This document shows positions 1 through 64,000 of a stretch of DNA of 64,000 bases, piece by piece; position 1 is the stretch's first letter, and each line of letters starts with the position of its first letter. The notes below the pieces were generated by a model. The model ran no database searches and was not told where the DNA came from. It saw nothing but the letters and a program-made list of their open reading frames with translations. A program made the translations under genes and the position numbers. Source of the stretch: an uncultured Bacteroidia bacterium (GTDB taxonomy: Bacteria > Bacteroidota > Bacteroidia > NS11-12g > UBA9320); assembly GCA_905478335.1 (NCBI GenBank), contig CAJQIC010000022.1:1-64000 (forward strand). The letters are read 5' to 3'.

Positions 1-60
1 CCTTGCGCTAAGCAGTCAGGAAAGCGTAGCGGCTTTGGCTGAGGGAAAGAAAAGCCTTTC

Positions 61-125
61 GTAGAGTTCAAAGAAAACTTCTCAAGTCTTGATTTTTTTG
101 TTTCGTTTTTTTATCAAGAAAAAAA
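61..125. repeat. Possible dispersed non-coding repeat with T-rich hairpin
   Basis: The arms TCTTGAT (87-93) and ATCAAGA (113-119) are perfect inverted repeats separated by a 19-nt T-rich loop. Elements of this general form, with a TTGAT...ATCAAG hairpin followed by an A-run, are remembered as recurrent intergenic sequences in Bacteroidota genomes. That recollection is the only basis for the word dispersed, because no second copy is present here. Confidence 0.3.
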
Positions 126-210
126 TGCAAGCCGGGTTATAGGGCCGGCAGGCCCTAATGGACAAAAACAGTTTGGGGCGGAAGCCCTAAGCGCAGAAAA
201 AAAAGTATAT

Positions 211-240
211 AAAAAGAAAGAGCAACTTCCCAGCTGCTCC
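211..240 (-). terminator. Possible intrinsic terminator
   Basis: Read on the minus strand, GGAGCA (240-235) pairs with TGCTCT (224-219), a six-pair stem including one G-T pair, and is followed by a T-rich tail. It lies about 230 nt downstream of the membrane protein gene that ends at 470, so it could end that operon. The stem is short. Confidence 0.35.
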
Positions 241-469
241 TTCAGACCCTAATTGAATGAATATGAATTATTGTGTGTAATTAGTTTCTTACAATCAGTA
301 CTACTACTGTTTATTATGATGAAATCATATTACGGTTTATGTATGTCAGAATTCGTACCCAATGGCGCACACCCGGCCAAAACAACACTAAGGTGCTAAA
401 TATAAGCACATTACACGCTCAACGAGCCGTATAGCATCACACCAAATGTGTCCTAATATGTAAACACTA

Positions 470-1303
470 TTAACCTTCTTTTGGCGCATTCACCGTTCGG
501 TAGAACAGAATGAGCTCGTCCAAATAGTCACCAGAAAGTGACAGGTTTTTTAGTTTGAATTCTTGTGGTGCTCCCTTATGCTTTTGATACACCAGCGTAT
601 CTCCTCTTACCACATCCACCTTTTCCAACTCGATCCAGCCGAAGTGGTCGCCCAAAATAGTGATGCCATGAAGCGTAATTTCTATGACCGTTTGGTTTCT
701 ATTCCAAATCGTTTTGATTGTATAAAACAACCCACCTAAGCCAATAAAAAACAGAACGCCTGCAATTGTTTTCAGCGTAACGTCTGGTTGGTACATAAAC
801 AATAACAATACACCAGTCAGAACGATAACCTCGAACAACAACATCCAAAGCAATCCAGCAAAGCGATAATGAATAATGACAGGTTTTTTTTCTGCGTATC
901 TTTTTTCCGCATCTTTCAGATAGCTTTCTTTAACCGCAGCCATCCGATCATCAAAATTCTGTCGGTAGGTTTCTTTTTTCACTTTACCCCAAATGGCCAG
1001 ATTTTCCTTCCACGGCTGCTTCAAAAAAGATGCTTTAGCCATTTCTAAGGCCGTTTTTGGATTGACCGTATTTGCCGCCATCCATGACTTCCAAACGCCT
1101 ATGCGACGCAACGACCAGATGGCACACAGCAAAACAACCAATAAGAATGAAGCGATGGCCCACATCACTGGGAGCGCTAACTCTAATGCGGCATAGGTTA
1201 AACCACCAAAGGCTATAATCATTACAACCAACGGCCAAACGCGCACTTGCCAAAGTCCTTTTCTAAACGCTTTGTTTGCAGATACTAATTTATCTTCACT
1301 CAT
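470..1303 (-). CDS. Hypothetical membrane protein, four TM segments
   Basis: A 277-residue protein of unknown function. It has two N-terminal hydrophobic segments (about residues 22-65), a charged Lys/Glu-rich middle region (about 85-140), two more hydrophobic segments (about 148-197), and a C-terminal soluble region of about 75 residues that looks like a small beta domain, resembling the cytosolic ends of YcxB-like or PH-like membrane proteins. Its start overlaps the stop of the upstream glutamate synthase-like gene by 8 nt, so the two are probably translationally coupled. No catalytic motif is visible and the family name is unknown to me. Confidence 0.7.
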   Translation of the reverse strand: MSEDKLVSANKAFRKGLWQVRVWPLVVMIIAFGGLTYAALELALPVMWAIASFLLVVLLCAIWSLRRIGVWKSWMAANTVNPKTALEMAKASFLKQPWKENLAIWGKVKKETYRQNFDDRMAAVKESYLKDAEKRYAEKKPVIIHYRFAGLLWMLLFEVIVLTGVLLLFMYQPDVTLKTIAGVLFFIGLGGLFYTIKTIWNRNQTVIEITLHGITILGDHFGWIELEKVDVVRGDTLVYQKHKGAPQEFKLKNLSLSGDYLDELILFYRTVNAPKEG

Positions 1304-2855
1304 GGTTACCTCCTAAATGTGGACAGTCATGAAGCATCTTAGTTCCTTCAAATGCAACATGTTCTTTTTGATATTTAAAGCAATCTGCAAGTGTTTTTGT
1401 GTAGTTGGAATCACCCATACTAATCTCAATATCTTCCATTGTAAACTGACAGGGGTGTTCGTGCCCAACAGCCATTGCTAACTCAAGAAGTTCCTTCCGA
1501 AATGCTTTTGCGTAATTACTAAAACGTTCACTTTTAAGTGGTACATGAATACCAGACTGCAACCATGTATTCTGTGTTGCAACACCTGCCGGACATCTGT
1601 TTGTATGACAAATCTGTGCTTGAATACAACCGATACTCATCATCGCCTCGCGTGCAACATAAATCAAATCAGCACCTAGAGCAAACGCCTTCGCTCCTTG
1701 TGCGGGTAACCCTAATTTGCCGCCTGCAATCCAAACGATGCGTTCAGCCAACCCTTTATCTTTAAATAGTTTATAGACCGAACTAAATGCATAAAACAAA
1801 GGCAATGAAACATGATCCGCAAAACTTGGTGGTGCAGCACCGGTGCCGCCTTCTCCTCCGTCAATAGCTATAAAATCTGGTCCTTTCCCTTTTTCCTCAA
1901 TCTTATCTGCCAGGTATGTCCATTGTTCTAATCTACCAACTGCTGCCTTTATACCCACAGGCAATCCTGTTCTGTCCGCAATTTGCTCAATCAAGTCAAG
2001 CATTTCATCTATGCCATCAAATGCTGTATGAAAGGAAGGTGATATCACGTCTTTTCCGAGTTCAATTCCTCTGATTCCAGCTATCTCTTTGGTAATTTTG
2101 GATGAAGGTAACACGCCACCTTTTCCTGGCTTCGCTCCTTGTGATAGTTTGATTTCTATGGCGCGAACAAAGGGGTTATTCTCTACGAGCTTCACCAACG
2201 TATCTAGTGAAAACGTTCCATCTGGGTTTCTTACGCCAAAGTAGCCTGTCCCAAATTGAAACACCACGTCGGCTCCGTTGCTGTGATACATCGACAAGCC
2301 TCCTTCACCCGTGTTGTGAAAACAACCTGATTCTTTGGCTCCAATGTTTAACGACTCAATGGCTTTTGCAGACAATGACCCAAAACTCATTGCCGATATA
2401 TTTAGTATAGATTTAGGTCGATACGACTTTTTGCGGTTATTAAACTCACCCATCACTTTGGCACAAGGAACCAAGTCTCTATGGGTAAAGTTCGGATGAC
2501 TTGGGCTCATTTTATAACCAAATAAACTTGGCTTAATAAAATGATAGCTTGCCTCGTGAATGTCTTGATCGGTGCCAAACCCCTGATAATTGTTTTCTTT
2601 TTTGGCACTGGCATATATCCAAGACCTTTCTGAACGGTTAAAGGGTAACTCTTCTCGATTATTTGCGACAATATACTGCCTCAGCTCTGGCCCAATTTTC
2701 TCAAGAATAAATCTCAAATGACCTACCAGTGGAAAATTGTGACTGATGGTATGCTTTCTATTAAAAAACATATCGCGGACAGCGACTATCCCCAATACAA
2801 TTAGGACATAAACCCACCAAGAAATATTTGAAAGAAATGTCACTATACTTTCCAT
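1296..2855 (-). CDS. FMN-binding glutamate synthase family protein
   Basis: A 519-residue stand-alone version of the FMN and iron-sulfur domain of glutamate synthase (GltB central domain, COG0069). Residues 12-30 form an N-terminal membrane anchor. The barrel carries glycine-rich FMN-binding motifs (NTGEGG near 181, IDGGEGGTGA near 331, IAGGK near 376). Cys410, Cys416 and Cys421 have the C-x5-C-x4-C spacing that binds the [3Fe-4S] cluster in GltS. There is no glutaminase domain, so if it makes glutamate it needs ammonia or a partner; members of this family are often annotated without a proven reaction. It lies 36 nt downstream of aroE and overlaps the next gene by 8 nt. Confidence 0.85.
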   Translation of the reverse strand: MESIVTFLSNISWWVYVLIVLGIVAVRDMFFNRKHTISHNFPLVGHLRFILEKIGPELRQYIVANNREELPFNRSERSWIYASAKKENNYQGFGTDQDIHEASYHFIKPSLFGYKMSPSHPNFTHRDLVPCAKVMGEFNNRKKSYRPKSILNISAMSFGSLSAKAIESLNIGAKESGCFHNTGEGGLSMYHSNGADVVFQFGTGYFGVRNPDGTFSLDTLVKLVENNPFVRAIEIKLSQGAKPGKGGVLPSSKITKEIAGIRGIELGKDVISPSFHTAFDGIDEMLDLIEQIADRTGLPVGIKAAVGRLEQWTYLADKIEEKGKGPDFIAIDGGEGGTGAAPPSFADHVSLPLFYAFSSVYKLFKDKGLAERIVWIAGGKLGLPAQGAKAFALGADLIYVAREAMMSIGCIQAQICHTNRCPAGVATQNTWLQSGIHVPLKSERFSNYAKAFRKELLELAMAVGHEHPCQFTMEDIEISMGDSNYTKTLADCFKYQKEHVAFEGTKMLHDCPHLGGNHE

Positions 2856-2886
2856 AAACAGGATAATCTAAGAAGTGCGCAAGTTA

Positions 2887-2894
2887 CAAATTTA
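2887..2894 (-). promoter_or_regulatory. -7 box upstream of the glutamate synthase-like gene
   Basis: TAAATTTG on the minus strand matches the Bacteroidota -7 consensus TAnnTTTG. It overlaps the aroE stop codon and sits about 30 nt before the ATG at 2855. No TTG is found at the usual upstream spacing, so this is a weak internal promoter at best. Confidence 0.35.
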
Positions 2895-3626
2895 ACTGGT
2901 GTGTGACCAAATATTCCACGATGCTTCGGCTTGCTGAATCAGCATTTCGAATCCATTTTTTATACGCGCACCTCGATTCAACCCCTCTAACAAAAACGCC
3001 GTAACTCGTGGTTCATAAATCAGGTCAATGAATAGATTGTTTTCTGAAATATGGCGATATGGCAACTTTGGCTTTAAATGAAGCTGATGACTCATACCTA
3101 AAGTTGTCGTATTAATAATAACGGAATACTTTTTCACCAGCTCTTGGTCAATGGTGTCGTATCCAATCATTCCGTTTCGAGGAGTTCTTGAAATTTGAAT
3201 AAATTGAATACCACGATTCGACAGTACATACTTAACGGCTGACGCCGCACCTCCAGAGCCCAAGACCATACAATGTTCTTTTGTTACGCCCAAGCTCTTC
3301 AGGGTTGCTTCAAAACCAATAATATCAGTATTGTACCCTATTCGACGACCATCAACGATCTTGACTGTGTTAACCGAATTCAAGGCCAACGATTCGTCAC
3401 TACAATCATCTAAAAAAGGAATAATGGACTCTTTAAATGGACTGGTAACATTAAAACCAACGAGTTGCTTCTCCTTAGAAAATACATCCTCTACTTCCGA
3501 AATTTCATTGAGTTGAAATCGTTTATACTGATAGTCAATCTTTTGCCGCTTAAATTTCTCGTTGAAATATGTCGGCGAAAAACTTTTGGCAACCGGGTTG
3601 CCTATTATGCCAAGAACTTTAGTCAT
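2892..3626 (-). CDS. aroE: Shikimate dehydrogenase
   Basis: Reduces 3-dehydroshikimate to shikimate with NADPH, a step of chorismate and aromatic amino acid synthesis. The 244-residue protein is slightly short for the family (about 270). Visible signatures are the SFSP substrate motif (Ser15, Ser17), the catalytic Lys65 in NVTSPFK, Asn86 and catalytic Asp101 in NTD, a GSGGAAS nucleotide-binding loop at about 123-129, and a C-terminal GFEMLIQQA motif with the substrate-binding Gln. It overlaps the end of the DUF368 gene by 8 nt, which indicates an operon. DAHP synthase, the first enzyme of the same pathway, is encoded at 38601. Confidence 0.95.
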   Translation of the reverse strand: MTKVLGIIGNPVAKSFSPTYFNEKFKRQKIDYQYKRFQLNEISEVEDVFSKEKQLVGFNVTSPFKESIIPFLDDCSDESLALNSVNTVKIVDGRRIGYNTDIIGFEATLKSLGVTKEHCMVLGSGGAASAVKYVLSNRGIQFIQISRTPRNGMIGYDTIDQELVKKYSVIINTTTLGMSHQLHLKPKLPYRHISENNLFIDLIYEPRVTAFLLEGLNRGARIKNGFEMLIQQAEASWNIWSHTS

Positions 3627-4530
3627 CTAATTGCTTTGGAGCGAATTTGCTCATCACCACAATTACTGCAACACCCACGAATAATAAACCAATAACCGAA
3701 ATGATTTGAGGTTCGTTTACAACATTGGGCATTACGTTTTCTTGAATAAACGGCACTTCCACATTGTGACTATTCATTCTAGTGCTCACAGTGAGTTTCC
3801 AGGGCCATAGTTTATTCAGTGACCCAATTAAGAAGCCTAACAATACGGCTACAGTAACATTGAAATACGTATCAAGCAACCATTTCAAAAACCTACTAAA
3901 ACTTAACAGTCCAATTATGGCGCCAGAACCAAGTATGGCAATAAATACCAAGTCCATTGACGAAACGGCATCTAGCATTGGATAATAAACCCCTAAAATT
4001 AAAAGTATAAATGACCCAGAGACACCCGGTAAAATCATGGCGCAAATGGCGATTGCTCCACTCACAAATACAAACCAACCCGCACTGGCCTCGCCTCCAG
4101 GTTGAATTATCGTTAAATAATAACTAACAACGGTTCCTACAAGCACGGCAAGGAATGCTTTCCAATCCCATGTGGTAATCATTTTTGAAACGAGGTAAAT
4201 GCTGCCAAGTACCAAGCCAAAGAAAAAGCCCCAAACCAAATTCGGATGATTCTCCAAAAGATACTTAAACACTTTTGCGAGACTCAGGAAGCTAAGGGCT
4301 ATGCCAAAGAACAAAGCAATAAGGAAATTCCCATTAATTGTTTTCCAAACGCTTTTTACACCTTCACTTCTTAACTGCTTTAGGGTATTTAGGTTAATCG
4401 CATTTATAGACGCAAGTAAGTCATCATAGATTCCTGTTATAAAGGCAATTGTTCCTCCTGAAACACCTGGGACAACATCTGCAGCGCCCATGGCCATACC
4501 TTTGAAAAAAACCATTACCCACTTTATCAT
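3619..4530 (-). CDS. DUF368 family protein, probable undecaprenyl phosphate flippase
   Basis: A 303-residue polytopic membrane protein of the DUF368 family. Two copies of the diagnostic PGVSGG/PGVSGS sequence are seen, one near residue 22 (VVPGVSGGT) and one near residue 168 (LPGVSGSF), as expected for an internally duplicated inverted-topology transporter; about eight to nine hydrophobic segments fill the chain. Members of DUF368 have been assigned as undecaprenyl phosphate translocases (PopT) that recycle the lipid carrier used for peptidoglycan and surface glycans. The gene is first in the operon with aroE and has its own promoter at 4558-4589. Confidence 0.85.
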   Translation of the reverse strand: MIKWVMVFFKGMAMGAADVVPGVSGGTIAFITGIYDDLLASINAINLNTLKQLRSEGVKSVWKTINGNFLIALFFGIALSFLSLAKVFKYLLENHPNLVWGFFFGLVLGSIYLVSKMITTWDWKAFLAVLVGTVVSYYLTIIQPGGEASAGWFVFVSGAIAICAMILPGVSGSFILLILGVYYPMLDAVSSMDLVFIAILGSGAIIGLLSFSRFLKWLLDTYFNVTVAVLLGFLIGSLNKLWPWKLTVSTRMNSHNVEVPFIQENVMPNVVNEPQIISVIGLLFVGVAVIVVMSKFAPKQLDD

Positions 4531-4557
4531 AAACCTCTTTTTAATTCGTTAATGGGA

Positions 4558-4589
4558 CAAAGCTAAACCATAGTTCTTATTTTTGACAA
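4558..4589 (-). promoter_or_regulatory. Promoter of the DUF368-aroE operon
   Basis: On the minus strand a TTG (4589-4587), a 21-nt spacer and TAGCTTTG (4565-4558) match the Bacteroidota sigma factor consensus TTG-N17-23-TAnnTTTG. The ATG of the DUF368 gene is 28 nt further on. The site overlaps the -7 box of the divergent small lipoprotein gene. Confidence 0.65.
4578..4585 (+). promoter_or_regulatory. -7 box of the small lipoprotein gene
   Basis: TATTTTTG matches TAnnTTTG and is followed by only five bases (ACAAC) before the ATG at 4591, so the transcript would be almost leaderless. No TTG at the usual -33 spacing is present. It lies inside the oppositely oriented promoter at 4558-4589. Confidence 0.45.
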
Positions 4590-4590
4590 C

Positions 4591-4722
4591 ATGAATAAAA
4601 AACGCATTTGGGCGATTTTCTTACTGGCACTTTTTTCTTTAACTGTGCTCAGCTCTTGTGGATCTCAGCGATCTGCCGGATACAAAGGAAAAAAGAACTG
4701 CAACTGTCCAGGTGGTTTCTAA
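4591..4722 (+). CDS. Very small lipoprotein (43 aa)
   Basis: A 43-residue protein starting MNKKRIW. A basic N-terminus, a hydrophobic core and the lipobox LSSC (Cys23) form a type II signal peptide, leaving a mature lipopeptide of only about 21 residues: CGSQRSAG, then GYKGKKNCNCPGGF to the end. The short mature part is Lys/Gly rich and carries two further Cys before a terminal CPGGF. A second gene at 48962-49099 has the same plan (LSSCGS-x-R ... CPNNF). It is followed after 27 nt by the DUF2007 gene. Function unknown. Confidence 0.75.
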   Translation: MNKKRIWAIFLLALFSLTVLSSCGSQRSAGYKGKKNCNCPGGF

Positions 4723-4749
4723 ACTTCGTATTTCCTCTTACATCCGTTC

Positions 4750-5154
4750 ATGCAACTTGTAACAGTTGGCACATACGACAACCTGATTGAAGCAGAGCTC
4801 GCTAAACTTCAACTAGAAAGTGCTTGCATTGACGCTGTATTGAAAGATGCTGAAATGGTTCATTTAATGCCAATTTACAATCTCACTATAGGCGGGATAA
4901 AACTCCTAGTGAGACAAGTTGATGAACAAAAAGCAACTACCATTCTCGAAAATCTTGAAACGACATCTGAAATCACATGCCCGTACTGTGATTCAACCCA
5001 AATTTACATCAACTACAAGTCAACCAAATCTAAGAAAGGAAGACTCGCTGTTTTTTTATCGTTTCTGACAAGCACATACCCTCCTTTACATTATGATGTA
5101 GTTCATAAGTGCAAGGATTGTGGTGAGCTCTTCAAACCTGACGAAGCGCGATAG
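4750..5154 (+). CDS. DUF2007 domain protein with C-terminal zinc ribbon
   Basis: A 134-residue soluble protein. Residues 1-75 match the DUF2007 type (putative signal-transducing small domain) with the recognisable pattern LVTVGTYDNLIEAELAKLQLES followed by a GGIKLLV strand. Residues about 83-130 form a zinc ribbon with CPYC near 83-86 and CKDCGELF near 122-129; between them lies a moderately hydrophobic stretch. The biochemical role of DUF2007 proteins is not established. It is probably cotranscribed with the small lipoprotein gene 27 nt upstream. Confidence 0.8.
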   Translation: MQLVTVGTYDNLIEAELAKLQLESACIDAVLKDAEMVHLMPIYNLTIGGIKLLVRQVDEQKATTILENLETTSEITCPYCDSTQIYINYKSTKSKKGRLAVFLSFLTSTYPPLHYDVVHKCKDCGELFKPDEAR

Positions 5155-5177
5155 ATAGCCCTCTGCGCGTATTTTAT

Positions 5178-5185
5178 TACATTTG
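5178..5185 (+). promoter_or_regulatory. -7 box upstream of membrane protein gene
   Basis: TACATTTG fits TAnnTTTG and lies 22 nt upstream of the ATG at 5208. No clear TTG element is present at the expected distance. Confidence 0.4.
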
Positions 5186-5207
5186 GCATACACAAAATAT
5201 TGGTGTT

Positions 5208-5639
5208 ATGACAACAAACGAGCAAAAACCCCCAATTTGGTTCTGGATTCTTTCCATTGTTTTATTGCTTTGGAATATCATGGGAATAATGAACTTCCTT
5301 GGCCAAGTAAATATGTCACAAGAAACCATGGATAATCTGAGTGACATACAAAAGACCTTAATTGAGAACAGGCCGTCTTGGGTCAACATTGCTTTCGGAC
5401 TTGCCGTTTTTGCTGGAACTGCTGGCAGTATTGCGCTGCTGCTTAAGAATAAACTTGCCGGCACCTTTTTTATAGCCTCATTTGTTGGGGTGGCCATACA
5501 ATTTGGTCAGAGTATTTTTTCTAGCCCTGCAGAAGTATTCACTCCAGACGTAATCGGAATGACAGCCATCATCATTTTAGTTGCCCTTTTTGCCATTTGG
5601 TATTCTAGTCAAGCATTTAAAAAGGGTTGGCTGAAATAA
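5208..5639 (+). CDS. Hypothetical four-TM membrane protein
   Basis: A 143-residue protein with four predicted membrane helices: about residues 11-31 (after a PPIWFWIL start), 60-79, 84-105 and 115-135. A polar loop of about 25 residues lies between helices one and two. The Lys-rich C-terminus (AFKKGWLK) suggests a cytoplasmic end. Small proteins of this architecture are common in Bacteroidota and are sometimes labelled sugar transporters without support. No conserved catalytic residues are visible. Confidence 0.7.
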   Translation: MTTNEQKPPIWFWILSIVLLLWNIMGIMNFLGQVNMSQETMDNLSDIQKTLIENRPSWVNIAFGLAVFAGTAGSIALLLKNKLAGTFFIASFVGVAIQFGQSIFSSPAEVFTPDVIGMTAIIILVALFAIWYSSQAFKKGWLK

Positions 5640-5668
5640 TTGCGGTATTCATTTAACTACAAACAGTA

Positions 5669-6376
5669 ATGACATTTGAAGAAGTAATGACCACGCTGGA
5701 ATCATGCGGCGATGCACAAACAAAAAAAACATTGGGTAATCACGGAGCCAAAGAACCTTACTTCGGTGTAAAAGTCGCTGAACTCAAGAAAATCCTTAAA
5801 AAAACCAAAAAGAACCACGAACTATCCCTGCAGCTATATGCCACCGGAAATTCTGATGCCATGTATCTAGCAGCCTTATCGGCAGACGAGGATAAAATGA
5901 CTCCTGATATTTTAGACGATTGGGCAGAACAAGCATATTGGTACTACCTAAATGAGTATGCAGTACCGTGGGTAGCTGGCGATACTGACTTTGGATTTGA
6001 TATTGGCTTAAAATGGATTGACTCTAACAAAGACCAAGTGAAGGCCTGTGGATGGGCCGCTTTGGCATCATATGCCGCCGTAAATAGCGATGACAAATTA
6101 AATATTGCCACCTATGCCACCTTGTTGGATCGGGTTGAACGAGAGGTGCATCACATGCCAGACCGACTACCTTTTGTGATGAACGGATTCGTTATTGCGA
6201 TTGGTTCATATATTCCAGCCTTAACAGAAAAGGCAAAAGAAACGGCAAAGAACATGGGCAAAGTTGAAGTAAAAATGGCTACTGCTGCATGCAAAGTGCC
6301 TTTGGCCATTGATTACATCAAAAAAGTAGAAAACAAAGGACGAATCGGGAAAAAAAGAAAAACAGCTCGCTGTTAG
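5669..6376 (+). CDS. DNA alkylation repair protein, AlkD-like HEAT fold
   Basis: A 235-residue all-helical protein of the AlkD-like alkylpurine DNA glycosylase superfamily. It begins TFEEVMTTLESCGDAQTKKTL, has FGVKVAELKKILKK near residue 32, and ends in a basic tail (RIGKKRKTARC). In proven AlkD the helix facing the lesion carries Trp and Asp spaced W-x3-D; here the equivalent region (about residues 88-103, YWYYLNEYAVPWV) lacks that pair. This is typical of a Bacteroidota subgroup whose glycosylase activity is unproven. It may bind DNA without excising bases. The gene starts 29 nt after the preceding membrane protein gene. Confidence 0.8.
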   Translation: MTFEEVMTTLESCGDAQTKKTLGNHGAKEPYFGVKVAELKKILKKTKKNHELSLQLYATGNSDAMYLAALSADEDKMTPDILDDWAEQAYWYYLNEYAVPWVAGDTDFGFDIGLKWIDSNKDQVKACGWAALASYAAVNSDDKLNIATYATLLDRVEREVHHMPDRLPFVMNGFVIAIGSYIPALTEKAKETAKNMGKVEVKMATAACKVPLAIDYIKKVENKGRIGKKRKTARC

Positions 6377-6408
6377 TTAAAATCATCTTCACTGATTTTT
6401 GGCATAAA

Positions 6409-6435
6409 TATCTTTGTTTTCAATGTGTATTTTTG
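6409..6435 (+). promoter_or_regulatory. Two -7 boxes upstream of the BLUF gene
   Basis: TATCTTTG (6409-6416) and TATTTTTG (6428-6435) both match TAnnTTTG and lie 53 and 34 nt before the ATG at 6470. Neither has a clear TTG at the usual distance. They indicate that the BLUF gene is transcribed separately from the AlkD-like gene. Confidence 0.4.
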
Positions 6436-6469
6436 AAGTTGATTACTTGAACTTAATTACAATCCCAAT

Positions 6470-6907
6470 ATGTTTGAACTTGTATGCTGTTCAAAAGCTT
6501 CTCCATCGTTAACAATGGATGACATTCGTGCAATTTTAGATACGGCTAACCAGTTTAATGACGCACATGACATCACAGGTTGCTTGCTTTATTACAACAA
6601 TGAATTTGTTCAATTGCTAGAAGGCGACAAAACAGAGGTGCTTGACCTTTACGAAAACATCAAACGTGATAAACGACATTCTTACGTGCTGCTGCTTGGA
6701 AAAGGAGAAAAGGAAAAGAGACTTTTCGACAATTGGAACATGGCTTTTCAGGATCTAAATAATGAGTCAAACGCTAAATCAGAAATGAAAGAATTTACCA
6801 GAAACTTTGAAGCACTTTCTGAATTATCCAAAACGCCGACACATGTTACGGAATTGTTTTTTGAGGTTTCAAAACTTATCCTCAGTTACGGGTTAGAGGC
6901 TGAGTAG
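6470..6907 (+). CDS. BLUF domain protein lacking the photoactive Tyr
   Basis: A 145-residue protein consisting of one BLUF (blue-light FAD sensor) domain of about 95 residues and a helical C-terminal extension. Conserved positions are Asn30 (in NQFNDAHDITG), Gln48 (in EFVQLLEG), Trp89 and Met91 (NWNM). The tyrosine needed for photoactivation in AppA (Tyr21) and PixD (Tyr8) aligns with Cys6 in the opening strand FELVCCSKAS. The start codon is secure because the first beta strand begins immediately. Short BLUF proteins usually act by protein-protein contacts; without the Tyr this one may bind flavin in a light-insensitive way or use another chemistry. No output domain is fused. Confidence 0.85.
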   Translation: MFELVCCSKASPSLTMDDIRAILDTANQFNDAHDITGCLLYYNNEFVQLLEGDKTEVLDLYENIKRDKRHSYVLLLGKGEKEKRLFDNWNMAFQDLNNESNAKSEMKEFTRNFEALSELSKTPTHVTELFFEVSKLILSYGLEAE

Positions 6908-6990
6908 TTGTTTATTTGCCAAAGTAACGGACACAATATCATGTCATTGAAGACCATAGGGGCTCCGTTATATTACCTATTTCTTTTTTA

Positions 6991-6998
6991 TACCTTTG
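6991..6998 (+). promoter_or_regulatory. -7 box upstream of the sulfatase gene
   Basis: TACCTTTG matches TAnnTTTG, 20 nt before the first possible ATG (7019) and 41 nt before the preferred one (7040). No TTG is seen at the standard spacing. Confidence 0.4.
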
Positions 6999-7039
6999 GT
7001 TGACTATGCCTTCAGGAAATGCTGAATAACACAAGCCCT

Positions 7040-8617
7040 ATGACTCTACGAATTCAATCTATTCCCATACTTTTCTTTTTCTCATTGGCCCTTTGCTTAT
7101 CGTCGTGCAGCACACCAGAGGCGCAGGAGAAGAAAAAACTAAACGTATTGTTTGTTTCCATCGATGACCTAGGCCCAAACCTGGGTGTGTACGACAACCC
7201 ATATATTGTTTCTCCAAACTTAGATGCCTTCGCCAATAAAGGCACGACGTTTAGAAACACGTATTGCCAAGCCGCCGTTTGTGCACCATCAAGAGCGAGT
7301 TTAATGTCTGGCCTTAGACCTGATTCAACACGCGTTTGGCACTTGGGAGATAAATTCCGAAAACTTCACCCAGACATGATTACAATGCCAATGCATTTTC
7401 ACGACAACGGATACTACACCGTTTGCATTGGTAAAATATTTCACAATTATATGCCTGATTCGATTTCTTGGGATGAACCAGATTTACGACCCGCTAGGTA
7501 CCTCCGTGAAGAATGGTTGAAACGAGATGGAGAAACATTTTATGTCAATTCAGAAACGCAACGCAGACAAAAAATTAAACGCGATTCGTTGGTTAAACTC
7601 CGCCCAAACTACTATGCCGACGGCTGGAATAATGGTCCTGCGTGGGAGATTGAAGACGTTCATGACACCATGTATTTTGACGGGGCTCAAACGGAGTTAG
7701 CTAAAAAGACGTTGACACGTTTGGCAAAAAAAGACCAACCTTTTTATTTGGCATTGGGCTATTTCAGACCACACCTTCCGTTTGCTGTTCCAAAAAAATA
7801 TTGGGATTTGTATAACAGAGACAGCATCCCTTTAGCTCGAAATCCATATGTGCCCCATCTTTCTCCGGTAATGACTATGAATTCAATGTATGAATTGCGC
7901 GGTTACGATGGCTTTAAACACATCAAGCACCCGACGGAATATACAATGAATGAAGATACCGCGCGGATTTTAAAACAAGGGTATTATGCAAGCGTCAGCT
8001 ACATCGATGCACAATTTGGTAAGGTCCTTAAGCACCTTGATGATCTCGGAATTGCTGAAAATACAGTCATCATTGTATGGGGAGATCATGGCTGGAAACT
8101 AGGAGAACATAATGGGTGGTGTAAGCAATCCAATTATAACATCGACATTCATGTTCCGATGGTGGTGTATTCACCTAAAATAGAAAACCAAGGTCATCAA
8201 AGTTTTGAAATTACGGAGTTGATAGACATGTATCCTTCTTTATGCGAATTGGCTGGGATTAGTACCCCAAAGTATTTACAAGGCACGAGCTTTGTTCCCT
8301 TAATTACCGAGCCTAAGCAAGAATGGAAAACCGCTGCATTTAGTCAGTTTCATCGCCGGCCTAAAGTTACTCCGGATGGCAAACGGTATATGGGCTATTC
8401 CATAAGAACAAAGGACCACCATTATGTGGAGTGGTATTATTGGGACCATAGTAAAGGTGAACGCAAAGATTCCGTTACTTGTGAGTTATATGAGAACTCG
8501 GTCGATCCGGATGAAAATGAAAACATTGCGTATAAACCAGAAAACCGCCAGAAGATAATTAACCTTTCCGCTCAACTGAAAGCGGGTTGGAAAACGGCAT
8601 TGCCACCAAAAAAATAG
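7040..8617 (+). CDS. Sulfatase lipoprotein, iduronate-2-sulfatase-like
   Basis: A type I sulfatase of about 525 residues predicted to hydrolyse sulfate esters of glycans outside the cytoplasm. Counting from the ATG at 7040, the metal-binding Asp pair is in SIDDLG (Asp42-43), the formylglycine motif is CAPSR (Cys81), and the second metal site is [10 protein letters not shown]. The order matches iduronate-2-sulfatase-like family S1 enzymes. The start at 7040 gives a compact type II signal peptide ending LSSC (Cys23); an ATG at 7019 would add seven residues. The Cys-type active site needs a formylglycine-generating enzyme, which is not in this window. It is an isolated sulfatase, not part of a visible polysaccharide locus. 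Confidence 0.9.
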
Positions 8618-8627
8618 TCAAACCAAT

Positions 8628-9038
8628 ATGGATAAGAAGCACCCCTTACCCCCATTTACCGAAGAAACCGCCAAAGAAAAAATTCAAATGGCCGAAGACG
8701 GTTGGAACTCAAAAGACCCAAATAAAGTCAGTTTGGCGTACACCATGGACAGCAAATGGCGAAACAGAGGTACCTTTTTAAATGGTAGAGATGAAATAAT
8801 TCGTTTTCTACGATATAAGTGGTCCAGAGAACTTGACTACAAATTAAAAAAAACCTATTGGGCACACTCGGATAATCGTATTGCAGTCCGCTTTGAATAT
8901 GAATACCACAACCCTGATGGTCAGTGGTTTCGTGCATACGGAAACGAAAACTGGGAGTTTGACGAAAACGGATTAATGGCCAAAAGGTTCGCTAGCATAA
9001 ACGACGAAGCGATTTCAGAAAAAGACCGGAGGTTGTAG
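8628..9038 (+). CDS. NTF2-like protein, DUF1348 family
   Basis: A 136-residue cytosolic protein of the DUF1348 group of the NTF2/SnoaL-like fold. Diagnostic stretches are [17 protein letters not shown] near residue 21, the [11 protein letters not shown] turn, and the aromatic-rich strand sequence [20 protein letters not shown] near 86-105. These small cone-shaped proteins often bind hydrophobic ligands, but no reaction is established for DUF1348. The start is 10 nt after the sulfatase stop, so the genes probably share a transcript. Confidence 0.85.
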
Positions 9039-9136
9039 ATTCACCTATTGAACATTTTCGCATTGTGGCCAACGACAAATTCGCCGGATGTGCATCACTT
9101 GGGTAGCGGATTGGTTAATGTTCGTTTTAGAAGTAA

Positions 9137-9325
9137 TTACTTCATACTTCGACCTTGTCGCTTACGTATAGAATACATGGCGATGGCCGCAGTAAATGCG
9201 CCTATCATTAGCCAAAATCTGCCGTTAAACATTTTCGTATTGTAATAGCTTAAGTATGCCTCCCAAGCAGCTACGGCTGCAACACCTAACCAAATAATTT
9301 GAATAAATCTATTGAACTTCTTCAT
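9137..9325 (-). CDS. Small two-TM membrane protein
   Basis: A 62-residue protein with two hydrophobic segments (about residues 8-26 and 36-52) and a basic C-terminus (SIRKRQGRSMK). It overlaps the end of lptC by 17 nt and is the last gene of the birA-to-lptC operon. No recognisable family. Confidence 0.65.
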   Translation of the reverse strand: MKKFNRFIQIIWLGVAAVAAWEAYLSYYNTKMFNGRFWLMIGAFTAAIAMYSIRKRQGRSMK

Positions 9326-9896
9326 TGCTTTCTAGTAGATTATCTTGAACACTTACAGGTCCTGCAGGACGTAAAATTCTATATTTCGTAAAGGACTCAT
9401 TACTTTCAAATCCGTCTCCACGCAACGTTTCGCCGTTGCGCACGATTCGAACAAACTTATTGGTATAGATTTTCTTACTCGTTTGATCCCAAAACAGTTC
9501 CTCACTCTTAAGCTCCTCGCCTTTCACATTAACTACACGAACACTGTCTGTGAGTTTGATTAGTTTTTTGTCTTCGTAATTAATCCCATAAGCCGCAGAA
9601 AGTTTACTATCTACTTTGCCATTTGCATCGTAAAACGTGGCGAACAAACCCAGTGGCATTTCAGTATAAGGTTCCTCTTTGTTCGGATACCGGATCATCT
9701 GGGGAGCGCGAATGGTTGCTTTTACCTGTGCTGAGTCCGTGTATCGAATGACAACGTCCTCCACCTTTTCTACACTTAAATCTTCCGACTGTTGCAGATA
9801 TTTTTCAATATTGGATTTATCCGCTTGCCGACAGCCCATAAAAAAACCGGCAATCATAACTGCATAAAACAATTTGTATTGCCGGTTTTGAATCAT
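9309..9896 (-). CDS. lptC: LPS export ABC transporter periplasmic protein LptC
   Basis: A 195-residue LptC-type protein that would pass lipopolysaccharide from the LptBFG inner membrane complex to LptA. It has an N-terminal hydrophobic segment ending in MGC (Cys22), so in this lineage it is probably a lipoprotein rather than a membrane-spanning protein, followed by a beta-jellyroll-like repeat of strands (IRYTDSAQVKATIRAPQM, GKVDSKLSAAYGIN, RIVRNGETLRGDGF). The pattern of residues about 45-175 fits the LptC/YrbK fold. It is 10 nt downstream of the TPR gene in a compact operon. Confidence 0.8.
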   Translation of the reverse strand: MIQNRQYKLFYAVMIAGFFMGCRQADKSNIEKYLQQSEDLSVEKVEDVVIRYTDSAQVKATIRAPQMIRYPNKEEPYTEMPLGLFATFYDANGKVDSKLSAAYGINYEDKKLIKLTDSVRVVNVKGEELKSEELFWDQTSKKIYTNKFVRIVRNGETLRGDGFESNESFTKYRILRPAGPVSVQDNLLESNEEVQ

Positions 9897-9906
9897 CTTG
9901 TTTAGC

Positions 9907-11256
9907 TTATTTACTAAATCTTACGATTGTAGAAACGCCTAAGCAAGGAACGGTGTAGGTACCACCTTCTTGCGTAGCAAAGTTTTTAAAGAATGCTTGC
10001 TCTCCTTTAATAAAATATGCAGAGTACACATTGATAAACTTATTGGCTTGCTCAGCCACACTTGGATCAACCGTTTTAGCTTTTACAGCTCTGTCAACCG
10101 CAGCCCAATAAACACTTTTGCCGTCTATACCATCTGCAGTACAGGATGTTTTGCTTTTTGCATAACCACTTGCAATGATTAGATGTGCGGCACCATTGTT
10201 TGGATTTATTGCCAAAACCTTTTTGGCATAACCTGTTGCTTTAGAAACATTTCCAGCAGCATATTCTAAGCTGGCCAAGGTTTGGTAAATCTCGCCACGT
10301 TCTGTTGTGTCAGTAACTCCATCGATACCTTTATTGTACCACTGAATTGCTTCAGCGCCTTTGCCAATTCCTTTATAAGACTTAGCAATACTAATTGCAG
10401 CCTCAGAACTAGGTTCTAGTTCATACACCTTTACAGCCACGTCCAACGCATACCCTGAATTGTTGCAGTTTTTTGCATTATCAAGCAACTTAGTTACTTT
10501 TTTTAACAACGCTAAATTATCTGGGGTAGAATCAGTTTGAGGTTTAAAAAACTCTTCAACCTTCTCGCAGGTAAAATAAGGGCCCATCATCCTATTCACT
10601 AATGTGTCACATGCTACCCACTTCTTTTGTGCCTTTCCTTCAATTTTTAAATTGTGGTCAATGATATCTCTTAACTCAAAATACAGATCAAATAAGCTAT
10701 CTGTGCCATATTTATCACGTTTGTTCTCGGTTATTGCCGACTTTAGGTAGTACAATGGAGTTTTGTACTCTGTTTTATTACCAAGATTCTCGACACTGTT
10801 TTTAAACATTTCCATTGCCGAATCTCGGTATTGAGGTTGAAGCGTAAACATATCTGCGGCTTTTTGGGCCAATACGATATCGCGATCTCCCCAGTATTTG
10901 ATTCTCATGTCGTAGGATAACATCACCGTATCAATTAAACCACTCAACCGTGCTTTGTAAGCAGCCGTGTCATTCTTTCTAAGGTAGGTTAAATACTTTT
11001 TCGTGATGAACGCTCCATTGTATGTAATTCTCTTACTAACAACCGGCGCATTGTTAAACAGGTATTTCCAATAGGGATAAACGGATTGGTAGTCGCGCGC
11101 CTTGAAGTATTGATTAAACATTGCTTCACTTTTTTGCGCTTTTACAGTGTCTGTACCGTATTTGTGTCCGTCCCAATTCTCTTGACCAAGTGCAAGGGTC
11201 GCAGTGAATGACATTACGGTCGCAAGAATCATACTTTTAATTGCTGTCATTTTCAT
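9907..11256 (-). CDS. Secreted TPR repeat protein
   Basis: A 449-residue periplasmic protein with a type I signal peptide (cleavage likely after ATLALG, about residue 24). Most of the chain is helical, and residues about 260-370 contain recognisable tetratricopeptide repeats (GYALDVAVKVYELEPSSEAAISIAKSY; GAEAIQWYNKGIDG; GNVSKATGYAKKVLAINPNNGAAHLIIASGY). It is an expected neighbour of coaX, a barrel protein and lptC in Bacteroidota, where it may help envelope assembly; that role is inferred from neighbourhood only. The start ATG follows the barrel gene stop by 26 nt. Confidence 0.8.
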   Translation of the reverse strand: MKMTAIKSMILATVMSFTATLALGQENWDGHKYGTDTVKAQKSEAMFNQYFKARDYQSVYPYWKYLFNNAPVVSKRITYNGAFITKKYLTYLRKNDTAAYKARLSGLIDTVMLSYDMRIKYWGDRDIVLAQKAADMFTLQPQYRDSAMEMFKNSVENLGNKTEYKTPLYYLKSAITENKRDKYGTDSLFDLYFELRDIIDHNLKIEGKAQKKWVACDTLVNRMMGPYFTCEKVEEFFKPQTDSTPDNLALLKKVTKLLDNAKNCNNSGYALDVAVKVYELEPSSEAAISIAKSYKGIGKGAEAIQWYNKGIDGVTDTTERGEIYQTLASLEYAAGNVSKATGYAKKVLAINPNNGAAHLIIASGYAKSKTSCTADGIDGKSVYWAAVDRAVKAKTVDPSVAEQANKFINVYSAYFIKGEQAFFKNFATQEGGTYTVPCLGVSTIVRFSK

Positions 11257-11282
11257 CGCTTTCTATTTTTTTACTTTTATAC

Positions 11283-12605
11283 TTATTTATATTTTCTCTG
11301 GATAAACCATTTATCTGATAAGGTTAATCCAAATTTGATGCCAATTATGTTTTCCTGTATCATTCCTGGGTCTGTGTTCCCTCTAATGGTATAATCAACT
11401 CCAATGTTTATTCTGGATATCATGACATACTTAATACCTTCCAAGGTATACTGCCTTGAAAGTGGTAAACCAATACCCAAACTAAAAGTAGATTCTTTCA
11501 CTTGGTTATTCACCACACCGGTGTAAAGGCTCTGCATTCTAAAACCATAATACACCCGAGAAGTTTTAAGATAATCCTTAAATCTTTCCGTTTTTGAAGC
11601 ATGTTGGCTATTCATCTCAGCCTTTGCCTGCCAATACCCTCCTATGGTGATAGCATCTTGATTGAAGTAGTTGTTGTCACTAGAGCGAGGTGCAACATCG
11701 GCCCATTGAGCTGAGCTATACTCCACACCAAGGTTCCAAACGTCTTGTTTACCTACACTAAGCGAAAGTCCAAATTCCATTGGTAACTCTTGCGAAAACT
11801 GAGCATCCTTTCTATCGGAGATTGTATCAATGTAAAAATTACCCTGATAATTATAGGTTTGAACCAATTCATCTCGGCTCATCGTCATTGTAGAACTCGG
11901 TGTTCCAAAAGCCCCCAATGTGAACTGTTTTGACTTACCAAATTGTCTAGTATATTGAACGCCTCCAGTATACCTAACACCAGAATAATAATTGGTTTTT
12001 GTGTTTCGCGTGCTAAAAATACTTCGGTTTGATGTAAACTGTTTGTCTACGATTTCTTCCGTATTCCCGAAGATAAAACTCGACTCTAACCCAAGTGACA
12101 ACCCTTTGGCAATCTGAAACCCAACGGCTGTTTGAAATCTGTTAACCCCGCCTTGTCCAGCAAAAATATTTAAAACGTCTGCGCCATTTTCGGTGGTTGT
12201 ATTCGGGATTGTATAATCCATAGACGTCATTCTATTTAAACCAGCCGCAAACGAGATGTGTTTTTTAACGGATATTGGCAATCCAAGTGCAAACTGCCCA
12301 AAATCGCCATGATTGTCTGTTTTTCGTTTCGACGCTGATTTCTGTTCAATCAAACTAACAAAACTGCCTGTTTGTAAACTCGTTTCTTGCAAGGCCGACA
12401 AGGATGCTGGATTTACAAGCGAAAAATCACCTTTACTCCTAAGACTTCCAGACAAACCGCCCATTAATTCATGTTGGGTAAAGCCAGACGATTGCATTAA
12501 CCCTAAACTACCTAAAGTATAAGGTGAATTCTGAGTATAAGCAAAGTGCTTACATCCAAATAAAACAACTGCAATAACGAGCAGTTTATGTAAGACTTCT
12601 TTCAT
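11283..12605 (-). CDS. Outer membrane beta-barrel protein, FadL/OmpP1-like
   Basis: A 440-residue outer membrane protein with a signal peptide (cleavage likely around residue 25, before QNSPYTLGSLG). Repeated amphipathic strands with alternating hydrophobic residues and frequent terminal aromatic residues run through the chain, which ends ISDKW-FIQRKYK-like (LSDKWFIQRKYK). The N-terminal SGLSGSLRSKGDFSLVNPASLS segment resembles the hatch of FadL/OmpP1 proteins (NPA motif). Its start overlaps the end of coaX by 20 nt. Substrate unknown; hydrophobic compound uptake is the family default. Confidence 0.75.
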   Translation of the reverse strand: MKEVLHKLLVIAVVLFGCKHFAYTQNSPYTLGSLGLMQSSGFTQHELMGGLSGSLRSKGDFSLVNPASLSALQETSLQTGSFVSLIEQKSASKRKTDNHGDFGQFALGLPISVKKHISFAAGLNRMTSMDYTIPNTTTENGADVLNIFAGQGGVNRFQTAVGFQIAKGLSLGLESSFIFGNTEEIVDKQFTSNRSIFSTRNTKTNYYSGVRYTGGVQYTRQFGKSKQFTLGAFGTPSSTMTMSRDELVQTYNYQGNFYIDTISDRKDAQFSQELPMEFGLSLSVGKQDVWNLGVEYSSAQWADVAPRSSDNNYFNQDAITIGGYWQAKAEMNSQHASKTERFKDYLKTSRVYYGFRMQSLYTGVVNNQVKESTFSLGIGLPLSRQYTLEGIKYVMISRINIGVDYTIRGNTDPGMIQENIIGIKFGLTLSDKWFIQRKYK

Positions 12606-13314
12606 TAAATAATAAGATTTTATGCAGGCCCAACAGCACTAAATTTTGGTTCGCGAATATCTTCTTTTTAACATGATTCACAAAATACCTTGCATCTCCT
12701 CCGCAAATGATTGTTTGTATGCCAGGAAATGCCTCTTCATAGCGCATTACCATGCCATCTATTTCAGCGCTCATCCCTGTAATCACGCCAGTTGACATGC
12801 TATCATGAGTTGATTTTCCAAAAAGTGAATTGACTTCCACTTCTGCAACCAAAGGCAAGGCATCGGTAAATTCGTCCATTGCACGATACCTCAAATGGAT
12901 TCCTGGACTGATATTTCCGCCGACATAAACATTCGCTTCGGTCAGTACATCATACGTAATACACGTTCCTGCGTCAATACATAAAACCGGCCCTTGGGGG
13001 AACAAAAATCTTCCACCAACAACGGCAGCAATTCGATCTCGCCCTAAAGTTTCTGGCGTTTGATAGTCGTTCTTTATCGGCAAAGGTGTCTTATGGTCTA
13101 ACCATATTGTTGGTGCCACAGACTCCCACAAACTGATTTGCTCAGCATTTTGCTTCCTCACGGAACTCACTATTATCGAATTGATTTTAAAACGTTTAAC
13201 GTCGTCGTACAAATCCTTCCCTGCTTCTTCATGGCGAAGCACTTTGTGAATACCATTATTGATAAACAAGGCAGCTTTTACACGCGTATTTCCAATATCT
13301 ATAACTAATTCCAT
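12586..13314 (-). CDS. coaX: Type III pantothenate kinase
   Basis: Phosphorylates pantothenate with ATP in the first committed step of coenzyme A synthesis. The 242-residue protein has the ASKHA-fold signatures of CoaX: the phosphate-1 motif DIGNTRVKAAL at residues 6-16, the PETLGRDRIAAV stretch near 107, and the phosphate-2 motif CIDAGTCITYD near 127-137. It overlaps birA by 10 nt upstream and the barrel gene by 20 nt downstream, so it is translationally embedded in the operon. Pantothenate synthetase (panC) is encoded at 35431. Confidence 0.93.
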   Translation of the reverse strand: MELVIDIGNTRVKAALFINNGIHKVLRHEEAGKDLYDDVKRFKINSIIVSSVRKQNAEQISLWESVAPTIWLDHKTPLPIKNDYQTPETLGRDRIAAVVGGRFLFPQGPVLCIDAGTCITYDVLTEANVYVGGNISPGIHLRYRAMDEFTDALPLVAEVEVNSLFGKSTHDSMSTGVITGMSAEIDGMVMRYEEAFPGIQTIICGGDARYFVNHVKKKIFANQNLVLLGLHKILLFNERSLT

Positions 13315-14057
13315 TGTATATCCACTTCTTTATGTTGGAGCAATCTTTCGCCCTTTTTGTTGCTCACTATCAATTCTCCAGTTTCTTTAACTCCAATAAC
13401 CTTAAAACCCTCTCCGTTTATTTGTACTGTTTCTTCGTGTTTGTACAGTTGAGATACGTACAATTCCCATAATTGTTTCACACCGCCGTCACGTTTCGTC
13501 AAAAGATAGTATTTCTCTACAAAAGTCAGACAATCGGAAATCACTGAGGCAACATCGAGTTTATCAGTCGACTCCAGCGACATAGATGTTGCATCCGGCA
13601 ATAGATTAAAGACTTTTTGGTTGATATTCATGCCAATTCCGATTATTGAGTTCACAGGTTCACCCAACATATTTTCAATCAAAATCCCAGCAACCTTTTT
13701 GTTTTCGACCATGATGTCGTTTGGCCATTTTACGGTTACGACTTTGTCGGGCGCATATTTTTGAACCACTGCCCGCACGGCTAAACCTACCAAAAATGAT
13801 ATGGCACTCAATTGATCTGGACGTAAGCCTTTGGGCTGAAGCAAGCAACTAAACAAACCATTTACCCCGGCTTCACTTTGCCATGTATTACCCCGCTGCC
13901 CCTTACCTTTAGATTGGAATTCAGTTACCACAACAGTTCCTTCCGTTAAATTACGCTGCTTTGCCAAGTTTTTGAGATACTCGTTAGTGGAATCTATCTC
14001 TTGAACAAAAATTACTGATTGTCCAACAAAGAGCGATTGGGGGTTTAGGTTCAACAA
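13305..14057 (-). CDS. birA: Biotin--[acetyl-CoA-carboxylase] ligase
   Basis: Attaches biotin to the carrier protein of acetyl-CoA carboxylase via biotinyl-AMP. At 250 residues it is the single-function form without the DNA-binding N-terminal domain of E. coli BirA. Visible motifs are DSTNEYLKNL near residue 22, KGKGQRGNTW near 50-59 (biotin-binding loop), and VKWPNDIMVENKKVAGIL near 109-126 with the catalytic Lys. The reading frame begins with TTG at 14057; no ATG is available before the conserved DSTN region, so TTG is accepted. It heads the operon that continues with coaX. Confidence 0.92.
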   Translation of the reverse strand: MLNLNPQSLFVGQSVIFVQEIDSTNEYLKNLAKQRNLTEGTVVVTEFQSKGKGQRGNTWQSEAGVNGLFSCLLQPKGLRPDQLSAISFLVGLAVRAVVQKYAPDKVVTVKWPNDIMVENKKVAGILIENMLGEPVNSIIGIGMNINQKVFNLLPDATSMSLESTDKLDVASVISDCLTFVEKYYLLTKRDGGVKQLWELYVSQLYKHEETVQINGEGFKVIGVKETGELIVSNKKGERLLQHKEVDIQWN

Positions 14058-14099
14058 ATTTTCCCGACTTTTGCCGGCAAATTACGCAATAACTCATTT

Positions 14100-14468
14100 A
14101 TGCCGAAAAAAAATCCAGCCGTTGACAAACTAGCAGACATTGCAATTCACGGGATGTTGGAAAAAAAAGCACACAACATTGTAAAAATCGATTTGCGCAA
14201 TTTAACCTCTGCAGTGACCGACGTTATGTTGATTTGTCATGGAGAAAGCGACCGTCAAGTTTCTGCGATTGCCGAAAGCGTCATTCATGAGGTAAAGAAA
14301 GCCACTGGCGAAAACCCTTTTAGTAAAGAAGGTTATTCGGTTGGAGAATGGGTTTTGGTTGACTATGTAAACGTAGTCATTCATGTTTTCAAAGGAGATA
14401 TGCGGTCGTTCTATGCGCTTGAAGATTTATGGGCAGACGGTGATATTCAAGAGATTACAACAGACTAA
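14100..14468 (+). CDS. rsfS: Ribosome silencing factor RsfS
   Basis: A 122-residue protein of the Iojap/RsfS family, which binds ribosomal protein uL14 and blocks subunit joining during starvation. The family core is clear: KAHNIVKIDLRNLTSAVTDVMLICHG (residues about 23-48) with the S-DRQVSAIAESV helix, then GYSVGEWVLVDYVNVVIHVF near residue 79-98 and the closing FYALEDLWADG. The gene is divergent from birA with 42 nt between start codons, the common arrangement in Bacteroidota, but ftsH, which often follows it, is absent here. Confidence 0.93.
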   Translation: MPKKNPAVDKLADIAIHGMLEKKAHNIVKIDLRNLTSAVTDVMLICHGESDRQVSAIAESVIHEVKKATGENPFSKEGYSVGEWVLVDYVNVVIHVFKGDMRSFYALEDLWADGDIQEITTD

Positions 14469-14556
14469 TTCTGAATTCATTTCGTCAACCCTAAAATGAG
14501 TGAAAAAAGTTGACAATACCTGCACAAGATTCCTATTTTTCTTAGGTGTAAAGATA

Positions 14557-14564
14557 TATTTTTG
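14557..14564 (+). promoter_or_regulatory. -7 box of the four-gene surface module
   Basis: TATTTTTG matches TAnnTTTG. A longer frame for the downstream gene opens at the TTG of this box (14562), but the ATG at 14577, 12 nt after the box, is the better start because it begins a signal peptide directly. No well-placed TTG upstream is seen; TTG at 14508 with TATTTTTC at 14532-14539 is an alternative weaker promoter. Confidence 0.4.
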
Positions 14565-14576
14565 CATCCGTCGTAC

Positions 14577-16703
14577 ATGCGCTATCAAACACTTATAATC
14601 GGACTGTTGGTCTATCTTTCCTGCGGGGCGCAAAGCTCTTTCTCAGAAAAGGTAACAACGGCAAGTAATGTTCGTTTAAACGTAAGTAATGTTGGCACTT
14701 TTGGCAATGCCTTTCGAGGGTATAGAGATGGCAGCGGCAACCAAAGCTGCGAATTCCCTGCCGGGTCAGGCATCGAACATTTGTTTGAAGGAGGTATTTG
14801 GGTAGGCGGATTAGTTGACGGGTCGCTTGTCGCTGTATCAACTTCAGCCTATGATGCCCCAAGTGGATACGCAACCGGTCGCGGCGGATTTGAATTTACC
14901 GCCGAAGTTGGCAGTACACTTGAACAACGTTCAAGTTTGTTCGACAGTCCTTTTTTTACGCCAGATGCAGTTTCGCATCAAGATTATGTAGCACACTTCT
15001 CCGACTCCAACTTATTAGTGCCTGGCACCAACATTCCAATTAACAACCATACACAACCTCTGAAATTAGGTGTAACCATGGAAACCTTCAATTGGAATTA
15101 CTCGTTCAGTGACTTCTTTGTTATTCTAAACTTTGAGGTTACCAACACCAGTAGTAGTGTTATTGATAGTGTTTACTTTGGTCTTTGGACAAATACCGTA
15201 GTACGCAATACCAATGTAACGCCAGCGGGAAGTGGTGGAGCTGCTTTTTACAACAAAGGAGGTAACGGATTTATCGACACCTTCAATATGGCATACTGTT
15301 ACGACCACAGTGGTGATGCTGGGTTTACTGAAAGTTATGTTGGTCAAAAGTTTCTTGGAGCAGAAGACAAAACAGGTTTCAAACACCCATCTTTAGATCC
15401 AAGTTTTAAAGCGCATTACAATGCGTGGGAGTTTAACAATACCACAAACCCTGTATTTTTCTTACCCAATTCTGAACAAGCACGTTATGGCAAATTGACT
15501 GCTGGTCTTAACCACCACCAGTGTTGGGACCAAAACTCTACACAAAATGGTAATTGCGGCGCTAAGTCATTTAAAGAACAATTAAATGAAGCAGGCAATC
15601 GAGCCGATTTATTATCTGTGGGTCCTTTCAGAAGCATGGAGCCAGGAGAAACCATTAAAGTTGCATATGCCTTTGTGCTAGCTAAAAAACTAGAAGATGG
15701 TGAGCCAAACAGCGTTAACAGCCAATACCAGCAAACAATAATTCGTGACAATGCAGATTGGGCTCAAGTGGCTTACAATGGTGAGGACAAAAATTTCAAC
15801 GGTGTTTTGGATGCCGATGAAGACGCAAACAACGATGGCGAAATTACACGTTTCATTCTTCCTGCTCCACCCAATATTCCCAAGACAAAAATTGTAACCA
15901 ATCAAAACAGTATAGACATTTACTGGGCAGATAATGCCGAGGAAAGCGTTGACCCCATTACGCTGGAAAAAGATTTTGAAGGATATCGAATTTACATGAC
16001 TCAGCTTGGCTTCGACGTAACGAAGGTACCGAGTTTGGCAACGGATTTAAAGAAAATTGGTGATTGGGACATTAAAGGAAATGGTTTGTTTTTTGAGACT
16101 GGTTTTTCTAGCGTCAAGCTTACAGAACCGACACGATTTGAAAACGACCCAACAGTGTATGCCTACAAATACACGTTAAACAATATTCAAAATGGGTGGC
16201 AATACGCCATTTCAGTCTCTGCCTATGACAGAGGAAACGAAAACAGCAATTTAGAATCTTTGGAAAGTAGCTTATTGAGTAATAACTACCGTGCATTTGC
16301 CGGTAAGCCAGCAAATACAAACCTTACGCAAGATGCTCCTTTTGTTTATCCAAACCCGTATTACGCTGGTGCCGCTTGGGAGGGTCAGAGCAATTTCCAG
16401 GAACAGAGCAGAAAGTTATATTTCGCTAACCTACCAAAGAATTGCACGATTCGCATATTCACCGTTGCTGGTGATTTTATTGATCAAATAGAACATGATG
16501 ACACCTATACAGGAGAAGACATCAGGTGGTATGCGACGTTTGGTGCTGAAGATGCTGACAAAAACGTTTTTAGTGGTGGTGAGCATGCCTGGGATTTACT
16601 ATCCAGCGAATCGCAAATAATCGCAAGAGGAATATATATTTTCACCGTGAAAGATAATGACACCGGCGACACATTTAAAGGAAAGTTTGCCGTATTAAAA
16701 TGA
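14577..16703 (+). CDS. Large secreted protein with FlgD-like C-terminal domain
   Basis: A secreted protein of about 708 residues. A signal peptide starts MRYQTLII and is probably cleaved after CGAQ (about residue 20). The N-terminal half is beta-rich and contains GIWVGGLVDG and long aromatic/Gly stretches. Near residue 415 an acidic DEDANNDGEI segment looks like a calcium-binding loop. A fibronectin-like region spans roughly 440-570. The last 110 residues (YPNPYYAGAAW ... GIYIFTV ... KGKFAVLK) resemble the FlgD-like Ig or sorting domain used by type IX secretion substrates. It is first of four tightly packed genes ending with a TonB-dependent receptor. No enzymatic motif recognised. Confidence 0.7.
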   Translation: MRYQTLIIGLLVYLSCGAQSSFSEKVTTASNVRLNVSNVGTFGNAFRGYRDGSGNQSCEFPAGSGIEHLFEGGIWVGGLVDGSLVAVSTSAYDAPSGYATGRGGFEFTAEVGSTLEQRSSLFDSPFFTPDAVSHQDYVAHFSDSNLLVPGTNIPINNHTQPLKLGVTMETFNWNYSFSDFFVILNFEVTNTSSSVIDSVYFGLWTNTVVRNTNVTPAGSGGAAFYNKGGNGFIDTFNMAYCYDHSGDAGFTESYVGQKFLGAEDKTGFKHPSLDPSFKAHYNAWEFNNTTNPVFFLPNSEQARYGKLTAGLNHHQCWDQNSTQNGNCGAKSFKEQLNEAGNRADLLSVGPFRSMEPGETIKVAYAFVLAKKLEDGEPNSVNSQYQQTIIRDNADWAQVAYNGEDKNFNGVLDADEDANNDGEITRFILPAPPNIPKTKIVTNQNSIDIYWADNAEESVDPITLEKDFEGYRIYMTQLGFDVTKVPSLATDLKKIGDWDIKGNGLFFETGFSSVKLTEPTRFENDPTVYAYKYTLNNIQNGWQYAISVSAYDRGNENSNLESLESSLLSNNYRAFAGKPANTNLTQDAPFVYPNPYYAGAAWEGQSNFQEQSRKLYFANLPKNCTIRIFTVAGDFIDQIEHDDTYTGEDIRWYATFGAEDADKNVFSGGEHAWDLLSSESQIIARGIYIFTVKDNDTGDTFKGKFAVLK

Positions 16704-16719
16704 CAAAAAGTAAAACAAT

Positions 16720-18957
16720 ATGAAAATGCAATTTTTAAAATCTGTTCTTGTCCTCGCATTGACGACAGCAGCTATGGCTGTAAATGCGCAGTTTCCAAAA
16801 ATTACAGTGAAACAACTTCAAGAAGTTTCTAGTGCTAAGTTAGCATTGTGTAACGACTCATCGAGTTACTTTGGCGACACAGTTACGGTTGTTGCAGTGG
16901 TTACCCAAGATGCAAACTTAATTGATGTTCCTTCTAGTTCAGTTCAAGGTGGTTTTAGACCTTTTGTTCACGTGTTGGACACACAAAACAATGGCGCAAG
17001 TGGAGATTTTCATGGTCTTCAGGTAATGGGTGTTTACCGAGACGCTGGTGGGAATTCACTTCCAGTTACAGACATATATAACTTGTATGCAGGTATGGTT
17101 GTTGAATTAACTGGAATTGTTGGTAGATATCAAGGGGAGACGCAATTGGCCCTTCTAAACAACTCATCCATAAATGTACTTGGCAACCAAGCTAAACCAA
17201 CTCCAATTACTGTGAACCTTGGCGACCTTAACGACAATACAAGAACCAACAACATTGAGAAAGGTGAAAAATACGAAGATTCGTATGTTGAACTTCAAAA
17301 CGTTACGGTAACCGCGACGCAAACTTTTAGTGGTAATCGTGTGAGTTTCGACGTTGCCGATGGCAATGGCAATGTGATAAACGTTTCTGACAGATTTTTC
17401 GCTCAGAAAACGACGTCGTACACAACGACCAGATCTAGTGCACCTGAAAAACAAGGAAAATTTGAGCTACCCGTAGTAGGAACAAAATTTGACCATATCA
17501 GAGGGATAATCATGCATTCTGAAAATGGTTGCTCTGGTGGAAATGGCCGTGGGTATGAAATTAACCCGACGCGCCCAGGCGATTATAAAGTCGGAAAAAC
17601 ACCTCCTAACATTTCTGCGGTGGTAAGAACTCCATTAGTTCCTAAAGCAGACGAAAAAGTACAGATATCGGCTAAAATTATTGACTTTGATGGCACTATC
17701 GCTTCTGCCAAGTTCTTTTACTCAGATAATCTAACAGATACCTACGATCAGTTTACGGAAGTCGTTATGACATTAAAGATGGGAACTACTGACACGTACG
17801 AGGCTGAAATTCCTGGCAGATCAGAAAACAGCATTGTGCGTTACTATCTATATGCGACCGACGACATTGCTCAAGAAAGCTATATGCCTTTTTCTGCTAA
17901 CTCATCAACCAATCCGGATTTCATTTTTTACACAGTACGAAATGGTGGATTAACCATTTCTGATATTCAACGCGTTTTAAATGTTGCCAATGACGCTTCT
18001 CCGTTTGAGAATCAAGAAGTAACTGTAACTGGTGTAGTTACGGCTAGTGCTAAAGCATATGACCTTGAACAAATTTATATTCAAGACCCTAACGCCACTA
18101 TGTGGGCTGGTATAAAATGTCAAGGGAATTCAGACCTAATTAAGTTGTTTAGAGGCCAAGAGGTTACGGTTACAGGAACTGTTGCCGAAAGTTTTGGCTA
18201 TACCGTACTGAATGTGACCAATGTTGTAAAAACAGGTGAAGTACTATCTGTACCTATCGCAACCTTAGATCCATCAGATAGTGCATTCTACTTTAGCAAA
18301 AATGCAGAAGCATATGAAAGCATGCTAGTCGGCTTAGTTAACCCTGCTGGAGGTAAGGTGTATGTTTCAAACCCACGTTTAAACAACTTTGGGGAGTACC
18401 AGGTTTCAACGGATCAAAATGCTTCCTATGGCAAATCTCGACGCGTTCAGGCAGGTATTCAAAATGGAACAAACAGCAGTAGCTTATGGGTATCTATTGT
18501 ATCAGATACAACGCTTAAGGATAGAGATGGCAGTATGAATGTTGCTCCAATCGAGGCTACTCAAGGTATGTCATTCGACACCATTGTTGGCATTTTGTAT
18601 TACGGTTTTAGCAACTACAATGTAATCCCAAGAAACAATGATGACTTTAAAGGTTCAAGTGTTGTGTTACCGGAGACTGATTACCCAGAAATTGTTTCTG
18701 TTAAAGATGCAGTAACACTTACAGGAATTAAATTCTATCCAAATCCTGCACAAAACTTTGTAACGGTTAATGTAGTCGATCCGACGCTACAAAACGTTGA
18801 AATAAACATCACAGACTTAAAAGGCAAAGTTGTATTAACACAATCTGTTCGTCCATTTGACTCTATTTCAGTGACTGACTTGTCATCTGGGATGTATATC
18901 ATCCATTGCACAAATGATGGCGTTGCTTTAGGAAGTTTCCGATTGGTTAAGAAATAG
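16720..18957 (+). CDS. T9SS-sorted protein with OB-fold-like domains
   Basis: A 745-residue exported protein with a signal peptide cleaved after AVNAQ (about residue 24). Two regions (about 45-180 and 430-560) have the beta pattern GDTVTVVAVVT ... GLQVMG-Y / QEVTVTGVVTASAKAYDLEQIYIQDP, which is typical of OB-fold-like or DUF5689-like domains. An Ig-like segment (PPNISAVVRTPLVPKADEKV) lies between them. The C-terminal 75 residues are a type A T9SS sorting domain (FYPNPAQNFVTV ... DLSSGMYIIHC ... FRLVKK). It starts 16 nt after the preceding gene and ends 2 nt before the next, so it is cotranscribed. Ligand unknown. Confidence 0.75.
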   Translation: MKMQFLKSVLVLALTTAAMAVNAQFPKITVKQLQEVSSAKLALCNDSSSYFGDTVTVVAVVTQDANLIDVPSSSVQGGFRPFVHVLDTQNNGASGDFHGLQVMGVYRDAGGNSLPVTDIYNLYAGMVVELTGIVGRYQGETQLALLNNSSINVLGNQAKPTPITVNLGDLNDNTRTNNIEKGEKYEDSYVELQNVTVTATQTFSGNRVSFDVADGNGNVINVSDRFFAQKTTSYTTTRSSAPEKQGKFELPVVGTKFDHIRGIIMHSENGCSGGNGRGYEINPTRPGDYKVGKTPPNISAVVRTPLVPKADEKVQISAKIIDFDGTIASAKFFYSDNLTDTYDQFTEVVMTLKMGTTDTYEAEIPGRSENSIVRYYLYATDDIAQESYMPFSANSSTNPDFIFYTVRNGGLTISDIQRVLNVANDASPFENQEVTVTGVVTASAKAYDLEQIYIQDPNATMWAGIKCQGNSDLIKLFRGQEVTVTGTVAESFGYTVLNVTNVVKTGEVLSVPIATLDPSDSAFYFSKNAEAYESMLVGLVNPAGGKVYVSNPRLNNFGEYQVSTDQNASYGKSRRVQAGIQNGTNSSSLWVSIVSDTTLKDRDGSMNVAPIEATQGMSFDTIVGILYYGFSNYNVIPRNNDDFKGSSVVLPETDYPEIVSVKDAVTLTGIKFYPNPAQNFVTVNVVDPTLQNVEINITDLKGKVVLTQSVRPFDSISVTDLSSGMYIIHCTNDGVALGSFRLVKK

Positions 18958-18959
18958 TA

Positions 18960-20423
18960 TTGCGAATCAGTAAAAGAAATATGTTTATGACTGTCGTGTT
19001 ATGTTGCACGACAGTCTTTATTATTTCAGCGTTTTCTGGATGTAAGGAAGATCAGATCATTGAGAACCTCCCTCCTGACACGCATATATCTATTGAAAAA
19101 ATAGAGTTAACTGGCGAAAACCGATTGAATTCGAGTGTTTACTTGTCGTGGTTTGGTACAGATAAGGATGGTCATGTTGTTTCGTATGAATACTCCATCG
19201 ACAATGTAAACTGGTTCTTTACCGAATCGAGAGATAGTTTATTTAAGTTCCCTATAGATCCTGGGCAAGACACAACAGACATTCCATTTTACATTCGATC
19301 TACAGACAATGATGGTCATGTTGACCCAAGTCCTGCATTTTTGTCTATACCGCTAAGAAACTCAGCTCCTTCAGTTTCGATTATCGAAGAATCGTTTCCT
19401 TCTGATACCGCATTTAGTGTTGTTACGTTTCGTTGGCGTTTTAGTGACCCAGATGGCGACAACACCGTAACGAAAGCCTTGATTAAGGCCAATGAAGGTA
19501 CTTGGACAGAGATAGACAGAAGTAAGTTTATGCTTAGCATACGACCGCAAGACACCAAGCAATCTGGAGTTGTTGATGGTGACGTCTTTTACAATACTGA
19601 AATCTCAAACCCAGGCGTAACTATTGACGGATTAAACAATGAAGGCAGCAACACATTTTACTTGAAAGTTATAGATTTTGCTGGCTCCGAAAGTTCGGTT
19701 GATACTTCCGAGAATATCTATTTGAAGAAACAGACGTCAGACCTTCTTTTAATCAGTGGACAACCACCAGAGGTTAATGTCGAATATCAAAAACTCGTTG
19801 GTGACAATTACAACGGCGGGATCGACGCTATCGATTTTGCCCTTGACAATGGTCAGTACCAACCCAAGTTTTGGAACCCAACTTTCTCATTGTTAACTTC
19901 ACTGTACGACAAGTTGGTCTTTAATTGTGATCAAAGCTTGTTCAGCAACCCAATCACTGGTCAATCAGGATTACTTTTAGAATTTGCCTCACCTGTACTT
20001 CAAAATTACACCAATACGGGAGGAAAGTCATTTGTGATAACGAGTTTCCCGGCCGGGTTTGTTCCGTCTGAATTAAGAGGGGCAATTCCCATTGACAGTT
20101 TAAGTACAACAAGTGGACAGGCCGTTGTAAGCAATGATTCCAACTTGGTTGGAGCAAACAGTGATTGGCCAAATATTCAACCAAAGAATTTGATTTTAGG
20201 CTTGGACCCTTTTCTTCCGAGCATTGATGGGGAAGCCATTTACACCGCACAAATTTCAACGTTTGGTGCTTGGGAAGGCCCAAATATAGTTGGTGCAATA
20301 CGGAAGCAAAATGGAAACACGAATCAAGTGTTTTTTAGTGTTGAGCTTTACCGATTCGACAAAGACCCGGTTGCCTTAAATAAAATATTTGACAAAGTTT
20401 TAAACGCTGAATTCAATTGGTAA
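18960..20423 (+). CDS. Surface lipoprotein with fibronectin-like domains
   Basis: A 487-residue predicted lipoprotein. The frame starts with TTG at 18960, 2 nt after the previous stop; ATGs at 18981 and 18987 are alternatives. The signal peptide ends with the lipobox FSGC (Cys28 in the TTG numbering). Residues about 40-250 contain two fibronectin/Ig-like domains (VYLSWFGTDKDGHVVSYEYSID; VTFRWRFSDPDGDN). The remaining 230 residues begin DLLLISGQ and have alternating strands and helices (KLVFNCDQ, KSFVITSF, FFSVELYRF) that resemble the flavodoxin-like fold of glutamine amidotransferase-related surface domains. That resemblance is tentative. Its end overlaps the receptor gene by 7 nt. Confidence 0.65.
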   Translation: MRISKRNMFMTVVLCCTTVFIISAFSGCKEDQIIENLPPDTHISIEKIELTGENRLNSSVYLSWFGTDKDGHVVSYEYSIDNVNWFFTESRDSLFKFPIDPGQDTTDIPFYIRSTDNDGHVDPSPAFLSIPLRNSAPSVSIIEESFPSDTAFSVVTFRWRFSDPDGDNTVTKALIKANEGTWTEIDRSKFMLSIRPQDTKQSGVVDGDVFYNTEISNPGVTIDGLNNEGSNTFYLKVIDFAGSESSVDTSENIYLKKQTSDLLLISGQPPEVNVEYQKLVGDNYNGGIDAIDFALDNGQYQPKFWNPTFSLLTSLYDKLVFNCDQSLFSNPITGQSGLLLEFASPVLQNYTNTGGKSFVITSFPAGFVPSELRGAIPIDSLSTTSGQAVVSNDSNLVGANSDWPNIQPKNLILGLDPFLPSIDGEAIYTAQISTFGAWEGPNIVGAIRKQNGNTNQVFFSVELYRFDKDPVALNKIFDKVLNAEFNW

Positions 20424-23245
20424 AACTTCAACACTTCATATTGTCCATCGCCTGTCTTTTGTGTTTCGCAAGTAGCCAAGCACAAATTGGATATATTAAA
20501 GGAACAGTGACAGATGAAGTGACTGGGGAAGGACTTCAAGCAGCTACCATTTACTTAATAGGCACCTACTACGGCGCCACGACCTCTGGTAATGGGGATT
20601 ACTTGGTTACAGACATTAAGCCGGGTGATTACAGTATCAAGGTTCAATACGTGGGCTATGTCGAAAAGGTATTTACTGGTATCCGCGTAGAAGCAGGAAA
20701 AACAACCAAACTAAGCATAAAGCTAGAGTCCCAAAAAAACACTTTCAAAACTGTTACGATTGTTGGTAACAGACGTATTGTTGACCTTGATGAAGCCGAT
20801 ACCAAAGTAAAAGTAACGCAAAAAGACATTGCTGACATGAATGTGCGTGATGTGCAAGAAGTTGTGGCTATGCAGGCAGGAGTTTCAAAAACTGCTGATG
20901 GCTTGCAAATTAGGGGAGCACGCGTGTATGAAACGCTTTACTTAGTAGATAATGTCACTGCGCAAGATCCTTTGGCTGGAACAGGTTTTGGTGTTGAAGT
21001 GGCAAGTGGGTCGATTGGAGAAATGGAACTCACCACAGGAGGTTCAGGTGCCGAATATGGTGATGGATCGGCAGGTGTAATTTCAACAACCATTAAAGAA
21101 GGTGGCGATAAGTTTCAGATTGCTGGAAGTTGGCAAAGTGACCATATGGGTGTATACAATGGTGCGGCGCAATGGAAATCTGATATTGCTGACTTGAATA
21201 TCGCTGGATCAGTGCCTGGCACTAAGAAAAAAGTGACGTATTTCACCAACTTCACGATGCGCTTAAGCGATACCTATTTTGGTGCAACGGCAAATCAATT
21301 ACACAGCTCTTTATATACAAACGACTCGTTTTGGGCACCACGACAAGAGAATCAATTTACCAATACCATTAAGATTGCTTATCAGTTAAAACGAGGAACG
21401 AAAATAACCGTGTCTAACCAGCACAGTTTATCGGTTAATCAAAACACGAGAACGCTGCAAATTGTCGGATTTGATGCCATATTAAGACCGGGGTTTCAGT
21501 ATGACCGAAGCCTCAATCTTGACAATGCAACAACATACACCCACGCTGCCAACCTTACGGCATTGAACCTTAAGCACAGTATCAATGAAAAGTTAATATT
21601 ACGTGCTACTATAGGGAGACTTTTCACCAACCTCAGAGCTGATGCAAACGGAAGACCGTTTAGAAGTGAAACGGTGGACCAATTGTATGACGAGTATTCC
21701 ATCGTAACGGATCCGGTTGAAGTATTCAATCCAACCTCTAATATTCAATTTGTATTGCCAGGACCTGGCTTAATCAATAATGGAGGGATTTCTGGTACGT
21801 GGCACGATCACTTCGCTAAGGAAATCACGCTTAAAGCGAATTTGAGGTATTACCCTAAAAACAAGATGAATCAATTCATTTTTGGATGGGAGCAAAAATT
21901 CAATCATTACCAATGGGTTGATGTTTCTAGACCATGGGTAGGGGCTCCAATTCAAATTGATGATACTACTTACACGGCGTCAATATCTATAGGTTCAAGC
22001 AACGACATTTGGGAAGTGAAACCGAATAACGGAGGGCTTTACGCAATCGACAAAATAACCTACAAAGGCATTGTTGCTAACTTGGGATTACGCTTAAACT
22101 ATTGGGCTCCAGGCAAATTTGCCGACGATGCGGTAAATAGCGCCTCTGCTCCAGTAATTGATCAGATTCGAACGGACTATATGGAAAACACCTTTGGTTT
22201 GTTTGGGATGCGCTATAAAGTGAGATTACTTCCTAAGGTCAATGTTAGTTTCCCGGTAACCAGTAACAATTCACTGTATTTTAATTACTCTCATTCCATG
22301 CGCCTGCCTCATCCAAGGTTTTTATACGCTGGATTAGACCCGACCTATCAAGACCGTTCATTCTTGTCTAACGTCGGAAATCCAGATCTAAATCCCGAGG
22401 TGAATGTATCATATGAGCTTGGTTATAAGACACAAGTGACCAAAGATTTTGGGATAACTTTATCAGCATACAACAACAATCGATTTGACTACATCGTCAG
22501 TCGGCGTGTTATTGTTAAAGATCAAACTGGAAGGCCTGTGACCAAGGTGATGTACATCAATCAGGATTACGCAAAGATTGTCGGTGCGGAATTCTCAACC
22601 ACCTATCGCGTAAAAGAGTTTATGCGGATTTTCTGGAACATTTCTTACCAAGTGGCTCGTGGTAAATCTAACTCTGCCCGAGAATCAAGTTTACAGATTG
22701 AACAAACTGGTGAAGTGCCGTTAAGCACAGAACAATATCTTGCTTGGGACAGGCCATGGAATACAACCATCGGTATTGCGTTAACCTATGACACCTCTTT
22801 AAAACGACTACCAACATGGTTTAAAAACAGTCAGTTCTTTATATCCAGCAATTACCAAAGCGGTTATAGATATACGCCACAAGTTCTTGAGGGATACAAC
22901 GACTTAGGAAGACCACTGTATCGACCTTTGCAAGACAAATACCTTCAGTCTCGTGCAAAGCCTTGGTATAACACCGATTTAAAGATCAATCGAACAATTC
23001 GTATCAGCGATAAAAACATGAACGGTATTACCTTGAGTTTTGAGGTTAGAAACCTGTTTAATAACAAAAACCCTCAACTCATCAATCCGATTACTGGAAA
23101 TGCGTATGAAGATGGTGATAACGTGCCTAATGACTGGAGAGATCCCCGTTATGTTGGTCCTTTAGAATCAGGAGAACCTCCAACAAATCCAGCGCGTTAT
23201 TTAGCACCACGTCAGATTCTACTTGGTGCACGTTTTAGGTTTTAA
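20417..23245 (+). CDS. TonB-dependent receptor with carboxypeptidase-like domain
   Basis: A 942-residue outer membrane transporter. A signal peptide (cleaved after SSQAQ, about residue 23) precedes a CarboxypepD_reg-like domain (GYIKGTVTDEVTGEGLQAATIYL, about 25-110), a plug domain (DVQEVVAMQAGVSKTADGLQIRG ... YLVDNV, about 140-230) and a 22-strand type barrel ending in an aromatic residue (GARFRF). No SusD-like partner is adjacent. The start is TTG at 20417 because no ATG precedes the signal sequence; it overlaps the previous stop by 7 nt, suggesting coupled translation. The imported ligand is unknown. The gene converges on the ABC permease gene with a 4-nt overlap. Confidence 0.9.
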   Translation: MVKLQHFILSIACLLCFASSQAQIGYIKGTVTDEVTGEGLQAATIYLIGTYYGATTSGNGDYLVTDIKPGDYSIKVQYVGYVEKVFTGIRVEAGKTTKLSIKLESQKNTFKTVTIVGNRRIVDLDEADTKVKVTQKDIADMNVRDVQEVVAMQAGVSKTADGLQIRGARVYETLYLVDNVTAQDPLAGTGFGVEVASGSIGEMELTTGGSGAEYGDGSAGVISTTIKEGGDKFQIAGSWQSDHMGVYNGAAQWKSDIADLNIAGSVPGTKKKVTYFTNFTMRLSDTYFGATANQLHSSLYTNDSFWAPRQENQFTNTIKIAYQLKRGTKITVSNQHSLSVNQNTRTLQIVGFDAILRPGFQYDRSLNLDNATTYTHAANLTALNLKHSINEKLILRATIGRLFTNLRADANGRPFRSETVDQLYDEYSIVTDPVEVFNPTSNIQFVLPGPGLINNGGISGTWHDHFAKEITLKANLRYYPKNKMNQFIFGWEQKFNHYQWVDVSRPWVGAPIQIDDTTYTASISIGSSNDIWEVKPNNGGLYAIDKITYKGIVANLGLRLNYWAPGKFADDAVNSASAPVIDQIRTDYMENTFGLFGMRYKVRLLPKVNVSFPVTSNNSLYFNYSHSMRLPHPRFLYAGLDPTYQDRSFLSNVGNPDLNPEVNVSYELGYKTQVTKDFGITLSAYNNNRFDYIVSRRVIVKDQTGRPVTKVMYINQDYAKIVGAEFSTTYRVKEFMRIFWNISYQVARGKSNSARESSLQIEQTGEVPLSTEQYLAWDRPWNTTIGIALTYDTSLKRLPTWFKNSQFFISSNYQSGYRYTPQVLEGYNDLGRPLYRPLQDKYLQSRAKPWYNTDLKINRTIRISDKNMNGITLSFEVRNLFNNKNPQLINPITGNAYEDGDNVPNDWRDPRYVGPLESGEPPTNPARYLAPRQILLGARFRF

Positions 23246-24252
23246 AGTTGCACGTCAAGTGCATCTCGCAATCCATTTCCTACAAAGTTAAAAGACATCA
23301 CAAGCAACATAATGGCAATTCCTGGAGCTAGGGCTAAATGCGGTGCGCCCAATGCGATATAATCTGCGTTCTCACTGAGCATTTGCCCCCAACTTGGGAA
23401 AGGTGGTTGCACACCCAAACCTAAATAGCTAAGACCAGCTTCCAACAATATAGCAGAAGCAAAATTGGCTGCACAGATTACCACAATGGGTCCAATACAA
23501 TTGGGCAAGATGTGGCGAAACATGATTCGTATATGCGAGAAACCTAACATTTTAGCTGCCTGTACATACTCTGCTTCCCTTAAGCTAAAAACTTGACCTC
23601 TTATTATTCTGGCAAGCTCTACCCACATGGTTAAACCAACGGCTATGAATATTTGCCAGAAACCTTTTCCTAATGCAAATGTGATGGCAATAACGAGTAA
23701 CAAAGTGGGCAATGACCAAATAACATTTATGAGCCACATAACCACTGCGTCTACCCATCCACGGAAATAACCAGCTGCAAGGCCGAGTGATATTCCTAAA
23801 AAGAGTGAGATTAAGACAGATATTAAACCAACGGATAATGATATTCTGGTTCCGAGTATTATGCGACTAAGTACGTCACGGCCAAACACGTCCGTTCCCA
23901 ATCGAAAGCGTTTGGTTATAATATCTGATTTTTTCAGGCGGGGTTGAGCAATCAGCATGTTAACCGACGACGTGTCCCCGTTGTTATCATATAAAAACAA
24001 ATGATTGGCAGGTTTTCGACCCGTCCATAACAACTCAGAAAGTGTTGACGTATTGGCAATTGAATCTTTAAGATACCAGGCTTTATAACTTGGCTTTTTT
24101 AAGTCATTTTCAATTTGCATCTCGTTACACGCAGTAGACTTGTCTGGAGTAAACATATAGCCCCCTAGTGATACATTAAAGCACAAAACGATAAACCACA
24201 ACCCCGCAACGGCTAATTTATTTTTTCGATATTTTTTCCAAAAGATGCGCAT
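23242..24252 (-). CDS. ABC transporter permease, OppC/DppC type
   Basis: A 336-residue inner membrane permease of the peptide/nickel family. The first helix lies near residues 12-30, followed by a periplasmic insertion of about 85 residues, then the conserved GTDVFGRDVLSRIILGTRISL motif near 118-138. Five further helices and the EAA-loop sequence (REAEYVQAAKMLGFSHIRIMFRHILPN) that contacts the ATPase follow. The ATG at 24252 is preferred over TTG at 24264. No OppA, OppB, OppD or OppF gene is adjacent; scattered opp genes are usual in Bacteroidota, so a partner is expected elsewhere. Confidence 0.88.
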   Translation of the reverse strand: MRIFWKKYRKNKLAVAGLWFIVLCFNVSLGGYMFTPDKSTACNEMQIENDLKKPSYKAWYLKDSIANTSTLSELLWTGRKPANHLFLYDNNGDTSSVNMLIAQPRLKKSDIITKRFRLGTDVFGRDVLSRIILGTRISLSVGLISVLISLFLGISLGLAAGYFRGWVDAVVMWLINVIWSLPTLLLVIAITFALGKGFWQIFIAVGLTMWVELARIIRGQVFSLREAEYVQAAKMLGFSHIRIMFRHILPNCIGPIVVICAANFASAILLEAGLSYLGLGVQPPFPSWGQMLSENADYIALGAPHLALAPGIAIMLLVMSFNFVGNGLRDALDVQL

Positions 24253-24308
24253 TGTAAACGTCAAATAAAATACATTGAAAGTGGAATCAAGGTATTTACA
24301 GAAGGAAG

Positions 24309-25601
24309 TTATCCATGCGCATGCGGGAATCGCATAGTGACCGTTGTTCCTTTACCGGTGACACTTTGTAAGTCCATGGTGCCATTTTGGTTCTCGACCA
24401 TTTTTTTGCAAATATTTAGCCCAAAACCACTTCCTGATTCTTGTTCAGTACCTACGCGGGTTGAGATTTTACCGTACATAAAAAGTTCATTTTTTATTTC
24501 CTCACTCATCCCAATACCCTTATCAATAACCTGTAGAATGATGTGATCTGGCCCTTTCTTTCCAACCACTTGAATTGTGCTATTTCTGTGAGAATATTTA
24601 ACTGCATTGCAAATTATATTTCTCAAAACCGTAGCCATCATTTGACTATCCATCTGCATCCGTAATTCCGGCTCTATATCTGTTTCAATTTGTATGTCTT
24701 TTAATTTGGCCCTGATTTGTTCCGACAACACAGTATCTGCAACAATTTCATTGACACTACCCTCATGTAACTCGAAATTCATATAGGTGCTTTGTACATC
24801 TACCCAATCAAGAATACTAGCAACCAACTGGTCTCCTTCTTTTATCGCATCTTTCATCATCTGCTTATACTCCTTCTTTTTCTCAGGATCCTCTGTATGG
24901 TCTGAAAGAGTCAAAAGTGCGGATAAATGAAAGAAGGGCGCTTTCAAATCATGACCAAGAATCTCAAAAAGTTGATCTTTTGCCGCAATTGTACGTTTTA
25001 AGTCTTCGTTCTGACTCTGAATTAAGGCGTTGGCTGCAGAGACCTGGTGATTCAGGTCAAAAAATATACGATTCAACTTGTATCCGAGTAGACTGGTGCA
25101 AGTCATCAGCATGATATAAAATATAAATTTAGCAATCGGATATTCTCCTTGCATCCCGTAAATACAAAAAGCAATGAATACCAAATTAAGAATTAACAGG
25201 TACAAAATGTGCCATGGATTCACTAAAATGCCAATGGCATAAGTCAATATCACAAGTACAATTTCAACCTTCAAGAAGTATGATTCAAAATGAAAGTCTT
25301 CAACGTCCAACCGGAATGGCAATAATGCCATAATCCCAATAACGATGCTATACACAGTCACATTTATCGCCATGGTTTTGTGTATTTTTTTGAACAAAAA
25401 CAAAACGTAAGCAAACGCAATGATGCCAATGGTCACAAGGTCTTTATAGAAAAAAGGGGAGAGTCCTCCTGTGGAATATTCTACCCATGCATCAACACCT
25501 ATGGTTATTAGAACAACAATCATCATTGGAGAAAACATCTTTAAATAGACTGCAGGCCATTCTAGTTGTTCTCCTCGATAAGTAATTGAATTGTTGTCCA
25601 T
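24309..25601 (-). CDS. Membrane sensor histidine kinase
   Basis: A histidine kinase of about 430 residues. Five to six membrane helices occupy roughly residues 20-175, with no large periplasmic domain, so it probably senses something in the membrane. A short coiled coil leads to the H box LGHDLKAPFFH (His217 counted from the ATG at 25601), then the N box (RNIICNAVKYSH), G1 (DKGIGM) and G2 (GSGFGLNICKKMV) motifs of the HATPase domain. The start at 25601 is chosen because a TATATTTG box lies 8 nt upstream; a longer frame from 25655 would begin before that box. No response regulator gene adjoins it. Confidence 0.88.
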   Translation of the reverse strand: MDNNSITYRGEQLEWPAVYLKMFSPMMIVVLITIGVDAWVEYSTGGLSPFFYKDLVTIGIIAFAYVLFLFKKIHKTMAINVTVYSIVIGIMALLPFRLDVEDFHFESYFLKVEIVLVILTYAIGILVNPWHILYLLILNLVFIAFCIYGMQGEYPIAKFIFYIMLMTCTSLLGYKLNRIFFDLNHQVSAANALIQSQNEDLKRTIAAKDQLFEILGHDLKAPFFHLSALLTLSDHTEDPEKKKEYKQMMKDAIKEGDQLVASILDWVDVQSTYMNFELHEGSVNEIVADTVLSEQIRAKLKDIQIETDIEPELRMQMDSQMMATVLRNIICNAVKYSHRNSTIQVVGKKGPDHIILQVIDKGIGMSEEIKNELFMYGKISTRVGTEQESGSGFGLNICKKMVENQNGTMDLQSVTGKGTTVTMRFPHAHG

Positions 25602-25609
25602 TAGCCGGA

Positions 25610-25617
25610 CAAATATA
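25610..25617 (-). promoter_or_regulatory. -7 box of the histidine kinase gene
   Basis: TATATTTG on the minus strand matches TAnnTTTG and ends 8 nt before the ATG at 25601, giving a very short leader. No TTG is found at the usual -33 distance. Confidence 0.4.
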
Positions 25618-25702
25618 ACCCGTAAGATGATTTCTGTTCGACTGATATTGTTCATTGAACATCCCCGATTTACCTATATTGGCAAAACCGACCAAAGGAC
25701 TT

Positions 25703-26092
25703 TCATATGTCAAATACGTGGTGTTCCGTTTTTTTAAAAGGGTTCAGCTGTACAAATGTTACATACCAATAATGTAATGCGAGCACGATGGGTGGTAAAC
25801 ATGCGGCAACCTGTAATTGGTCGTAGGTTAACATTTCGTTGGCTATGGCTATGTTTTGGTCATAAGAAACATAGGTGATAAACAAGGCCAGATATACAGA
25901 GCTCCAAAAAAGGTGGTGCAACAATTTAGAGTTACGACTTTTAATAATTAACAGTATCAACGAAAATACCATGTGGTTGATTCCCATAAAGAAAGCAATG
26001 TAAAGGATGAATATAGGCTGCACGATGGCTACTACAATAGCTAAAATCCATAAAGCCTGCATGACGACGTTTGTTTGTAATAGAAATTTCAT
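25703..26092 (-). CDS. Small membrane protein of GbsR-linked operon
   Basis: A 129-residue protein with about four hydrophobic segments (near residues 7-27, 30-50, 58-80 and 94-113) and a polar C-terminus. It follows two other small membrane protein genes and a GbsR/MarR-type regulator. It does not resemble its two neighbours closely. A GC-rich hairpin at 26108-26128 separates it from the 139-residue gene, so its expression may differ from theirs. Function unknown. Confidence 0.7.
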   Translation of the reverse strand: MKFLLQTNVVMQALWILAIVVAIVQPIFILYIAFFMGINHMVFSLILLIIKSRNSKLLHHLFWSSVYLALFITYVSYDQNIAIANEMLTYDQLQVAACLPPIVLALHYWYVTFVQLNPFKKTEHHVFDI

Positions 26093-26107
26093 ACGTTTTT
26101 GAATTTA

Positions 26108-26128
26108 GCGGCGGGAATATCCCGCCGC
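26108..26128. other. GC-rich hairpin between two membrane protein genes
   Basis: GCGGCGGG (108-115 within the 26-kb line) and CCCGCCGC (26121-26128) form a perfect 8-bp stem around a 5-nt AATAT loop, conspicuous in this AT-rich DNA. It lacks a T-run on either side, so it may be an RNA processing or stability element rather than a classical terminator. It ends 15 nt before the start of the 129-residue gene. Confidence 0.5.
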
Positions 26129-26140
26129 GATTAAAGTAAA

Positions 26141-26560
26141 TTATTTAGTTTGGATGCCCAGCGTTTGAGACCTGTTCTGTTGATTCTGAAGACGCTCTTT
26201 AAGTCTCTGGTTTTCTGATGTTTTTTTCTTTCCACGAAACAGCATATACAAGTTAAAGAATACCATTATACCAAGGAAAACACTCAATACACCAACTTTT
26301 TCACTGAGTATCTCATAGAACTGTTGGTGGTCTATAGTGGTTCTTGTGATCTCCATGATAGACAAGGCAAAACCCAAACTTAAGAGGTAGAAACCAAGTT
26401 CAAAAAGTGTGTTCGTACTACTTGCAATCTCCACGCGTCCTTTAAAAATGTCAGACATAAAAATACGTGAATTCTTAAAAAAGATCCTGGCAACAATAAA
26501 GGTTAAGAACACTGCAACAGGTAGATAAACAATGTAAGCGCGTACAATTAAATTTTCCAT
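26141..26560 (-). CDS. Four-TM membrane protein, paralogue of next gene
   Basis: A 139-residue membrane protein with helices near residues 8-27, 50-68, 85-103 (weak) and 86-108, and a polar Lys/Gln-rich tail (RGKKKTSENQRLKERLQNQQNRSQ) that could form a short coiled coil. Positions VYLP-x-AVFLTF ... FFKNSRIFMSDIF ... LFELGFYLLSLGFALSIM ... SEKVGVLSVFLG line up with the neighbouring 121-residue protein, so the two look like a tandem duplication. It is in the operon of the GbsR-type regulator, 12 nt after the 121-residue gene. Confidence 0.7.
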   Translation of the reverse strand: MENLIVRAYIVYLPVAVFLTFIVARIFFKNSRIFMSDIFKGRVEIASSTNTLFELGFYLLSLGFALSIMEITRTTIDHQQFYEILSEKVGVLSVFLGIMVFFNLYMLFRGKKKTSENQRLKERLQNQQNRSQTLGIQTK

Positions 26561-26572
26561 AATTGATAATTA

Positions 26573-26938
26573 TTAATGAGTTAAAAATTTTATAAAGTCT
26601 TTTCTTTTTGAGAGGTAATTCAACCAAAACAAATTGTTATAATGAAGTGCCGCAAGGGCTAACAATATGAAACCCGTTTGCTTAAACAGAATGTATATCA
26701 TATGTTGGTACGACTCGATTGCAGGCCAACCATTAATGGATATGGCTAAGTATCCGATGTTTACTAGATAATATCCTACTAGTAGGAGTTTATTGATTGC
26801 GTGTGCACCCGCATGATTAGGGCTAAATAGATCAAGGATGAGATGAATTCCGTTCTTATAAAATGCATACCCGACAACGACGGTGATGTAAATCGTAATC
26901 CCCAAATAAATCGAATAAGTAAGCAGATTGGCATTCAT
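26573..26938 (-). CDS. Four-TM membrane protein, paralogue of previous gene
   Basis: A 121-residue protein with hydrophobic segments near residues 6-26, 48-66 and 82-105. The sequences GYAFYKNGIHLILDLF, INKLLLVGYYLVNIGYLAIS and FKQTGFILLALAALHYNNLFWL match, position by position, the corresponding parts of the 139-residue neighbour. The gene starts about 56 nt after the stop of the regulator gene at 26995. Small membrane proteins downstream of GbsR-type regulators are known in Bacteroidota, but their role is not. Confidence 0.7.
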   Translation of the reverse strand: MNANLLTYSIYLGITIYITVVVGYAFYKNGIHLILDLFSPNHAGAHAINKLLLVGYYLVNIGYLAISINGWPAIESYQHMIYILFKQTGFILLALAALHYNNLFWLNYLSKRKDFIKFLTH

Positions 26939-26994
26939 AACATATTGTATTTATTATATTTTCAATTTCGTTTGAAAGTTTATTGCAAAATTTT

Positions 26995-27489
26995 TTACTT
27001 TCTTTTAAACCATTTAAAAAACACTTTTTCCTCTAGTTTCATCACTAAATCGAGCATGCTTTCAGCTCTTTTAGCCATTTGACCGGCAGATTTCACAACC
27101 TTGTTCATTTCCTTGACTTCTTCGCTACTGCCTTCTATGGTTTGCAACTCGCCTAAAATTTTAATTAGTGGCTCCAGTTCTCTTTTCTTGCGCTCTCTAG
27201 ACACTTTTTTGGCCAATTCCCACATGTCCTTTTCAGAATAATAATATTCCTTACGATCACCTTTAATGAAACTTTTATACGCCACACCCCAGGCAACTAA
27301 TTCCCGAATATTCATGTTGGCGTTGCCTCTAGAAATCTGAAGTTTCTCCATGATTTCATCCGTACACAATGGTTTTGGTGAAAGTAACAGCACAGCTTGA
27401 ATCTGAGCCATGGTTCTGTTAATACCCCAGCTTGCCCCAAGTTGCCCCCATCCCTGAATAAATTTCTGCTGCGCTTCTTCTAATTTCAC
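26995..27489 (-). CDS. GbsR/MarR family transcriptional regulator
   Basis: A 164-residue winged helix-turn-helix regulator of the GbsR branch of the MarR superfamily. The family opening KLEEAQQKFIQGWGQLGASWGINRTMAQIQAVLL covers residues 2-35, followed by the recognition helix region EIMEKLQISRGNANMNIRELVAWG (about 45-68) and a wing (SFIKGDRKEYYYSEKDM). The rest is a helical dimerisation region. The start is GTG at 27489, which fits the conserved N-terminus exactly. It is the first gene of an operon with small membrane proteins, which are its likely targets; the promoter and an inverted repeat lie directly upstream. Confidence 0.9.
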   Translation of the reverse strand: MKLEEAQQKFIQGWGQLGASWGINRTMAQIQAVLLLSPKPLCTDEIMEKLQISRGNANMNIRELVAWGVAYKSFIKGDRKEYYYSEKDMWELAKKVSRERKKRELEPLIKILGELQTIEGSSEEVKEMNKVVKSAGQMAKRAESMLDLVMKLEEKVFFKWFKRK

Positions 27490-27493
27490 AAGT

Positions 27494-27523
27494 CAAAAGT
27501 AATACAATATTTTAAACTTTCAA
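27494..27523 (-). promoter_or_regulatory. Promoter of the GbsR operon
   Basis: TTG (27523-27521), a 19-nt spacer and TACTTTTG (27501-27494) are a full match to the Bacteroidota consensus. Only four bases (ACTT) separate the -7 box from the GTG start at 27489, so transcription should start at or next to the start codon. Confidence 0.75.
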
Positions 27524-27548
27524 TTATTTCTGAAAATAAAATTACTTT
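27496..27548. promoter_or_regulatory. Candidate operator of the GbsR-type regulator
   Basis: AAAGTAAT (27496-27503) and ATTACTTT (27541-27548) are perfect 8-nt inverted copies. One overlaps the -7 box and the other lies upstream of the -33 element, so the pair brackets the promoter. Autoregulation through these sites is an inference. Confidence 0.4.
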
Positions 27549-27550
27549 GT

Positions 27551-27586
27551 AGTGAAAATTTAGGTGCATGATGCATACACCTAAAT
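27551..27586 (-). terminator. Terminator of the large T9SS gene
   Basis: ATTTAGGTG (27558-27566) and CACCTAAAT (27578-27586) form a 9-bp stem with a partly self-complementary 11-nt loop. On the minus strand the stem is followed by TTTTC, and it lies just after the stop codon at 27592. Confidence 0.6.
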
Positions 27587-27591
27587 GTAGA

Positions 27592-30500
27592 TTAGAGTTT
27601 CACTATTCTTTTCGTAATCAAACCATCTGGCGTCTGAATATGAAGCAGATATGCCCCTTTTGCAATTCCTTGAAGCTCAATGTTGTTCTTATTTCCATTG
27701 GCATTGTCAAGTAGCCAAGTCTTCACTTCTTCACCCTCCATAGAGAACAATTTTGCCGTCACTGCATTACCAATAGGCGTTGCAAATTCTATCGTAACAT
27801 TCCGTGTGGTTGGATTAGGATAAACAAAAACTTTGCTGTCAAGCATATCTTCGACAGCCAAATTTTCTACCACAACGGTATATGATGTGTCTTTAGATCC
27901 ACATTTGTTAGTCACTTTGTAGGTCAAAACATAATCACCATGTACACGGTACTTGTGCGTTGTACTCTTTTCTTTACTACTATCACCGTCACCAAAATGC
28001 CAAGCATACGTATCACCATGCAAACTGTTGTTCAGTAAGGTAATCGTCTTATGGCTTTGAGACATGCTAAAGTCAATTACCGGTAATGGGTCAACTGTGA
28101 TTAATGTCGAGTCTTCGGCAAAACATCCTGTAGAGTTTGTTGCCACAACCTTATACTCGGTGGTTACTTTAGGGCTAACGTTTATCGTTTGGCTTGTTTC
28201 GCCAGAACGCCAAGCAAAATCAACATCATCTGACGTATTTGCCTTTATATCGAGGGACACTCCTTCGCATATAGTTGTATCAGCTCTTAATTCTACCTTA
28301 GGAATTTTCGCCACAAATACGTTGACAGTATCAACCAAGTAGCATCCATTTCCCGCAAAACCTTTAACCAAAAAGTTTTTTGAAGATAATGGCAAAGCAT
28401 TGTATTCAGCCGTTTTGGGGCCACCAATCCACTCGTAAGAATCTGCTCCAAATGCTTTAATTAAAACCCGATTGCCGAAACATATTGATGTATCTCCTGA
28501 CGTATACATTGGAGGGCCTGGAATTGTTGTTACTTGCACCGTATCAAATGCCGAACAATTATAACTATCCGTCACTTTAACAATATACTTGGTATCAGCA
28601 TTGGGATTAACATTGTAGATAGCCGTATTAGGACCAGACGTCCATTGGTAAGATGTTCCACCCGATGCCGTCAAGGCTAAAGGTTGTGCTTGGCAAATTG
28701 TTGTATCCGGTGTAATACTAGGAACGGGCTTGCTCACATTCACTGTCACATTCCGCGAACTTTTACATCCAAAAAATGAATCTGCTTCAACCACATAGGT
28801 AGTGGTTTTAGACGGGTTGACGCCGTAGTTGTTGTTCGTTGGCCCTCCTATCCATTTGTAATTTGCATTGGTATTTGCCTTCAGCAGAACACTTTGAAAT
28901 TCACATACCGTAGTATCTGAAGTAATGGTTATATCAGGTGTTTTTATCACCTTAATATCTTGATCAATGACCGCTACTTTGCCACAAACATCTGTGCCTG
29001 TGACTTTCAATCGAAAATCTTTAACGGCCTTCAGTTTAACGATGTTACCGGTCTTGCTTTGTACAATACCGAATGGTTCCCATACATAAGAAGCTGCTCC
29101 ATTGGCGGTCACAATATAATCTTGTCTCTGACAAATCGTATCGTTTAAATCTATACTAATCTTCGCCTTCTTAACCTCTCCGAAATTCATACGTATCAAA
29201 ACGGACTCTCCGTCAAATAATACCATCTCTGGCCAACCAGCTCCGGAATACAAGCACTTGTTCCGTTCGTAAAAATCGCGGGTGTACCCCAACCCCATAT
29301 TAGAACCATTCACTAACTGACGAACAGCAATAAAGTATTCTCCGGCTTTCAATTCTCTGTCGCAACCCACCTCAACGGTGTACCATCGAACAAAACCATC
29401 TAGCACAATTGTTTCTGAGCTAACAATTAATCCAGCTGGCTTACTAGCCGAAACGTTATATAAGTTTACCACCACAGAATCACCTGCGATTCCTCCGTTA
29501 ATAAAAAACGAAACAGATGTAAGTGTATCATCTTTTTGCAATTCGTATAAGTTCCCTATTTCAACAGTCCCAGCATTCGACCCTACTCCACCGTACCAAG
29601 TTCCATTGTCGCGACTAAACATAGAATCATTGTGATAGTTTTGGATTTTGATTGAATTGTTAGACGTGTTGCCATCGGTTTCATTCAATAACAGCGTAAT
29701 CGTGCTAATATCTTGGTCACTTTTCACGGGTAATTGAGCGACAATTCTTTGTAACGAATCAGATGTAAATGCATCCAAGTCACCATAGCTGAAGGTATCT
29801 TTAGAATTGGTCAATTCGACAACCAATTTTACCCCAGTTATTTTTTTCAACCCGTTATTCCGTATAAACACATCATATAGAATAGAATCGGCTTGCAATT
29901 TGGGTATAAAGCCGTATCCATCATTTCTATGTGCACGCGCACCAACAATTTCACCGTCATAATCTACCGCTGTAATGGCCTTCACTGTTATTGCGTCAAT
30001 GGCCATATCTGCAACAAATGTTCTACCCATAACACCTCTTATACGCAAACGCACAGAGCTCCCTTTATACTTTGCCAAATTCACTTTGGCTATTTTCCAA
30101 CCTTCACCTTGATCACCTCTGAGACTCCAGACATCCGTTTCCCAAACATTATTGTGAAACACGTCTACAAATAATTGCCCCATGCCCTCAGTACCGTGCA
30201 TGTTATACGCAAACTCTAGTTGATAATATGATGAGCCTGTAAGGTCAAAACAAGGACTAATAAGATTTATGGCACTACCGGGGCATCCCGTTGCAGAACT
30301 GGCCTCCATGTACAAATAAACCCCACCTGTTGTTCCAGGTGAGTAATCCTTACCTACCCCAACGCCGTTGGTGTTATCATCACTGCCAGGACCAGTTCCA
30401 AACGACCCTGTTCCTGCTGTATCTGCCCGCCATTCTCCGCCATCAGTTGAATCTTGAAACCAACCATTTGCTGAATCACCTTTAATTGTGGCATCACAAC

Positions 30501-30630
30501 TTGCATCGATTTGAAGACTATCAAAATTTTCAAAATCGTAGGTGTACGGAAACTTGTCTACACACTGTGCTTGTGCCGTTCCGATATGGATAAAAAATGC
30601 AAAAACGAATAGGGTAACCGTCTGTCTCAT
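27592..30630 (-). CDS. T9SS surface protein with Ig-like repeats and PKD domain
   Basis: An exported protein of about 1012 residues. The signal peptide starts MRQTVTLFVF and is cleaved after TAQAQ (about residue 22); the ATG at 30630 is preferred over a longer frame from 30684. An N-terminal MAM/lectin-like region (about 25-220) is followed by a CARDB-like beta domain. Five Ig-like repeats of about 75-80 residues follow, each beginning with an ICQ/VCE/ICF-type Cys and ending in a Gly/Asn-Cys near the last strand, then a PKD domain (WHFGDGDSS) and a type A sorting domain (VYPNPTTRNVTIEF ... KGAYLLHI ... RIVKL). It is likely an adhesin or matrix protein displayed by type IX secretion. Confidence 0.85.
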   Translation of the reverse strand: MRQTVTLFVFAFFIHIGTAQAQCVDKFPYTYDFENFDSLQIDASCDATIKGDSANGWFQDSTDGGEWRADTAGTGSFGTGPGSDDNTNGVGVGKDYSPGTTGGVYLYMEASSATGCPGSAINLISPCFDLTGSSYYQLEFAYNMHGTEGMGQLFVDVFHNNVWETDVWSLRGDQGEGWKIAKVNLAKYKGSSVRLRIRGVMGRTFVADMAIDAITVKAITAVDYDGEIVGARAHRNDGYGFIPKLQADSILYDVFIRNNGLKKITGVKLVVELTNSKDTFSYGDLDAFTSDSLQRIVAQLPVKSDQDISTITLLLNETDGNTSNNSIKIQNYHNDSMFSRDNGTWYGGVGSNAGTVEIGNLYELQKDDTLTSVSFFINGGIAGDSVVVNLYNVSASKPAGLIVSSETIVLDGFVRWYTVEVGCDRELKAGEYFIAVRQLVNGSNMGLGYTRDFYERNKCLYSGAGWPEMVLFDGESVLIRMNFGEVKKAKISIDLNDTICQRQDYIVTANGAASYVWEPFGIVQSKTGNIVKLKAVKDFRLKVTGTDVCGKVAVIDQDIKVIKTPDITITSDTTVCEFQSVLLKANTNANYKWIGGPTNNNYGVNPSKTTTYVVEADSFFGCKSSRNVTVNVSKPVPSITPDTTICQAQPLALTASGGTSYQWTSGPNTAIYNVNPNADTKYIVKVTDSYNCSAFDTVQVTTIPGPPMYTSGDTSICFGNRVLIKAFGADSYEWIGGPKTAEYNALPLSSKNFLVKGFAGNGCYLVDTVNVFVAKIPKVELRADTTICEGVSLDIKANTSDDVDFAWRSGETSQTINVSPKVTTEYKVVATNSTGCFAEDSTLITVDPLPVIDFSMSQSHKTITLLNNSLHGDTYAWHFGDGDSSKEKSTTHKYRVHGDYVLTYKVTNKCGSKDTSYTVVVENLAVEDMLDSKVFVYPNPTTRNVTIEFATPIGNAVTAKLFSMEGEEVKTWLLDNANGNKNNIELQGIAKGAYLLHIQTPDGLITKRIVKL

Positions 30631-30690
30631 GTTGTATGTTTTTCTACTACTTAGCCTTGTGTTTATCAGCCATGCTTCAAACACCGTCGA

Positions 30691-30720
30691 CTAAATTACA
30701 AAAAACTTACAATTCAACAA
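30691..30720 (-). promoter_or_regulatory. Promoter of the large T9SS gene
   Basis: TTG (30720-30718), a 19-nt spacer and TAATTTAG (30698-30691) match the consensus with one mismatch in the -7 box. The ATG is 60 nt downstream at 30630. Confidence 0.5.
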
Positions 30721-30727
30721 GAACCTA

Positions 30728-31615
30728 TTACTCCGTTTTCAGCATTTCCAAGCCTTTCTTTAAATCAGCTTGGTCGCTCTCGCTCACTGTTGGATAGCTC
30801 AAATTCAAACTTTCCAGCGCATTGACAACAATTTCACTCACTGCCGTTTGCATAAACCACTTGTTGTCGGCTGGGATGATATGCCAAGGCGCATAACTTG
30901 TCGACGTCTTCTCTATTGCCGCTTGATATGCGGCCATGTAGTCATCCCATCTTGCGCGTTCTTTCAAGTCGCCGATGTTAAATTTCCAGTTCTTTTCTTG
31001 CAATTCAATTCGACGCAAAAACCTTCTTTTTTGTTCTTCTTTTGACACGTTCAGAAAGAACTTTAAAATGACTGTTCCGTTTTCGGCTAAATGTGATTCA
31101 TGGTCACTTATTGCGCTTAACCGTTTATTCCAAAACTGGTTATCAATTTTAGATACATCATCCACGCCTGGTATTCGTTGACCAATTATATATTCAGGAT
31201 GTACTCGGGTAACAAGTACTTCCTCGTAGTAAGATCGATTAAAAATCCCAAATGTTCCCCTTTCGGGTAACACCTTGGCCGAACGCCACAAATAATCGTG
31301 GTCTAATTCTTTTTTCGAAGGCGCTTTAAAGCTACTTACGCTGCTGGCTTGAGGGAAGTTATTGGCAAATACTTTTCGGATTGTACTATCTTTCCCTGCG
31401 GCATCCATCGCTTGAAAAATCAGTAATACTGCATGTGAATCATTTGCATACATCATCCTTTGCAAATCGTGTAGCTTACGCCTGTTTGCCTCTAAAATCT
31501 TTAAACCGTCTTTCTTCTTTTTTAAGCTTCCTGTGTAATCCGTCTGATAGTCACTGAGTGAAAAATTACGACCATCTGTGACAATAATTTTTTCTGGGTC
31601 AAATAAAGCATCCAT
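30728..31615 (-). CDS. Polyphosphate kinase 2 family protein
   Basis: A 295-residue PPK2 enzyme that transfers phosphate between polyphosphate and nucleotides in the cytoplasm. The P-loop-like motif is FQAMDAAGKDSTIRKVF (about residues 67-83), followed by the lid and Walker B region RGTFGIFNRSYYEEVLVTRVHPE (about 119-141), then an Arg-rich helix (KEEQKRRFLRRIE). The length and the MDAAGKDS form fit the single-domain class that phosphorylates AMP and ADP. The ATG at 31615 is chosen because a longer frame from TTG at 31624 begins inside the promoter box. It is transcribed divergently from the HTTM gene. Confidence 0.9.
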   Translation of the reverse strand: MDALFDPEKIIVTDGRNFSLSDYQTDYTGSLKKKKDGLKILEANRRKLHDLQRMMYANDSHAVLLIFQAMDAAGKDSTIRKVFANNFPQASSVSSFKAPSKKELDHDYLWRSAKVLPERGTFGIFNRSYYEEVLVTRVHPEYIIGQRIPGVDDVSKIDNQFWNKRLSAISDHESHLAENGTVILKFFLNVSKEEQKRRFLRRIELQEKNWKFNIGDLKERARWDDYMAAYQAAIEKTSTSYAPWHIIPADNKWFMQTAVSEIVVNALESLNLSYPTVSESDQADLKKGLEMLKTE

Positions 31616-31621
31616 ATCAAA

Positions 31622-31649
31622 CAAATATATATGTACGGGTTAGATTCAA
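31622..31649 (-). promoter_or_regulatory. Promoter of the PPK2 gene
   Basis: TTG (31649-31647), a 17-nt spacer and TATATTTG (31629-31622) fit the consensus. The -7 box ends six bases (TTTGAT) before the ATG at 31615. Confidence 0.6.
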
Positions 31650-31672
31650 AACAATCTGATTTTGGTTTTTGA

Positions 31673-31680
31673 TATCTTTG
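31673..31680 (+). promoter_or_regulatory. -7 box of the HTTM gene
   Basis: TATCTTTG matches TAnnTTTG and ends 10 nt before the ATG at 31691. It lies in the 75-nt divergent region shared with PPK2. Confidence 0.45.
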
Positions 31681-31690
31681 ACCGCATAAC

Positions 31691-33019
31691 ATGCGAATTC
31701 AGAACATCTTATTCAAACCAATCGATCATGTCCAAATAACTGTTTGGCGAATTTTGTTTGGACTGGTGCTTGTGTTCGAATGTTTTGGCTCAAATCTAGT
31801 CGGTTGGACCAAAGAGGTTTTCACCAGCCCACCTCAAATGACATTTAACTTTATTGGGTTTGAATGGCTACAACCATTAGAGGGATACGGCATGTTTGTA
31901 TACTTTGGGATAATGGGCTTGCTTGGCATTGCCATCGCATTGGGTTGGCACTATCGCATAGTGATGCCCCTGTTTACCATTGGTTGGGCGGGGTTATACT
32001 TGATGCACAAAACAAGCTACAACAACCACCACTATCTGATTCTGTTGCTGTGTGTTTTGATGACCTTCACACCGGCACACGCCAATTTAAGTGTAGACGC
32101 AAAGCAAGGACGCATTAAACGATTACATCAACTCCCAGCCTTATTTAAGTGGCAGTTCTTGTGCTTATTTCTGGTTGTTTACACCTATGCTAGTGTTGCA
32201 AAATGGTATCCCGATTGGATGTCTGGACGTGTTTCTGAACTCATGTTTTCGGCAAAAAAAGACATGCCGTTGCTTGGCTCAATCTACAGCTGGGAGCTTA
32301 CCCCTTTAATTGTTGCTTGGGGTGGCATCTTATACGATTTGGTGGTTATCCCGGCCCTACTTTACAAACCCACCCGAAAGCTCGCTTTTATAGTATCCAT
32401 CGCATTTCACATCTTCAATTCAGTTACGTTTCAAATCGGCACCTTCCCTTATATGATGATAGGTGCGTCCGTTTTGTTTTTCCCTCCAAAAACAATCAGA
32501 AAGGTGTTTAGAATACGTAAACCCGAGGTAGCACTTAAACCAACGGGACCTGGGCCTCAGCATCAGCATCTGATTACCGTTTTGTTTTGCTTGTTTATGT
32601 TGATTCAAGTCGTGCTGCCGCTAAGGCATTTTTCTATACCCGGCAATGTGTTTTACACTGAAGAAGGACACCGTTTAAGCTGGAGGATGATGTTACGAGT
32701 AAAAGTGGGTAACGTTGGTTTTAAGATTTTAAAAGAAGGTCAACCGATTAAGCATGATGCTAAAAAGCACTTAACCAGAAGTCAATACCGTTTGCTTTCA
32801 ACGCACCCAGATATGATTTGGCAGTATTGTCAATATTTAAAAAAATTGTTTGGAGACGATATAGAGATCTATGTAAATGCTTGGGTAAGTTTGAACAACA
32901 GGCCATTTAGACAAATTATTGACCCAACTGTTGACATGGCTAAAGCGCCTTGGCATGTTTGGGGTCATGAAGAGTGGATTAATCCGTGTAATTGGAAACA
33001 GATAGAACATATTGAATAA
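31691..33019 (+). CDS. HTTM domain membrane protein (VKGC-like)
   Basis: A 442-residue polytopic membrane protein of the HTTM family, related to vitamin K-dependent gamma-carboxylase. The characteristic sequence KTSYNNHHYLILLLCVLMTFTPAHANLSVD lies near residues 108-137, with its paired His residues, after three hydrophobic segments; more helices follow to about residue 315. The last 120 residues are soluble and His/Trp-rich. Bacterial members have no proven carboxylase activity. The stop overlaps the TTG start of the AlkD-like gene by 8 nt, so the two are probably translated together. This pairing is unusual to me. Confidence 0.85.
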   Translation: MRIQNILFKPIDHVQITVWRILFGLVLVFECFGSNLVGWTKEVFTSPPQMTFNFIGFEWLQPLEGYGMFVYFGIMGLLGIAIALGWHYRIVMPLFTIGWAGLYLMHKTSYNNHHYLILLLCVLMTFTPAHANLSVDAKQGRIKRLHQLPALFKWQFLCLFLVVYTYASVAKWYPDWMSGRVSELMFSAKKDMPLLGSIYSWELTPLIVAWGGILYDLVVIPALLYKPTRKLAFIVSIAFHIFNSVTFQIGTFPYMMIGASVLFFPPKTIRKVFRIRKPEVALKPTGPGPQHQHLITVLFCLFMLIQVVLPLRHFSIPGNVFYTEEGHRLSWRMMLRVKVGNVGFKILKEGQPIKHDAKKHLTRSQYRLLSTHPDMIWQYCQYLKKLFGDDIEIYVNAWVSLNNRPFRQIIDPTVDMAKAPWHVWGHEEWINPCNWKQIEHIE

Positions 33020-33743
33020 CAAAGAAGAAATTAAGGTAGATGATGTGCTTGAAGCACTTAGCGCGCTAGGAAGCCCCGAAACAATCAAAACAAAGCGTGA
33101 CAAGTTTGGGGTCGCACCAAAAAATACGTTTGGGGTTTTTCAAAAGGACATCAATATGTTGGCGAAGGAGATAGGGAAAAACAACGACCTAGCAATCGCC
33201 TTATTCGAAACTGAACATTACGATGCCCAAATATTAACCAGTAAAATTTTCAACCCAAAGCACCTGACCAAAGATTTAATGGAGCAATTTGTATCTTCAT
33301 TTCAAACATGGGAGGCTTGTGATTCTTTTTCGATGAAGCTTTTTGCGCGCAGTCCATTTGCCATTGAAAAAGCCCTTGAGTGGTCGCACCGTGAAGCAGA
33401 ATTTGAAAAACGAGCAGGCTTTGCAACCATGGCTGCGTTCTGTATGGCCAACAAAAAAGCAGACAATGATGTTTTCGAGCCTTTCTTCGATGCAGTGGTA
33501 CGCGAATCTTGGGACAACAGGATATATGTGCGCAAATCTGTAAATTGGGCGTTGCGAAACATGGGTAAACGGAACTTGGATTTGAATTATCGCGCAATAG
33601 ATACCGCACACGCCTTACTCCAAATGCATAACAAAACTGCTCAATGGATTGCTAATAATGCCTTAAAAGAGCTGACAGATGACTCTATGAGGCGTTCAGA
33701 CTACCCTAGGTCAATTTATAGACCGAAACGAAAAATGAAGTAA
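33012..33743 (+). CDS. DNA alkylation repair protein, AlkD-like
   Basis: A 243-residue HEAT-like helical protein of the AlkD family, which removes positively charged alkylated purines from DNA. Trp100 and Asp104 in TWEACDSF reproduce the W-x3-D pair (Trp109/Asp113) of Bacillus cereus AlkD, so an active glycosylase is plausible. Other family landmarks are the GVAPKNTFGVF segment near residue 33 and the YVRKSVNWALRNMGKRNLDL helix near 173. A basic tail (IYRPKRKMK) ends the chain. The start is TTG at 33012 inside the end of the HTTM gene; no ATG lies before the conserved region. Confidence 0.88.
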   Translation: MNNKEEIKVDDVLEALSALGSPETIKTKRDKFGVAPKNTFGVFQKDINMLAKEIGKNNDLAIALFETEHYDAQILTSKIFNPKHLTKDLMEQFVSSFQTWEACDSFSMKLFARSPFAIEKALEWSHREAEFEKRAGFATMAAFCMANKKADNDVFEPFFDAVVRESWDNRIYVRKSVNWALRNMGKRNLDLNYRAIDTAHALLQMHNKTAQWIANNALKELTDDSMRRSDYPRSIYRPKRKMK

Positions 33744-33801
33744 ATAATTCTGCATACTAGAAGTAAATAACGAAGTTGATTTGGTGACACGAGGTTAAAT
33801 T

Positions 33802-34317
33802 ATGGGAGAAACATTTAAAGAAATTCAACGATATCGTAAGTGGTGGATGATTTTGATTGTGCTATTGTTATTGGTGCTCCCTTTTGTCAGTGTATACCAA
33901 CAAATTATTTTAGGCAAGCCTTTTGGCAACAATCCAGCCTCTGATGGGTTGTTGTTGTTGTTAGCCAGTTTTATGATTCTGATTGCCCTTCTACTTTTAC
34001 GTGTCTCCCTCAAAACCGATGTCGGTTGGGATGGCATAACCATGCATTACGCCCCCTTCTTTAAAAAACAAATTTTATGGAGTCAAATCTCCTCAGCTAA
34101 AATTGTGGATTATGGCTTTCTTGGTGGATGGGGTTTTAGGTACAGTAAAAAACACGGCATCGTGTACAACATTTCAGGTCGGATGGGAATTCAAATTGTA
34201 TTAACCAGCAATCAAAAGTTTGTGATAGGCACACAACGACCAGATGAATTCATGCACGCCCTAAAAACATACATACCCAATCTCGAACCCCAATGGGTGG
34301 ATACAAAGAATCCATAA
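33802..34317 (+). CDS. Small membrane protein with PH-like C-terminal domain
   Basis: A 171-residue protein with two membrane helices (about residues 16-35 and 48-68) and a soluble C-terminal half rich in beta strands (DGITMHYAPFFKKQILWSQISSAKIVDYG; IQIVLTSNQKFVIGTQRPDEFMHAL). This layout resembles bacterial PH-domain membrane proteins. It lies between the AlkD-like and AlkC-like genes on the same strand, 58 nt after the former and 14 nt before the latter. Function unknown. Confidence 0.7.
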   Translation: MGETFKEIQRYRKWWMILIVLLLLVLPFVSVYQQIILGKPFGNNPASDGLLLLLASFMILIALLLLRVSLKTDVGWDGITMHYAPFFKKQILWSQISSAKIVDYGFLGGWGFRYSKKHGIVYNISGRMGIQIVLTSNQKFVIGTQRPDEFMHALKTYIPNLEPQWVDTKNP

Positions 34318-34331
34318 TTGCTTAATAATAC

Positions 34332-35429
34332 ATGAGCACTGCTTTAAAAGACCGCTACAATCTCGACTTCTTTCAATCGTTTGCCATAGCACTAAAAGAA
34401 GTAACGCCTTTGGTAGACACTTCAGGTTTCATTGCCAATATTTTTACCGATCAGTTCAAGGAATACGAATTGAAACAACGCATGTACCATGTAACCACAG
34501 TTTTAAACGGCATGCTATCCAAAGACTTCCACATCGCATGTAATCAAATTGTTCAGATTACAGAGGAATTAAAGCTTCAAGGCGTTGGCGAGAATTTCGA
34601 GTATATGTTCCTACCGGATTATGTAGCCACCTATGGCCTAGATGATTTCGATATGTCTATGGACACACTAGCCAAAACCACTTCATTCACAAGTGCAGAG
34701 TTCGCGGTTCGTCCTTTTATCATTAAATACCCGAAAGAAGCAATGGCTAAAATGTTAGTGTGGTCTTCAAATGACGAATCTAAAATTAGAAGGTTGGCTA
34801 GCGAAGGTTCTCGACCAAGGCTTCCATGGGCAATGGCGCTGCCTCAATTAAAATCCGATCCTTCTCCAGCTATCCCTATCCTAGAAAAACTAAAAACCGA
34901 TAGCGATGAAGTGGTTAGACGAAGTGTTGCCAATCACCTCAATGACATTTGCAAAGACAATCCTGAAGTAGCCAAATCACTTGCGACCAAATGGTACGGA
35001 AGATCAGATGTGATGGACGCACTCATTAAACATGGGGTAAGAACATTGCTGAAACAAGGTGATTCGGAAATCATGACCTTGTTTGGATTAGACGCACATG
35101 GTCTTGACATAGATCATTTTACAGTGGCTACACCAGAAATCAGGATGGGAGAACGTTTACGTTTTTCATTTGATATCAAGAATGAACAAAAATCGCCACG
35201 AACAGTCCGCATTGAATTTGCCATCTATTTGCTTAAAAAAAATGGCAGCCATAGTAAAAAAGTATTTAAGATTAGTGAACGATCCATTCCAAAAAACAAG
35301 GTAAGTATTTCAAAGGGCCATCATTTTAAACCCATAACAACGCGTGTCTATCACCCAGGAAAACACTTTATCTCTGTCATATTGAATGGCACTGAATTTG
35401 CCCGACTACCTTTCGAACTCGACGTCTAA
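34332..35429 (+). CDS. AlkC-type DNA glycosylase with Ig-like domain
   Basis: A 365-residue protein of the AlkC branch of the AlkD/AlkC superfamily, which excises 3-methyladenine and related lesions. Residues 1-240 are HEAT-like helices; the AlkC signatures TSFTSAEFAVRPFIIKYP (about 121-138) and RLASEGSRPRLPWAMALP (about 156-173) are clear. Residues about 255-365 are beta-rich (FDIKNEQKSPRTVRIEFAIYLLKKNGSHSKKVFKI) and correspond to the Ig-like C-terminal domain reported for a subset of AlkC proteins. The start ATG is 14 nt after the small membrane protein gene. It converges on panC with a single base between the stops. Confidence 0.88.
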   Translation: MSTALKDRYNLDFFQSFAIALKEVTPLVDTSGFIANIFTDQFKEYELKQRMYHVTTVLNGMLSKDFHIACNQIVQITEELKLQGVGENFEYMFLPDYVATYGLDDFDMSMDTLAKTTSFTSAEFAVRPFIIKYPKEAMAKMLVWSSNDESKIRRLASEGSRPRLPWAMALPQLKSDPSPAIPILEKLKTDSDEVVRRSVANHLNDICKDNPEVAKSLATKWYGRSDVMDALIKHGVRTLLKQGDSEIMTLFGLDAHGLDIDHFTVATPEIRMGERLRFSFDIKNEQKSPRTVRIEFAIYLLKKNGSHSKKVFKISERSIPKNKVSISKGHHFKPITTRVYHPGKHFISVILNGTEFARLPFELDV

Positions 35430-35430
35430 G

Positions 35431-36291
35431 CTATCGCTCATCTTTGAGCACCATATTATCTAAAAGTCTTACATTGTCGTAACGCACCACGGTAACAACA
35501 GCGATGTACTTCGACTCAGACAAGTCATTCACGCGTTGCATTGTTTCGCCGTCTACACAAACAAAATATTCAACCGTTGCATCATCGATTGAATGCAGAT
35601 ACTTTAACGTGGTTTCAAGGGCCTCATCCAAGGGTTTGAAAAAACAGCGCTCCTTGAACTTTAAAAGTGATTTATATATAAATGCTGCTTTGAGTCTTTT
35701 GTCCTCAGACAAGCGCTCATTTCGGCTACTCATGGCCAAACCATGAGGTTCTCGCACAATAGGACAAACAACTAACTCAGTCTTTATCTTAAAGCTCTTA
35801 ATTAAGTGACCTACAACAACGGCTTGCTGAAAGTCTTTTTGCCCAAAATAGGCCTTGTTCGGCTCGACAATTTCAAAGAATCGTCTAACCACTTTGGCCA
35901 CGCCTTGAAAATGTCCTGGTCTTTGTTTGCCTTCATGAATTAAATCCAGGCCTATTAAATCCAAATCCGTGTTGTCATAATCTTCGCCATACATCTGGTC
36001 AGCTTCTGGATTAAACATAATGTCTACACCCAAAGACTGTAGCATGCCGATGTCTGTTTGTATTGGATTAGGGTAGTTCACTAAATCCAGTTTATCGTCA
36101 AATTGTTTCGGATTAACGAAAATGCTACAGACTACTGTATCATTTTCGGCCTTGGCACGTTCTATTAAAGATAAGTGTCCTTGATGCAAAGCACCCATTG
36201 TTGGAACAAAGCCAATTGTTTGTCCTTGTTTTTTGCGATTTAAAATCGTTGCGTGCAGTAAATCAGGCGATTTGAATATAAACATATACAA
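35431..36291 (-). CDS. panC: Pantothenate synthetase
   Basis: Condenses pantoate with beta-alanine, using ATP, to make pantothenate. The 286-residue protein has the nucleotidyltransferase HIGH-type motif in PTMGALHQGHLSL (near 31-43), FVNPKQFDDKLDL near 58-70, HEGKQRPGHFQGVAKVV near 119-135, and SSRNERLSEDKR with the KMSKS-equivalent near 190. Two starts are possible (36291 and 36285). The product feeds type III pantothenate kinase encoded at 12586; panB and panD are not in this window. Divergent from the glycogen synthase gene, an arrangement known in Bacteroidota. Confidence 0.95.
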   Translation of the reverse strand: MYMFIFKSPDLLHATILNRKKQGQTIGFVPTMGALHQGHLSLIERAKAENDTVVCSIFVNPKQFDDKLDLVNYPNPIQTDIGMLQSLGVDIMFNPEADQMYGEDYDNTDLDLIGLDLIHEGKQRPGHFQGVAKVVRRFFEIVEPNKAYFGQKDFQQAVVVGHLIKSFKIKTELVVCPIVREPHGLAMSSRNERLSEDKRLKAAFIYKSLLKFKERCFFKPLDEALETTLKYLHSIDDATVEYFVCVDGETMQRVNDLSESKYIAVVTVVRYDNVRLLDNMVLKDER

Positions 36292-36346
36292 AAAAAATAC
36301 TTAAGATACAAGTAGAAGAAGACGCAAATTTGCCAATTATAGGGGG

Positions 36347-36354
36347 TATCTTTG
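36347..36354 (+). promoter_or_regulatory. -7 box of the glycogen synthase gene
   Basis: TATCTTTG matches TAnnTTTG, 32 nt before the ATG at 36387. A TTG lies 14 nt upstream, shorter than usual. The nearby palindrome GCAAATTTGC (36324-36333) sits between the two divergent genes. Confidence 0.45.
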
Positions 36355-36386
36355 CAGTCGCATTATAGTAAAAACACAGTTTATTT

Positions 36387-37205
36387 ATGGAAAACAACAG
36401 AAAAAAAGTTTTATTCATTTCTTCAGAAATGAGTCCTTTTTTAGAAAGTAACGCATTGTCTGACATTGCTAGAATGTTGCCACAAGCGGTTCAAGAGCAA
36501 GACAACGAAGTAAGAATTCTGGTTCCCCGATTTGGTGTGATTAATGAAAGAAGAAACCGTTTACATGAAGTGGTTCGTCTTTCAGGCATGAACATCACCA
36601 TTGACGACAACGACAACCCACTTACTATAAAAGTTGCTTCGATACCTAACACGAAGATGCAGGTATACTTTTTAGACAATGAAGACTACTTCCACCGCAA
36701 GAGCGTATATGGTGATGAAGAGCATGAATTCTTTGCTGACAATGACGAAAGAACGATATTCTTCTGTAAAGGTGCGTTAGAGACTGTTAAAAAATTAGGT
36801 TGGTACCCAGACATCATTCATTGCCACGGTTGGATGACTTCTTTGATTCCACTTTACCTAAAGACGATTTACAAAGACGAACCAGTCTTTGAAAATGCCA
36901 AAATAGTCTACAGCGTGTTTGACAACGAATTTCAAGCATCACTTGGAGAAGACTTCTCAAGAAAAGCAAGTTTAAATCACATCCAAGATGACGAAATGAA
37001 GCCATTTGCAAATGCAGATTGCACAAGCATGTACATCGGAGCAATTACGCATGCCGATGCTGTAGTTAAATGCCAAGAGTCATTATCTCCTGAGGTAATT
37101 GACCACTTACAAAATGATAAAACGAAACCGGTTTTAGAACACAGAGGCGATAATATCGCTGAAGAGTACACCGAATTCTATGACACGATATTGTCTCAAA
37201 ATTAA
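36387..37205 (+). CDS. Short glycogen/starch synthase (GT5 domain only)
   Basis: A 272-residue protein equal to the N-terminal GT5 catalytic half of glycogen synthase: KKVLFISSEMSPFLES at residues 6-21, LVPRFG near 44, and the PDIIHCHGWMTSLIPLYLKT motif near 140-159. The second Rossmann domain of full-length GlgA (about 480 residues) is absent. Similar short proteins are conserved in Bacteroidota next to panC and a DUF4270 gene, so this is the normal form in the lineage rather than a truncation. Without the C-terminal domain, true glycogen synthesis is doubtful. The 3' end overlaps the DUF4270 gene by 26 nt. Confidence 0.85.
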   Translation: MENNRKKVLFISSEMSPFLESNALSDIARMLPQAVQEQDNEVRILVPRFGVINERRNRLHEVVRLSGMNITIDDNDNPLTIKVASIPNTKMQVYFLDNEDYFHRKSVYGDEEHEFFADNDERTIFFCKGALETVKKLGWYPDIIHCHGWMTSLIPLYLKTIYKDEPVFENAKIVYSVFDNEFQASLGEDFSRKASLNHIQDDEMKPFANADCTSMYIGAITHADAVVKCQESLSPEVIDHLQNDKTKPVLEHRGDNIAEEYTEFYDTILSQN

Positions 37206-38562
37206 CTATAAGGCTGTCCAAAGGGCAGCCTTATTAGTAACCACTCTTTCCGTATCCTTTTTCTCCTGTAAAAAAGCAACTGACGAAATCGGGGTAGACT
37301 TTATATCTAAAGGAAATCAGTATGGAAGTCTTGTCGTCGATTCTTTTGACATAAAGGCGTATACTGTGCGCGAAGACTCGCTCAAAATCGATTCTTTAAC
37401 TTCTAATTTGCTTGGTGGAATAAATGACGGTGCATTTGGCACTAGCGTAGCCAGTTTATATACCCAGGTTTTACTGCGCGAAATCAATGTTGATTTTGGC
37501 ACAAACCCAACTATCGACTCTGTGATACTGTCATTAGCTCGGGATTTAAACGTGCCTTCCTATGGTCATGAGAACTCGACATTGGATATCGACCTTTTCC
37601 GAATGGATGAGATCATTGACAAAGACAAAAAATACTATTCCAACTATATACCTGCCGTTGGCAACCAAATAGGTTCATGGACAGGGAAAATAAATGCCAC
37701 TGATACCGCATGGTTTGAGGAAGATGGAAATCTTAAATACCAAACCAACACCTTACGTATTCCACTTAACAATGCATTTGGTGAAGACTTTTTCACCAAT
37801 GGCCAGTTTGGAAGTAACGAAGTGTTCCTGAACTATTTGAATGGCATTGCACTTATCCCAAACCCGTCAAATTTGAGTACCGACCAGGGAGCAATAATTG
37901 CTATTGACAAGTATTCAGACGAATCAAAACTTATCATTTATTACAATGGAGGTTTGAGAAAAGAGTTTGAAATCAACCCTGAATCTCAAAACATTTCAAC
38001 GTATTCTTTAAGCAACACACCTTCTTCTATTACGACGCAGTTCGACAATCCAGGTACACACTATACAGAAACATACGTGCAGAGTATGGGTGGCTGTAAA
38101 ACGCGTATCGAGATATCAAATTTACTTAAGCTAGTAGACAATGGAGAAGGGATTGTTGTTAATGAAGCCAAATTGACCTTCAACGTTCAGGATAATTCAA
38201 CTTCAGATGCCTATGCTGCGCCTTCGAGAATGTTATTACTTCAACCTTCTGAACAAGATGGCACAAATGCCTTTATTCAAGATTTAGTTGATGTATTGTT
38301 TCCAAGGTCACAGTCGTGGGTTGGATTTACAAGTTATGGTGGAGGGTATAATGCCACAGACAAGAGCTATAGTTTTGGCGTAACACGACATCTTCAACTA
38401 TTGCTTGACAACTATATCAATAGTGGAGAAGACAACAACAGAGGCTTTTATTTGATCATTCCTTCAGACAACCCAATTACGCCAAGTAGGGTTATCTTGA
38501 ATACCGACAATAGTGGTTCAATCAAAAATATCCAGTTAAAAGTAACGTACACCAAACTTTAA
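37180..38562 (+). CDS. DUF4270 family lipoprotein
   Basis: A 460-residue predicted lipoprotein. The signal peptide ends with the lipobox SFFSC (Cys30), followed by KKATDEIGVDFI. The family hallmark FDIKAYTVREDSLKIDSLTSNLLGGINDGAFGTSVASLYTQVLL spans about residues 52-96, and the chain is otherwise beta-rich to a typical C-terminal strand IQLKVTYTKL. The ATG at 37180 lies inside the previous gene, overlapping it by 26 nt. DUF4270 proteins are found beside the short glycogen synthase in many Bacteroidota; their function is not known. Confidence 0.88.
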   Translation: MTRYCLKINYKAVQRAALLVTTLSVSFFSCKKATDEIGVDFISKGNQYGSLVVDSFDIKAYTVREDSLKIDSLTSNLLGGINDGAFGTSVASLYTQVLLREINVDFGTNPTIDSVILSLARDLNVPSYGHENSTLDIDLFRMDEIIDKDKKYYSNYIPAVGNQIGSWTGKINATDTAWFEEDGNLKYQTNTLRIPLNNAFGEDFFTNGQFGSNEVFLNYLNGIALIPNPSNLSTDQGAIIAIDKYSDESKLIIYYNGGLRKEFEINPESQNISTYSLSNTPSSITTQFDNPGTHYTETYVQSMGGCKTRIEISNLLKLVDNGEGIVVNEAKLTFNVQDNSTSDAYAAPSRMLLLQPSEQDGTNAFIQDLVDVLFPRSQSWVGFTSYGGGYNATDKSYSFGVTRHLQLLLDNYINSGEDNNRGFYLIIPSDNPITPSRVILNTDNSGSIKNIQLKVTYTKL

Positions 38563-38600
38563 TTAAATCTTGGTGTTTTATTTGCAAAAAGAAAAGAGTC

Positions 38601-39461
38601 TTGACTGATATACCTAAATACAAATTAGCAAGTCGACAATGGAAGAATAAAAAAACCATTATCGATGTAAAAGGGTGTCAAATTGGTGGTGACGATTTGT
38701 TTCTTATTGCTGGCCCATGTGCCGTTGAATCAGAAGTACAAATTGACAAAATTGCTGCCTACATTAGCCAACGCGGGATTCGATTTATCCGAGGAGGTGC
38801 TTTTAAACCACGAACGTCACCCTACAGTTTTCAAGGTTTAAAAGAAACAGGCTTATCCCTTTTACAACAAGTATCTAACACATATAACTTAGGCATCATT
38901 ACAGAAGTGATGGATTTAAGTTTGCTTGATACCGTATACCCATATACTGATATCATTCAGATAGGTTCGCGTAATATGAAAAATTACCATTTCTTAAAGG
39001 AGATAGGTAGAACAGACAAACCCATTATGCTGAAACGTGGTATGGATGCCACTATGGAAGAATGGCTATTGGCTGCTGAGTACATTTTGTTGGGCGGAAA
39101 CGAGAACGTAATCCTTTGTGAACGTGGTATTAGGACCTTTGATACAAGCAACAGAAACACGCTTGACATTGCAGGTATCGCTTTGGCCAAACAACTTTCT
39201 CACCTTCCAGTTATATCTGACCCAAGTCAGGCAACGGGCAATAGAGAACTGATCAAACCAGCAAGTTTAGCGTCTATAGCAGCTGGGGCAGATGGCCTTA
39301 TGATTGAAGTGCATAACGACCCTAAAAAAGCATTATCCGATGGACCACAATCCCTGTATCTTGATCAATTAGGCGACATGCTACCTGATTTTGCTAAAGT
39401 GGCTAACGCCGTTGGAAAGACCTGCTCTTGGTCCAATAAACCTGAAATCGTAAACGTTTAG
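38601..39461 (+). CDS. aroF: 3-deoxy-7-phosphoheptulonate synthase (DAHP synthase)
   Basis: Condenses phosphoenolpyruvate and erythrose 4-phosphate in the first step of the shikimate pathway. The 286-residue protein is the type I-beta (KDOPS-like) form without a regulatory domain. Visible are AGPCAVESEVQI near residue 37, IRGGAFKPRTSPYSFQGL near 64-81 (KPRTS loop), IIQIGSRNMKNYHFLKEI near 118, KPIMLKRGM near 140 and VISDPSQATG near 198. The frame begins with TTG at 38601; no ATG lies before the conserved part. Its product is later handled by aroE, encoded at 2892. Confidence 0.9.
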   Translation: MTDIPKYKLASRQWKNKKTIIDVKGCQIGGDDLFLIAGPCAVESEVQIDKIAAYISQRGIRFIRGGAFKPRTSPYSFQGLKETGLSLLQQVSNTYNLGIITEVMDLSLLDTVYPYTDIIQIGSRNMKNYHFLKEIGRTDKPIMLKRGMDATMEEWLLAAEYILLGGNENVILCERGIRTFDTSNRNTLDIAGIALAKQLSHLPVISDPSQATGNRELIKPASLASIAAGADGLMIEVHNDPKKALSDGPQSLYLDQLGDMLPDFAKVANAVGKTCSWSNKPEIVNV

Positions 39462-39513
39462 GAAACTTAACGTTTTTAGAAAATTTTCGATTTCCTTTGC
39501 AAAAAATTTAAAC

Positions 39514-40521
39514 ATGATAATAGCCTTAGTCGGAGCAACCGGGATGGTTGGTTCTGAAATGATTCGCGTACTTGAAGAAAGTACATTACCTATTACCTCT
39601 TTTGTACCTGTAGCCAGTGCGAAGTCTATTGGTAAACAGGTCGAGTTTAAAGGCAAATCGCACACATGTATTGGTTTAGATGACGCAATACAAGTAAGGC
39701 CCGATATCGCTTTATTTTCTGCTGGAGGTCATGTGTCTCTCGAATGGGCGCCAAAATTTGCGGCTATAGGCACATACGTTATAGACAATTCTTCAGCTTG
39801 GCGGATGGATGAAAATACGCCGTTAGTCGTTCCTGAAATTAACGCTTCAGATCTTACTTCTAACGACAGAATAATTGCCAACCCAAATTGCAGCACAATT
39901 CAGCTCGTTATGGCTTTAAAACCAATCCATGACAGATATGGAATAGACAGACTGATTATAAGCACGTATCAATCGGTTTCAGGTACAGGTTACAAAGCGG
40001 TAAACCAATTAAATGGTGAACGGACTGGCAATGTAGAAGATAAGGCGTACCCGCATCAAATTGACAAAAACTGCATTCCGCATTGTGATGATTTCCTTGA
40101 TAGTGGGTACACAAAAGAGGAAATGAAGATGGTTAATGAAACCAAAAAGATACTTGGAGACCAAAGCCTGAGAATAACAGCAACTGCCGTACGTGTTCCT
40201 GTTGACGGAGGCCATTCTGAATCGGTGAATGCGCAATTAAAAAAACCATTTGTTTTGGAAGAACTCATCGAAACAATTTCAGAAATGGACGGTGTGGTCA
40301 TTCAAAATGATGTTAAAAATAACCAGTACCCAATGCCGTTAATGGCAAAAGGTAAAAACGACGTATTTGTTGGCCGAATTCGCAAAGACGATAGTGCCGA
40401 AAACACAGTAAACCTTTGGATTGTTGCTGACAATTTACGCAAGGGTGCTGCTACAAATGCCGTACAAATTGCAGAATACATCACTGCAAATAATTTAATT
40501 CAAAAAGAAACAACTGTTTAA
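39514..40521 (+). CDS. asd: Aspartate-semialdehyde dehydrogenase
   Basis: Reduces aspartyl phosphate to aspartate semialdehyde with NADPH, the branch point to lysine, diaminopimelate, threonine and methionine. The 335-residue protein has the nucleotide loop GATGMVGSEM (residues 7-16), SAGGHVSLEWAP near 69-80, the catalytic Cys126 in IANPNCSTIQ, and VPVDGGHSESV near 228-238 with the catalytic His. It starts 52 nt after the DAHP synthase gene and ends 9 nt before the PaaE-like gene. Confidence 0.95.
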   Translation: MIIALVGATGMVGSEMIRVLEESTLPITSFVPVASAKSIGKQVEFKGKSHTCIGLDDAIQVRPDIALFSAGGHVSLEWAPKFAAIGTYVIDNSSAWRMDENTPLVVPEINASDLTSNDRIIANPNCSTIQLVMALKPIHDRYGIDRLIISTYQSVSGTGYKAVNQLNGERTGNVEDKAYPHQIDKNCIPHCDDFLDSGYTKEEMKMVNETKKILGDQSLRITATAVRVPVDGGHSESVNAQLKKPFVLEELIETISEMDGVVIQNDVKNNQYPMPLMAKGKNDVFVGRIRKDDSAENTVNLWIVADNLRKGAATNAVQIAEYITANNLIQKETTV

Positions 40522-40530
40522 TAGCTCATT

Positions 40531-41610
40531 ATGCCTAACGGATTTTACAAGCTCAAAGTCGACAAAATCACCAGAGAAACGCCGGAAGCAGTAAGCATAC
40601 GTTTACTTGTTCCTCCTCCTTTAAAAGGGATGTTCAGTTATAAAGCTGGTCAATATCTTACACTACATTCGATGATTAATGGAGAAGACGTAAGACGGTC
40701 TTACTCTGTTTGTAGCAGTCCTTACGAAGACGAAATGCCAACAGTTGCAGTGAAGCAGGTGTTAGATGGACGAATGAGTACATTCCTAAACACACAATTG
40801 CAAGAAGGCCAACTTATTGATGCTATGCCACCAATGGGAAACTTCATGGTTGTACCTGAAGCTTCAAGGTCAAACCATTACGTGTTGTTTGGCGGTGGTA
40901 GTGGTATTACACCATTAATATCGATTGCAAAAACCGTTTTAGGACAAGAACCAAATAGTCGTGTATCGTTGATATATGCAAACAAAGACGAAAGCAGCAT
41001 TATATTCAAAGACGATATTCTTCAAATGACTGAAGCGCACAACGATAGATTTAACATTGTTCATATTCTAGACAACCCAGGAGACAACTGGGATGGATTG
41101 TCTGGCATGCTGAATAGCATGAAGGTTACCCAACTGGTTAACAAACTCACTGGAAACACACCGGGGAAAGCAGATTATTTCATATGTGGTCCAACTGGAT
41201 TGATGAAATTGGTTGAATCAACGCTTGAAAGCATCCACGTAGCGCCAAACCATATACATTTAGAATACTTTACAGCCATTGCTAAAGACGATGCCTCAAC
41301 GACCAAGGAAGATACAGACGAGGTTGATGAAGGTGGAGACAAGCAAGTAAAAATTGACGTTTATGGAGACGAACAAACCATTACGGTATCTCCAGACAAG
41401 ACCATATTAGAGGCGGCTCAAGATGAAGGAATGGATCCTCCATATTCTTGCACAGTTGGCGTTTGCACTACATGTAGAGCAAAAGTATTAAGCGGAAAAG
41501 TCCGAATGGATGAACGAGAAGGATTGAGTGATGCTGAGATTGAAGAAGGATTTGTCTTGACTTGTCAAGCGCATCCTGTCAGTAATCATGTCGAGTTGAG
41601 CTACGAGTAA
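40531..41610 (+). CDS. PaaE-like flavodoxin/ferredoxin reductase with 2Fe-2S domain
   Basis: A 359-residue electron-transfer flavoprotein with three domains: FAD binding (RRSYSVCSSP near 54-63), NAD(P)H binding (FGGGSGITPLISI near 113-125, ICGPTGLM near 213-220) and a C-terminal plant-type [2Fe-2S] ferredoxin domain (CTVGVCTTC near 308-316 and a later Cys in LTCQAH). The layout is that of PaaE, the reductase of phenylacetyl-CoA epoxidase, but no other paa gene is present, so it probably serves another oxygenase or desaturase. An acidic linker (TTKEDTDEVDEGGDKQ) joins the last two domains. Confidence 0.9.
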   Translation: MPNGFYKLKVDKITRETPEAVSIRLLVPPPLKGMFSYKAGQYLTLHSMINGEDVRRSYSVCSSPYEDEMPTVAVKQVLDGRMSTFLNTQLQEGQLIDAMPPMGNFMVVPEASRSNHYVLFGGGSGITPLISIAKTVLGQEPNSRVSLIYANKDESSIIFKDDILQMTEAHNDRFNIVHILDNPGDNWDGLSGMLNSMKVTQLVNKLTGNTPGKADYFICGPTGLMKLVESTLESIHVAPNHIHLEYFTAIAKDDASTTKEDTDEVDEGGDKQVKIDVYGDEQTITVSPDKTILEAAQDEGMDPPYSCTVGVCTTCRAKVLSGKVRMDEREGLSDAEIEEGFVLTCQAHPVSNHVELSYE

Positions 41611-42117
41611 CTAGCTCACACGCTTGGAGATTAAGGTCTCCCAACCTTCTTCTACTTTTTTGATAGACAAACCTTCATCGTAATAGATTCCGTTGTCTAT
41701 TTTAGGTACTTTGTAGTCTTCAAAACCTTGCTCCCTTAAATAGTTACGCAACTCTCCGATTTGATCGAAGACCATTGTTTCTTTTCTCATGAGCGACACA
41801 ACCTCCTTTTTAACCGGTTCTACTTTCTCAGTTGGTTGAACCATGGCCTGAAGGGTGTCTCCCTTTTTATAGTTAAGCAACATCGACTTCACTTCTTCCA
41901 AGTAATCATCATCGATGTTTGCAGGTACTGCTAGTGTAATCACTTTTTTCTCATTCTTGTTTAACCAAAACTGAGATCGGCAACTAGAACTGCAGAAACG
42001 GGCATTTTTCCTATTCGCTAAGAAAGCTGCATTACAATTCTCACACACCAATTCTGTGGATTTATGATTGGTACGAAACCCTTTTGTTGTCCGAAACATT
42101 CCTAACTCTAGCTGCAT
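41611..42117 (-). CDS. Zinc-finger protein of unknown function
   Basis: A protein of about 168 residues. A four-Cys zinc finger, CENC-x13-CSSSC (about residues 25-46), precedes a Lys-rich helix. The rest is mostly helical with a Pro/Lys-rich hinge (VQPTEKVEPVKKE) and a C-terminal segment FEDYKVPKIDNGIYYDEGL. The finger resembles the short treble-clef fingers seen in many bacterial DNA or RNA binding proteins. The ATG at 42117 is preferred; a longer frame from TTG at 42141 or a shorter one from 42099 are possible. It converges on the PaaE-like gene with no intervening bases. Confidence 0.65.
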   Translation of the reverse strand: MQLELGMFRTTKGFRTNHKSTELVCENCNAAFLANRKNARFCSSSCRSQFWLNKNEKKVITLAVPANIDDDYLEEVKSMLLNYKKGDTLQAMVQPTEKVEPVKKEVVSLMRKETMVFDQIGELRNYLREQGFEDYKVPKIDNGIYYDEGLSIKKVEEGWETLISKRVS

Positions 42118-42233
42118 CTTAACGTTTATTTGATGCAACAAATTTGGCGAATAAAGCCCGAAAAAGCAGGTTTACCTTCCCACACTGTACACTAATGCGG
42201 ACATAGACAACTACTTGATTAAGAAAATATTAA

Positions 42234-42920
42234 CTAGACTTTGGCCAAAATGCTTTCAAACATTGCGCGGCCGTGGGTATTGAACAGTTTTTCACTAGCA
42301 GCACGTTCTGGATGAGGCATCATACCAAAAACATTTCTGGTATGGTTTGTAATCCCTGCAATATTGCTAACAGAGCCATTCGGGTTAGAAGCCTTATCTA
42401 CGTTACCGTTTTCATCGCTGTAGTAAAACAATATTTGATCATTATCAATTAATTGTTGAACCGTTTCACTATCGGCATAATATCTGCCCTCAGCATGTGC
42501 AATAGGTATTTTAACTACTTCGTCCTTAGATAAGTTAGCCGTTATTAAGCTGTTTGATGTGGCTGTCTTTAAGTGAACGTTCTCACAAACGAAAAGCTGA
42601 TTCTCGTTTCTTAACAAGGCCCCGTCTAACAAACCTGACTCACATAAAATTTGGAAGCCATTACAGATTCCCATTACATAGCCTCCGTTATTCGCGTGTT
42701 CTACAACAGCAGCCATAATTGGACTCAATTTAGCTATTGCACCACTACGCAAATAATCTCCAAAAGAAAATCCGCCAGGAATGAAAATAAACTCGCATCC
42801 CTTTAAATCGGTGTTTTTATGCCACAGTTGCTCAACAGATTGACCACTGATTTCTTCTAAAACATGAATTAAGTCATGATCACAATTTGATCCAGGAAAT
42901 ACTACAACTCCAAATTTCAT
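42234..42920 (-). CDS. purQ: Phosphoribosylformylglycinamidine synthase subunit PurQ
   Basis: The glutaminase subunit that supplies ammonia to PurL in purine synthesis. The 228-residue class I amidotransferase has PGSNCDHD at the N-terminus, the oxyanion and nucleophile regions FIPGGFSFGDYLRSGA and GICNGFQIL (Cys86), and the C-terminal His-Glu pair in GMMPHPERAA. Its partner purL lies 16 kb away at 59102, so the two are separately transcribed; the third subunit purS is not in the window. A -7 box lies 4 nt before the start codon. Confidence 0.95.
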   Translation of the reverse strand: MKFGVVVFPGSNCDHDLIHVLEEISGQSVEQLWHKNTDLKGCEFIFIPGGFSFGDYLRSGAIAKLSPIMAAVVEHANNGGYVMGICNGFQILCESGLLDGALLRNENQLFVCENVHLKTATSNSLITANLSKDEVVKIPIAHAEGRYYADSETVQQLIDNDQILFYYSDENGNVDKASNPNGSVSNIAGITNHTRNVFGMMPHPERAASEKLFNTHGRAMFESILAKV

Positions 42921-42924
42921 AGGG

Positions 42925-42932
42925 CAAAATTA
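42925..42932 (-). promoter_or_regulatory. -7 box of purQ
   Basis: TAATTTTG matches TAnnTTTG and is separated from the ATG by exactly four bases (CCCT). No TTG at the normal spacing; a TTG 25 nt upstream is rather far. Confidence 0.5.
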
Positions 42933-42952
42933 CAACTCAACCAATACCGAAC

Positions 42953-43579
42953 CTACACAAGTGTATAATATTCGGTTTTTTCTGTTGTGTGAGATCTCAA
43001 CAGGCCAGCGCTGATTAAATTTACGATAATCTTAGTCGCTCTTCTTGTACTAATATTAATCATGTGTTTGTACTCTTTTAACGTTATTCGGTCGTTTTCA
43101 GACAAATATTCCAACAACGCTTTTTCCTTACTCGTATAGTTGATAAGCGCTCCTTGACTAGACGCATTTCTTTTCAACACATCCAATACAATTTTACTGG
43201 CTAACAGCGTATTGTCTTTAACACGAACATACGCCCACCACTTGCCATTTTCATCTTTAGCGTAATACGGTTTTTCTGTGCCAGGCAAAACAATGCATTC
43301 AAGAATTTCCTTACCCTCTATAGTATGCTGCTTAATATCTAAACTAACCTCTGGTTTGCAGTAAAATCGCGCTGCTAAATCCAGCATATAATACTCTTCG
43401 TCACTTTTGACTCCTGAAACCTTCTGATTGTCTTTTACACCAACAAGCAAAGTACCGCCATTGTGATTGGCAAAAGCTTCCATTGTCTTAGCAATTTTGG
43501 AAGCACTAGTAATATTCTGCTTGTAATCCAGCTTATCACCTTCTCCCCTATTCAACAACTCGTAAATTCGCTTTTTCAC
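42953..43579 (-). CDS. AlbA_2/Schlafen-type putative DNA-binding protein
   Basis: A 208-residue protein. Residues about 12-125 match the AlbA_2 (Schlafen AAA_4) domain: EGDKLDYKQNI, then AFANHNGGTLLVGVKDNQKVSGV and KPYYAKDENGKWWAYVRVKDNTLLAS. The C-terminal 65 residues form a winged helix (LLEYLSENDRITLKEYKHMINISTRRATKIIVNLISAGLL). Such proteins are usually annotated as transcriptional regulators, without known targets. The start is GTG at 43579, 21 nt beyond the Hsp20 terminator, with a TACCTTCG box four bases before it. Confidence 0.8.
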   Translation of the reverse strand: MKKRIYELLNRGEGDKLDYKQNITSASKIAKTMEAFANHNGGTLLVGVKDNQKVSGVKSDEEYYMLDLAARFYCKPEVSLDIKQHTIEGKEILECIVLPGTEKPYYAKDENGKWWAYVRVKDNTLLASKIVLDVLKRNASSQGALINYTSKEKALLEYLSENDRITLKEYKHMINISTRRATKIIVNLISAGLLRSHTTEKTEYYTLV

Positions 43580-43601
43580 TTTCCGAAGGTAAATAAAACA
43601 T

Positions 43602-43631
43602 AAAAAAACCCAGGTGAATCACCTGGGTTTT
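43602..43631 (-). terminator. Intrinsic terminator of the Hsp20 gene
   Basis: AAAACCCAGGTGA (43605-43617) and TCACCTGGGTTTT (43619-43631) form a perfect 13-bp hairpin with one central base. On the minus strand it continues into a run of T, as expected for rho-independent termination 20 nt after the hsp20 stop. Confidence 0.85.
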
Positions 43632-43650
43632 AAATGAAAATACACTCAAT

Positions 43651-44091
43651 TTACTTTATAGAAATCGCTTTTAATTTGGCTTTCGCTTTTTTAGGTATCA
43701 CCAATCCTAAAATTCCATTCTTCAGCTCAGCCTCAATTTTGTCTGCGCTGACATTTTCAGGAAGGTGAAAACTTCTTTTGTACTTCCCACTTCTAAACTC
43801 ACTTAGGTGGTACTTTTCGTTTTCTTCTTTGTTCTTTTCTACTTTTTCTGCAGTAATAGTCAATTCGTTATTCTGCATATCAATTTTGATATCTTTTTTG
43901 TCAAATCCAGCAAAAATCAAATTTATTCTGAAGTCTTTGTCGCTTTCTACTACCTCAGCCGTTGGGGTAACAAATTCTTCTAAAGACCTATTTGTGTCTC
44001 TCATCAAGTCTGAAAAAATGCTATCAAATGTTGATGGATAAAAGTTGTTGCTAAATAATGGAGTTCGTGTTTTGAATTTTGTAAGTGTCAT
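43651..44091 (-). CDS. Hsp20/alpha-crystallin family small heat shock protein
   Basis: A 146-residue ATP-independent chaperone that holds unfolded proteins. The alpha-crystallin domain covers about residues 38-130: VTPTAEVVESDKDFRINLIFAGFDKKDIKIDMQNNELTI and the closing strands GKYKRSFHLPENVSADKIEAELKNGILGLVIPK, which include the A-x-x-x-NG-I/V-L signature. A short C-terminal extension (KLKAISIK) contains the I-x-I oligomerisation motif. The ATG at 44091 is preferred to a GTG at 44130, since the family N-terminus begins MTLTKF here. GACA/TGTC repeats lie 70-115 nt upstream. Confidence 0.9.
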   Translation of the reverse strand: MTLTKFKTRTPLFSNNFYPSTFDSIFSDLMRDTNRSLEEFVTPTAEVVESDKDFRINLIFAGFDKKDIKIDMQNNELTITAEKVEKNKEENEKYHLSEFRSGKYKRSFHLPENVSADKIEAELKNGILGLVIPKKAKAKLKAISIK

Positions 44092-44160
44092 TGCTCTATC
44101 GTTTTTATTTACTCTCCTTACTTCAACCACTATACCAATTGTCTAAAAGCTCAAATAGGT

Positions 44161-44204
44161 GACATTGTGTCTTTTTTTACTCAATATATCGACAGAAAGA
44201 TGTC
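44161..44204. promoter_or_regulatory. GACA/TGTC repeats upstream of hsp20
   Basis: GACA-TTG-TGTC (44161-44171) and GACA-GAAAGA-TGTC (44191-44204) are two inverted repeats of the same 4-nt arms, with a further TGTC at 44208-44211. They lie in the gap between the frameshifted methyltransferase and hsp20 and could bind a stress regulator. The arms are short, so chance is not excluded. Confidence 0.3.
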
Positions 44205-44212
44205 ATTATGTC

Positions 44213-44862
44213 TTATTTTTTGGCTATAATAAATCTATTTAGACCCAATTGCTCGTTTACCAATACGCTTCTAAATACACTAGACAATTCAAGCAAGAGG
44301 TTATTAAATTGACTTTTATGATCTGTGTTTTGCACCACTTTGTTGAACACTAACACTCCAGACGTTGCGAGTCTATTACTCAAGCCTTGAATAAAAGAAG
44401 TAGACTCAAAATATGCAGGCACATCTAAGTCTTCGTATATATCACATACAATTAGATCATATGTATCGTCGTTTAACGACACAAATTCCTTCGCATCTTG
44501 AATATGATTACCTTGACATTATCCTTTTGCCTACAATAGGCCTTATACCATGTTAAAATGGTGGTATTAGACTCCACACCCAGAATGTCTGCATTCGGAT
44601 TGGCATCAGTAATTAATTGAGCCACTCCTCCGAACCCAAATCCAAGAATCAAAACCCGATGACGTGTAGACAAATCCAAATCGACTTCTTCAAACAGCCT
44701 TCGATATGCGGTTTGAAGATTTCCGTTGGAATAATTCGCATTGCGACTGTTTAAAAGGCGCTTACCTTGAAAAAGGACAAGTTCCAGATAGGCTTCTTGA
44801 GATTGATGGGTTACTACCTTTACTGGCCAAATAAATGATGCCAACCATTTTAACCAAAACAA
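44213..44862 (-). pseudogene. Frameshifted spermidine synthase-like methyltransferase
   Basis: Two overlapping frames together give one class I SAM methyltransferase of the spermidine synthase-like type, about 215-235 residues. The upstream part has the strand HRVLILGFGFGGVAQLI (motif I) and ILGVESN (motif II) and ends at a stop near 44473. The downstream frame, read from about 44505, continues IQDAKEFVSLNDDTYDLIVCDIYEDLDVPAYF, the natural next segment. Joining them needs one inserted base (or loss of two) near 44500-44510. The N-terminal start is probably TTG at 44862, since ATG at 44922 would place the preceding gene's terminator in the coding region. Either a real mutation or a sequencing error. 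Confidence 0.75.
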
Positions 44863-44890
44863 AAAACCCAGGCTGTCGGCCTGGGTTTTT
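44862..44890 (-). terminator. Intrinsic terminator of the beta-propeller T9SS gene
   Basis: AAAAACCCAGGC (44862-44873) and GCCTGGGTTTTT (44879-44890) form a 12-bp hairpin with a 5-nt loop. On the minus strand it ends in a T-run and lies 25 nt after the stop of the T9SS gene. Confidence 0.85.
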
Positions 44891-44914
44891 GATTTATTTT
44901 TTGATGTATCGACC

Positions 44915-47638
44915 TTAGTCAATTTTTACAAACTTAGTTGCTCCATTGTGTTTTTCACCAGTTACCTGAATAATGTAATTACCAGCCGACAACTGATTCA
45001 CGTCCAAGTTTATCGGTTGCTGAATACCATTCACCTGCATAACACGCGACTGCATTACCTGCCCTTGATAATTAAATACCTTAATCGTCAATTCGTCATT
45101 TCCGTTAATCGGCATATCAATAGTTACGTTGCTTGACGATGGATTTGGGTATGCACGAAGCTTTAAGTTACTAGCGCTTTTTGTGTTCTTCACGCTTGTA
45201 AGCATGCTTGACGATCTCCATATCCCTCGTCCGTGTGTTCCTGCGACCAAAACAGCACCAGTTCTTTTCCCGCTCTTCCATATCTTTTCTTCTACTTGAC
45301 GCATTTGGAAAACTGGAACAGTTGGCATACTGTCTTTGTTGTACGTCCATGTCGGTGTAGTTGCATTTCCGTTTTGCGCATAGTATACACCAAACTCAGT
45401 ACCCAAGATAATATGGGCTGGGTTAGAAACGCTAATTTCAGCATCATACACTGGGAAGTTAGGCAAAGCACCTTGGATACTTCTCCAAGTTGGTGCATCG
45501 TCTAAAGCATTCTCTGTAATGTATACATGGCTAGAGTTACCATAATTTCCTAAAGTTACGATTACACGGTTTGGATTGTTGTAGTCTACCTCGATGTCTG
45601 TCACTGAACGTCCACTTGGCAAATTAGAGTTAATATTTCTGATACTTAAACTATCAGAAATTGTCGCCCCAGATAACATAGCTGTATCCCAAACTGCTGC
45701 TTGAATTCCATCTATTCTGCTAAGTGTTCCAGAATTTGTACTAGATACATATAATGACCCACCATCAGGAGAAATTTTCATTGCATGAGGTGTAAATGTA
45801 GTTGCTGCCAATTTGAACCATTGCGGGTTAGGCGACAATACCGCCCCATTGGCCATCCATACAGCATTATCCATGGCAAAGAATAATCGATTCGTAGAAT
45901 CACTCAAATCTTCCCAAAGTTGCATTGGCGTATTGAAAATATTATTCGCTTGTCTTATTGTTCCATCTGTATTCAAAGAAGCCGGATCTCCGCTTCCAGC
46001 CAATCTGCTGTCCCAAATTCTTGAAGGAGATCCTCCAGCATTTAATGACCGAATCATCCCTCCATTTTGACTTTCAGCAAAAACGATATCAGGGTTAATT
46101 CTTGAGATCTCACATTGAAAACCGTCTCCACCAATAATGTCTTCAGCAGATTGAGGCGTATTGCCATTTCCATCAATAACCATTGAATTGTTATCTTGCG
46201 TTCCTCCAATCACGGTACCGTTAATTCCTCCAGCAACGCCATAAAACTGAGTTGTACCATAACCATTATACAAAGTTGTATAATTCGTCATGTCAGCATT
46301 TGTTGTCTTACTTACACCTCCATCAGAAGTGATGTACATAATCATTGGGTCTGATTTTGTGTCAAACGTGATTAGGTGCTTATCCGCATGGATTCCAAAA
46401 GGATTTGCCTTACTGTCGAAGTTATTTCCAACGATTCTGGCTCCCGTTTCAGGTGTCCATTCTGCAAATTGAATACCACCCATAAAGATTCGCTCTTTTT
46501 GTGTAGGGTGAACACCGATACATATATCATAGTAACCTTGTGAGTGAATAGAACTAGGCCCTGTAGATAATGTAGGAACACACCAAGGAGCAAAGAATGA
46601 ACTCGCGTTACCAATGATTCTATTAAAGTTTTTACCGTTGTCTTTTGACTGGTATACACCAACCAATCCTGAACCCGCAGTTACACGACCAATTGGACCG
46701 TTGAATGTTACCGTTCCAACAATTACTACATAGGAATAATCCGGATCTGACTCAGAAACCCCAAGCGCAATTCTTGAAACACCTCCCAAAGGTAGGCCTG
46801 CAACAGTACTGTAACTTCCATTTGTAGTAGGGTCTTCAGACCTATATACCGTATTGGTATAAGCCAAAGCATTACCATTTTTATCAATTACAAAATCTCT
46901 TGCATTTCCTCCAAGCACTAAAGTCCACTGCGCATCGTTTCCTTCAGTTGATACACGCAGACCGGTATTGGTTGAAGCAAAAACAACATTTTTAGTTGGG
47001 TGAGAAACCACCTTATTTACATAAGTAAATCCGCCTGTTGAAGGTATTTTTTCGAACGTTTCTCCATCATCCGTACTTTTATAAATCCCCCCACCTCTGA
47101 ATCCAGGAGTAAAGGCTTCTTGCCCTCCGCCACCGGTAAAAGACTCTCCAGTACCAAAGTATATCGTTCCGTCAGGTGTTTGACAAATACTTGAAACAGC
47201 CATGTCGTCAAACTGATCATTAATTGGATACCAAGACGCCCCCTTGTTTGTCGATTTAAACACTCCACCCATTACGCCACCGGCATACAATACATTATTG
47301 TCATTTCGGTCGATAAGGAGCGCTCTAGTTCGTCCACCTCTATTATCCGGGCCAGCAAATGACCATGATAGTGGAAAACTAGCCTTTCCATGGGTTTTTC
47401 TAAAATCAGCCAATTCGGCTTTTGCCTGTGCAACATCTTGCGGGTCGACAACACCTGTATACTGGTTAGCTCTAAGGCTATTCATGTATTCTTGTGCACC
47501 CATAAATGTCTCCGAATTCGACTGAGTTAATTCACGTGGTTGATACGCCATTTGATTGTCGAGCGAGACAGTTGTAAGCAACCCTGCGATTACAACAACG
47601 GCTGCAGCTGCAACACTATAGTAGATATTCTTCTTCAT
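44915..47638 (-). CDS. T9SS-sorted beta-propeller protein (sortilin/BNR type)
   Basis: A 907-residue exported protein. An N-terminal membrane-like signal (residues about 5-27) is followed by a propeller of VPS10/sortilin or BNR-like repeats, recognised by recurring phrases such as GGVFKSTNKGASWYPI, GGIYKSTDDGETFEKI, GVYQSKDNGKNFNRI and HVYITENALDDAPTWRSI, with Asp-box-like S-x-D-x-G-x-x-W/F motifs. The last 75 residues are a type A sorting domain (YPNPSSSNVTIDM ... LSAGNYIIQVTG ... KFVKID). It is probably a cell-surface or secreted protein; glycosidase activity is not indicated by any catalytic motif. It has a strong promoter and its own terminator, so it is monocistronic. Confidence 0.87.
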   Translation of the reverse strand: MKKNIYYSVAAAAVVVIAGLLTTVSLDNQMAYQPRELTQSNSETFMGAQEYMNSLRANQYTGVVDPQDVAQAKAELADFRKTHGKASFPLSWSFAGPDNRGGRTRALLIDRNDNNVLYAGGVMGGVFKSTNKGASWYPINDQFDDMAVSSICQTPDGTIYFGTGESFTGGGGQEAFTPGFRGGGIYKSTDDGETFEKIPSTGGFTYVNKVVSHPTKNVVFASTNTGLRVSTEGNDAQWTLVLGGNARDFVIDKNGNALAYTNTVYRSEDPTTNGSYSTVAGLPLGGVSRIALGVSESDPDYSYVVIVGTVTFNGPIGRVTAGSGLVGVYQSKDNGKNFNRIIGNASSFFAPWCVPTLSTGPSSIHSQGYYDICIGVHPTQKERIFMGGIQFAEWTPETGARIVGNNFDSKANPFGIHADKHLITFDTKSDPMIMYITSDGGVSKTTNADMTNYTTLYNGYGTTQFYGVAGGINGTVIGGTQDNNSMVIDGNGNTPQSAEDIIGGDGFQCEISRINPDIVFAESQNGGMIRSLNAGGSPSRIWDSRLAGSGDPASLNTDGTIRQANNIFNTPMQLWEDLSDSTNRLFFAMDNAVWMANGAVLSPNPQWFKLAATTFTPHAMKISPDGGSLYVSSTNSGTLSRIDGIQAAVWDTAMLSGATISDSLSIRNINSNLPSGRSVTDIEVDYNNPNRVIVTLGNYGNSSHVYITENALDDAPTWRSIQGALPNFPVYDAEISVSNPAHIILGTEFGVYYAQNGNATTPTWTYNKDSMPTVPVFQMRQVEEKIWKSGKRTGAVLVAGTHGRGIWRSSSMLTSVKNTKSASNLKLRAYPNPSSSNVTIDMPINGNDELTIKVFNYQGQVMQSRVMQVNGIQQPINLDVNQLSAGNYIIQVTGEKHNGATKFVKID

Positions 47639-47677
47639 ATTACTTATTCAATGCTTTTTTTCTAAATCTATTCAATG

Positions 47678-47707
47678 CAAATTTATCAGGATTCTAGTTT
47701 AAACCAA
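47678..47707 (-). promoter_or_regulatory. Consensus promoter of the beta-propeller gene
   Basis: TTG (47707-47705), a 19-nt spacer and TAAATTTG (47685-47678) are a perfect match to the Bacteroidota promoter. The ATG at 47638 follows after a 39-nt leader. Confidence 0.8.
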
Positions 47708-47749
47708 GACATAATTCACCATGGGAATGTACAATTTGAGCAACGGAAA

Positions 47750-48493
47750 TTAGCCCTGATTGATGACCCACATAAACCCAACAAAAAACGTTGCATTTAG
47801 TTTAGGGTTCTGGCCAAAAGCCATTATAGGAAGTCCGCCCGGATAATAATCCATACTTGCCCCAATATTAACGCGTTTAGACACTTGTGTAAACTCGTTC
47901 CAAGTGAATGCCACGTTGATTAAGCTCGATGCGCCAGGTCGATATTCGAGTTCCTTCCAACCTTCTCCGTTTTTTGAATAACCAATAATTGGCTCCGCAT
48001 CTGGCACATTTTGACGAGAATATTTAATGTTTTTTACAGTCTTCTGATCGTTTTCTAAGGTTTCAATTCGCAAATACACCGGTCGTTGAACACCTATTGT
48101 CAAACCACCCGACCCTTGAATGTCTACGGCAACATGATTATACTTACGTGGCTGAATCAACCGATATGAAACCCCATACAATCCTCTTACTCTAGCCGTA
48201 TGGAACAATTTCCCGTAAACAAAAGGCATTTTGTTCTCGGCCTTATGGTTGACTATTTTTGATTCGTTGGTATGTTTAAAGGACCCGAAATCGGCATATA
48301 CAAAGCGGCTCATATTATGCGATTTGTGGAACTGTTGCTGATAAGCCAAGCCAAGCCCGTTGCTTGTTACCTTTACACCTATTCCATAGGATTTCACCCA
48401 ATGTTCCGAGGCCTGGGTTTGCCCAAAACAAATAGCACTAGTACAAATGGCCAGCAACCCTAGAAGAAGTTTATGTAAATAACGCTTAAACAA
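47750..48493 (-). CDS. Putative outer membrane beta-barrel protein
   Basis: A 247-residue protein with a signal peptide (cleaved after CFGQTQ, about residue 27). The mature part has alternating polar/hydrophobic strands (KSYGIGVKVTSNGLGLAYQQQF; MSRFVYADFGSF; RVRGLYGVSYRLIQPRKYNHVAVDIQGSGGLTIGV; LINVAFTWNEFTQ; ATFFVGFMWVINQG) typical of an eight- to ten-stranded barrel. No enzymatic motif. It is transcribed divergently from the OsmC gene. Confidence 0.65.
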   Translation of the reverse strand: MFKRYLHKLLLGLLAICTSAICFGQTQASEHWVKSYGIGVKVTSNGLGLAYQQQFHKSHNMSRFVYADFGSFKHTNESKIVNHKAENKMPFVYGKLFHTARVRGLYGVSYRLIQPRKYNHVAVDIQGSGGLTIGVQRPVYLRIETLENDQKTVKNIKYSRQNVPDAEPIIGYSKNGEGWKELEYRPGASSLINVAFTWNEFTQVSKRVNIGASMDYYPGGLPIMAFGQNPKLNATFFVGFMWVINQG

Positions 48494-48548
48494 TGTCGAT
48501 TCTTAAGCGTAAAGATACAACTTTGAAAAAAGTTAAACAATACCAATA

Positions 48549-48959
48549 ATGTCAATAACTTCTCGCATTCGATATGACGGCAGTTTGCGCACTACCGCAA
48601 TACACCTGCCATCCAACAATCAAATCTCAACTGATGCCCCAAAAGACAATCACGGAAACGGTGCGCTTTTCTCTCCCACAGATTTAGCGGCAACGTCTTT
48701 AGGAAGTTGTATGTTAACCGTTATGGGTATTGCAGCTCGAGACAGAGACATCCCATTTGAACATATTGAATGTTCTATAACCAAAATAATGGCGTCGGGA
48801 CCAAGAAGAATATCGGAAATTCATGTCAGGATGGAAGTTGACCAGCAATGGACCACTGACCAAAAAGAAATAATGGAACGCGTTGCTGTCACCTGCCCGG
48901 TGGCAAACAGTTTAAATCCCTCAATAAAACAAAATGTGACCTTTAATTATTCGGAATAA
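48549..48959 (+). CDS. OsmC family peroxiredoxin-like protein
   Basis: A 136-residue OsmC/Ohr-type protein that reduces organic hydroperoxides or related electrophiles. The reactive cysteines are Cys54 (SLGSCML) and Cys116 (VTCPVAN), placed as in characterised members. The PTDLAATSLGSC stretch is diagnostic. The redox partner is unknown; bacillithiol synthase BshA is encoded 3 kb away and could be relevant, but that is only inference from proximity. Confidence 0.92.
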   Translation: MSITSRIRYDGSLRTTAIHLPSNNQISTDAPKDNHGNGALFSPTDLAATSLGSCMLTVMGIAARDRDIPFEHIECSITKIMASGPRRISEIHVRMEVDQQWTTDQKEIMERVAVTCPVANSLNPSIKQNVTFNYSE

Positions 48960-48961
48960 TC

Positions 48962-49099
48962 CTAATTGTTCTGGTGATAGTTCTGCTCTAGTTGTCCAAA
49001 GTTATTTGGGCAACCTTTATCCCCGCGACGTGAGCCACAAGAAGAAAGCAATCCAATCATCAACAATCCTACACAAACGATACTTAATGCCTTTTTCAT
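48962..49099 (-). CDS. Very small lipoprotein (45 aa)
   Basis: A 45-residue protein starting MKKALSIV. A type II signal peptide ends LLSSC (Cys21), leaving a mature peptide of 25 residues: CGSRRGDKG, CPNNF and a Gln/Asn-rich tail. The lipobox and the CGS-x-R and CPxxF elements are shared with the 43-residue lipoprotein at 4591-4722. The gene fills the gap between the OsmC gene (stop 48959) and the methyltransferase gene (start 49134), in the opposite direction to both, which is why it is easily missed. Function unknown. Confidence 0.72.
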   Translation of the reverse strand: MKKALSIVCVGLLMIGLLSSCGSRRGDKGCPNNFGQLEQNYHQNN

Positions 49100-49133
49100 A
49101 TTATCCCTATTTTAGTGAACGCCTTTACATATA

Positions 49134-50357
49134 ATGACTAACGATTCACAACATGATATAGTGCAAAGTAATGAAATAATTGAGTTACTTGAAACACCCG
49201 AGGCACAACTATTTTTAAACAAATACATAAACGAACGACCTGAAAATCTGGCACTTACTCATTCAGGCAAGGTCAATTTCAACTTACCCAAACTTACCCA
49301 AATCTTACATTTGTATCAGAAAGCACAACAAAAATTGCCAGACTGGGTAACAAACCGTTGTGCATTGAATTCAAAAAGTTACGCCCAAAGCTCGCATTGG
49401 GAAATAGCGAAATACAAATCGTCATTGTTTAGCGGAACGACTTTACTTGACTTAACAGCAGGCCTCGGCGTTGATGCCACATATTTTGCAAAATCATTTA
49501 AACATGTAACCGCATTAGAGCGCGATTTAGAAACACACCAGTTTGCTAGATACAATCAAAAAAAGTTAGACAGTAAGAACATCGAGTTCATACATGCCGA
49601 TCTAGACAGTTTCCAATTTGAAACGTCCTACGACATGATTTATCTTGACCCAGATCGCAGGCCAGACGACTCTCGTATTTTAGGTGATTTCGAGTCTTAT
49701 TCTCCGAATATAATTGAAGGCCATACAAAATGGCTTCAACATACAAATTGTTTGGTCATCAAGTTAAGCCCTATGGTCGACCTTTCTTTGCTTCAACGTA
49801 CATTCCCTAATGCACGCGCTCTATATGTAATCGGTTACAAAAATGAAGTTAAAGAGGTCCTAATTCATTTGACCAATGAAGTGGTAGATAAAACAGAAAT
49901 CGTTTCGATAAACATTACCAACTCAGAGGTATGGCGCTACAGTGGAGGATCCATCACGCCAAAAAAAGCTACCAGGGGTCAAGAACCAATACTACTCGAA
50001 CCTTCAAAACCACTCATAAAGTCTGGACTATCTAATCAGTATTGTGTGGCATTTGGGTTATCACCCATAAAAACAACGGGACTCTATTATATCAGTGATC
50101 AGCAAATCGAAAACTTTGATGGACGTCAGTTCAGAATTATTGAGCAATTAGATGCATCCATTAAAGAGATTAAGAAGTCCTTAAAACGTCGCGGAATAAA
50201 AGCTATTGAAATCGCACAACGACATTTTCACGATGACGTACGCACCATTCGTGGCAAGCTCAAAATAAAAGAAGGCGGAAATTTATCCCTTCATTTCACT
50301 ATTGATGATAACGGGAAATCTAAATGTTTTCTAACCGAACGAATTAAAGTGACTTAA
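49134..50357 (+). CDS. Class I SAM methyltransferase with THUMP-like domain
   Basis: A 407-residue protein. An N-terminal helical region (1-90) is followed by a Rossmann methyltransferase domain: LLDLTAGLGVDATYF (motif I, about 104-118), ALERD (motif II) and the catalytic-type loop YLDPDRRPDDSRI near 170-182, then VIKLSPMVDLSLL. The C-terminal 75 residues match the THUMP-like domain (SLKRRGIKAIEIAQRHFHDDVRTIRGKLKIKEGG), suggesting an RNA substrate. The exact modified base is unknown. It converges on hemD with a 14-nt overlap of the 3' ends. Confidence 0.85.
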   Translation: MTNDSQHDIVQSNEIIELLETPEAQLFLNKYINERPENLALTHSGKVNFNLPKLTQILHLYQKAQQKLPDWVTNRCALNSKSYAQSSHWEIAKYKSSLFSGTTLLDLTAGLGVDATYFAKSFKHVTALERDLETHQFARYNQKKLDSKNIEFIHADLDSFQFETSYDMIYLDPDRRPDDSRILGDFESYSPNIIEGHTKWLQHTNCLVIKLSPMVDLSLLQRTFPNARALYVIGYKNEVKEVLIHLTNEVVDKTEIVSINITNSEVWRYSGGSITPKKATRGQEPILLEPSKPLIKSGLSNQYCVAFGLSPIKTTGLYYISDQQIENFDGRQFRIIEQLDASIKEIKKSLKRRGIKAIEIAQRHFHDDVRTIRGKLKIKEGGNLSLHFTIDDNGKSKCFLTERIKVT

Positions 50358-51081
50358 TGTAGGCCTCGATAGCCGCAGTCATAGACGGCGAATCTGGTGT
50401 CGGTGCAGGAATATTATTGGTCAGTTTAGCAGCCAAAATGGCCTTATTTGTTGATGCTCCCCAGCCTGCTATACGGGTATCGTTTTGCTCAAAGTCCGGG
50501 AAATTATCGAACAACGACTTTATATCGGCAGGACTAAAAAATGCGATTACATCATAAAACACATTTTCAAGATCACTTAAATCTGCGTTTACTGTTCGAT
50601 ACATAATCGCTTCAGTAAAATTGATTTCGTTTTCGGTTAAAAATGTAGGTATCGATGGTTTTCGTATATCAGAACACACAAACAAATACTTTTCTTTGGG
50701 ATGAGACTTAACCAACTTTAAAAATTCGGGTTCTCTTCCCTTACCGAAAAACATCTTACGTTTTCTTAAAACGGCATATTTCTGCGTGTACAATGATATT
50801 CCTTCATTGACACAGAAGTATTTCATCGTGTTTGGCACTTCAACTTTAAGCTCCTCAACACATCTAAAGAAATTATCTACTGCACTCCTAGAAGTCAATA
50901 TAATAGCACTATGGTCAAGAATGTTCAATCGCTTTTTACGCAGCTCTTTGGCAGGAACTGATTCCACTTGGATAAAAGGTCTAAAATCAAGTTTTAGCTT
51001 ATACTTTTCGGCTAAAGCATGATATGCTGTCTTCTTATCCCCAGGATCTGGTTGGGATACTAAAATACTTTTCACTTTCAA
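50344..51081 (-). CDS. hemD: Uroporphyrinogen-III synthase
   Basis: Cyclises hydroxymethylbilane to uroporphyrinogen III for haem and related tetrapyrroles. HemD sequences diverge strongly; this 245-residue protein matches the Bacteroidota type, beginning MKVKSILVSQPDPGDKKTAYHALAEKYKLKLDFRPFIQVE and with ILTSRSAVDNFFR near 61 and IAFFSPADIKSLFDNF near 174-190. It is the last gene of the metH-bshA-DUF4271-hemD operon and starts 12 nt after the DUF4271 gene, a neighbour conserved in this phylum. Confidence 0.85.
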   Translation of the reverse strand: MKVKSILVSQPDPGDKKTAYHALAEKYKLKLDFRPFIQVESVPAKELRKKRLNILDHSAIILTSRSAVDNFFRCVEELKVEVPNTMKYFCVNEGISLYTQKYAVLRKRKMFFGKGREPEFLKLVKSHPKEKYLFVCSDIRKPSIPTFLTENEINFTEAIMYRTVNADLSDLENVFYDVIAFFSPADIKSLFDNFPDFEQNDTRIAGWGASTNKAILAAKLTNNIPAPTPDSPSMTAAIEAYIKSL

Positions 51082-51093
51082 GATTCTTAACTC

Positions 51094-51936
51094 CTAAACA
51101 CCTAAAGCGATTAATTTACCAATAATCAAAATGGGTGTTATTTCAAGGGCGCAAAGATAGATAATTATATAAATTTTAGCGAATGGAAAGTACCTATAAT
51201 AAATTGTCGCACATTTGATCAATCGCCAAATAATAAAAACGACCGACAATACCATCAAAATGATCGCAACTATTGCCTTTATAGACTCCACAGGCACGTA
51301 GTACCAAACAACAATAATCGGAAAGACAAGTAGGGTAAACGCATACAACATACTTGACAAACCAATCACCATCAGTCTGGCCAGATTATCAGATTGAAGG
51401 ACAATGCCAACCAAAAAATGCACACAGTATTTGACCGTATATACTAAGCAAATGACAAGGAACAAGAGTAGAAAATAGGTAAACCCACCTTGGACATTTA
51501 TGGGTAAGACAAAGGGTTGGGTTACAAATAGACCCAGCGCAATAATCAGTGCACTAACAAATACTTGAAAGATAACCGTTGCGTTTACAGACGCCTCCTT
51601 GTCAATTTGTTCAAACAGATTAGAGATGTTAGAAAAGGAAGTGCGAAGCGATAAGTTATGTTGATTTAATGCCAGAGCTCTAATAAGTCCAACACACAAT
51701 AAAATGACTACAGTCAAAATAAACACCCACGGATATTCAACCTTTCGACGTTCTTCGAACACAGGCGGAACTACATCCAAATAATCTAAGTTTTGACTTG
51801 ACTCTATTAGCTCTTCCTCGACTACCTCAATTTGCTCAATACTATCACTGGTTTGACCTAAAGCGGTAGGAAATTGAAACAACCCGAACACAAAGAACCA
51901 TACTAAAAATGTATATCGTTTGTTCCATTGGTGCAT
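51094..51936 (-). CDS. DUF4271 membrane protein
   Basis: A 280-residue protein with an N-terminal signal-like segment (1-27), a polar acidic stretch (about 30-67), and seven or so hydrophobic segments to the C-terminus. The sequence RTSFSNISNLFEQIDKEASVNATVIFQVFVSALIIALGLF near 98-137 is typical of DUF4271. The family is consistently found beside hemD in Bacteroidota, but no function has been shown. It begins 13 nt after bshA. Confidence 0.85.
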   Translation of the reverse strand: MHQWNKRYTFLVWFFVFGLFQFPTALGQTSDSIEQIEVVEEELIESSQNLDYLDVVPPVFEERRKVEYPWVFILTVVILLCVGLIRALALNQHNLSLRTSFSNISNLFEQIDKEASVNATVIFQVFVSALIIALGLFVTQPFVLPINVQGGFTYFLLLFLVICLVYTVKYCVHFLVGIVLQSDNLARLMVIGLSSMLYAFTLLVFPIIVVWYYVPVESIKAIVAIILMVLSVVFIIWRLIKCATIYYRYFPFAKIYIIIYLCALEITPILIIGKLIALGV

Positions 51937-51949
51937 GGCGCAAAAATAG

Positions 51950-53092
51950 CTAAACTACAGTCTGCAAATGCTTCTCAATAACTTCTTCGTAGTACGCTTC
52001 GTAAATCGGACTTACAGAATCGATGTCGTAAGTCTTGGCGTGATTAACCGCATTTTCTTTGAACTTGTGCAACACCTCATCCGACTGCAACACCTCAATT
52101 CCTCGCTTAGCCATTGTCTCAACATCACCAACATCACAAGTAAAGCCAGTAACCCCATCTATATTTACCTCAGGCAGCCCACCTGTGTTACTTGATATCA
52201 CAGGAACTTGGCATGCCATGGCTTCAAGTGCAGCTAAGCCAAAACTTTCCGTTTCAGAAGGCATTAAAAATAAATCGCCTACCGATAAAATCTCTTCAAC
52301 AGCATCTTGTTTGCCTAAGAAGGTAATCTTATCGCACATGTTGGAGTTTCGACATTCACGTTCCAAGCGCACTCGTTCAGGACCATCGCCCACCATTAAT
52401 AAACGAGCTGGTAATTGTTGTTGAATCAAACGAAAAACGCTCAGTACGTCATCTACACGTTTTACCTTTCTAAAATTCGAAGTATGGATAACGATTCGCT
52501 CCTTGTTTGGTGCAATCGCTAACTTAAAATGCTCTTTGGGTTGACGTTGAAATCTGCCAAAATAAACGAAATTTGGGATTACGCGAATTTCCTTTTCAAA
52601 TTGGAATATATTCTTTGTATCCGTTTTCAAACTTTCAGATACCGCTGTTACTCCATCCGATTGATTTAAAGAATAATGGATCACAGGTCCATATGTCGCA
52701 TCTTTACCAACCAAAGTGATGTCTGTACCGTGAAGTGTAGTAATGATGGGTATTTGAACGCCTTCTTCTCGCAAAACATATTTTGCCATCACAGCTGCCG
52801 CAGCATGAGGAATTGCATAATGGACATGTAAGATGTCTAAGTCCGCAGACTTTACAATTTCGACAATTTTACTTGATAAGGCAATCTCATACGGAGGATA
52901 TTTAAACAAGGGATATTCAGACACATTAACCTCGTGATAGAACAGATTCTCTGCGAAAAAATCTAAGCGTGCAGGTTGATCGTAACTGATAAAATGGACT
53001 TTATGTCCTTTTGCACCCATTGATTTTCCTAATTCCGTCGCTACAACCCCGCTTCCCCCATAAGTCGGGTAACAAATGATACCAATATTCAT
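51950..53092 (-). CDS. bshA: N-acetyl-alpha-D-glucosaminyl L-malate synthase BshA
   Basis: The GT4 glycosyltransferase that joins GlcNAc from UDP-GlcNAc to L-malate in the first step of bacillithiol synthesis. The 380-residue protein opens with NIGIICYPTYGGSGVVATELGKSM (BshA hallmark), has HVHYAIPHAAAAVMAKYV near 95-112, LHGTDITLVGKD near 124, and the donor-binding E-x7-E in ETESFGLAALEAMA near 277-290. It is 9 nt downstream of the metH half in the same operon. Bacillithiol is the main low-molecular-weight thiol in many Bacteroidota, consistent with this gene; bshB and bshC are not in the window. Confidence 0.93.
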   Translation of the reverse strand: MNIGIICYPTYGGSGVVATELGKSMGAKGHKVHFISYDQPARLDFFAENLFYHEVNVSEYPLFKYPPYEIALSSKIVEIVKSADLDILHVHYAIPHAAAAVMAKYVLREEGVQIPIITTLHGTDITLVGKDATYGPVIHYSLNQSDGVTAVSESLKTDTKNIFQFEKEIRVIPNFVYFGRFQRQPKEHFKLAIAPNKERIVIHTSNFRKVKRVDDVLSVFRLIQQQLPARLLMVGDGPERVRLERECRNSNMCDKITFLGKQDAVEEILSVGDLFLMPSETESFGLAALEAMACQVPVISSNTGGLPEVNIDGVTGFTCDVGDVETMAKRGIEVLQSDEVLHKFKENAVNHAKTYDIDSVSPIYEAYYEEVIEKHLQTVV

Positions 53093-53101
53093 GTAATAAT
53101 T

Positions 53102-54121
53102 TTATTCATTTACCAGCGCTTCTTGCAAACGCCTAGGTTCAAATTTTGTCGCCTCAATAGCGATTGCTTTTATATGCTCAGGCGTTGTACCGCAGCATCC
53201 ACCAACTATGTTAACCAAACCACTTTCAGCAAACTCTCCCACAACCTTTGCCATGTATTCCGGACTCTCATCATACTCGCCCATCTCGTTGGGTAGTCCA
53301 GCATTTGGATGAGAACTGACAGCACAAGACGCTACATCACTTAAGTTCTTTAAGAATGGCCTCATGAGCTCGGCTCCCAAAGCACAATTTAATCCAACAC
53401 TTACGGGGTCCGCGTGTGCAACTGAATTCCAAAATGCCTCAACTGTTTGGCCACTTAAAGTACGTCCACTATTGTCTGTAATCGTACCAGAAATCATTAT
53501 CGGAATATCAATGCCACGTTCGTCACCAATTTCAAGAATGGCATAAATAGCAGCTTTACAATTTAATGTATCTGTAATGGTTTCGATTAGCAATAAATCA
53601 GCTCCTCCATCAAGTAAGCCCTCAGCTTGTTCTTTAAACGCTAGATGCAAATCATCAAAAGTGATTGCACGAAAACCTGGATTGGATACATCCGGCGACA
53701 TAGATGCCAGTTTAGTGGTTGGTCCTAATGAACCTGCCACGTATCTCGGTTTATCCGGTGTTTGCTTAGAGAACTCATCTGCGGCTGCTCGAGCAATCTG
53801 CGCACCGGTTTTATTCATTTCATACGACAAAGCTTCCATGTGGTAGTCTGCCATAGACACCCGATTGGCGTTAAATGTATTTGTCTCGATGATGTCTGCA
53901 CCAGCAGCAAGAAACTGCTCATGAATTCCTCGGATAATTGCTGGTTGTGTGATATTAAGTAGATCGTTATTACCTTTAATAGCGTAATCATAATGTGCAA
54001 AACGATCACCACGGTAGTCATTTTCAGTCAGTTTATGACCCTGAATCATCGTACCCATTGCTCCATCTAGGATGTGAATACGCGATTGAAATAGTCGAAA
54101 AAACTCTTGCTTAGATGCCAT
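53102..54121 (-). CDS. Homocysteine S-methyltransferase domain protein (split MetH, N-terminal part)
   Basis: A 339-residue protein corresponding to the homocysteine-binding barrel of cobalamin-dependent methionine synthase (about residues 1-340 of MetH). Zinc ligands are the Cys in VGLNCALG and the pair in [11 protein letters not shown] near the C-terminus; the opening [21 protein letters not shown] is also diagnostic. The folate, cobalamin and reactivation domains are missing, so a second polypeptide must supply them; they are not adjacent. It is first gene of the operon with bshA, DUF4271 and hemD. A TACATTTG box and inverted repeat lie directly upstream. Confidence 0.92.
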
Positions 54122-54125
54122 GTCA

Positions 54126-54163
54126 CAAATGTAAATCGTAAAACCAGTAAAACGCGGTTTTAC
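54126..54163 (-). promoter_or_regulatory. metH promoter box and inverted repeat
   Basis: TACATTTG (54133-54126) ends four bases (TGAC) before the ATG at 54121. Just upstream, GTAAAACC (54138-54145) and GGTTTTAC (54156-54163) form a perfect 8-bp inverted repeat, and GTAAAAC occurs a second time directly at 54147-54153. The repeats cover the expected -33 region, where no TTG exists, so they could be an operator or activator site. Confidence 0.5.
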
Positions 54164-54181
54164 TTATATAACAATTAAGGC

Positions 54182-54208
54182 GATTAAAGTTTTGACAAAA
54201 CTTTAATC
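54182..54208. terminator. 27-nt AT-rich palindrome overlapping a stop codon
   Basis: GATTAAAGTTTTG (54182-54194) and CAAAACTTTAATC (54196-54208) are perfect 13-nt inverted repeats around one A. The element contains the stop codon of the L,D-transpeptidase-like gene (54203-54205). It may serve as a weak terminator for that gene or a protein-binding site; its AT-rich stem makes strong termination doubtful. Confidence 0.45.
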
Positions 54209-54817
54209 ATTGTACACCCAAAGCAAAATTGATTGCTTCGAATGATCTAGATAATCACAAATTTTCTCAAGAAACTCAGGCGACAATGTTGGGCATCCTT
54301 CACTTCTACAGATACCCACAACGGATTCGGAATTTGGCACGCACGAATGGGCATGCAATACAACGAAGCGGTCAAAAGCATTTGAATTCGTAGCCTCTAA
54401 ACCATACAACTTATAGGCAGTCCCAAAACTTCCATTGTACTTATACCCAACCTTGTATTTCCCTAACGACGTACAGTTGCTCCCAATTTCGTTGCTAAAA
54501 CTAGGCACCCTTGACGCATAACTTTGACAATGACCATGTGCTACTAGTCCGGCATGCAAAACACTATCTTTATTTAGGTCTACGACAAAAAACCGCTTTT
54601 TCCCAGATCGCAGATTCATATCAGAAAAGAATGCAATGCTTTCATTAAATCCATTCTGCTGGCAATACGCTTTGGCATCTTTTAATTTATTCGCATTAAC
54701 ACTGTACGGATTTTCTACTTCTCGTTTTTGTTCCTCTTTAACCTTAGGTTGATGAGGCGTTTGGCAAGCCATAAAGGCCACAATAGCTGTAAAAAATATA
54801 AGACGTATCAAGGACAT
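54203..54817 (-). CDS. Lipoprotein with L,D-transpeptidase-like catalytic domain
   Basis: A 204-residue predicted lipoprotein (lipobox AFMAC, Cys18). The mature part matches the murein L,D-transpeptidase catalytic domain family (YkuD_2-like): FFVVDLNKDSVLHAGLVAHGHC near 73-94, FVVLHAHSCVP near 148-158, and CRSEGCPTLS near 170-179 with the catalytic Cys and the preceding Ser-x-Gly. It probably acts on peptidoglycan or related peptides at the envelope. The start follows the upstream GNAT gene by 47 nt. Its stop lies in a 27-nt palindrome. Confidence 0.85.
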   Translation of the reverse strand: MSLIRLIFFTAIVAFMACQTPHQPKVKEEQKREVENPYSVNANKLKDAKAYCQQNGFNESIAFFSDMNLRSGKKRFFVVDLNKDSVLHAGLVAHGHCQSYASRVPSFSNEIGSNCTSLGKYKVGYKYNGSFGTAYKLYGLEATNSNAFDRFVVLHAHSCVPNSESVVGICRSEGCPTLSPEFLEKICDYLDHSKQSILLWVYND

Positions 54818-54864
54818 TAACTATTTAACACCTTGACATTGATATTTAGTATGACCTTAAGTCT

Positions 54865-55284
54865 TTATCTGAGCACCATTTTGTAATGCATGATTCCAGC
54901 CTCTTCAAATTGCTCTCCCTCAGGAACGAAACCGAATCGATTGTACAGATTGCAAGCGGTTATTTGGGAATGCAGATAAACGTTGTCTTTGTCTGGTAAG
55001 TCTTCCAATACAGCGGCGACAATTGCCCCTCCGATGCCTTGGTTTCTATTTTCTTTCAATACAGCAAAGCGCTCCAACTTAATCCCATTTGGGGTCCTTC
55101 TCCACCGTGCGGTACCCACCGACACGTCATTAACTTTTGCAACAAAATGGACCGATGTTTCCTCAAACTCGTCATACTCTAAAGCAGGATCTACTTCTTG
55201 CTCTTCAACAAAAACCGTTTGGCGAATAGCGAAAATGGCATCAAACTGTTTCCCACTCTCTACTTTTTCAACTTGTACATCCAT
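54865..55284 (-). CDS. GNAT family N-acetyltransferase
   Basis: A 139-residue acetyltransferase. The acetyl-CoA loop is RNQGIGGAIVAAVL (about 82-95), preceded by ERFAVLKE (motif A strand) and followed by LHSQITACNLYNRFGFVPEGEQFEEAGIMHYKM, a normal GNAT C-terminus. The N-terminal AIRQTVFVEEQEVDPALEYDEFE region places it near the ElaA/YjcF group, whose substrates are unknown. The protein is complete. Confidence 0.9.
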   Translation of the reverse strand: MDVQVEKVESGKQFDAIFAIRQTVFVEEQEVDPALEYDEFEETSVHFVAKVNDVSVGTARWRRTPNGIKLERFAVLKENRNQGIGGAIVAAVLEDLPDKDNVYLHSQITACNLYNRFGFVPEGEQFEEAGIMHYKMVLR

Positions 55285-55407
55285 CTTTACAATTTGCTTT
55301 GACTAAAATTTAAGATTCATTTCAAAAATAACCCGATTTGATATTATTCGTTCACCTTTCCTTCGACATTCCCAAGCTGAGGTAGGCAAATTGTTTTAAA
55401 AAAAAAC

Positions 55408-55415
55408 TAATTTTG
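55408..55415 (+). promoter_or_regulatory. -7 box of the aldolase gene
   Basis: TAATTTTG matches TAnnTTTG. A TTG lies 14 nt upstream, closer than usual. A longer frame of the aldolase gene opens at the TTG inside this box (55413), so the ATG at 55452, 36 nt after the box, is taken as the start. Confidence 0.5.
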
Positions 55416-55451
55416 CCGACCTTAAAAAGAACGCAACAAAGACAATATAAC

Positions 55452-56507
55452 ATGAGTAATTCTGCTATCGAACAACTATTGGGAAGTGAATCTGAGTATT
55501 TACTAAATCACGAATCAAAAACGATTTCAAAAGACAGTTTACATTTACCAGGTCCTGACCATATTGACCGTGTTTGGGGGATTTCAAACCGAAACCCACA
55601 GGTATTACGAAGCCTAAATCAATTGATCAATAATGGTCGTTTAGGAGGATCAGGCTATGTATCTATCTTACCTGTAGATCAAGGTATTGAGCACTCTGCT
55701 GGAGCTAGCTTTGCACCAAACCCTGCGTATTTCGATCCAGAAAACATTGTTAAACTTGCTATTGAAGGTGGTTGTAACGGTGTTGCTTCAACGTTCGGCG
55801 TATTGGCAAGTATGTCAAGAAAATATGCCCACAGAATTCCATTTATTGTTAAGCTTAACCATAATGAGTTACTCTCCTACCCGTCTACCTACAACCAAAT
55901 TATGTTTGGAAGCGTGGATGAGGCATGGAATTTAGGTGCTACTGCTGTAGGCGCAACTATCTATTTTGGATCAGAAGGTTCAGAAAGACAAATCATTGAG
56001 GTTGCAGAAGCATTTGAACGAGCACATGAATTAGGCATGGCGACTATATTATGGTGCTACACGCGAAATTCAGGGTTCAAAAAAGACGGAGTTGATTACC
56101 ACGTGTCTTCTGACTTAACGTCTCAAGCAAACCACTTGGGTGTTACCATTCAAGCAGACATCATCAAACAGAAATTACCTGAGAACAATGGTGGGTACAC
56201 AGCCATCGGATTTGGCAAAACACACGACAAAGTATACACTGAGTTGAGTTCTGACCACCCTATCGACCTTTGCCGTTACCAAGTTGCCAACTGCTACATG
56301 GGACGCGCTGGTCTTATTAACTCTGGAGGAGCATCAGGAAGCCACGATATGTCTGACGCTGTAAAAACAGCAGTCATCAATAAAAGAGCCGGGGGATGTG
56401 GTTTAATCTTAGGTCGTAAAGCATTCCAACGCCCAATGAATGAGGGTATTGAACTTCTAAACAAGGTGCAAGACGTTTATTTGGATAAAGGGGTTACCAT
56501 TGCATAA
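55452..56507 (+). CDS. fbaB: Class I fructose-bisphosphate aldolase
   Basis: A Schiff-base aldolase of the archaeal/DhnA type that splits fructose 1,6-bisphosphate. The 351-residue protein starts [18 protein letters not shown]; conserved parts include [20 protein letters not shown] (near 63-82), [14 protein letters not shown] near 135, an extended phosphate-binding region [18 protein letters not shown] near 163-180, and [15 protein letters not shown] near 314-328. The start is set by the -7 box described upstream. The gene has no obvious operon partners; accD follows 46 nt later with its own -7 box. Confidence 0.93.
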
Positions 56508-56538
56508 ACCTTGTCACGACAACTTCGTGATATTTATT

Positions 56539-56546
56539 TAAATTTG
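56539..56546 (+). promoter_or_regulatory. -7 box of accD
   Basis: TAAATTTG matches TAnnTTTG and ends seven bases (ATTTAAT) before the ATG at 56554. The nearest TTG (56511) is 25 nt upstream of the box. Confidence 0.45.
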
Positions 56547-56553
56547 ATTTAAT

Positions 56554-57438
56554 ATGAGTTGGTTTAAGCGCGTAAAAGACGGGATTTTAACAAAAACCCA
56601 AGACAAAAAGTCTACACCAGATGGCTTGTGGGTTAAGTGTCCTGAGTGCCAAACTCCACATGCAAGCAAAGACTTTGCAATGGAAATGTGGGTCTGTAAA
56701 GACTGTGGTAATCACACAAGAATCGGTTCCGATGAATACTTCGAAATATTCTTTGACAACGGTAAGTTTCAAGAATTAGATGCCAACATCACCTCTGGAG
56801 ATCCTTTAAAGTTTGTTGACAAGAAGGACTACCCAACCCGAATTGAAGCTGCACAAAAAAAGACCCAACTCAAGGATGCCGTGAGAACTGGTGTCGGCAA
56901 GGTGAATGGCTTAAAAATGGTGATTTCATGCATGGACTTTAGCTTCATTGGAGGGTCTATGGGATCTGTAGTAGGAGAAAAAATTGGTCGCGCAATTGAT
57001 GCCGCTAGAAAACAGAAGATCCCACTCATGATTATTTCAAAAAGTGGTGGAGCGCGAATGATGGAGGCAGCATTTAGTTTGATGCAAATGGCTAAAACAA
57101 GCGCCAAACTTGCTTTGCTAAACCAAGATGGTATCCCATTTATTTCCTATTTAACTGATCCAACAACGGGAGGGGTAACCGCTTCTTTCGCCATGTTAGG
57201 CGACTTCAACATCGCAGAGCCAAATGCCTTAATTGGGTTTGCAGGACCTCGAATTGTAAAAGAAACGATTGGCAAGGACCTTCCTACAGGCTTTCAACGT
57301 AGCGAATTTCTTCAGGAGCATGGATTTGTTGACTTCATTGTTGAACGCAAAAATGCTAAAGATCAAATACATACAGTACTTTCTCTAATCTGTGACAAAA
57401 AACCACGTGTTAAAGCAGAAACAGCAAAGTCGTCTTAG
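56554..57438 (+). CDS. accD: Acetyl-CoA carboxylase carboxyltransferase subunit beta
   Basis: The beta subunit that, with AccA, transfers CO2 from carboxybiotin to acetyl-CoA to make malonyl-CoA for fatty acid synthesis. The 294-residue protein has the N-terminal four-Cys zinc ribbon (Cys29, Cys32, Cys48, Cys51), [24 protein letters not shown] near 123-146 and the crotonase-like core [18 protein letters not shown] and [16 protein letters not shown]. BirA, which biotinylates the carrier protein of this complex, is encoded at 13305. Confidence 0.96.
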
Positions 57439-57504
57439 ACGTAAATAATTCCGAAGAAACCATCAAAATCCGTTAGAAAATTATTAATTCGCAATAAAAA
57501 GAAT

Positions 57505-57885
57505 ATGAATTTACCAGCAGACTTAAAATACACGAAAGACCACGAATGGGTTAAGCTAGAAGGTGACGTTGCAACTATTGGTGTTACCGATTTTGCACAG
57601 GGTGAACTAGGCGATGTCGTTTTTGTTGAAATAGAAACTGAAGGAGAAACTTTAGACGCTGAAGATACTTTCGGTACGGTAGAAGCAGTTAAGACTGTTT
57701 CTGATTTATACATGCCAGTGGCTGGTGAGGTTGTTGAAATAAACACTGGATTAGAAGATGCTCCTGAAAATGTAAACAATGACCCATATGGTGACGGTTG
57801 GATGATTAAAATTCGTGTAAACGATACTGCAGATGTCGCTGCATTAATGGACGTAGACGCCTACAAAGCGGCTATCGGACAATAG
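57505..57885 (+). CDS. gcvH: Glycine cleavage system H protein
   Basis: The lipoyl carrier of the glycine cleavage system. The 126-residue protein has the lipoylation Lys63 in EAVKTVSDLY, the N-terminal YTKDHEWVKLEG hairpin, and a family-typical C-terminus (DGWMIKIRVND). It is followed by a VanZ-type gene whose GTG start shares a base with the stop codon (TAGTG), an arrangement recurrent in Bacteroidota. The P and T proteins are not in the window. Confidence 0.96.
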   Translation: MNLPADLKYTKDHEWVKLEGDVATIGVTDFAQGELGDVVFVEIETEGETLDAEDTFGTVEAVKTVSDLYMPVAGEVVEINTGLEDAPENVNNDPYGDGWMIKIRVNDTADVAALMDVDAYKAAIGQ

Positions 57886-58268
57886 TGATCAAAGCCTTTC
57901 GTATTACCCTCGCTCTAGCGGTTGTAATATTAATTCTAAGCGTAGTATCGGTCCCCAAACTTCCTGAAATTAAAGTCAGGGCGGTAGACAAGTGGGGACA
58001 TCTTTTGGCCTACATGTCACTATCTTTTGTTCTGTTTGTTGAACTAGCAAAAAAATACCATTGGTCAAATACTTATAGACGTTGGTTAATTCCGTCAATA
58101 ACCATTTGCATTATTTACGGCATCCTTATGGAGCTTTTGCAAGCAACGCCTTTGTTTGATAGGCATTTCGAGTTTGCCGACATGGCTGCCAATTCCATTG
58201 GTGTTAGCCTAGGGTTCGTGTTATTTATCGGGACGTCGGCTTGGATTAAAAAATTATATATCAAATAA
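57885..58268 (+). CDS. VanZ family membrane protein
   Basis: A 127-residue protein with about four membrane helices (near 4-22, 38-55, 68-88 and 104-121). Family landmarks are DKWGHLLAYMSLSFVLF (residues about 33-49) with the D-K-x-x-H motif, and RHFEFADMAANSIGVSLGFVL near 97-117. The start is GTG at 57885, overlapping the gcvH stop by one base. VanZ proteins are linked to teicoplanin resistance in one case, but most, including this one, have no known role. Confidence 0.88.
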   Translation: MIKAFRITLALAVVILILSVVSVPKLPEIKVRAVDKWGHLLAYMSLSFVLFVELAKKYHWSNTYRRWLIPSITICIIYGILMELLQATPLFDRHFEFADMAANSIGVSLGFVLFIGTSAWIKKLYIK

Positions 58269-58323
58269 TCTGATTTTATCGTTTACCTTTTATTCAACAG
58301 GTATATATATCCATGATAATTCA

Positions 58324-58331
58324 TAAATTTG
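58324..58331 (+). promoter_or_regulatory. -7 box of tonB
   Basis: TAAATTTG matches TAnnTTTG, 22 nt before the ATG at 58354. No TTG at the usual -33 distance. Confidence 0.4.
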
Positions 58332-58353
58332 GAACTTTAAATCTTTGTAAAAC

Positions 58354-59031
58354 ATGGAAATTAAAAAACTAAGGAACATTGACGTCAAGTATAAAAGAGG
58401 ACTCTTCTTTTTAATTGGTATGACTATTTCTTTGGGATTTGCGTATGGCTTAATGCAATACAAAAAATATGACCCAATCGTAGTGGAAGATCTTGATCAA
58501 GTGTACGATGAAGACATGGTACAACAAGAACAGACACAACAACAGGAAGAGAAACCACCTCCGCCAGAAAAACCTCAAGATCCCGTGATTGAAGTTGTGG
58601 AAGATGAGGTTAAAATTGATGACACTCCTGATATCAGTATTGAAACAGACGACGACGAGGCGTTCGGAGAACTTGATTTCGACGATGGTCCTGAAGACAC
58701 CGATGAGGTATTCAAATGGTTCCAAGTGCAAGAAAAGGCAACATTCCCTGGTGGATTAGCGGCAATGGATGTTTTCATTAAAGAAAACATGGAAATCCCT
58801 GAAATTGCTTACGAAGAAGCTGAAAATGGAACCGTGGTTGTATCATTTACTGTTGAAAAAGACGGTAAATTGTCAAACATTCATGTCACCTCTACAAGAA
58901 AAATTGGATACGGTGTTGAAGAAGCAGCTATAGCTGTAATTAAGAAAATGCCAAGATGGAAACCTGCTTTGCAACGTGATAAGCCTGCACGTATGGCATT
59001 CCAAAAACCAATCAGACTTAGCTTTAACTAG
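58354..59031 (+). CDS. Energy transducer TonB
   Basis: A 225-residue inner-membrane-anchored TonB. One helix spans about residues 15-34; the periplasmic linker contains PPPPEKPQDP near 68-77 and then a long acidic stretch (EVVEDEVKIDDTPDISIETDDDE, about 80-105) in place of the usual Glu-Pro/Lys-Pro repeats. The C-terminal domain (TFPGGLAAMDVFIKENMEIPEIAYEEAENGTVVVSFTVEKDGKLSNIHV ... PRWKPALQ) is the normal receptor-engaging fold. It would energise receptors such as the one encoded at 20417. ExbB and ExbD genes are not adjacent. Confidence 0.92.
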   Translation: MEIKKLRNIDVKYKRGLFFLIGMTISLGFAYGLMQYKKYDPIVVEDLDQVYDEDMVQQEQTQQQEEKPPPPEKPQDPVIEVVEDEVKIDDTPDISIETDDDEAFGELDFDDGPEDTDEVFKWFQVQEKATFPGGLAAMDVFIKENMEIPEIAYEEAENGTVVVSFTVEKDGKLSNIHVTSTRKIGYGVEEAAIAVIKKMPRWKPALQRDKPARMAFQKPIRLSFN

Positions 59032-59050
59032 CAGCTAAAAAGAATTTACA

Positions 59051-59082
59051 AAAAAGCCTCATTGATATCACTGAGGCTTTTT
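59051..59082. terminator. Bidirectional terminator between tonB and purL
   Basis: AAAAAGCCTCA (59051-59061) and TGAGGCTTTTT (59072-59082) form an 11-bp hairpin with a 10-nt loop, flanked by A- and T-runs on the two sides. It lies between the converging tonB and purL genes and can serve both. Confidence 0.85.
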
Positions 59083-59101
59083 TTATAGTTGTATTGTTCG
59101 T

Positions 59102-61315
59102 TTACGACATCAATTGGGACTCAATTGACGTATCATAGATTCCTTTGTACTCTTCAATACTTCCAAAGTCCTCATCGTTGATACAAATTCTATTGCCGCT
59201 TACGGCACCTAATACTCTGTAGTGTTGCTCTTCCCCTTTCAAAAATGCTTCAAACACTTCGGCTTGAGACTCCTCGACAGTAACAACAACTCTACTTTGT
59301 GCTTCACCAAATAGATACGCGTCCTTTCTTTCCTCAATGTTTGTTCTGACATCAACGCCCAACCCAGAAGCCATTGACGATTCCAGTAACGAAATAAATA
59401 GTCCTCCTTCTGAGATATCGTGACAACTTTTCACAACGCCATTCTCAATAGCTTTTGTTACCGTTGCTTGAACCAAGTATTCTTCGTCCAAATCGAAATA
59501 TGGGCAAGGCGAATGAGACACTTTGTGATACTTTGCTAGATACTGTGACGAACCTATATCCACGATTTCCTTACCAAGAAGGAAGATCACATCACCTTCG
59601 TCTTTAAAACCAAGGGTCGTAATGTGCTCAGGCTTTTCAACTAATCCAACCATACCAATTGTAGGTGTAGGATACACAGCAGTTCCGTCAGAGCTTTGGT
59701 TATAAAAGCTAACATTACCTCCCGTTACTGGTGTTCCAAACTTTAGGCAGGCTGCTTTCATTCCAAGTATGGCATTCTTAAACTGCCAATACACGCCTTT
59801 ATCGTAAGGATTACCAAAGTTTAAGCAGTTTGTCACTGCACTTGGCTTACCTCCACTACACACAATATTTCTTGCTGCTTCACTCACGGCGATTGCTGTT
59901 CCTACTTCAGGGTCGGAATACACATATCTACTGTTACAATCTACGGTGAGCGCTAAGGATCTATCTGTCCCCTTGATTTGGACTATAGCCGCATCACTGG
60001 ATTGATTGGTACTTTGATTAACCGTACCCACCATGCTGTCGTATTGTTTATATACCCATTGTTTAGAAGCAATGTTTGGCAATCCTGTCAAGAACCTTCC
60101 AATCTCTTGGATGTTACTTGGCTCTGGGATATCATCTATAGAAAATGATTTTATCTTTTCAGTATAAGCCGGCTCTTCCCACTCTCTTTCATAAACAGGA
60201 GCACCTCCACCTAACACCAAACTTTCTGCAGGGACATCACAGGTAACTTCCCCGTCTTTCACATATTTAATCCTTCCAGATTCATTGACTTCCCCGATCT
60301 GAGCAAAGGTTAGGTCCCACTTCTCTAATATCACCTCAACTTCCTTTTCGTGCCCTTTTTTAATAATGGCAAGCATTCGCTCTTGACTTTCGCTTAAGAG
60401 GATTTCCCAATCCTTCATATCCTGCTGACGCAACGGAACTTTATCTAAATCGATGGTCATACCCGTTTCACTTTTTGCGCTCATTTCGCAAGTAGAGCAT
60501 GTAATCCCTGCAGCACCCATGTCTTGTAATCCCACAATTGCATCGGTTTCTAACAACTCCATTGTGGCTTCAAGTATCAACTTTTCCCAAAAAGGATCAC
60601 CAACCTGAACAGCAGGCAAATCGTCCATGGCGTCTTCACCAATGTCTTTACTTGCAAATGCTGCTCCAGCAATACCATCTTTACCAGTCGATGAACCAAA
60701 AATATAAACAGGGTTTCCGTTTCCTTCTGCAATGGCACTTACCGTTTTGCCTACTTCGACAATTCCGACACTCATTGCATTCACCAAAATATTGGTCTCA
60801 TAACAGTCGTCGAAATACACTTCACCACCCACGGTAGGAATGCCAAATGAATTGCCATAATCGCCAATTCCTTTAACAACACCTTTGGTTAACCACTTTG
60901 TACGGTCGGTATTGATGTTTCCAAAACGAAGTGAATTTAACTGTGCTATTGGTCGTGCGCCCATTGAGAAGATATCGCGATTGATACCCCCTACTCCAGT
61001 TGCCGCGCCTTGATAAGGTTCTATGGCAGATGGGTGATTGTGACTTTCTATCTTAAAACAACAAGCCAAACCTTCTCCAATATCAACCAAGCCGGCATTT
61101 TCTTCTCCAGCTTCGGCTAGCATCATAGGTCCTTCTTTAGGAAGTTTCTTTAACCAAGTGATGGAATTTTTGTAGGAACAATGTTCACTCCACATAACAG
61201 AATAGACGCTCAATTCTGTAAAATTGGGTGTGCGCCCTAAGATTTGTTTTATGTGATCGAATTCCTCTGCTCGTAAGCCTAGTTCAATGGCTGTGTCTAC
61301 AGTTACTTCTTGCAT
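59102..61315 (-). CDS. purL: Phosphoribosylformylglycinamidine synthase subunit PurL
   Basis: The ATP-dependent synthetase subunit that converts FGAR to FGAM in purine synthesis. At 737 residues it is the small-type PurL that works with PurQ and PurS; the conserved regions include SEHCSYKNSI near 44-53, KIESHNHPSAIEPYQGAATGVGG near 88-110, and GLQDMGAAGITCSTCEMSAKS near 262-282. PurQ is encoded 16 kb away at 42234. The fused 1200-plus-residue form is found in some Bacteroidota, so this lineage uses the split version. A -7 box lies 22 nt upstream. Confidence 0.95.
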   Translation of the reverse strand: MQEVTVDTAIELGLRAEEFDHIKQILGRTPNFTELSVYSVMWSEHCSYKNSITWLKKLPKEGPMMLAEAGEENAGLVDIGEGLACCFKIESHNHPSAIEPYQGAATGVGGINRDIFSMGARPIAQLNSLRFGNINTDRTKWLTKGVVKGIGDYGNSFGIPTVGGEVYFDDCYETNILVNAMSVGIVEVGKTVSAIAEGNGNPVYIFGSSTGKDGIAGAAFASKDIGEDAMDDLPAVQVGDPFWEKLILEATMELLETDAIVGLQDMGAAGITCSTCEMSAKSETGMTIDLDKVPLRQQDMKDWEILLSESQERMLAIIKKGHEKEVEVILEKWDLTFAQIGEVNESGRIKYVKDGEVTCDVPAESLVLGGGAPVYEREWEEPAYTEKIKSFSIDDIPEPSNIQEIGRFLTGLPNIASKQWVYKQYDSMVGTVNQSTNQSSDAAIVQIKGTDRSLALTVDCNSRYVYSDPEVGTAIAVSEAARNIVCSGGKPSAVTNCLNFGNPYDKGVYWQFKNAILGMKAACLKFGTPVTGGNVSFYNQSSDGTAVYPTPTIGMVGLVEKPEHITTLGFKDEGDVIFLLGKEIVDIGSSQYLAKYHKVSHSPCPYFDLDEEYLVQATVTKAIENGVVKSCHDISEGGLFISLLESSMASGLGVDVRTNIEERKDAYLFGEAQSRVVVTVEESQAEVFEAFLKGEEQHYRVLGAVSGNRICINDEDFGSIEEYKGIYDTSIESQLMS

Positions 61316-61337
61316 GTTTGCTGATTGTTTTGCGTCG

Positions 61338-61345
61338 CAAAATTA
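61338..61345 (-). promoter_or_regulatory. -7 box of purL
   Basis: TAATTTTG matches TAnnTTTG and ends 22 nt before the ATG at 61315. It is the same octamer as the -7 box of purQ at 42925. No TTG at the normal spacing. Confidence 0.45.
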
Positions 61346-61440
61346 ACTATTGCGGCAACAAAAAAAGAGTCTAGGCTATGATTTGGGGAAAACATTTTAG
61401 TGACCGTGAATCCGCCTTAAAAAAGTGATAAAATTTCATC

Positions 61441-61472
61441 TTGTTTTTAACAATTGGTTGAAACTATCTTTG
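61441..61472 (+). promoter_or_regulatory. Promoter of alanine dehydrogenase
   Basis: TTG (61441-61443), a 21-nt spacer and TATCTTTG (61465-61472) fit the Bacteroidota consensus. The ATG lies at 61496, 23 nt further on. Confidence 0.65.
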
Positions 61473-61495
61473 CCGTCCTTTAAAAGAACAAGGCA

Positions 61496-62611
61496 ATGAT
61501 TATAGGAGTACCTAAAGAGATTAAAAACAACGAGAACAGAGTAGCGCTAACACCAGCAGGTGTTAGAGAAATGGTTAAAAGAAACCACACCGTTTATGTT
61601 CAATCAACTGCAGGAAATGGCAGTGGATTTACCGATGAAGAATACATTGAAGCAGGCGCAAGCATCCTTCCAACTATTGAGGAAACCTACGCAATTGCAG
61701 AAATGATTATGAAGGTTAAAGAACCTATCGAATCTGAATATGCGTTAATCAAGAAAGACCAACTTGTTTTCACTTACTTCCACTTTGCAAGTTATAAGCC
61801 GTTAACGCATGCAATGATTGATAGCGGAAGTATTTGTTTAGCCTACGAAACTGTTGAAAAAGCAGATAGAAGTCTTCCGTTACTTGTTCCTATGAGTGAA
61901 GTTGCCGGCAGGATGGCAACACAAGAGGGGGCAAAATATCTTGAGAAGCCAATGGGTGGAAGAGGCATCCTATTAGGAGGTGTTCCAGGCGTTCAACCTG
62001 CCAAAGTACTTGTACTTGGTGGAGGTGTAGTTGGAACTCAGGCGGCTAAAATGGCTGCAGGATTAGGTGCTGACGTAACCATAATGGATATAAGTCTTCC
62101 GAGGTTACGCTACCTGGATGACGTGATGCCAGCAAATGTTGGAACAATGATGTCGAACGAGCATAACATCATGAAGCTAATTCAAACGCATGACTTAATC
62201 ATTGGTGCTGTTTTAATCCCTGGTGCAAAGGCTCCACACCTTATTACAAGAGACATGCTAAAAACAATGAGACCAGGAACGGTACTTGTTGATGTAGCAG
62301 TTGACCAAGGTGGTTGCATAGAAACGTGTAAACCAACAACGCACCAAGACCCAACATTTTTTATCGACGACGTTTTGCATTATTGCGTTGCGAATATGCC
62401 AGGAGCGGTGCCTTACACATCGACATTGGCTCTAACCAACGCAACTTTGCCGTATGCCATTCAATTGGCCAATAAAGGCTGGAAGCAAGCTTGCAAAGAC
62501 AACAGCGAGCTCAAACTAGGACTTAACATCATTGAAGGGAAGGTTTGTTACCAAGGCGTTGCAGAAGCATTTGACCTTGACTACACTCCTGTTGACGAGT
62601 TCCTAAAATAG
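61496..62611 (+). CDS. ald: Alanine dehydrogenase
   Basis: Interconverts L-alanine and pyruvate plus ammonia with NAD. The 371-residue protein has the N-terminal [22 protein letters not shown], catalytic Lys75 (MKVKEP) and His96 (YFHFAS), and the NAD-binding loop [30 protein letters not shown] near 169-198. Its length is exactly the usual one. The following alpha/beta hydrolase gene starts 11 nt later on the same strand. Confidence 0.95.
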
Positions 62612-62622
62612 TCTTTCCGTTT

Positions 62623-63387
62623 TTGGATTTAAATTATAAAAGATACGGCGACTCTGGCGAGTACGTTGTGATTGTTCACGGTTTATTCGGGATGCTGGAT
62701 AATTGGCACAATATGGCCAAGAAGCTTTCTGAACATTTCCAAGTCTTATCTATTGATGTGCGTAACCACGGTAGTTCGCCACATCATGAAGACATGTCTT
62801 ATGAGGCGATGTGCGAAGACATTCATGGCCTACTAGACTCCCTAGAAATTTCTTCGGCTCATTTCATCGGTCACTCGATGGGTGGCAAGGCTGTGATGAA
62901 ATTGGCCGATCTATTCCCAGAAATCATCCATAAACTTTGTGTTGTTGATATCGCTCCAAAGCGCTACAAACCAGGACATACTGAGATTTTTGAGGCCATG
63001 CTAACATTACCAGTATCTGAATTATCATCGAGGTCTGAAGCCGAAGAAAAAATTGCCGTTAAAATAAAGGATAAAGGCGTTCGGTTATTTATCCTTAAGA
63101 ATTTAGATCGAAACAAAGAAGGTGGATATCGTTGGAAAATTGGATTGACACATATTCATAATAATTATGATACCATAATTGGTGGTATCACTTTATCGTG
63201 GCCTTTCTCTAACGATACGCTTTTTGTAAGAGGTGAAAAATCTCAGTACGTCACTGAGCAAGACGAAGTGGACATTGTAGACCTTTTCCCAAATGCTACA
63301 TTCGAAACAATCCCGGATGCTGGTCATTGGGTGCATGCCGACAGCCCTGAATTATTTTATCAAACGCTGATTCGATTTCTCCTGTAA
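62623..63387 (+). CDS. Alpha/beta hydrolase, YbfF-like esterase
   Basis: A 254-residue soluble alpha/beta-fold hydrolase. The nucleophile elbow is GHSMGG (Ser85), the oxyanion-side sequence is VHGLFGMLDNWHNMA near 18-32, RNHGSSPHHEDMSYEAMCEDI follows, and the catalytic His is in DAGHWVHAD near residue 239. The pattern is like the YbfF/PGAP-type acyl-CoA thioesterase or esterase group. The frame begins with TTG at 62623 because no ATG precedes the first strand. The natural substrate is unknown. Confidence 0.88.
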   Translation: MDLNYKRYGDSGEYVVIVHGLFGMLDNWHNMAKKLSEHFQVLSIDVRNHGSSPHHEDMSYEAMCEDIHGLLDSLEISSAHFIGHSMGGKAVMKLADLFPEIIHKLCVVDIAPKRYKPGHTEIFEAMLTLPVSELSSRSEAEEKIAVKIKDKGVRLFILKNLDRNKEGGYRWKIGLTHIHNNYDTIIGGITLSWPFSNDTLFVRGEKSQYVTEQDEVDIVDLFPNATFETIPDAGHWVHADSPELFYQTLIRFLL

Positions 63388-63415
63388 CTTTGGGTATTGC
63401 ATTTGCCTAAATTAA

Positions 63416-63447
63416 TTGCCTTTTCTTCATAGGTTTTCATAGATTTG
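63416..63447 (+). promoter_or_regulatory. Promoter of the truncated last gene
   Basis: TTG (63416-63418), a 21-nt spacer and TAGATTTG (63440-63447) fit the consensus; the ATG at 63478 is 30 nt further on. Confidence 0.6.
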
Positions 63448-63477
63448 ATTCCATTTTAATAAAGCGGTCTCATCATC

Positions 63478-64000
63478 ATGGCGAAATCATCAAAAAAGAA
63501 AATCTCTACGCCTTCTGCACCTTGTTCGGTCATTATTACTGGAATTAATTCTGAGGAATTAAAATCATCTGTAACAGAAGCACTAAACGGGATTCAAAGT
63601 AAAATCTCCAATGCGTCTGTGTTAATGAGTGGTACTGCCGCAACTGCTTACAATGATTTGTCAGGAATTATCGAAGCCGGAGAAAGTTCAGAGATTGTGA
63701 TTTGTCCAGAATCAGCCATCACTTTGCTACCAGCTGCGATTCAAGGTTTACGTCAGAACAAACCAAGACCCGGAAATGTCTTGCTACCTGACTTTGCTCA
63801 GGGAAAAAACAAGCGTTCATTATTACAACTGTTAGGAAACTTTTGGTCTAAATTATTTGGAATCGTTGAGGTAAATGGTGTTGAGAGTGGCATTGTCATT
63901 CTACATAAAACAGACATTGTTAGCCGCAAGCTATTCTCAAATGCCGAATCAATACTGGACAAAAGTGGTTACAAACTATCCAATTGGGCCGTTTTAAACG
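63478..64000 (+). CDS. Unidentified protein, cut by window end
   Basis: An open frame of 174 codons from ATG 63478 runs off the end of the window. It begins MAKSSKKKIS, has no signal peptide, and continues with a Rossmann-like pattern (CSVIITGINSEELKSSVTEAL; SSEIVICPESAITLLPAAIQGL). The later segment (RSLLQLLGNFWSKLFGIVEVNGVESGIVILHKTDIVSRKLF) is mildly reminiscent of the acceptor-side region of dolichyl-phosphate-type GT2 glycosyltransferases, but the GT2 donor motifs are not evident. I do not recognise the family. Confidence 0.6.
   Translation, partial: MAKSSKKKISTPSAPCSVIITGINSEELKSSVTEALNGIQSKISNASVLMSGTAATAYNDLSGIIEAGESSEIVICPESAITLLPAAIQGLRQNKPRPGNVLLPDFAQGKNKRSLLQLLGNFWSKLFGIVEVNGVESGIVILHKTDIVSRKLFSNAESILDKSGYKLSNWAVLN

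Follow-up and report, generated by a model that had tools for sequence, protein, structure and literature searches.

From our analysis of a 64,000-nucleotide stretch of DNA from an uncultured Bacteroidia bacterium (hereafter the window), we found a gene for a short BLUF protein in which cysteine occupies the place of the photoactive tyrosine. We consider it probable (roughly two chances in three) that an ordinary short BLUF has recently, and specifically in this lineage, lost its photochemistry, with the fold kept, flavin probably bound and the protein held in one fixed state. On this reading, an ordinary PixD/BlsA-type BLUF gene parted from that of the nearest sampled sister species and then lost its photoactive Tyr through one A-to-G change, while the product kept the BLUF fold and probably the ability to bind flavin. 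Devoid of the Tyr electron and proton donor, the protein could not use blue light to drive the Tyr-Gln-flavin hydrogen-bond switch and would be locked in one state, perhaps a lit-like one as in published Tyr-to-Phe mutants. Its remaining role could be a leftover light-independent one or none at all, in the setting of a genus which is losing the whole BLUF-HxlR locus and in which selection for light sensing may have been relaxed.

The open reading frame starts with ATG and its 145-residue product begins MFELVCCSKASPSLT, whereas the opposite strand in the same register has many stops. The BLUF profile PF04940 matches residues 1-92 over its full length (E 4.7e-27, 94.4 bits against a cut-off of 25), and the protein consists of this single domain and C-terminal helices with no further Pfam domain and no effector domain. 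The AlphaFold2 model (mean pLDDT 88.6, pTM 0.82) has the BLUF alpha/beta fold; its top Foldseek matches are Tll0078, Slr1694/PixD, AppA, BlsA (6w72/6w6z) and photoactivated cyclases, with a probability of 1.00 to AppA, PixD and BlsA. Homology and fold thus make the window protein a BLUF, and its length below 200 aa, one BLUF domain and C-terminal helices place it among the short BLUFs of PixD/BlsA type. The crystal structure of TePixD Y8F is also among the Foldseek matches, which shows that a Tyr-less BLUF still folds. The switch glutamine Gln48 (on strand beta3) and the flavin-pocket residues Asn30, Trp89 and Met91 are all present, as the first-pass annotation had described [Table 1]. A role as a defence-system protein was rejected, there being no PADLOC match, and so was a phage or plasmid origin, as no viral contigs with close relatives were found and plasmid DNA gave no match to the locus. 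Elsewhere, the window encodes a protein with a Schlafen AlbA_2 domain (42953-43579, minus strand; 74.5 bits).

Table 1. Coordinates of the BLUF gene, its key codons and the adjoining gap within the window.
Feature	Position	Strand	Basis
Short BLUF protein gene, 145 aa	6470..6907	+	ORF, PF04940 94.4 bits, AlphaFold2 model, Foldseek matches
BLUF domain, residues 1-92	6470..6745	+	Pfam match 1-92/92
Codon 6, TGC (Cys6), photoactive Tyr position	6485..6487	+	TAC in G001, TAT in both G004 copies
Codon 7, TGT (Cys7), ancestral residue	6488..6490	+	Common to Tyr-bearing relatives
Asn30, flavin-pocket residue	6557..6559	+	Kept in 98% of family
Gln48, switch glutamine	6611..6613	+	Kept in all complete domains of main census
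Trp89-Asn90-Met91, Trp/Met motif	6734..6742	+	Conservation analysis
Two C-terminal helices, residues 102-119 and 125-143, PixD/BlsA-type short BLUF	6773..6898	+	DSSP of AlphaFold2 model
BLUF-sulfatase gap	6908..7018		HxlR sequence sits here in G001 and G004; no remnant in window

In a gap-free alignment to PixD/Slr1694 (3mzi), Cys6 stands opposite Tyr8, which is the position of AppA Tyr21 on strand beta1, and the window reads VCCS where its same-genus relatives, again aligned there without gaps, read VYCS; the proposal that Cys replaces the photoactive Tyr is confirmed by both alignments. With AppA, phmmer in some cases opens a gap that sets Cys6-Cys7 against AppA's own Cys pair immediately ahead of Tyr21, and even in these alignments no Tyr of the window protein reaches Tyr21. 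As the first Tyr of the protein is Tyr41 and the same-genus relatives align without gaps, an alternative Tyr at the photoactive place is ruled out. Among the conserved positions of the BLUF domains collected (at least 80% conservation, n = 19), Cys6 is the sole departure in the window protein, which, judging from the alignments, is a BLUF lacking the photoactive residue that defines a BLUF photoreceptor.

In BLUF photoreceptors, Tyr passes an electron and a proton to the excited flavin, after which the hydrogen bonds linking Tyr, Gln and flavin are rearranged (PMC4844311, PMC10799861). The AppA Y21F mutant is ‘not photoactivatable’ and its Trp transfers electrons without forming the signalling state (PMC10799861), while the AppA Y21F/Y56F/W64F mutant is stable and flavin-bound, looks like the light-adapted form and undergoes no red shift (PMC7005313). 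In BlsA, the Y7A change removes the normal control of motility by light and leaves the overexpressed protein insoluble (PMC6695109). By analogy, Cys6 should render the window protein light-insensitive; the earlier expectation that photoactivity goes with the Tyr is backed, as a probable outcome, by the sequence together with the AppA Y21F and BlsA Y7A mutants. Retention of flavin binding, by the same analogy, is likely but not certain.

The rarity of Tyr loss was judged in a census of 103 distinct BLUF domains, gathered by searching at class and phylum level, from the genome collection and from one plasmid. Tyr was present in 101 of them, the remaining two being a Phe form (L076, genome G359) and the Cys form of the window. 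Two more came from searching the family of G359, one with Tyr (L118) and one with Val (L122, genome G837), so that Tyr is found in 102 of 105 domains and Cys6 is unique to the window. In the tree, the nearest neighbour of the window BLUF is a Tyr-bearing copy from genome G004 (support 100/93), and the Cys, Phe and Val forms require three changes; their independence is argued mainly from the difference in residues, as some of the branchings in this part of the tree are weak. Loss of Tyr is thus found elsewhere in Bacteroidia too, in a Phe form and in a Val form without the switch Gln. The Phe form (L076 292-714) also has Ser at the pocket Asn, and the Val form (L122 1342-1779, minus strand) has His at the switch Gln in a genome which also encodes the normal BLUF L118. 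Another BLUF domain, L078 232-729 in genome G440, has Lys at the pocket Asn and Cys at the Trp, lies close after the BLUF gene L073 and appears degenerate. Tyr was highly conserved among 1,048 marine BLUF homologs (PMC8805636), and a published BLUF survey used a search pattern which demanded it, Y-x(21,27)-... (PMC4844311), so that the survey was unable to find Tyr-less forms. Our literature search, which covered few subscription journals, found no report of natural Tyr-less BLUFs or of BLUF-HxlR pairs.

Within the order, BLUF was found in 3 of the 108 genomes searched, all three from the genus of the window, and these three species share the gene order DNA alkylation repair gene, BLUF, HxlR (where present), sulfatase and DUF1348 gene. 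G004 has two BLUF copies (L006 and L002), both with Tyr at position 6, and a complete HxlR-type regulator lies downstream of the L006 copy. A frameshift in the C-terminal part of a G004 BLUF copy was not scored as decay because adjacent genes are broken up in that assembly as well. In the sister species G001 (L005 7913-8326, minus strand; contig 34, JAIBDD010000005.1), BLUF residues 1-37 run in frame into the C-terminal portion of HxlR, a fusion produced apparently by a deletion between the adjacent BLUF and HxlR genes. The gap downstream of the window BLUF holds no recognisable HxlR remnant, and no HxlR was found anywhere in the host genome by a search that was positive in all 14 control genomes. 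No BLUF was found in G003 (genome 84% complete) or in G002, in which the locus is rearranged; a very large secreted-type protein of more than 1,700 aa, open at its end (L050 1-5202, minus strand), sits in place of the BLUF/sulfatase region in G002. Taken together, these comparisons show the BLUF-HxlR locus to be eroding across the genus, and adjacency, seen in two species only, makes HxlR a putative former output partner of BLUF. The host genome also carries a microbial rhodopsin gene (G000:C17:81291-81965, L126), which is indicative that the organism probably lives in light.

From codon 6 in the window, G001 and G004, the simplest history is a single A-to-G change that postdates the divergence from G001. 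The gene is otherwise well preserved, as its pN/pS against G001 over 37 shared codons is 0.17, within the 0.10-0.19 of the flanking genes (rough values, since synonymous sites are near saturation), and its rate does not significantly exceed that of the G004 relative. General decay was thus not seen, given the open frame and the intact state of the other conserved positions. One precise lesion without general decay fits either a recent change or a kept function independent of Tyr, and the same observations are the counterpoint to the loss reading, with which a kept, possibly changed, function remains compatible.

The main rival to a loss is accordingly a kept light-independent role, in which the protein would be a selected constitutive or dark-state regulator (acting through partner binding, temperature or flavin occupancy) and loss of the Tyr would have fixed a useful state. 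Besides the intact frame, the conserved residues and the flank-like pN/pS, such a role would agree with the recurrence of Tyr-less BLUFs in the class (the Phe form of G359 and the Val/His form of G837) and with the stable, flavin-bound, lit-like AppA triple mutant (PMC7005313). Nevertheless, Cys6 occurs in no other sequence, the neighbouring HxlR is gone, the gene is lost or broken in sister species, and a recent change would also leave an open frame; we therefore regard a kept role as unlikely, if worth holding in mind.

Recent loss would also be mimicked if TGC instead of TAC had arisen in error during sequencing or assembly, or were a polymorphism private to the strain. The difference is one A/G change in a draft genome of 74 contigs, the one genome of the species examined. 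Nevertheless, assembled contigs seldom contain single-base substitution errors, the frame and its neighbours are otherwise clean, and the genome is listed as 100% complete with 0.06% contamination, which together make an artefact or polymorphism improbable.

The first-pass annotation had also offered a redox sensor using the Cys6-Cys7 pair, or a flavin-thiol variant. Two adjacent Cys near the expected flavin pocket do invite such ideas, in which the pair would form a disulfide or Cys6 a LOV-like adduct with flavin. However, Cys7 is an ancestral residue, widespread among Tyr-bearing relatives, and Cys6 is conserved in no clade, there being no second Cys6 among the 105 BLUFs and Tyr in all the same-genus ones. 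The model predicts a single uninterrupted beta strand (residues 2-10) that holds both residues and on which neighbouring side chains face opposite sides, so that a disulfide between the two is improbable. Tyr reaches several angstroms further than Cys, whose side chain would be expected to stay away from flavin C4a, which makes an adduct unlikely as well. Both proposals are thus unsupported, and a thiol-based sensor seems very unlikely to us. Least probable of all is that photochemistry persists with Trp89 as the donor, for although Trp89 is present and Trp gives an electron to the excited flavin in Y-to-F mutants, this pathway failed to photoactivate the mutant (PMC10799861).

The window case and the two others in the class show that natural Tyr-less BLUFs exist in genomes, where they are easily missed because the published survey required Tyr in its pattern (PMC4844311). 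Such proteins are natural material for asking whether the BLUF fold functions without photochemistry, and the species of the genus form a small natural series in the loss of the BLUF-HxlR locus. A bolder idea, which we consider doubtful, is that the Cys, Phe and Val/His forms are kept as light-independent flavin-binding regulators and mark a recurring evolutionary exit from photoreception, with the fold surviving as a fixed or non-light switch. If the change is a simple loss, as we judge most likely, the wider consequence is small.

Among known systems, PixD (Slr1694/Tll0078) resembles the window protein in its BLUF fold with two C-terminal helices, its size of about 145 aa and its Asn/Gln/Trp/Met pocket residues, but it has Tyr8 in place of Cys6, and no PixE-type partner was identified near the window gene. 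Acinetobacter BlsA is likewise a short BLUF of similar size with a matching fold (6w72/6w6z); it differs in having Tyr7, whose replacement in Y7A abolishes normal light regulation (PMC6695109). Further counterparts are the G004 BLUFs, of which the L006 copy (59% identity) lies at the same locus between the DNA alkylation repair gene and the sulfatase, but they carry Tyr at position 6 and the L006 copy is followed by a complete HxlR gene. The laboratory mutants TePixD Y8F and AppA Y21F share the lack of the photoactive Tyr, although they are engineered and carry Phe instead of Cys. The G359 (L076, Phe) and G837 (L122, Val, with His for Gln48) proteins are, like the window protein, natural Bacteroidia BLUFs without the photoactive Tyr, but they differ in the replacing residues, belong to another family and carry additional changes.
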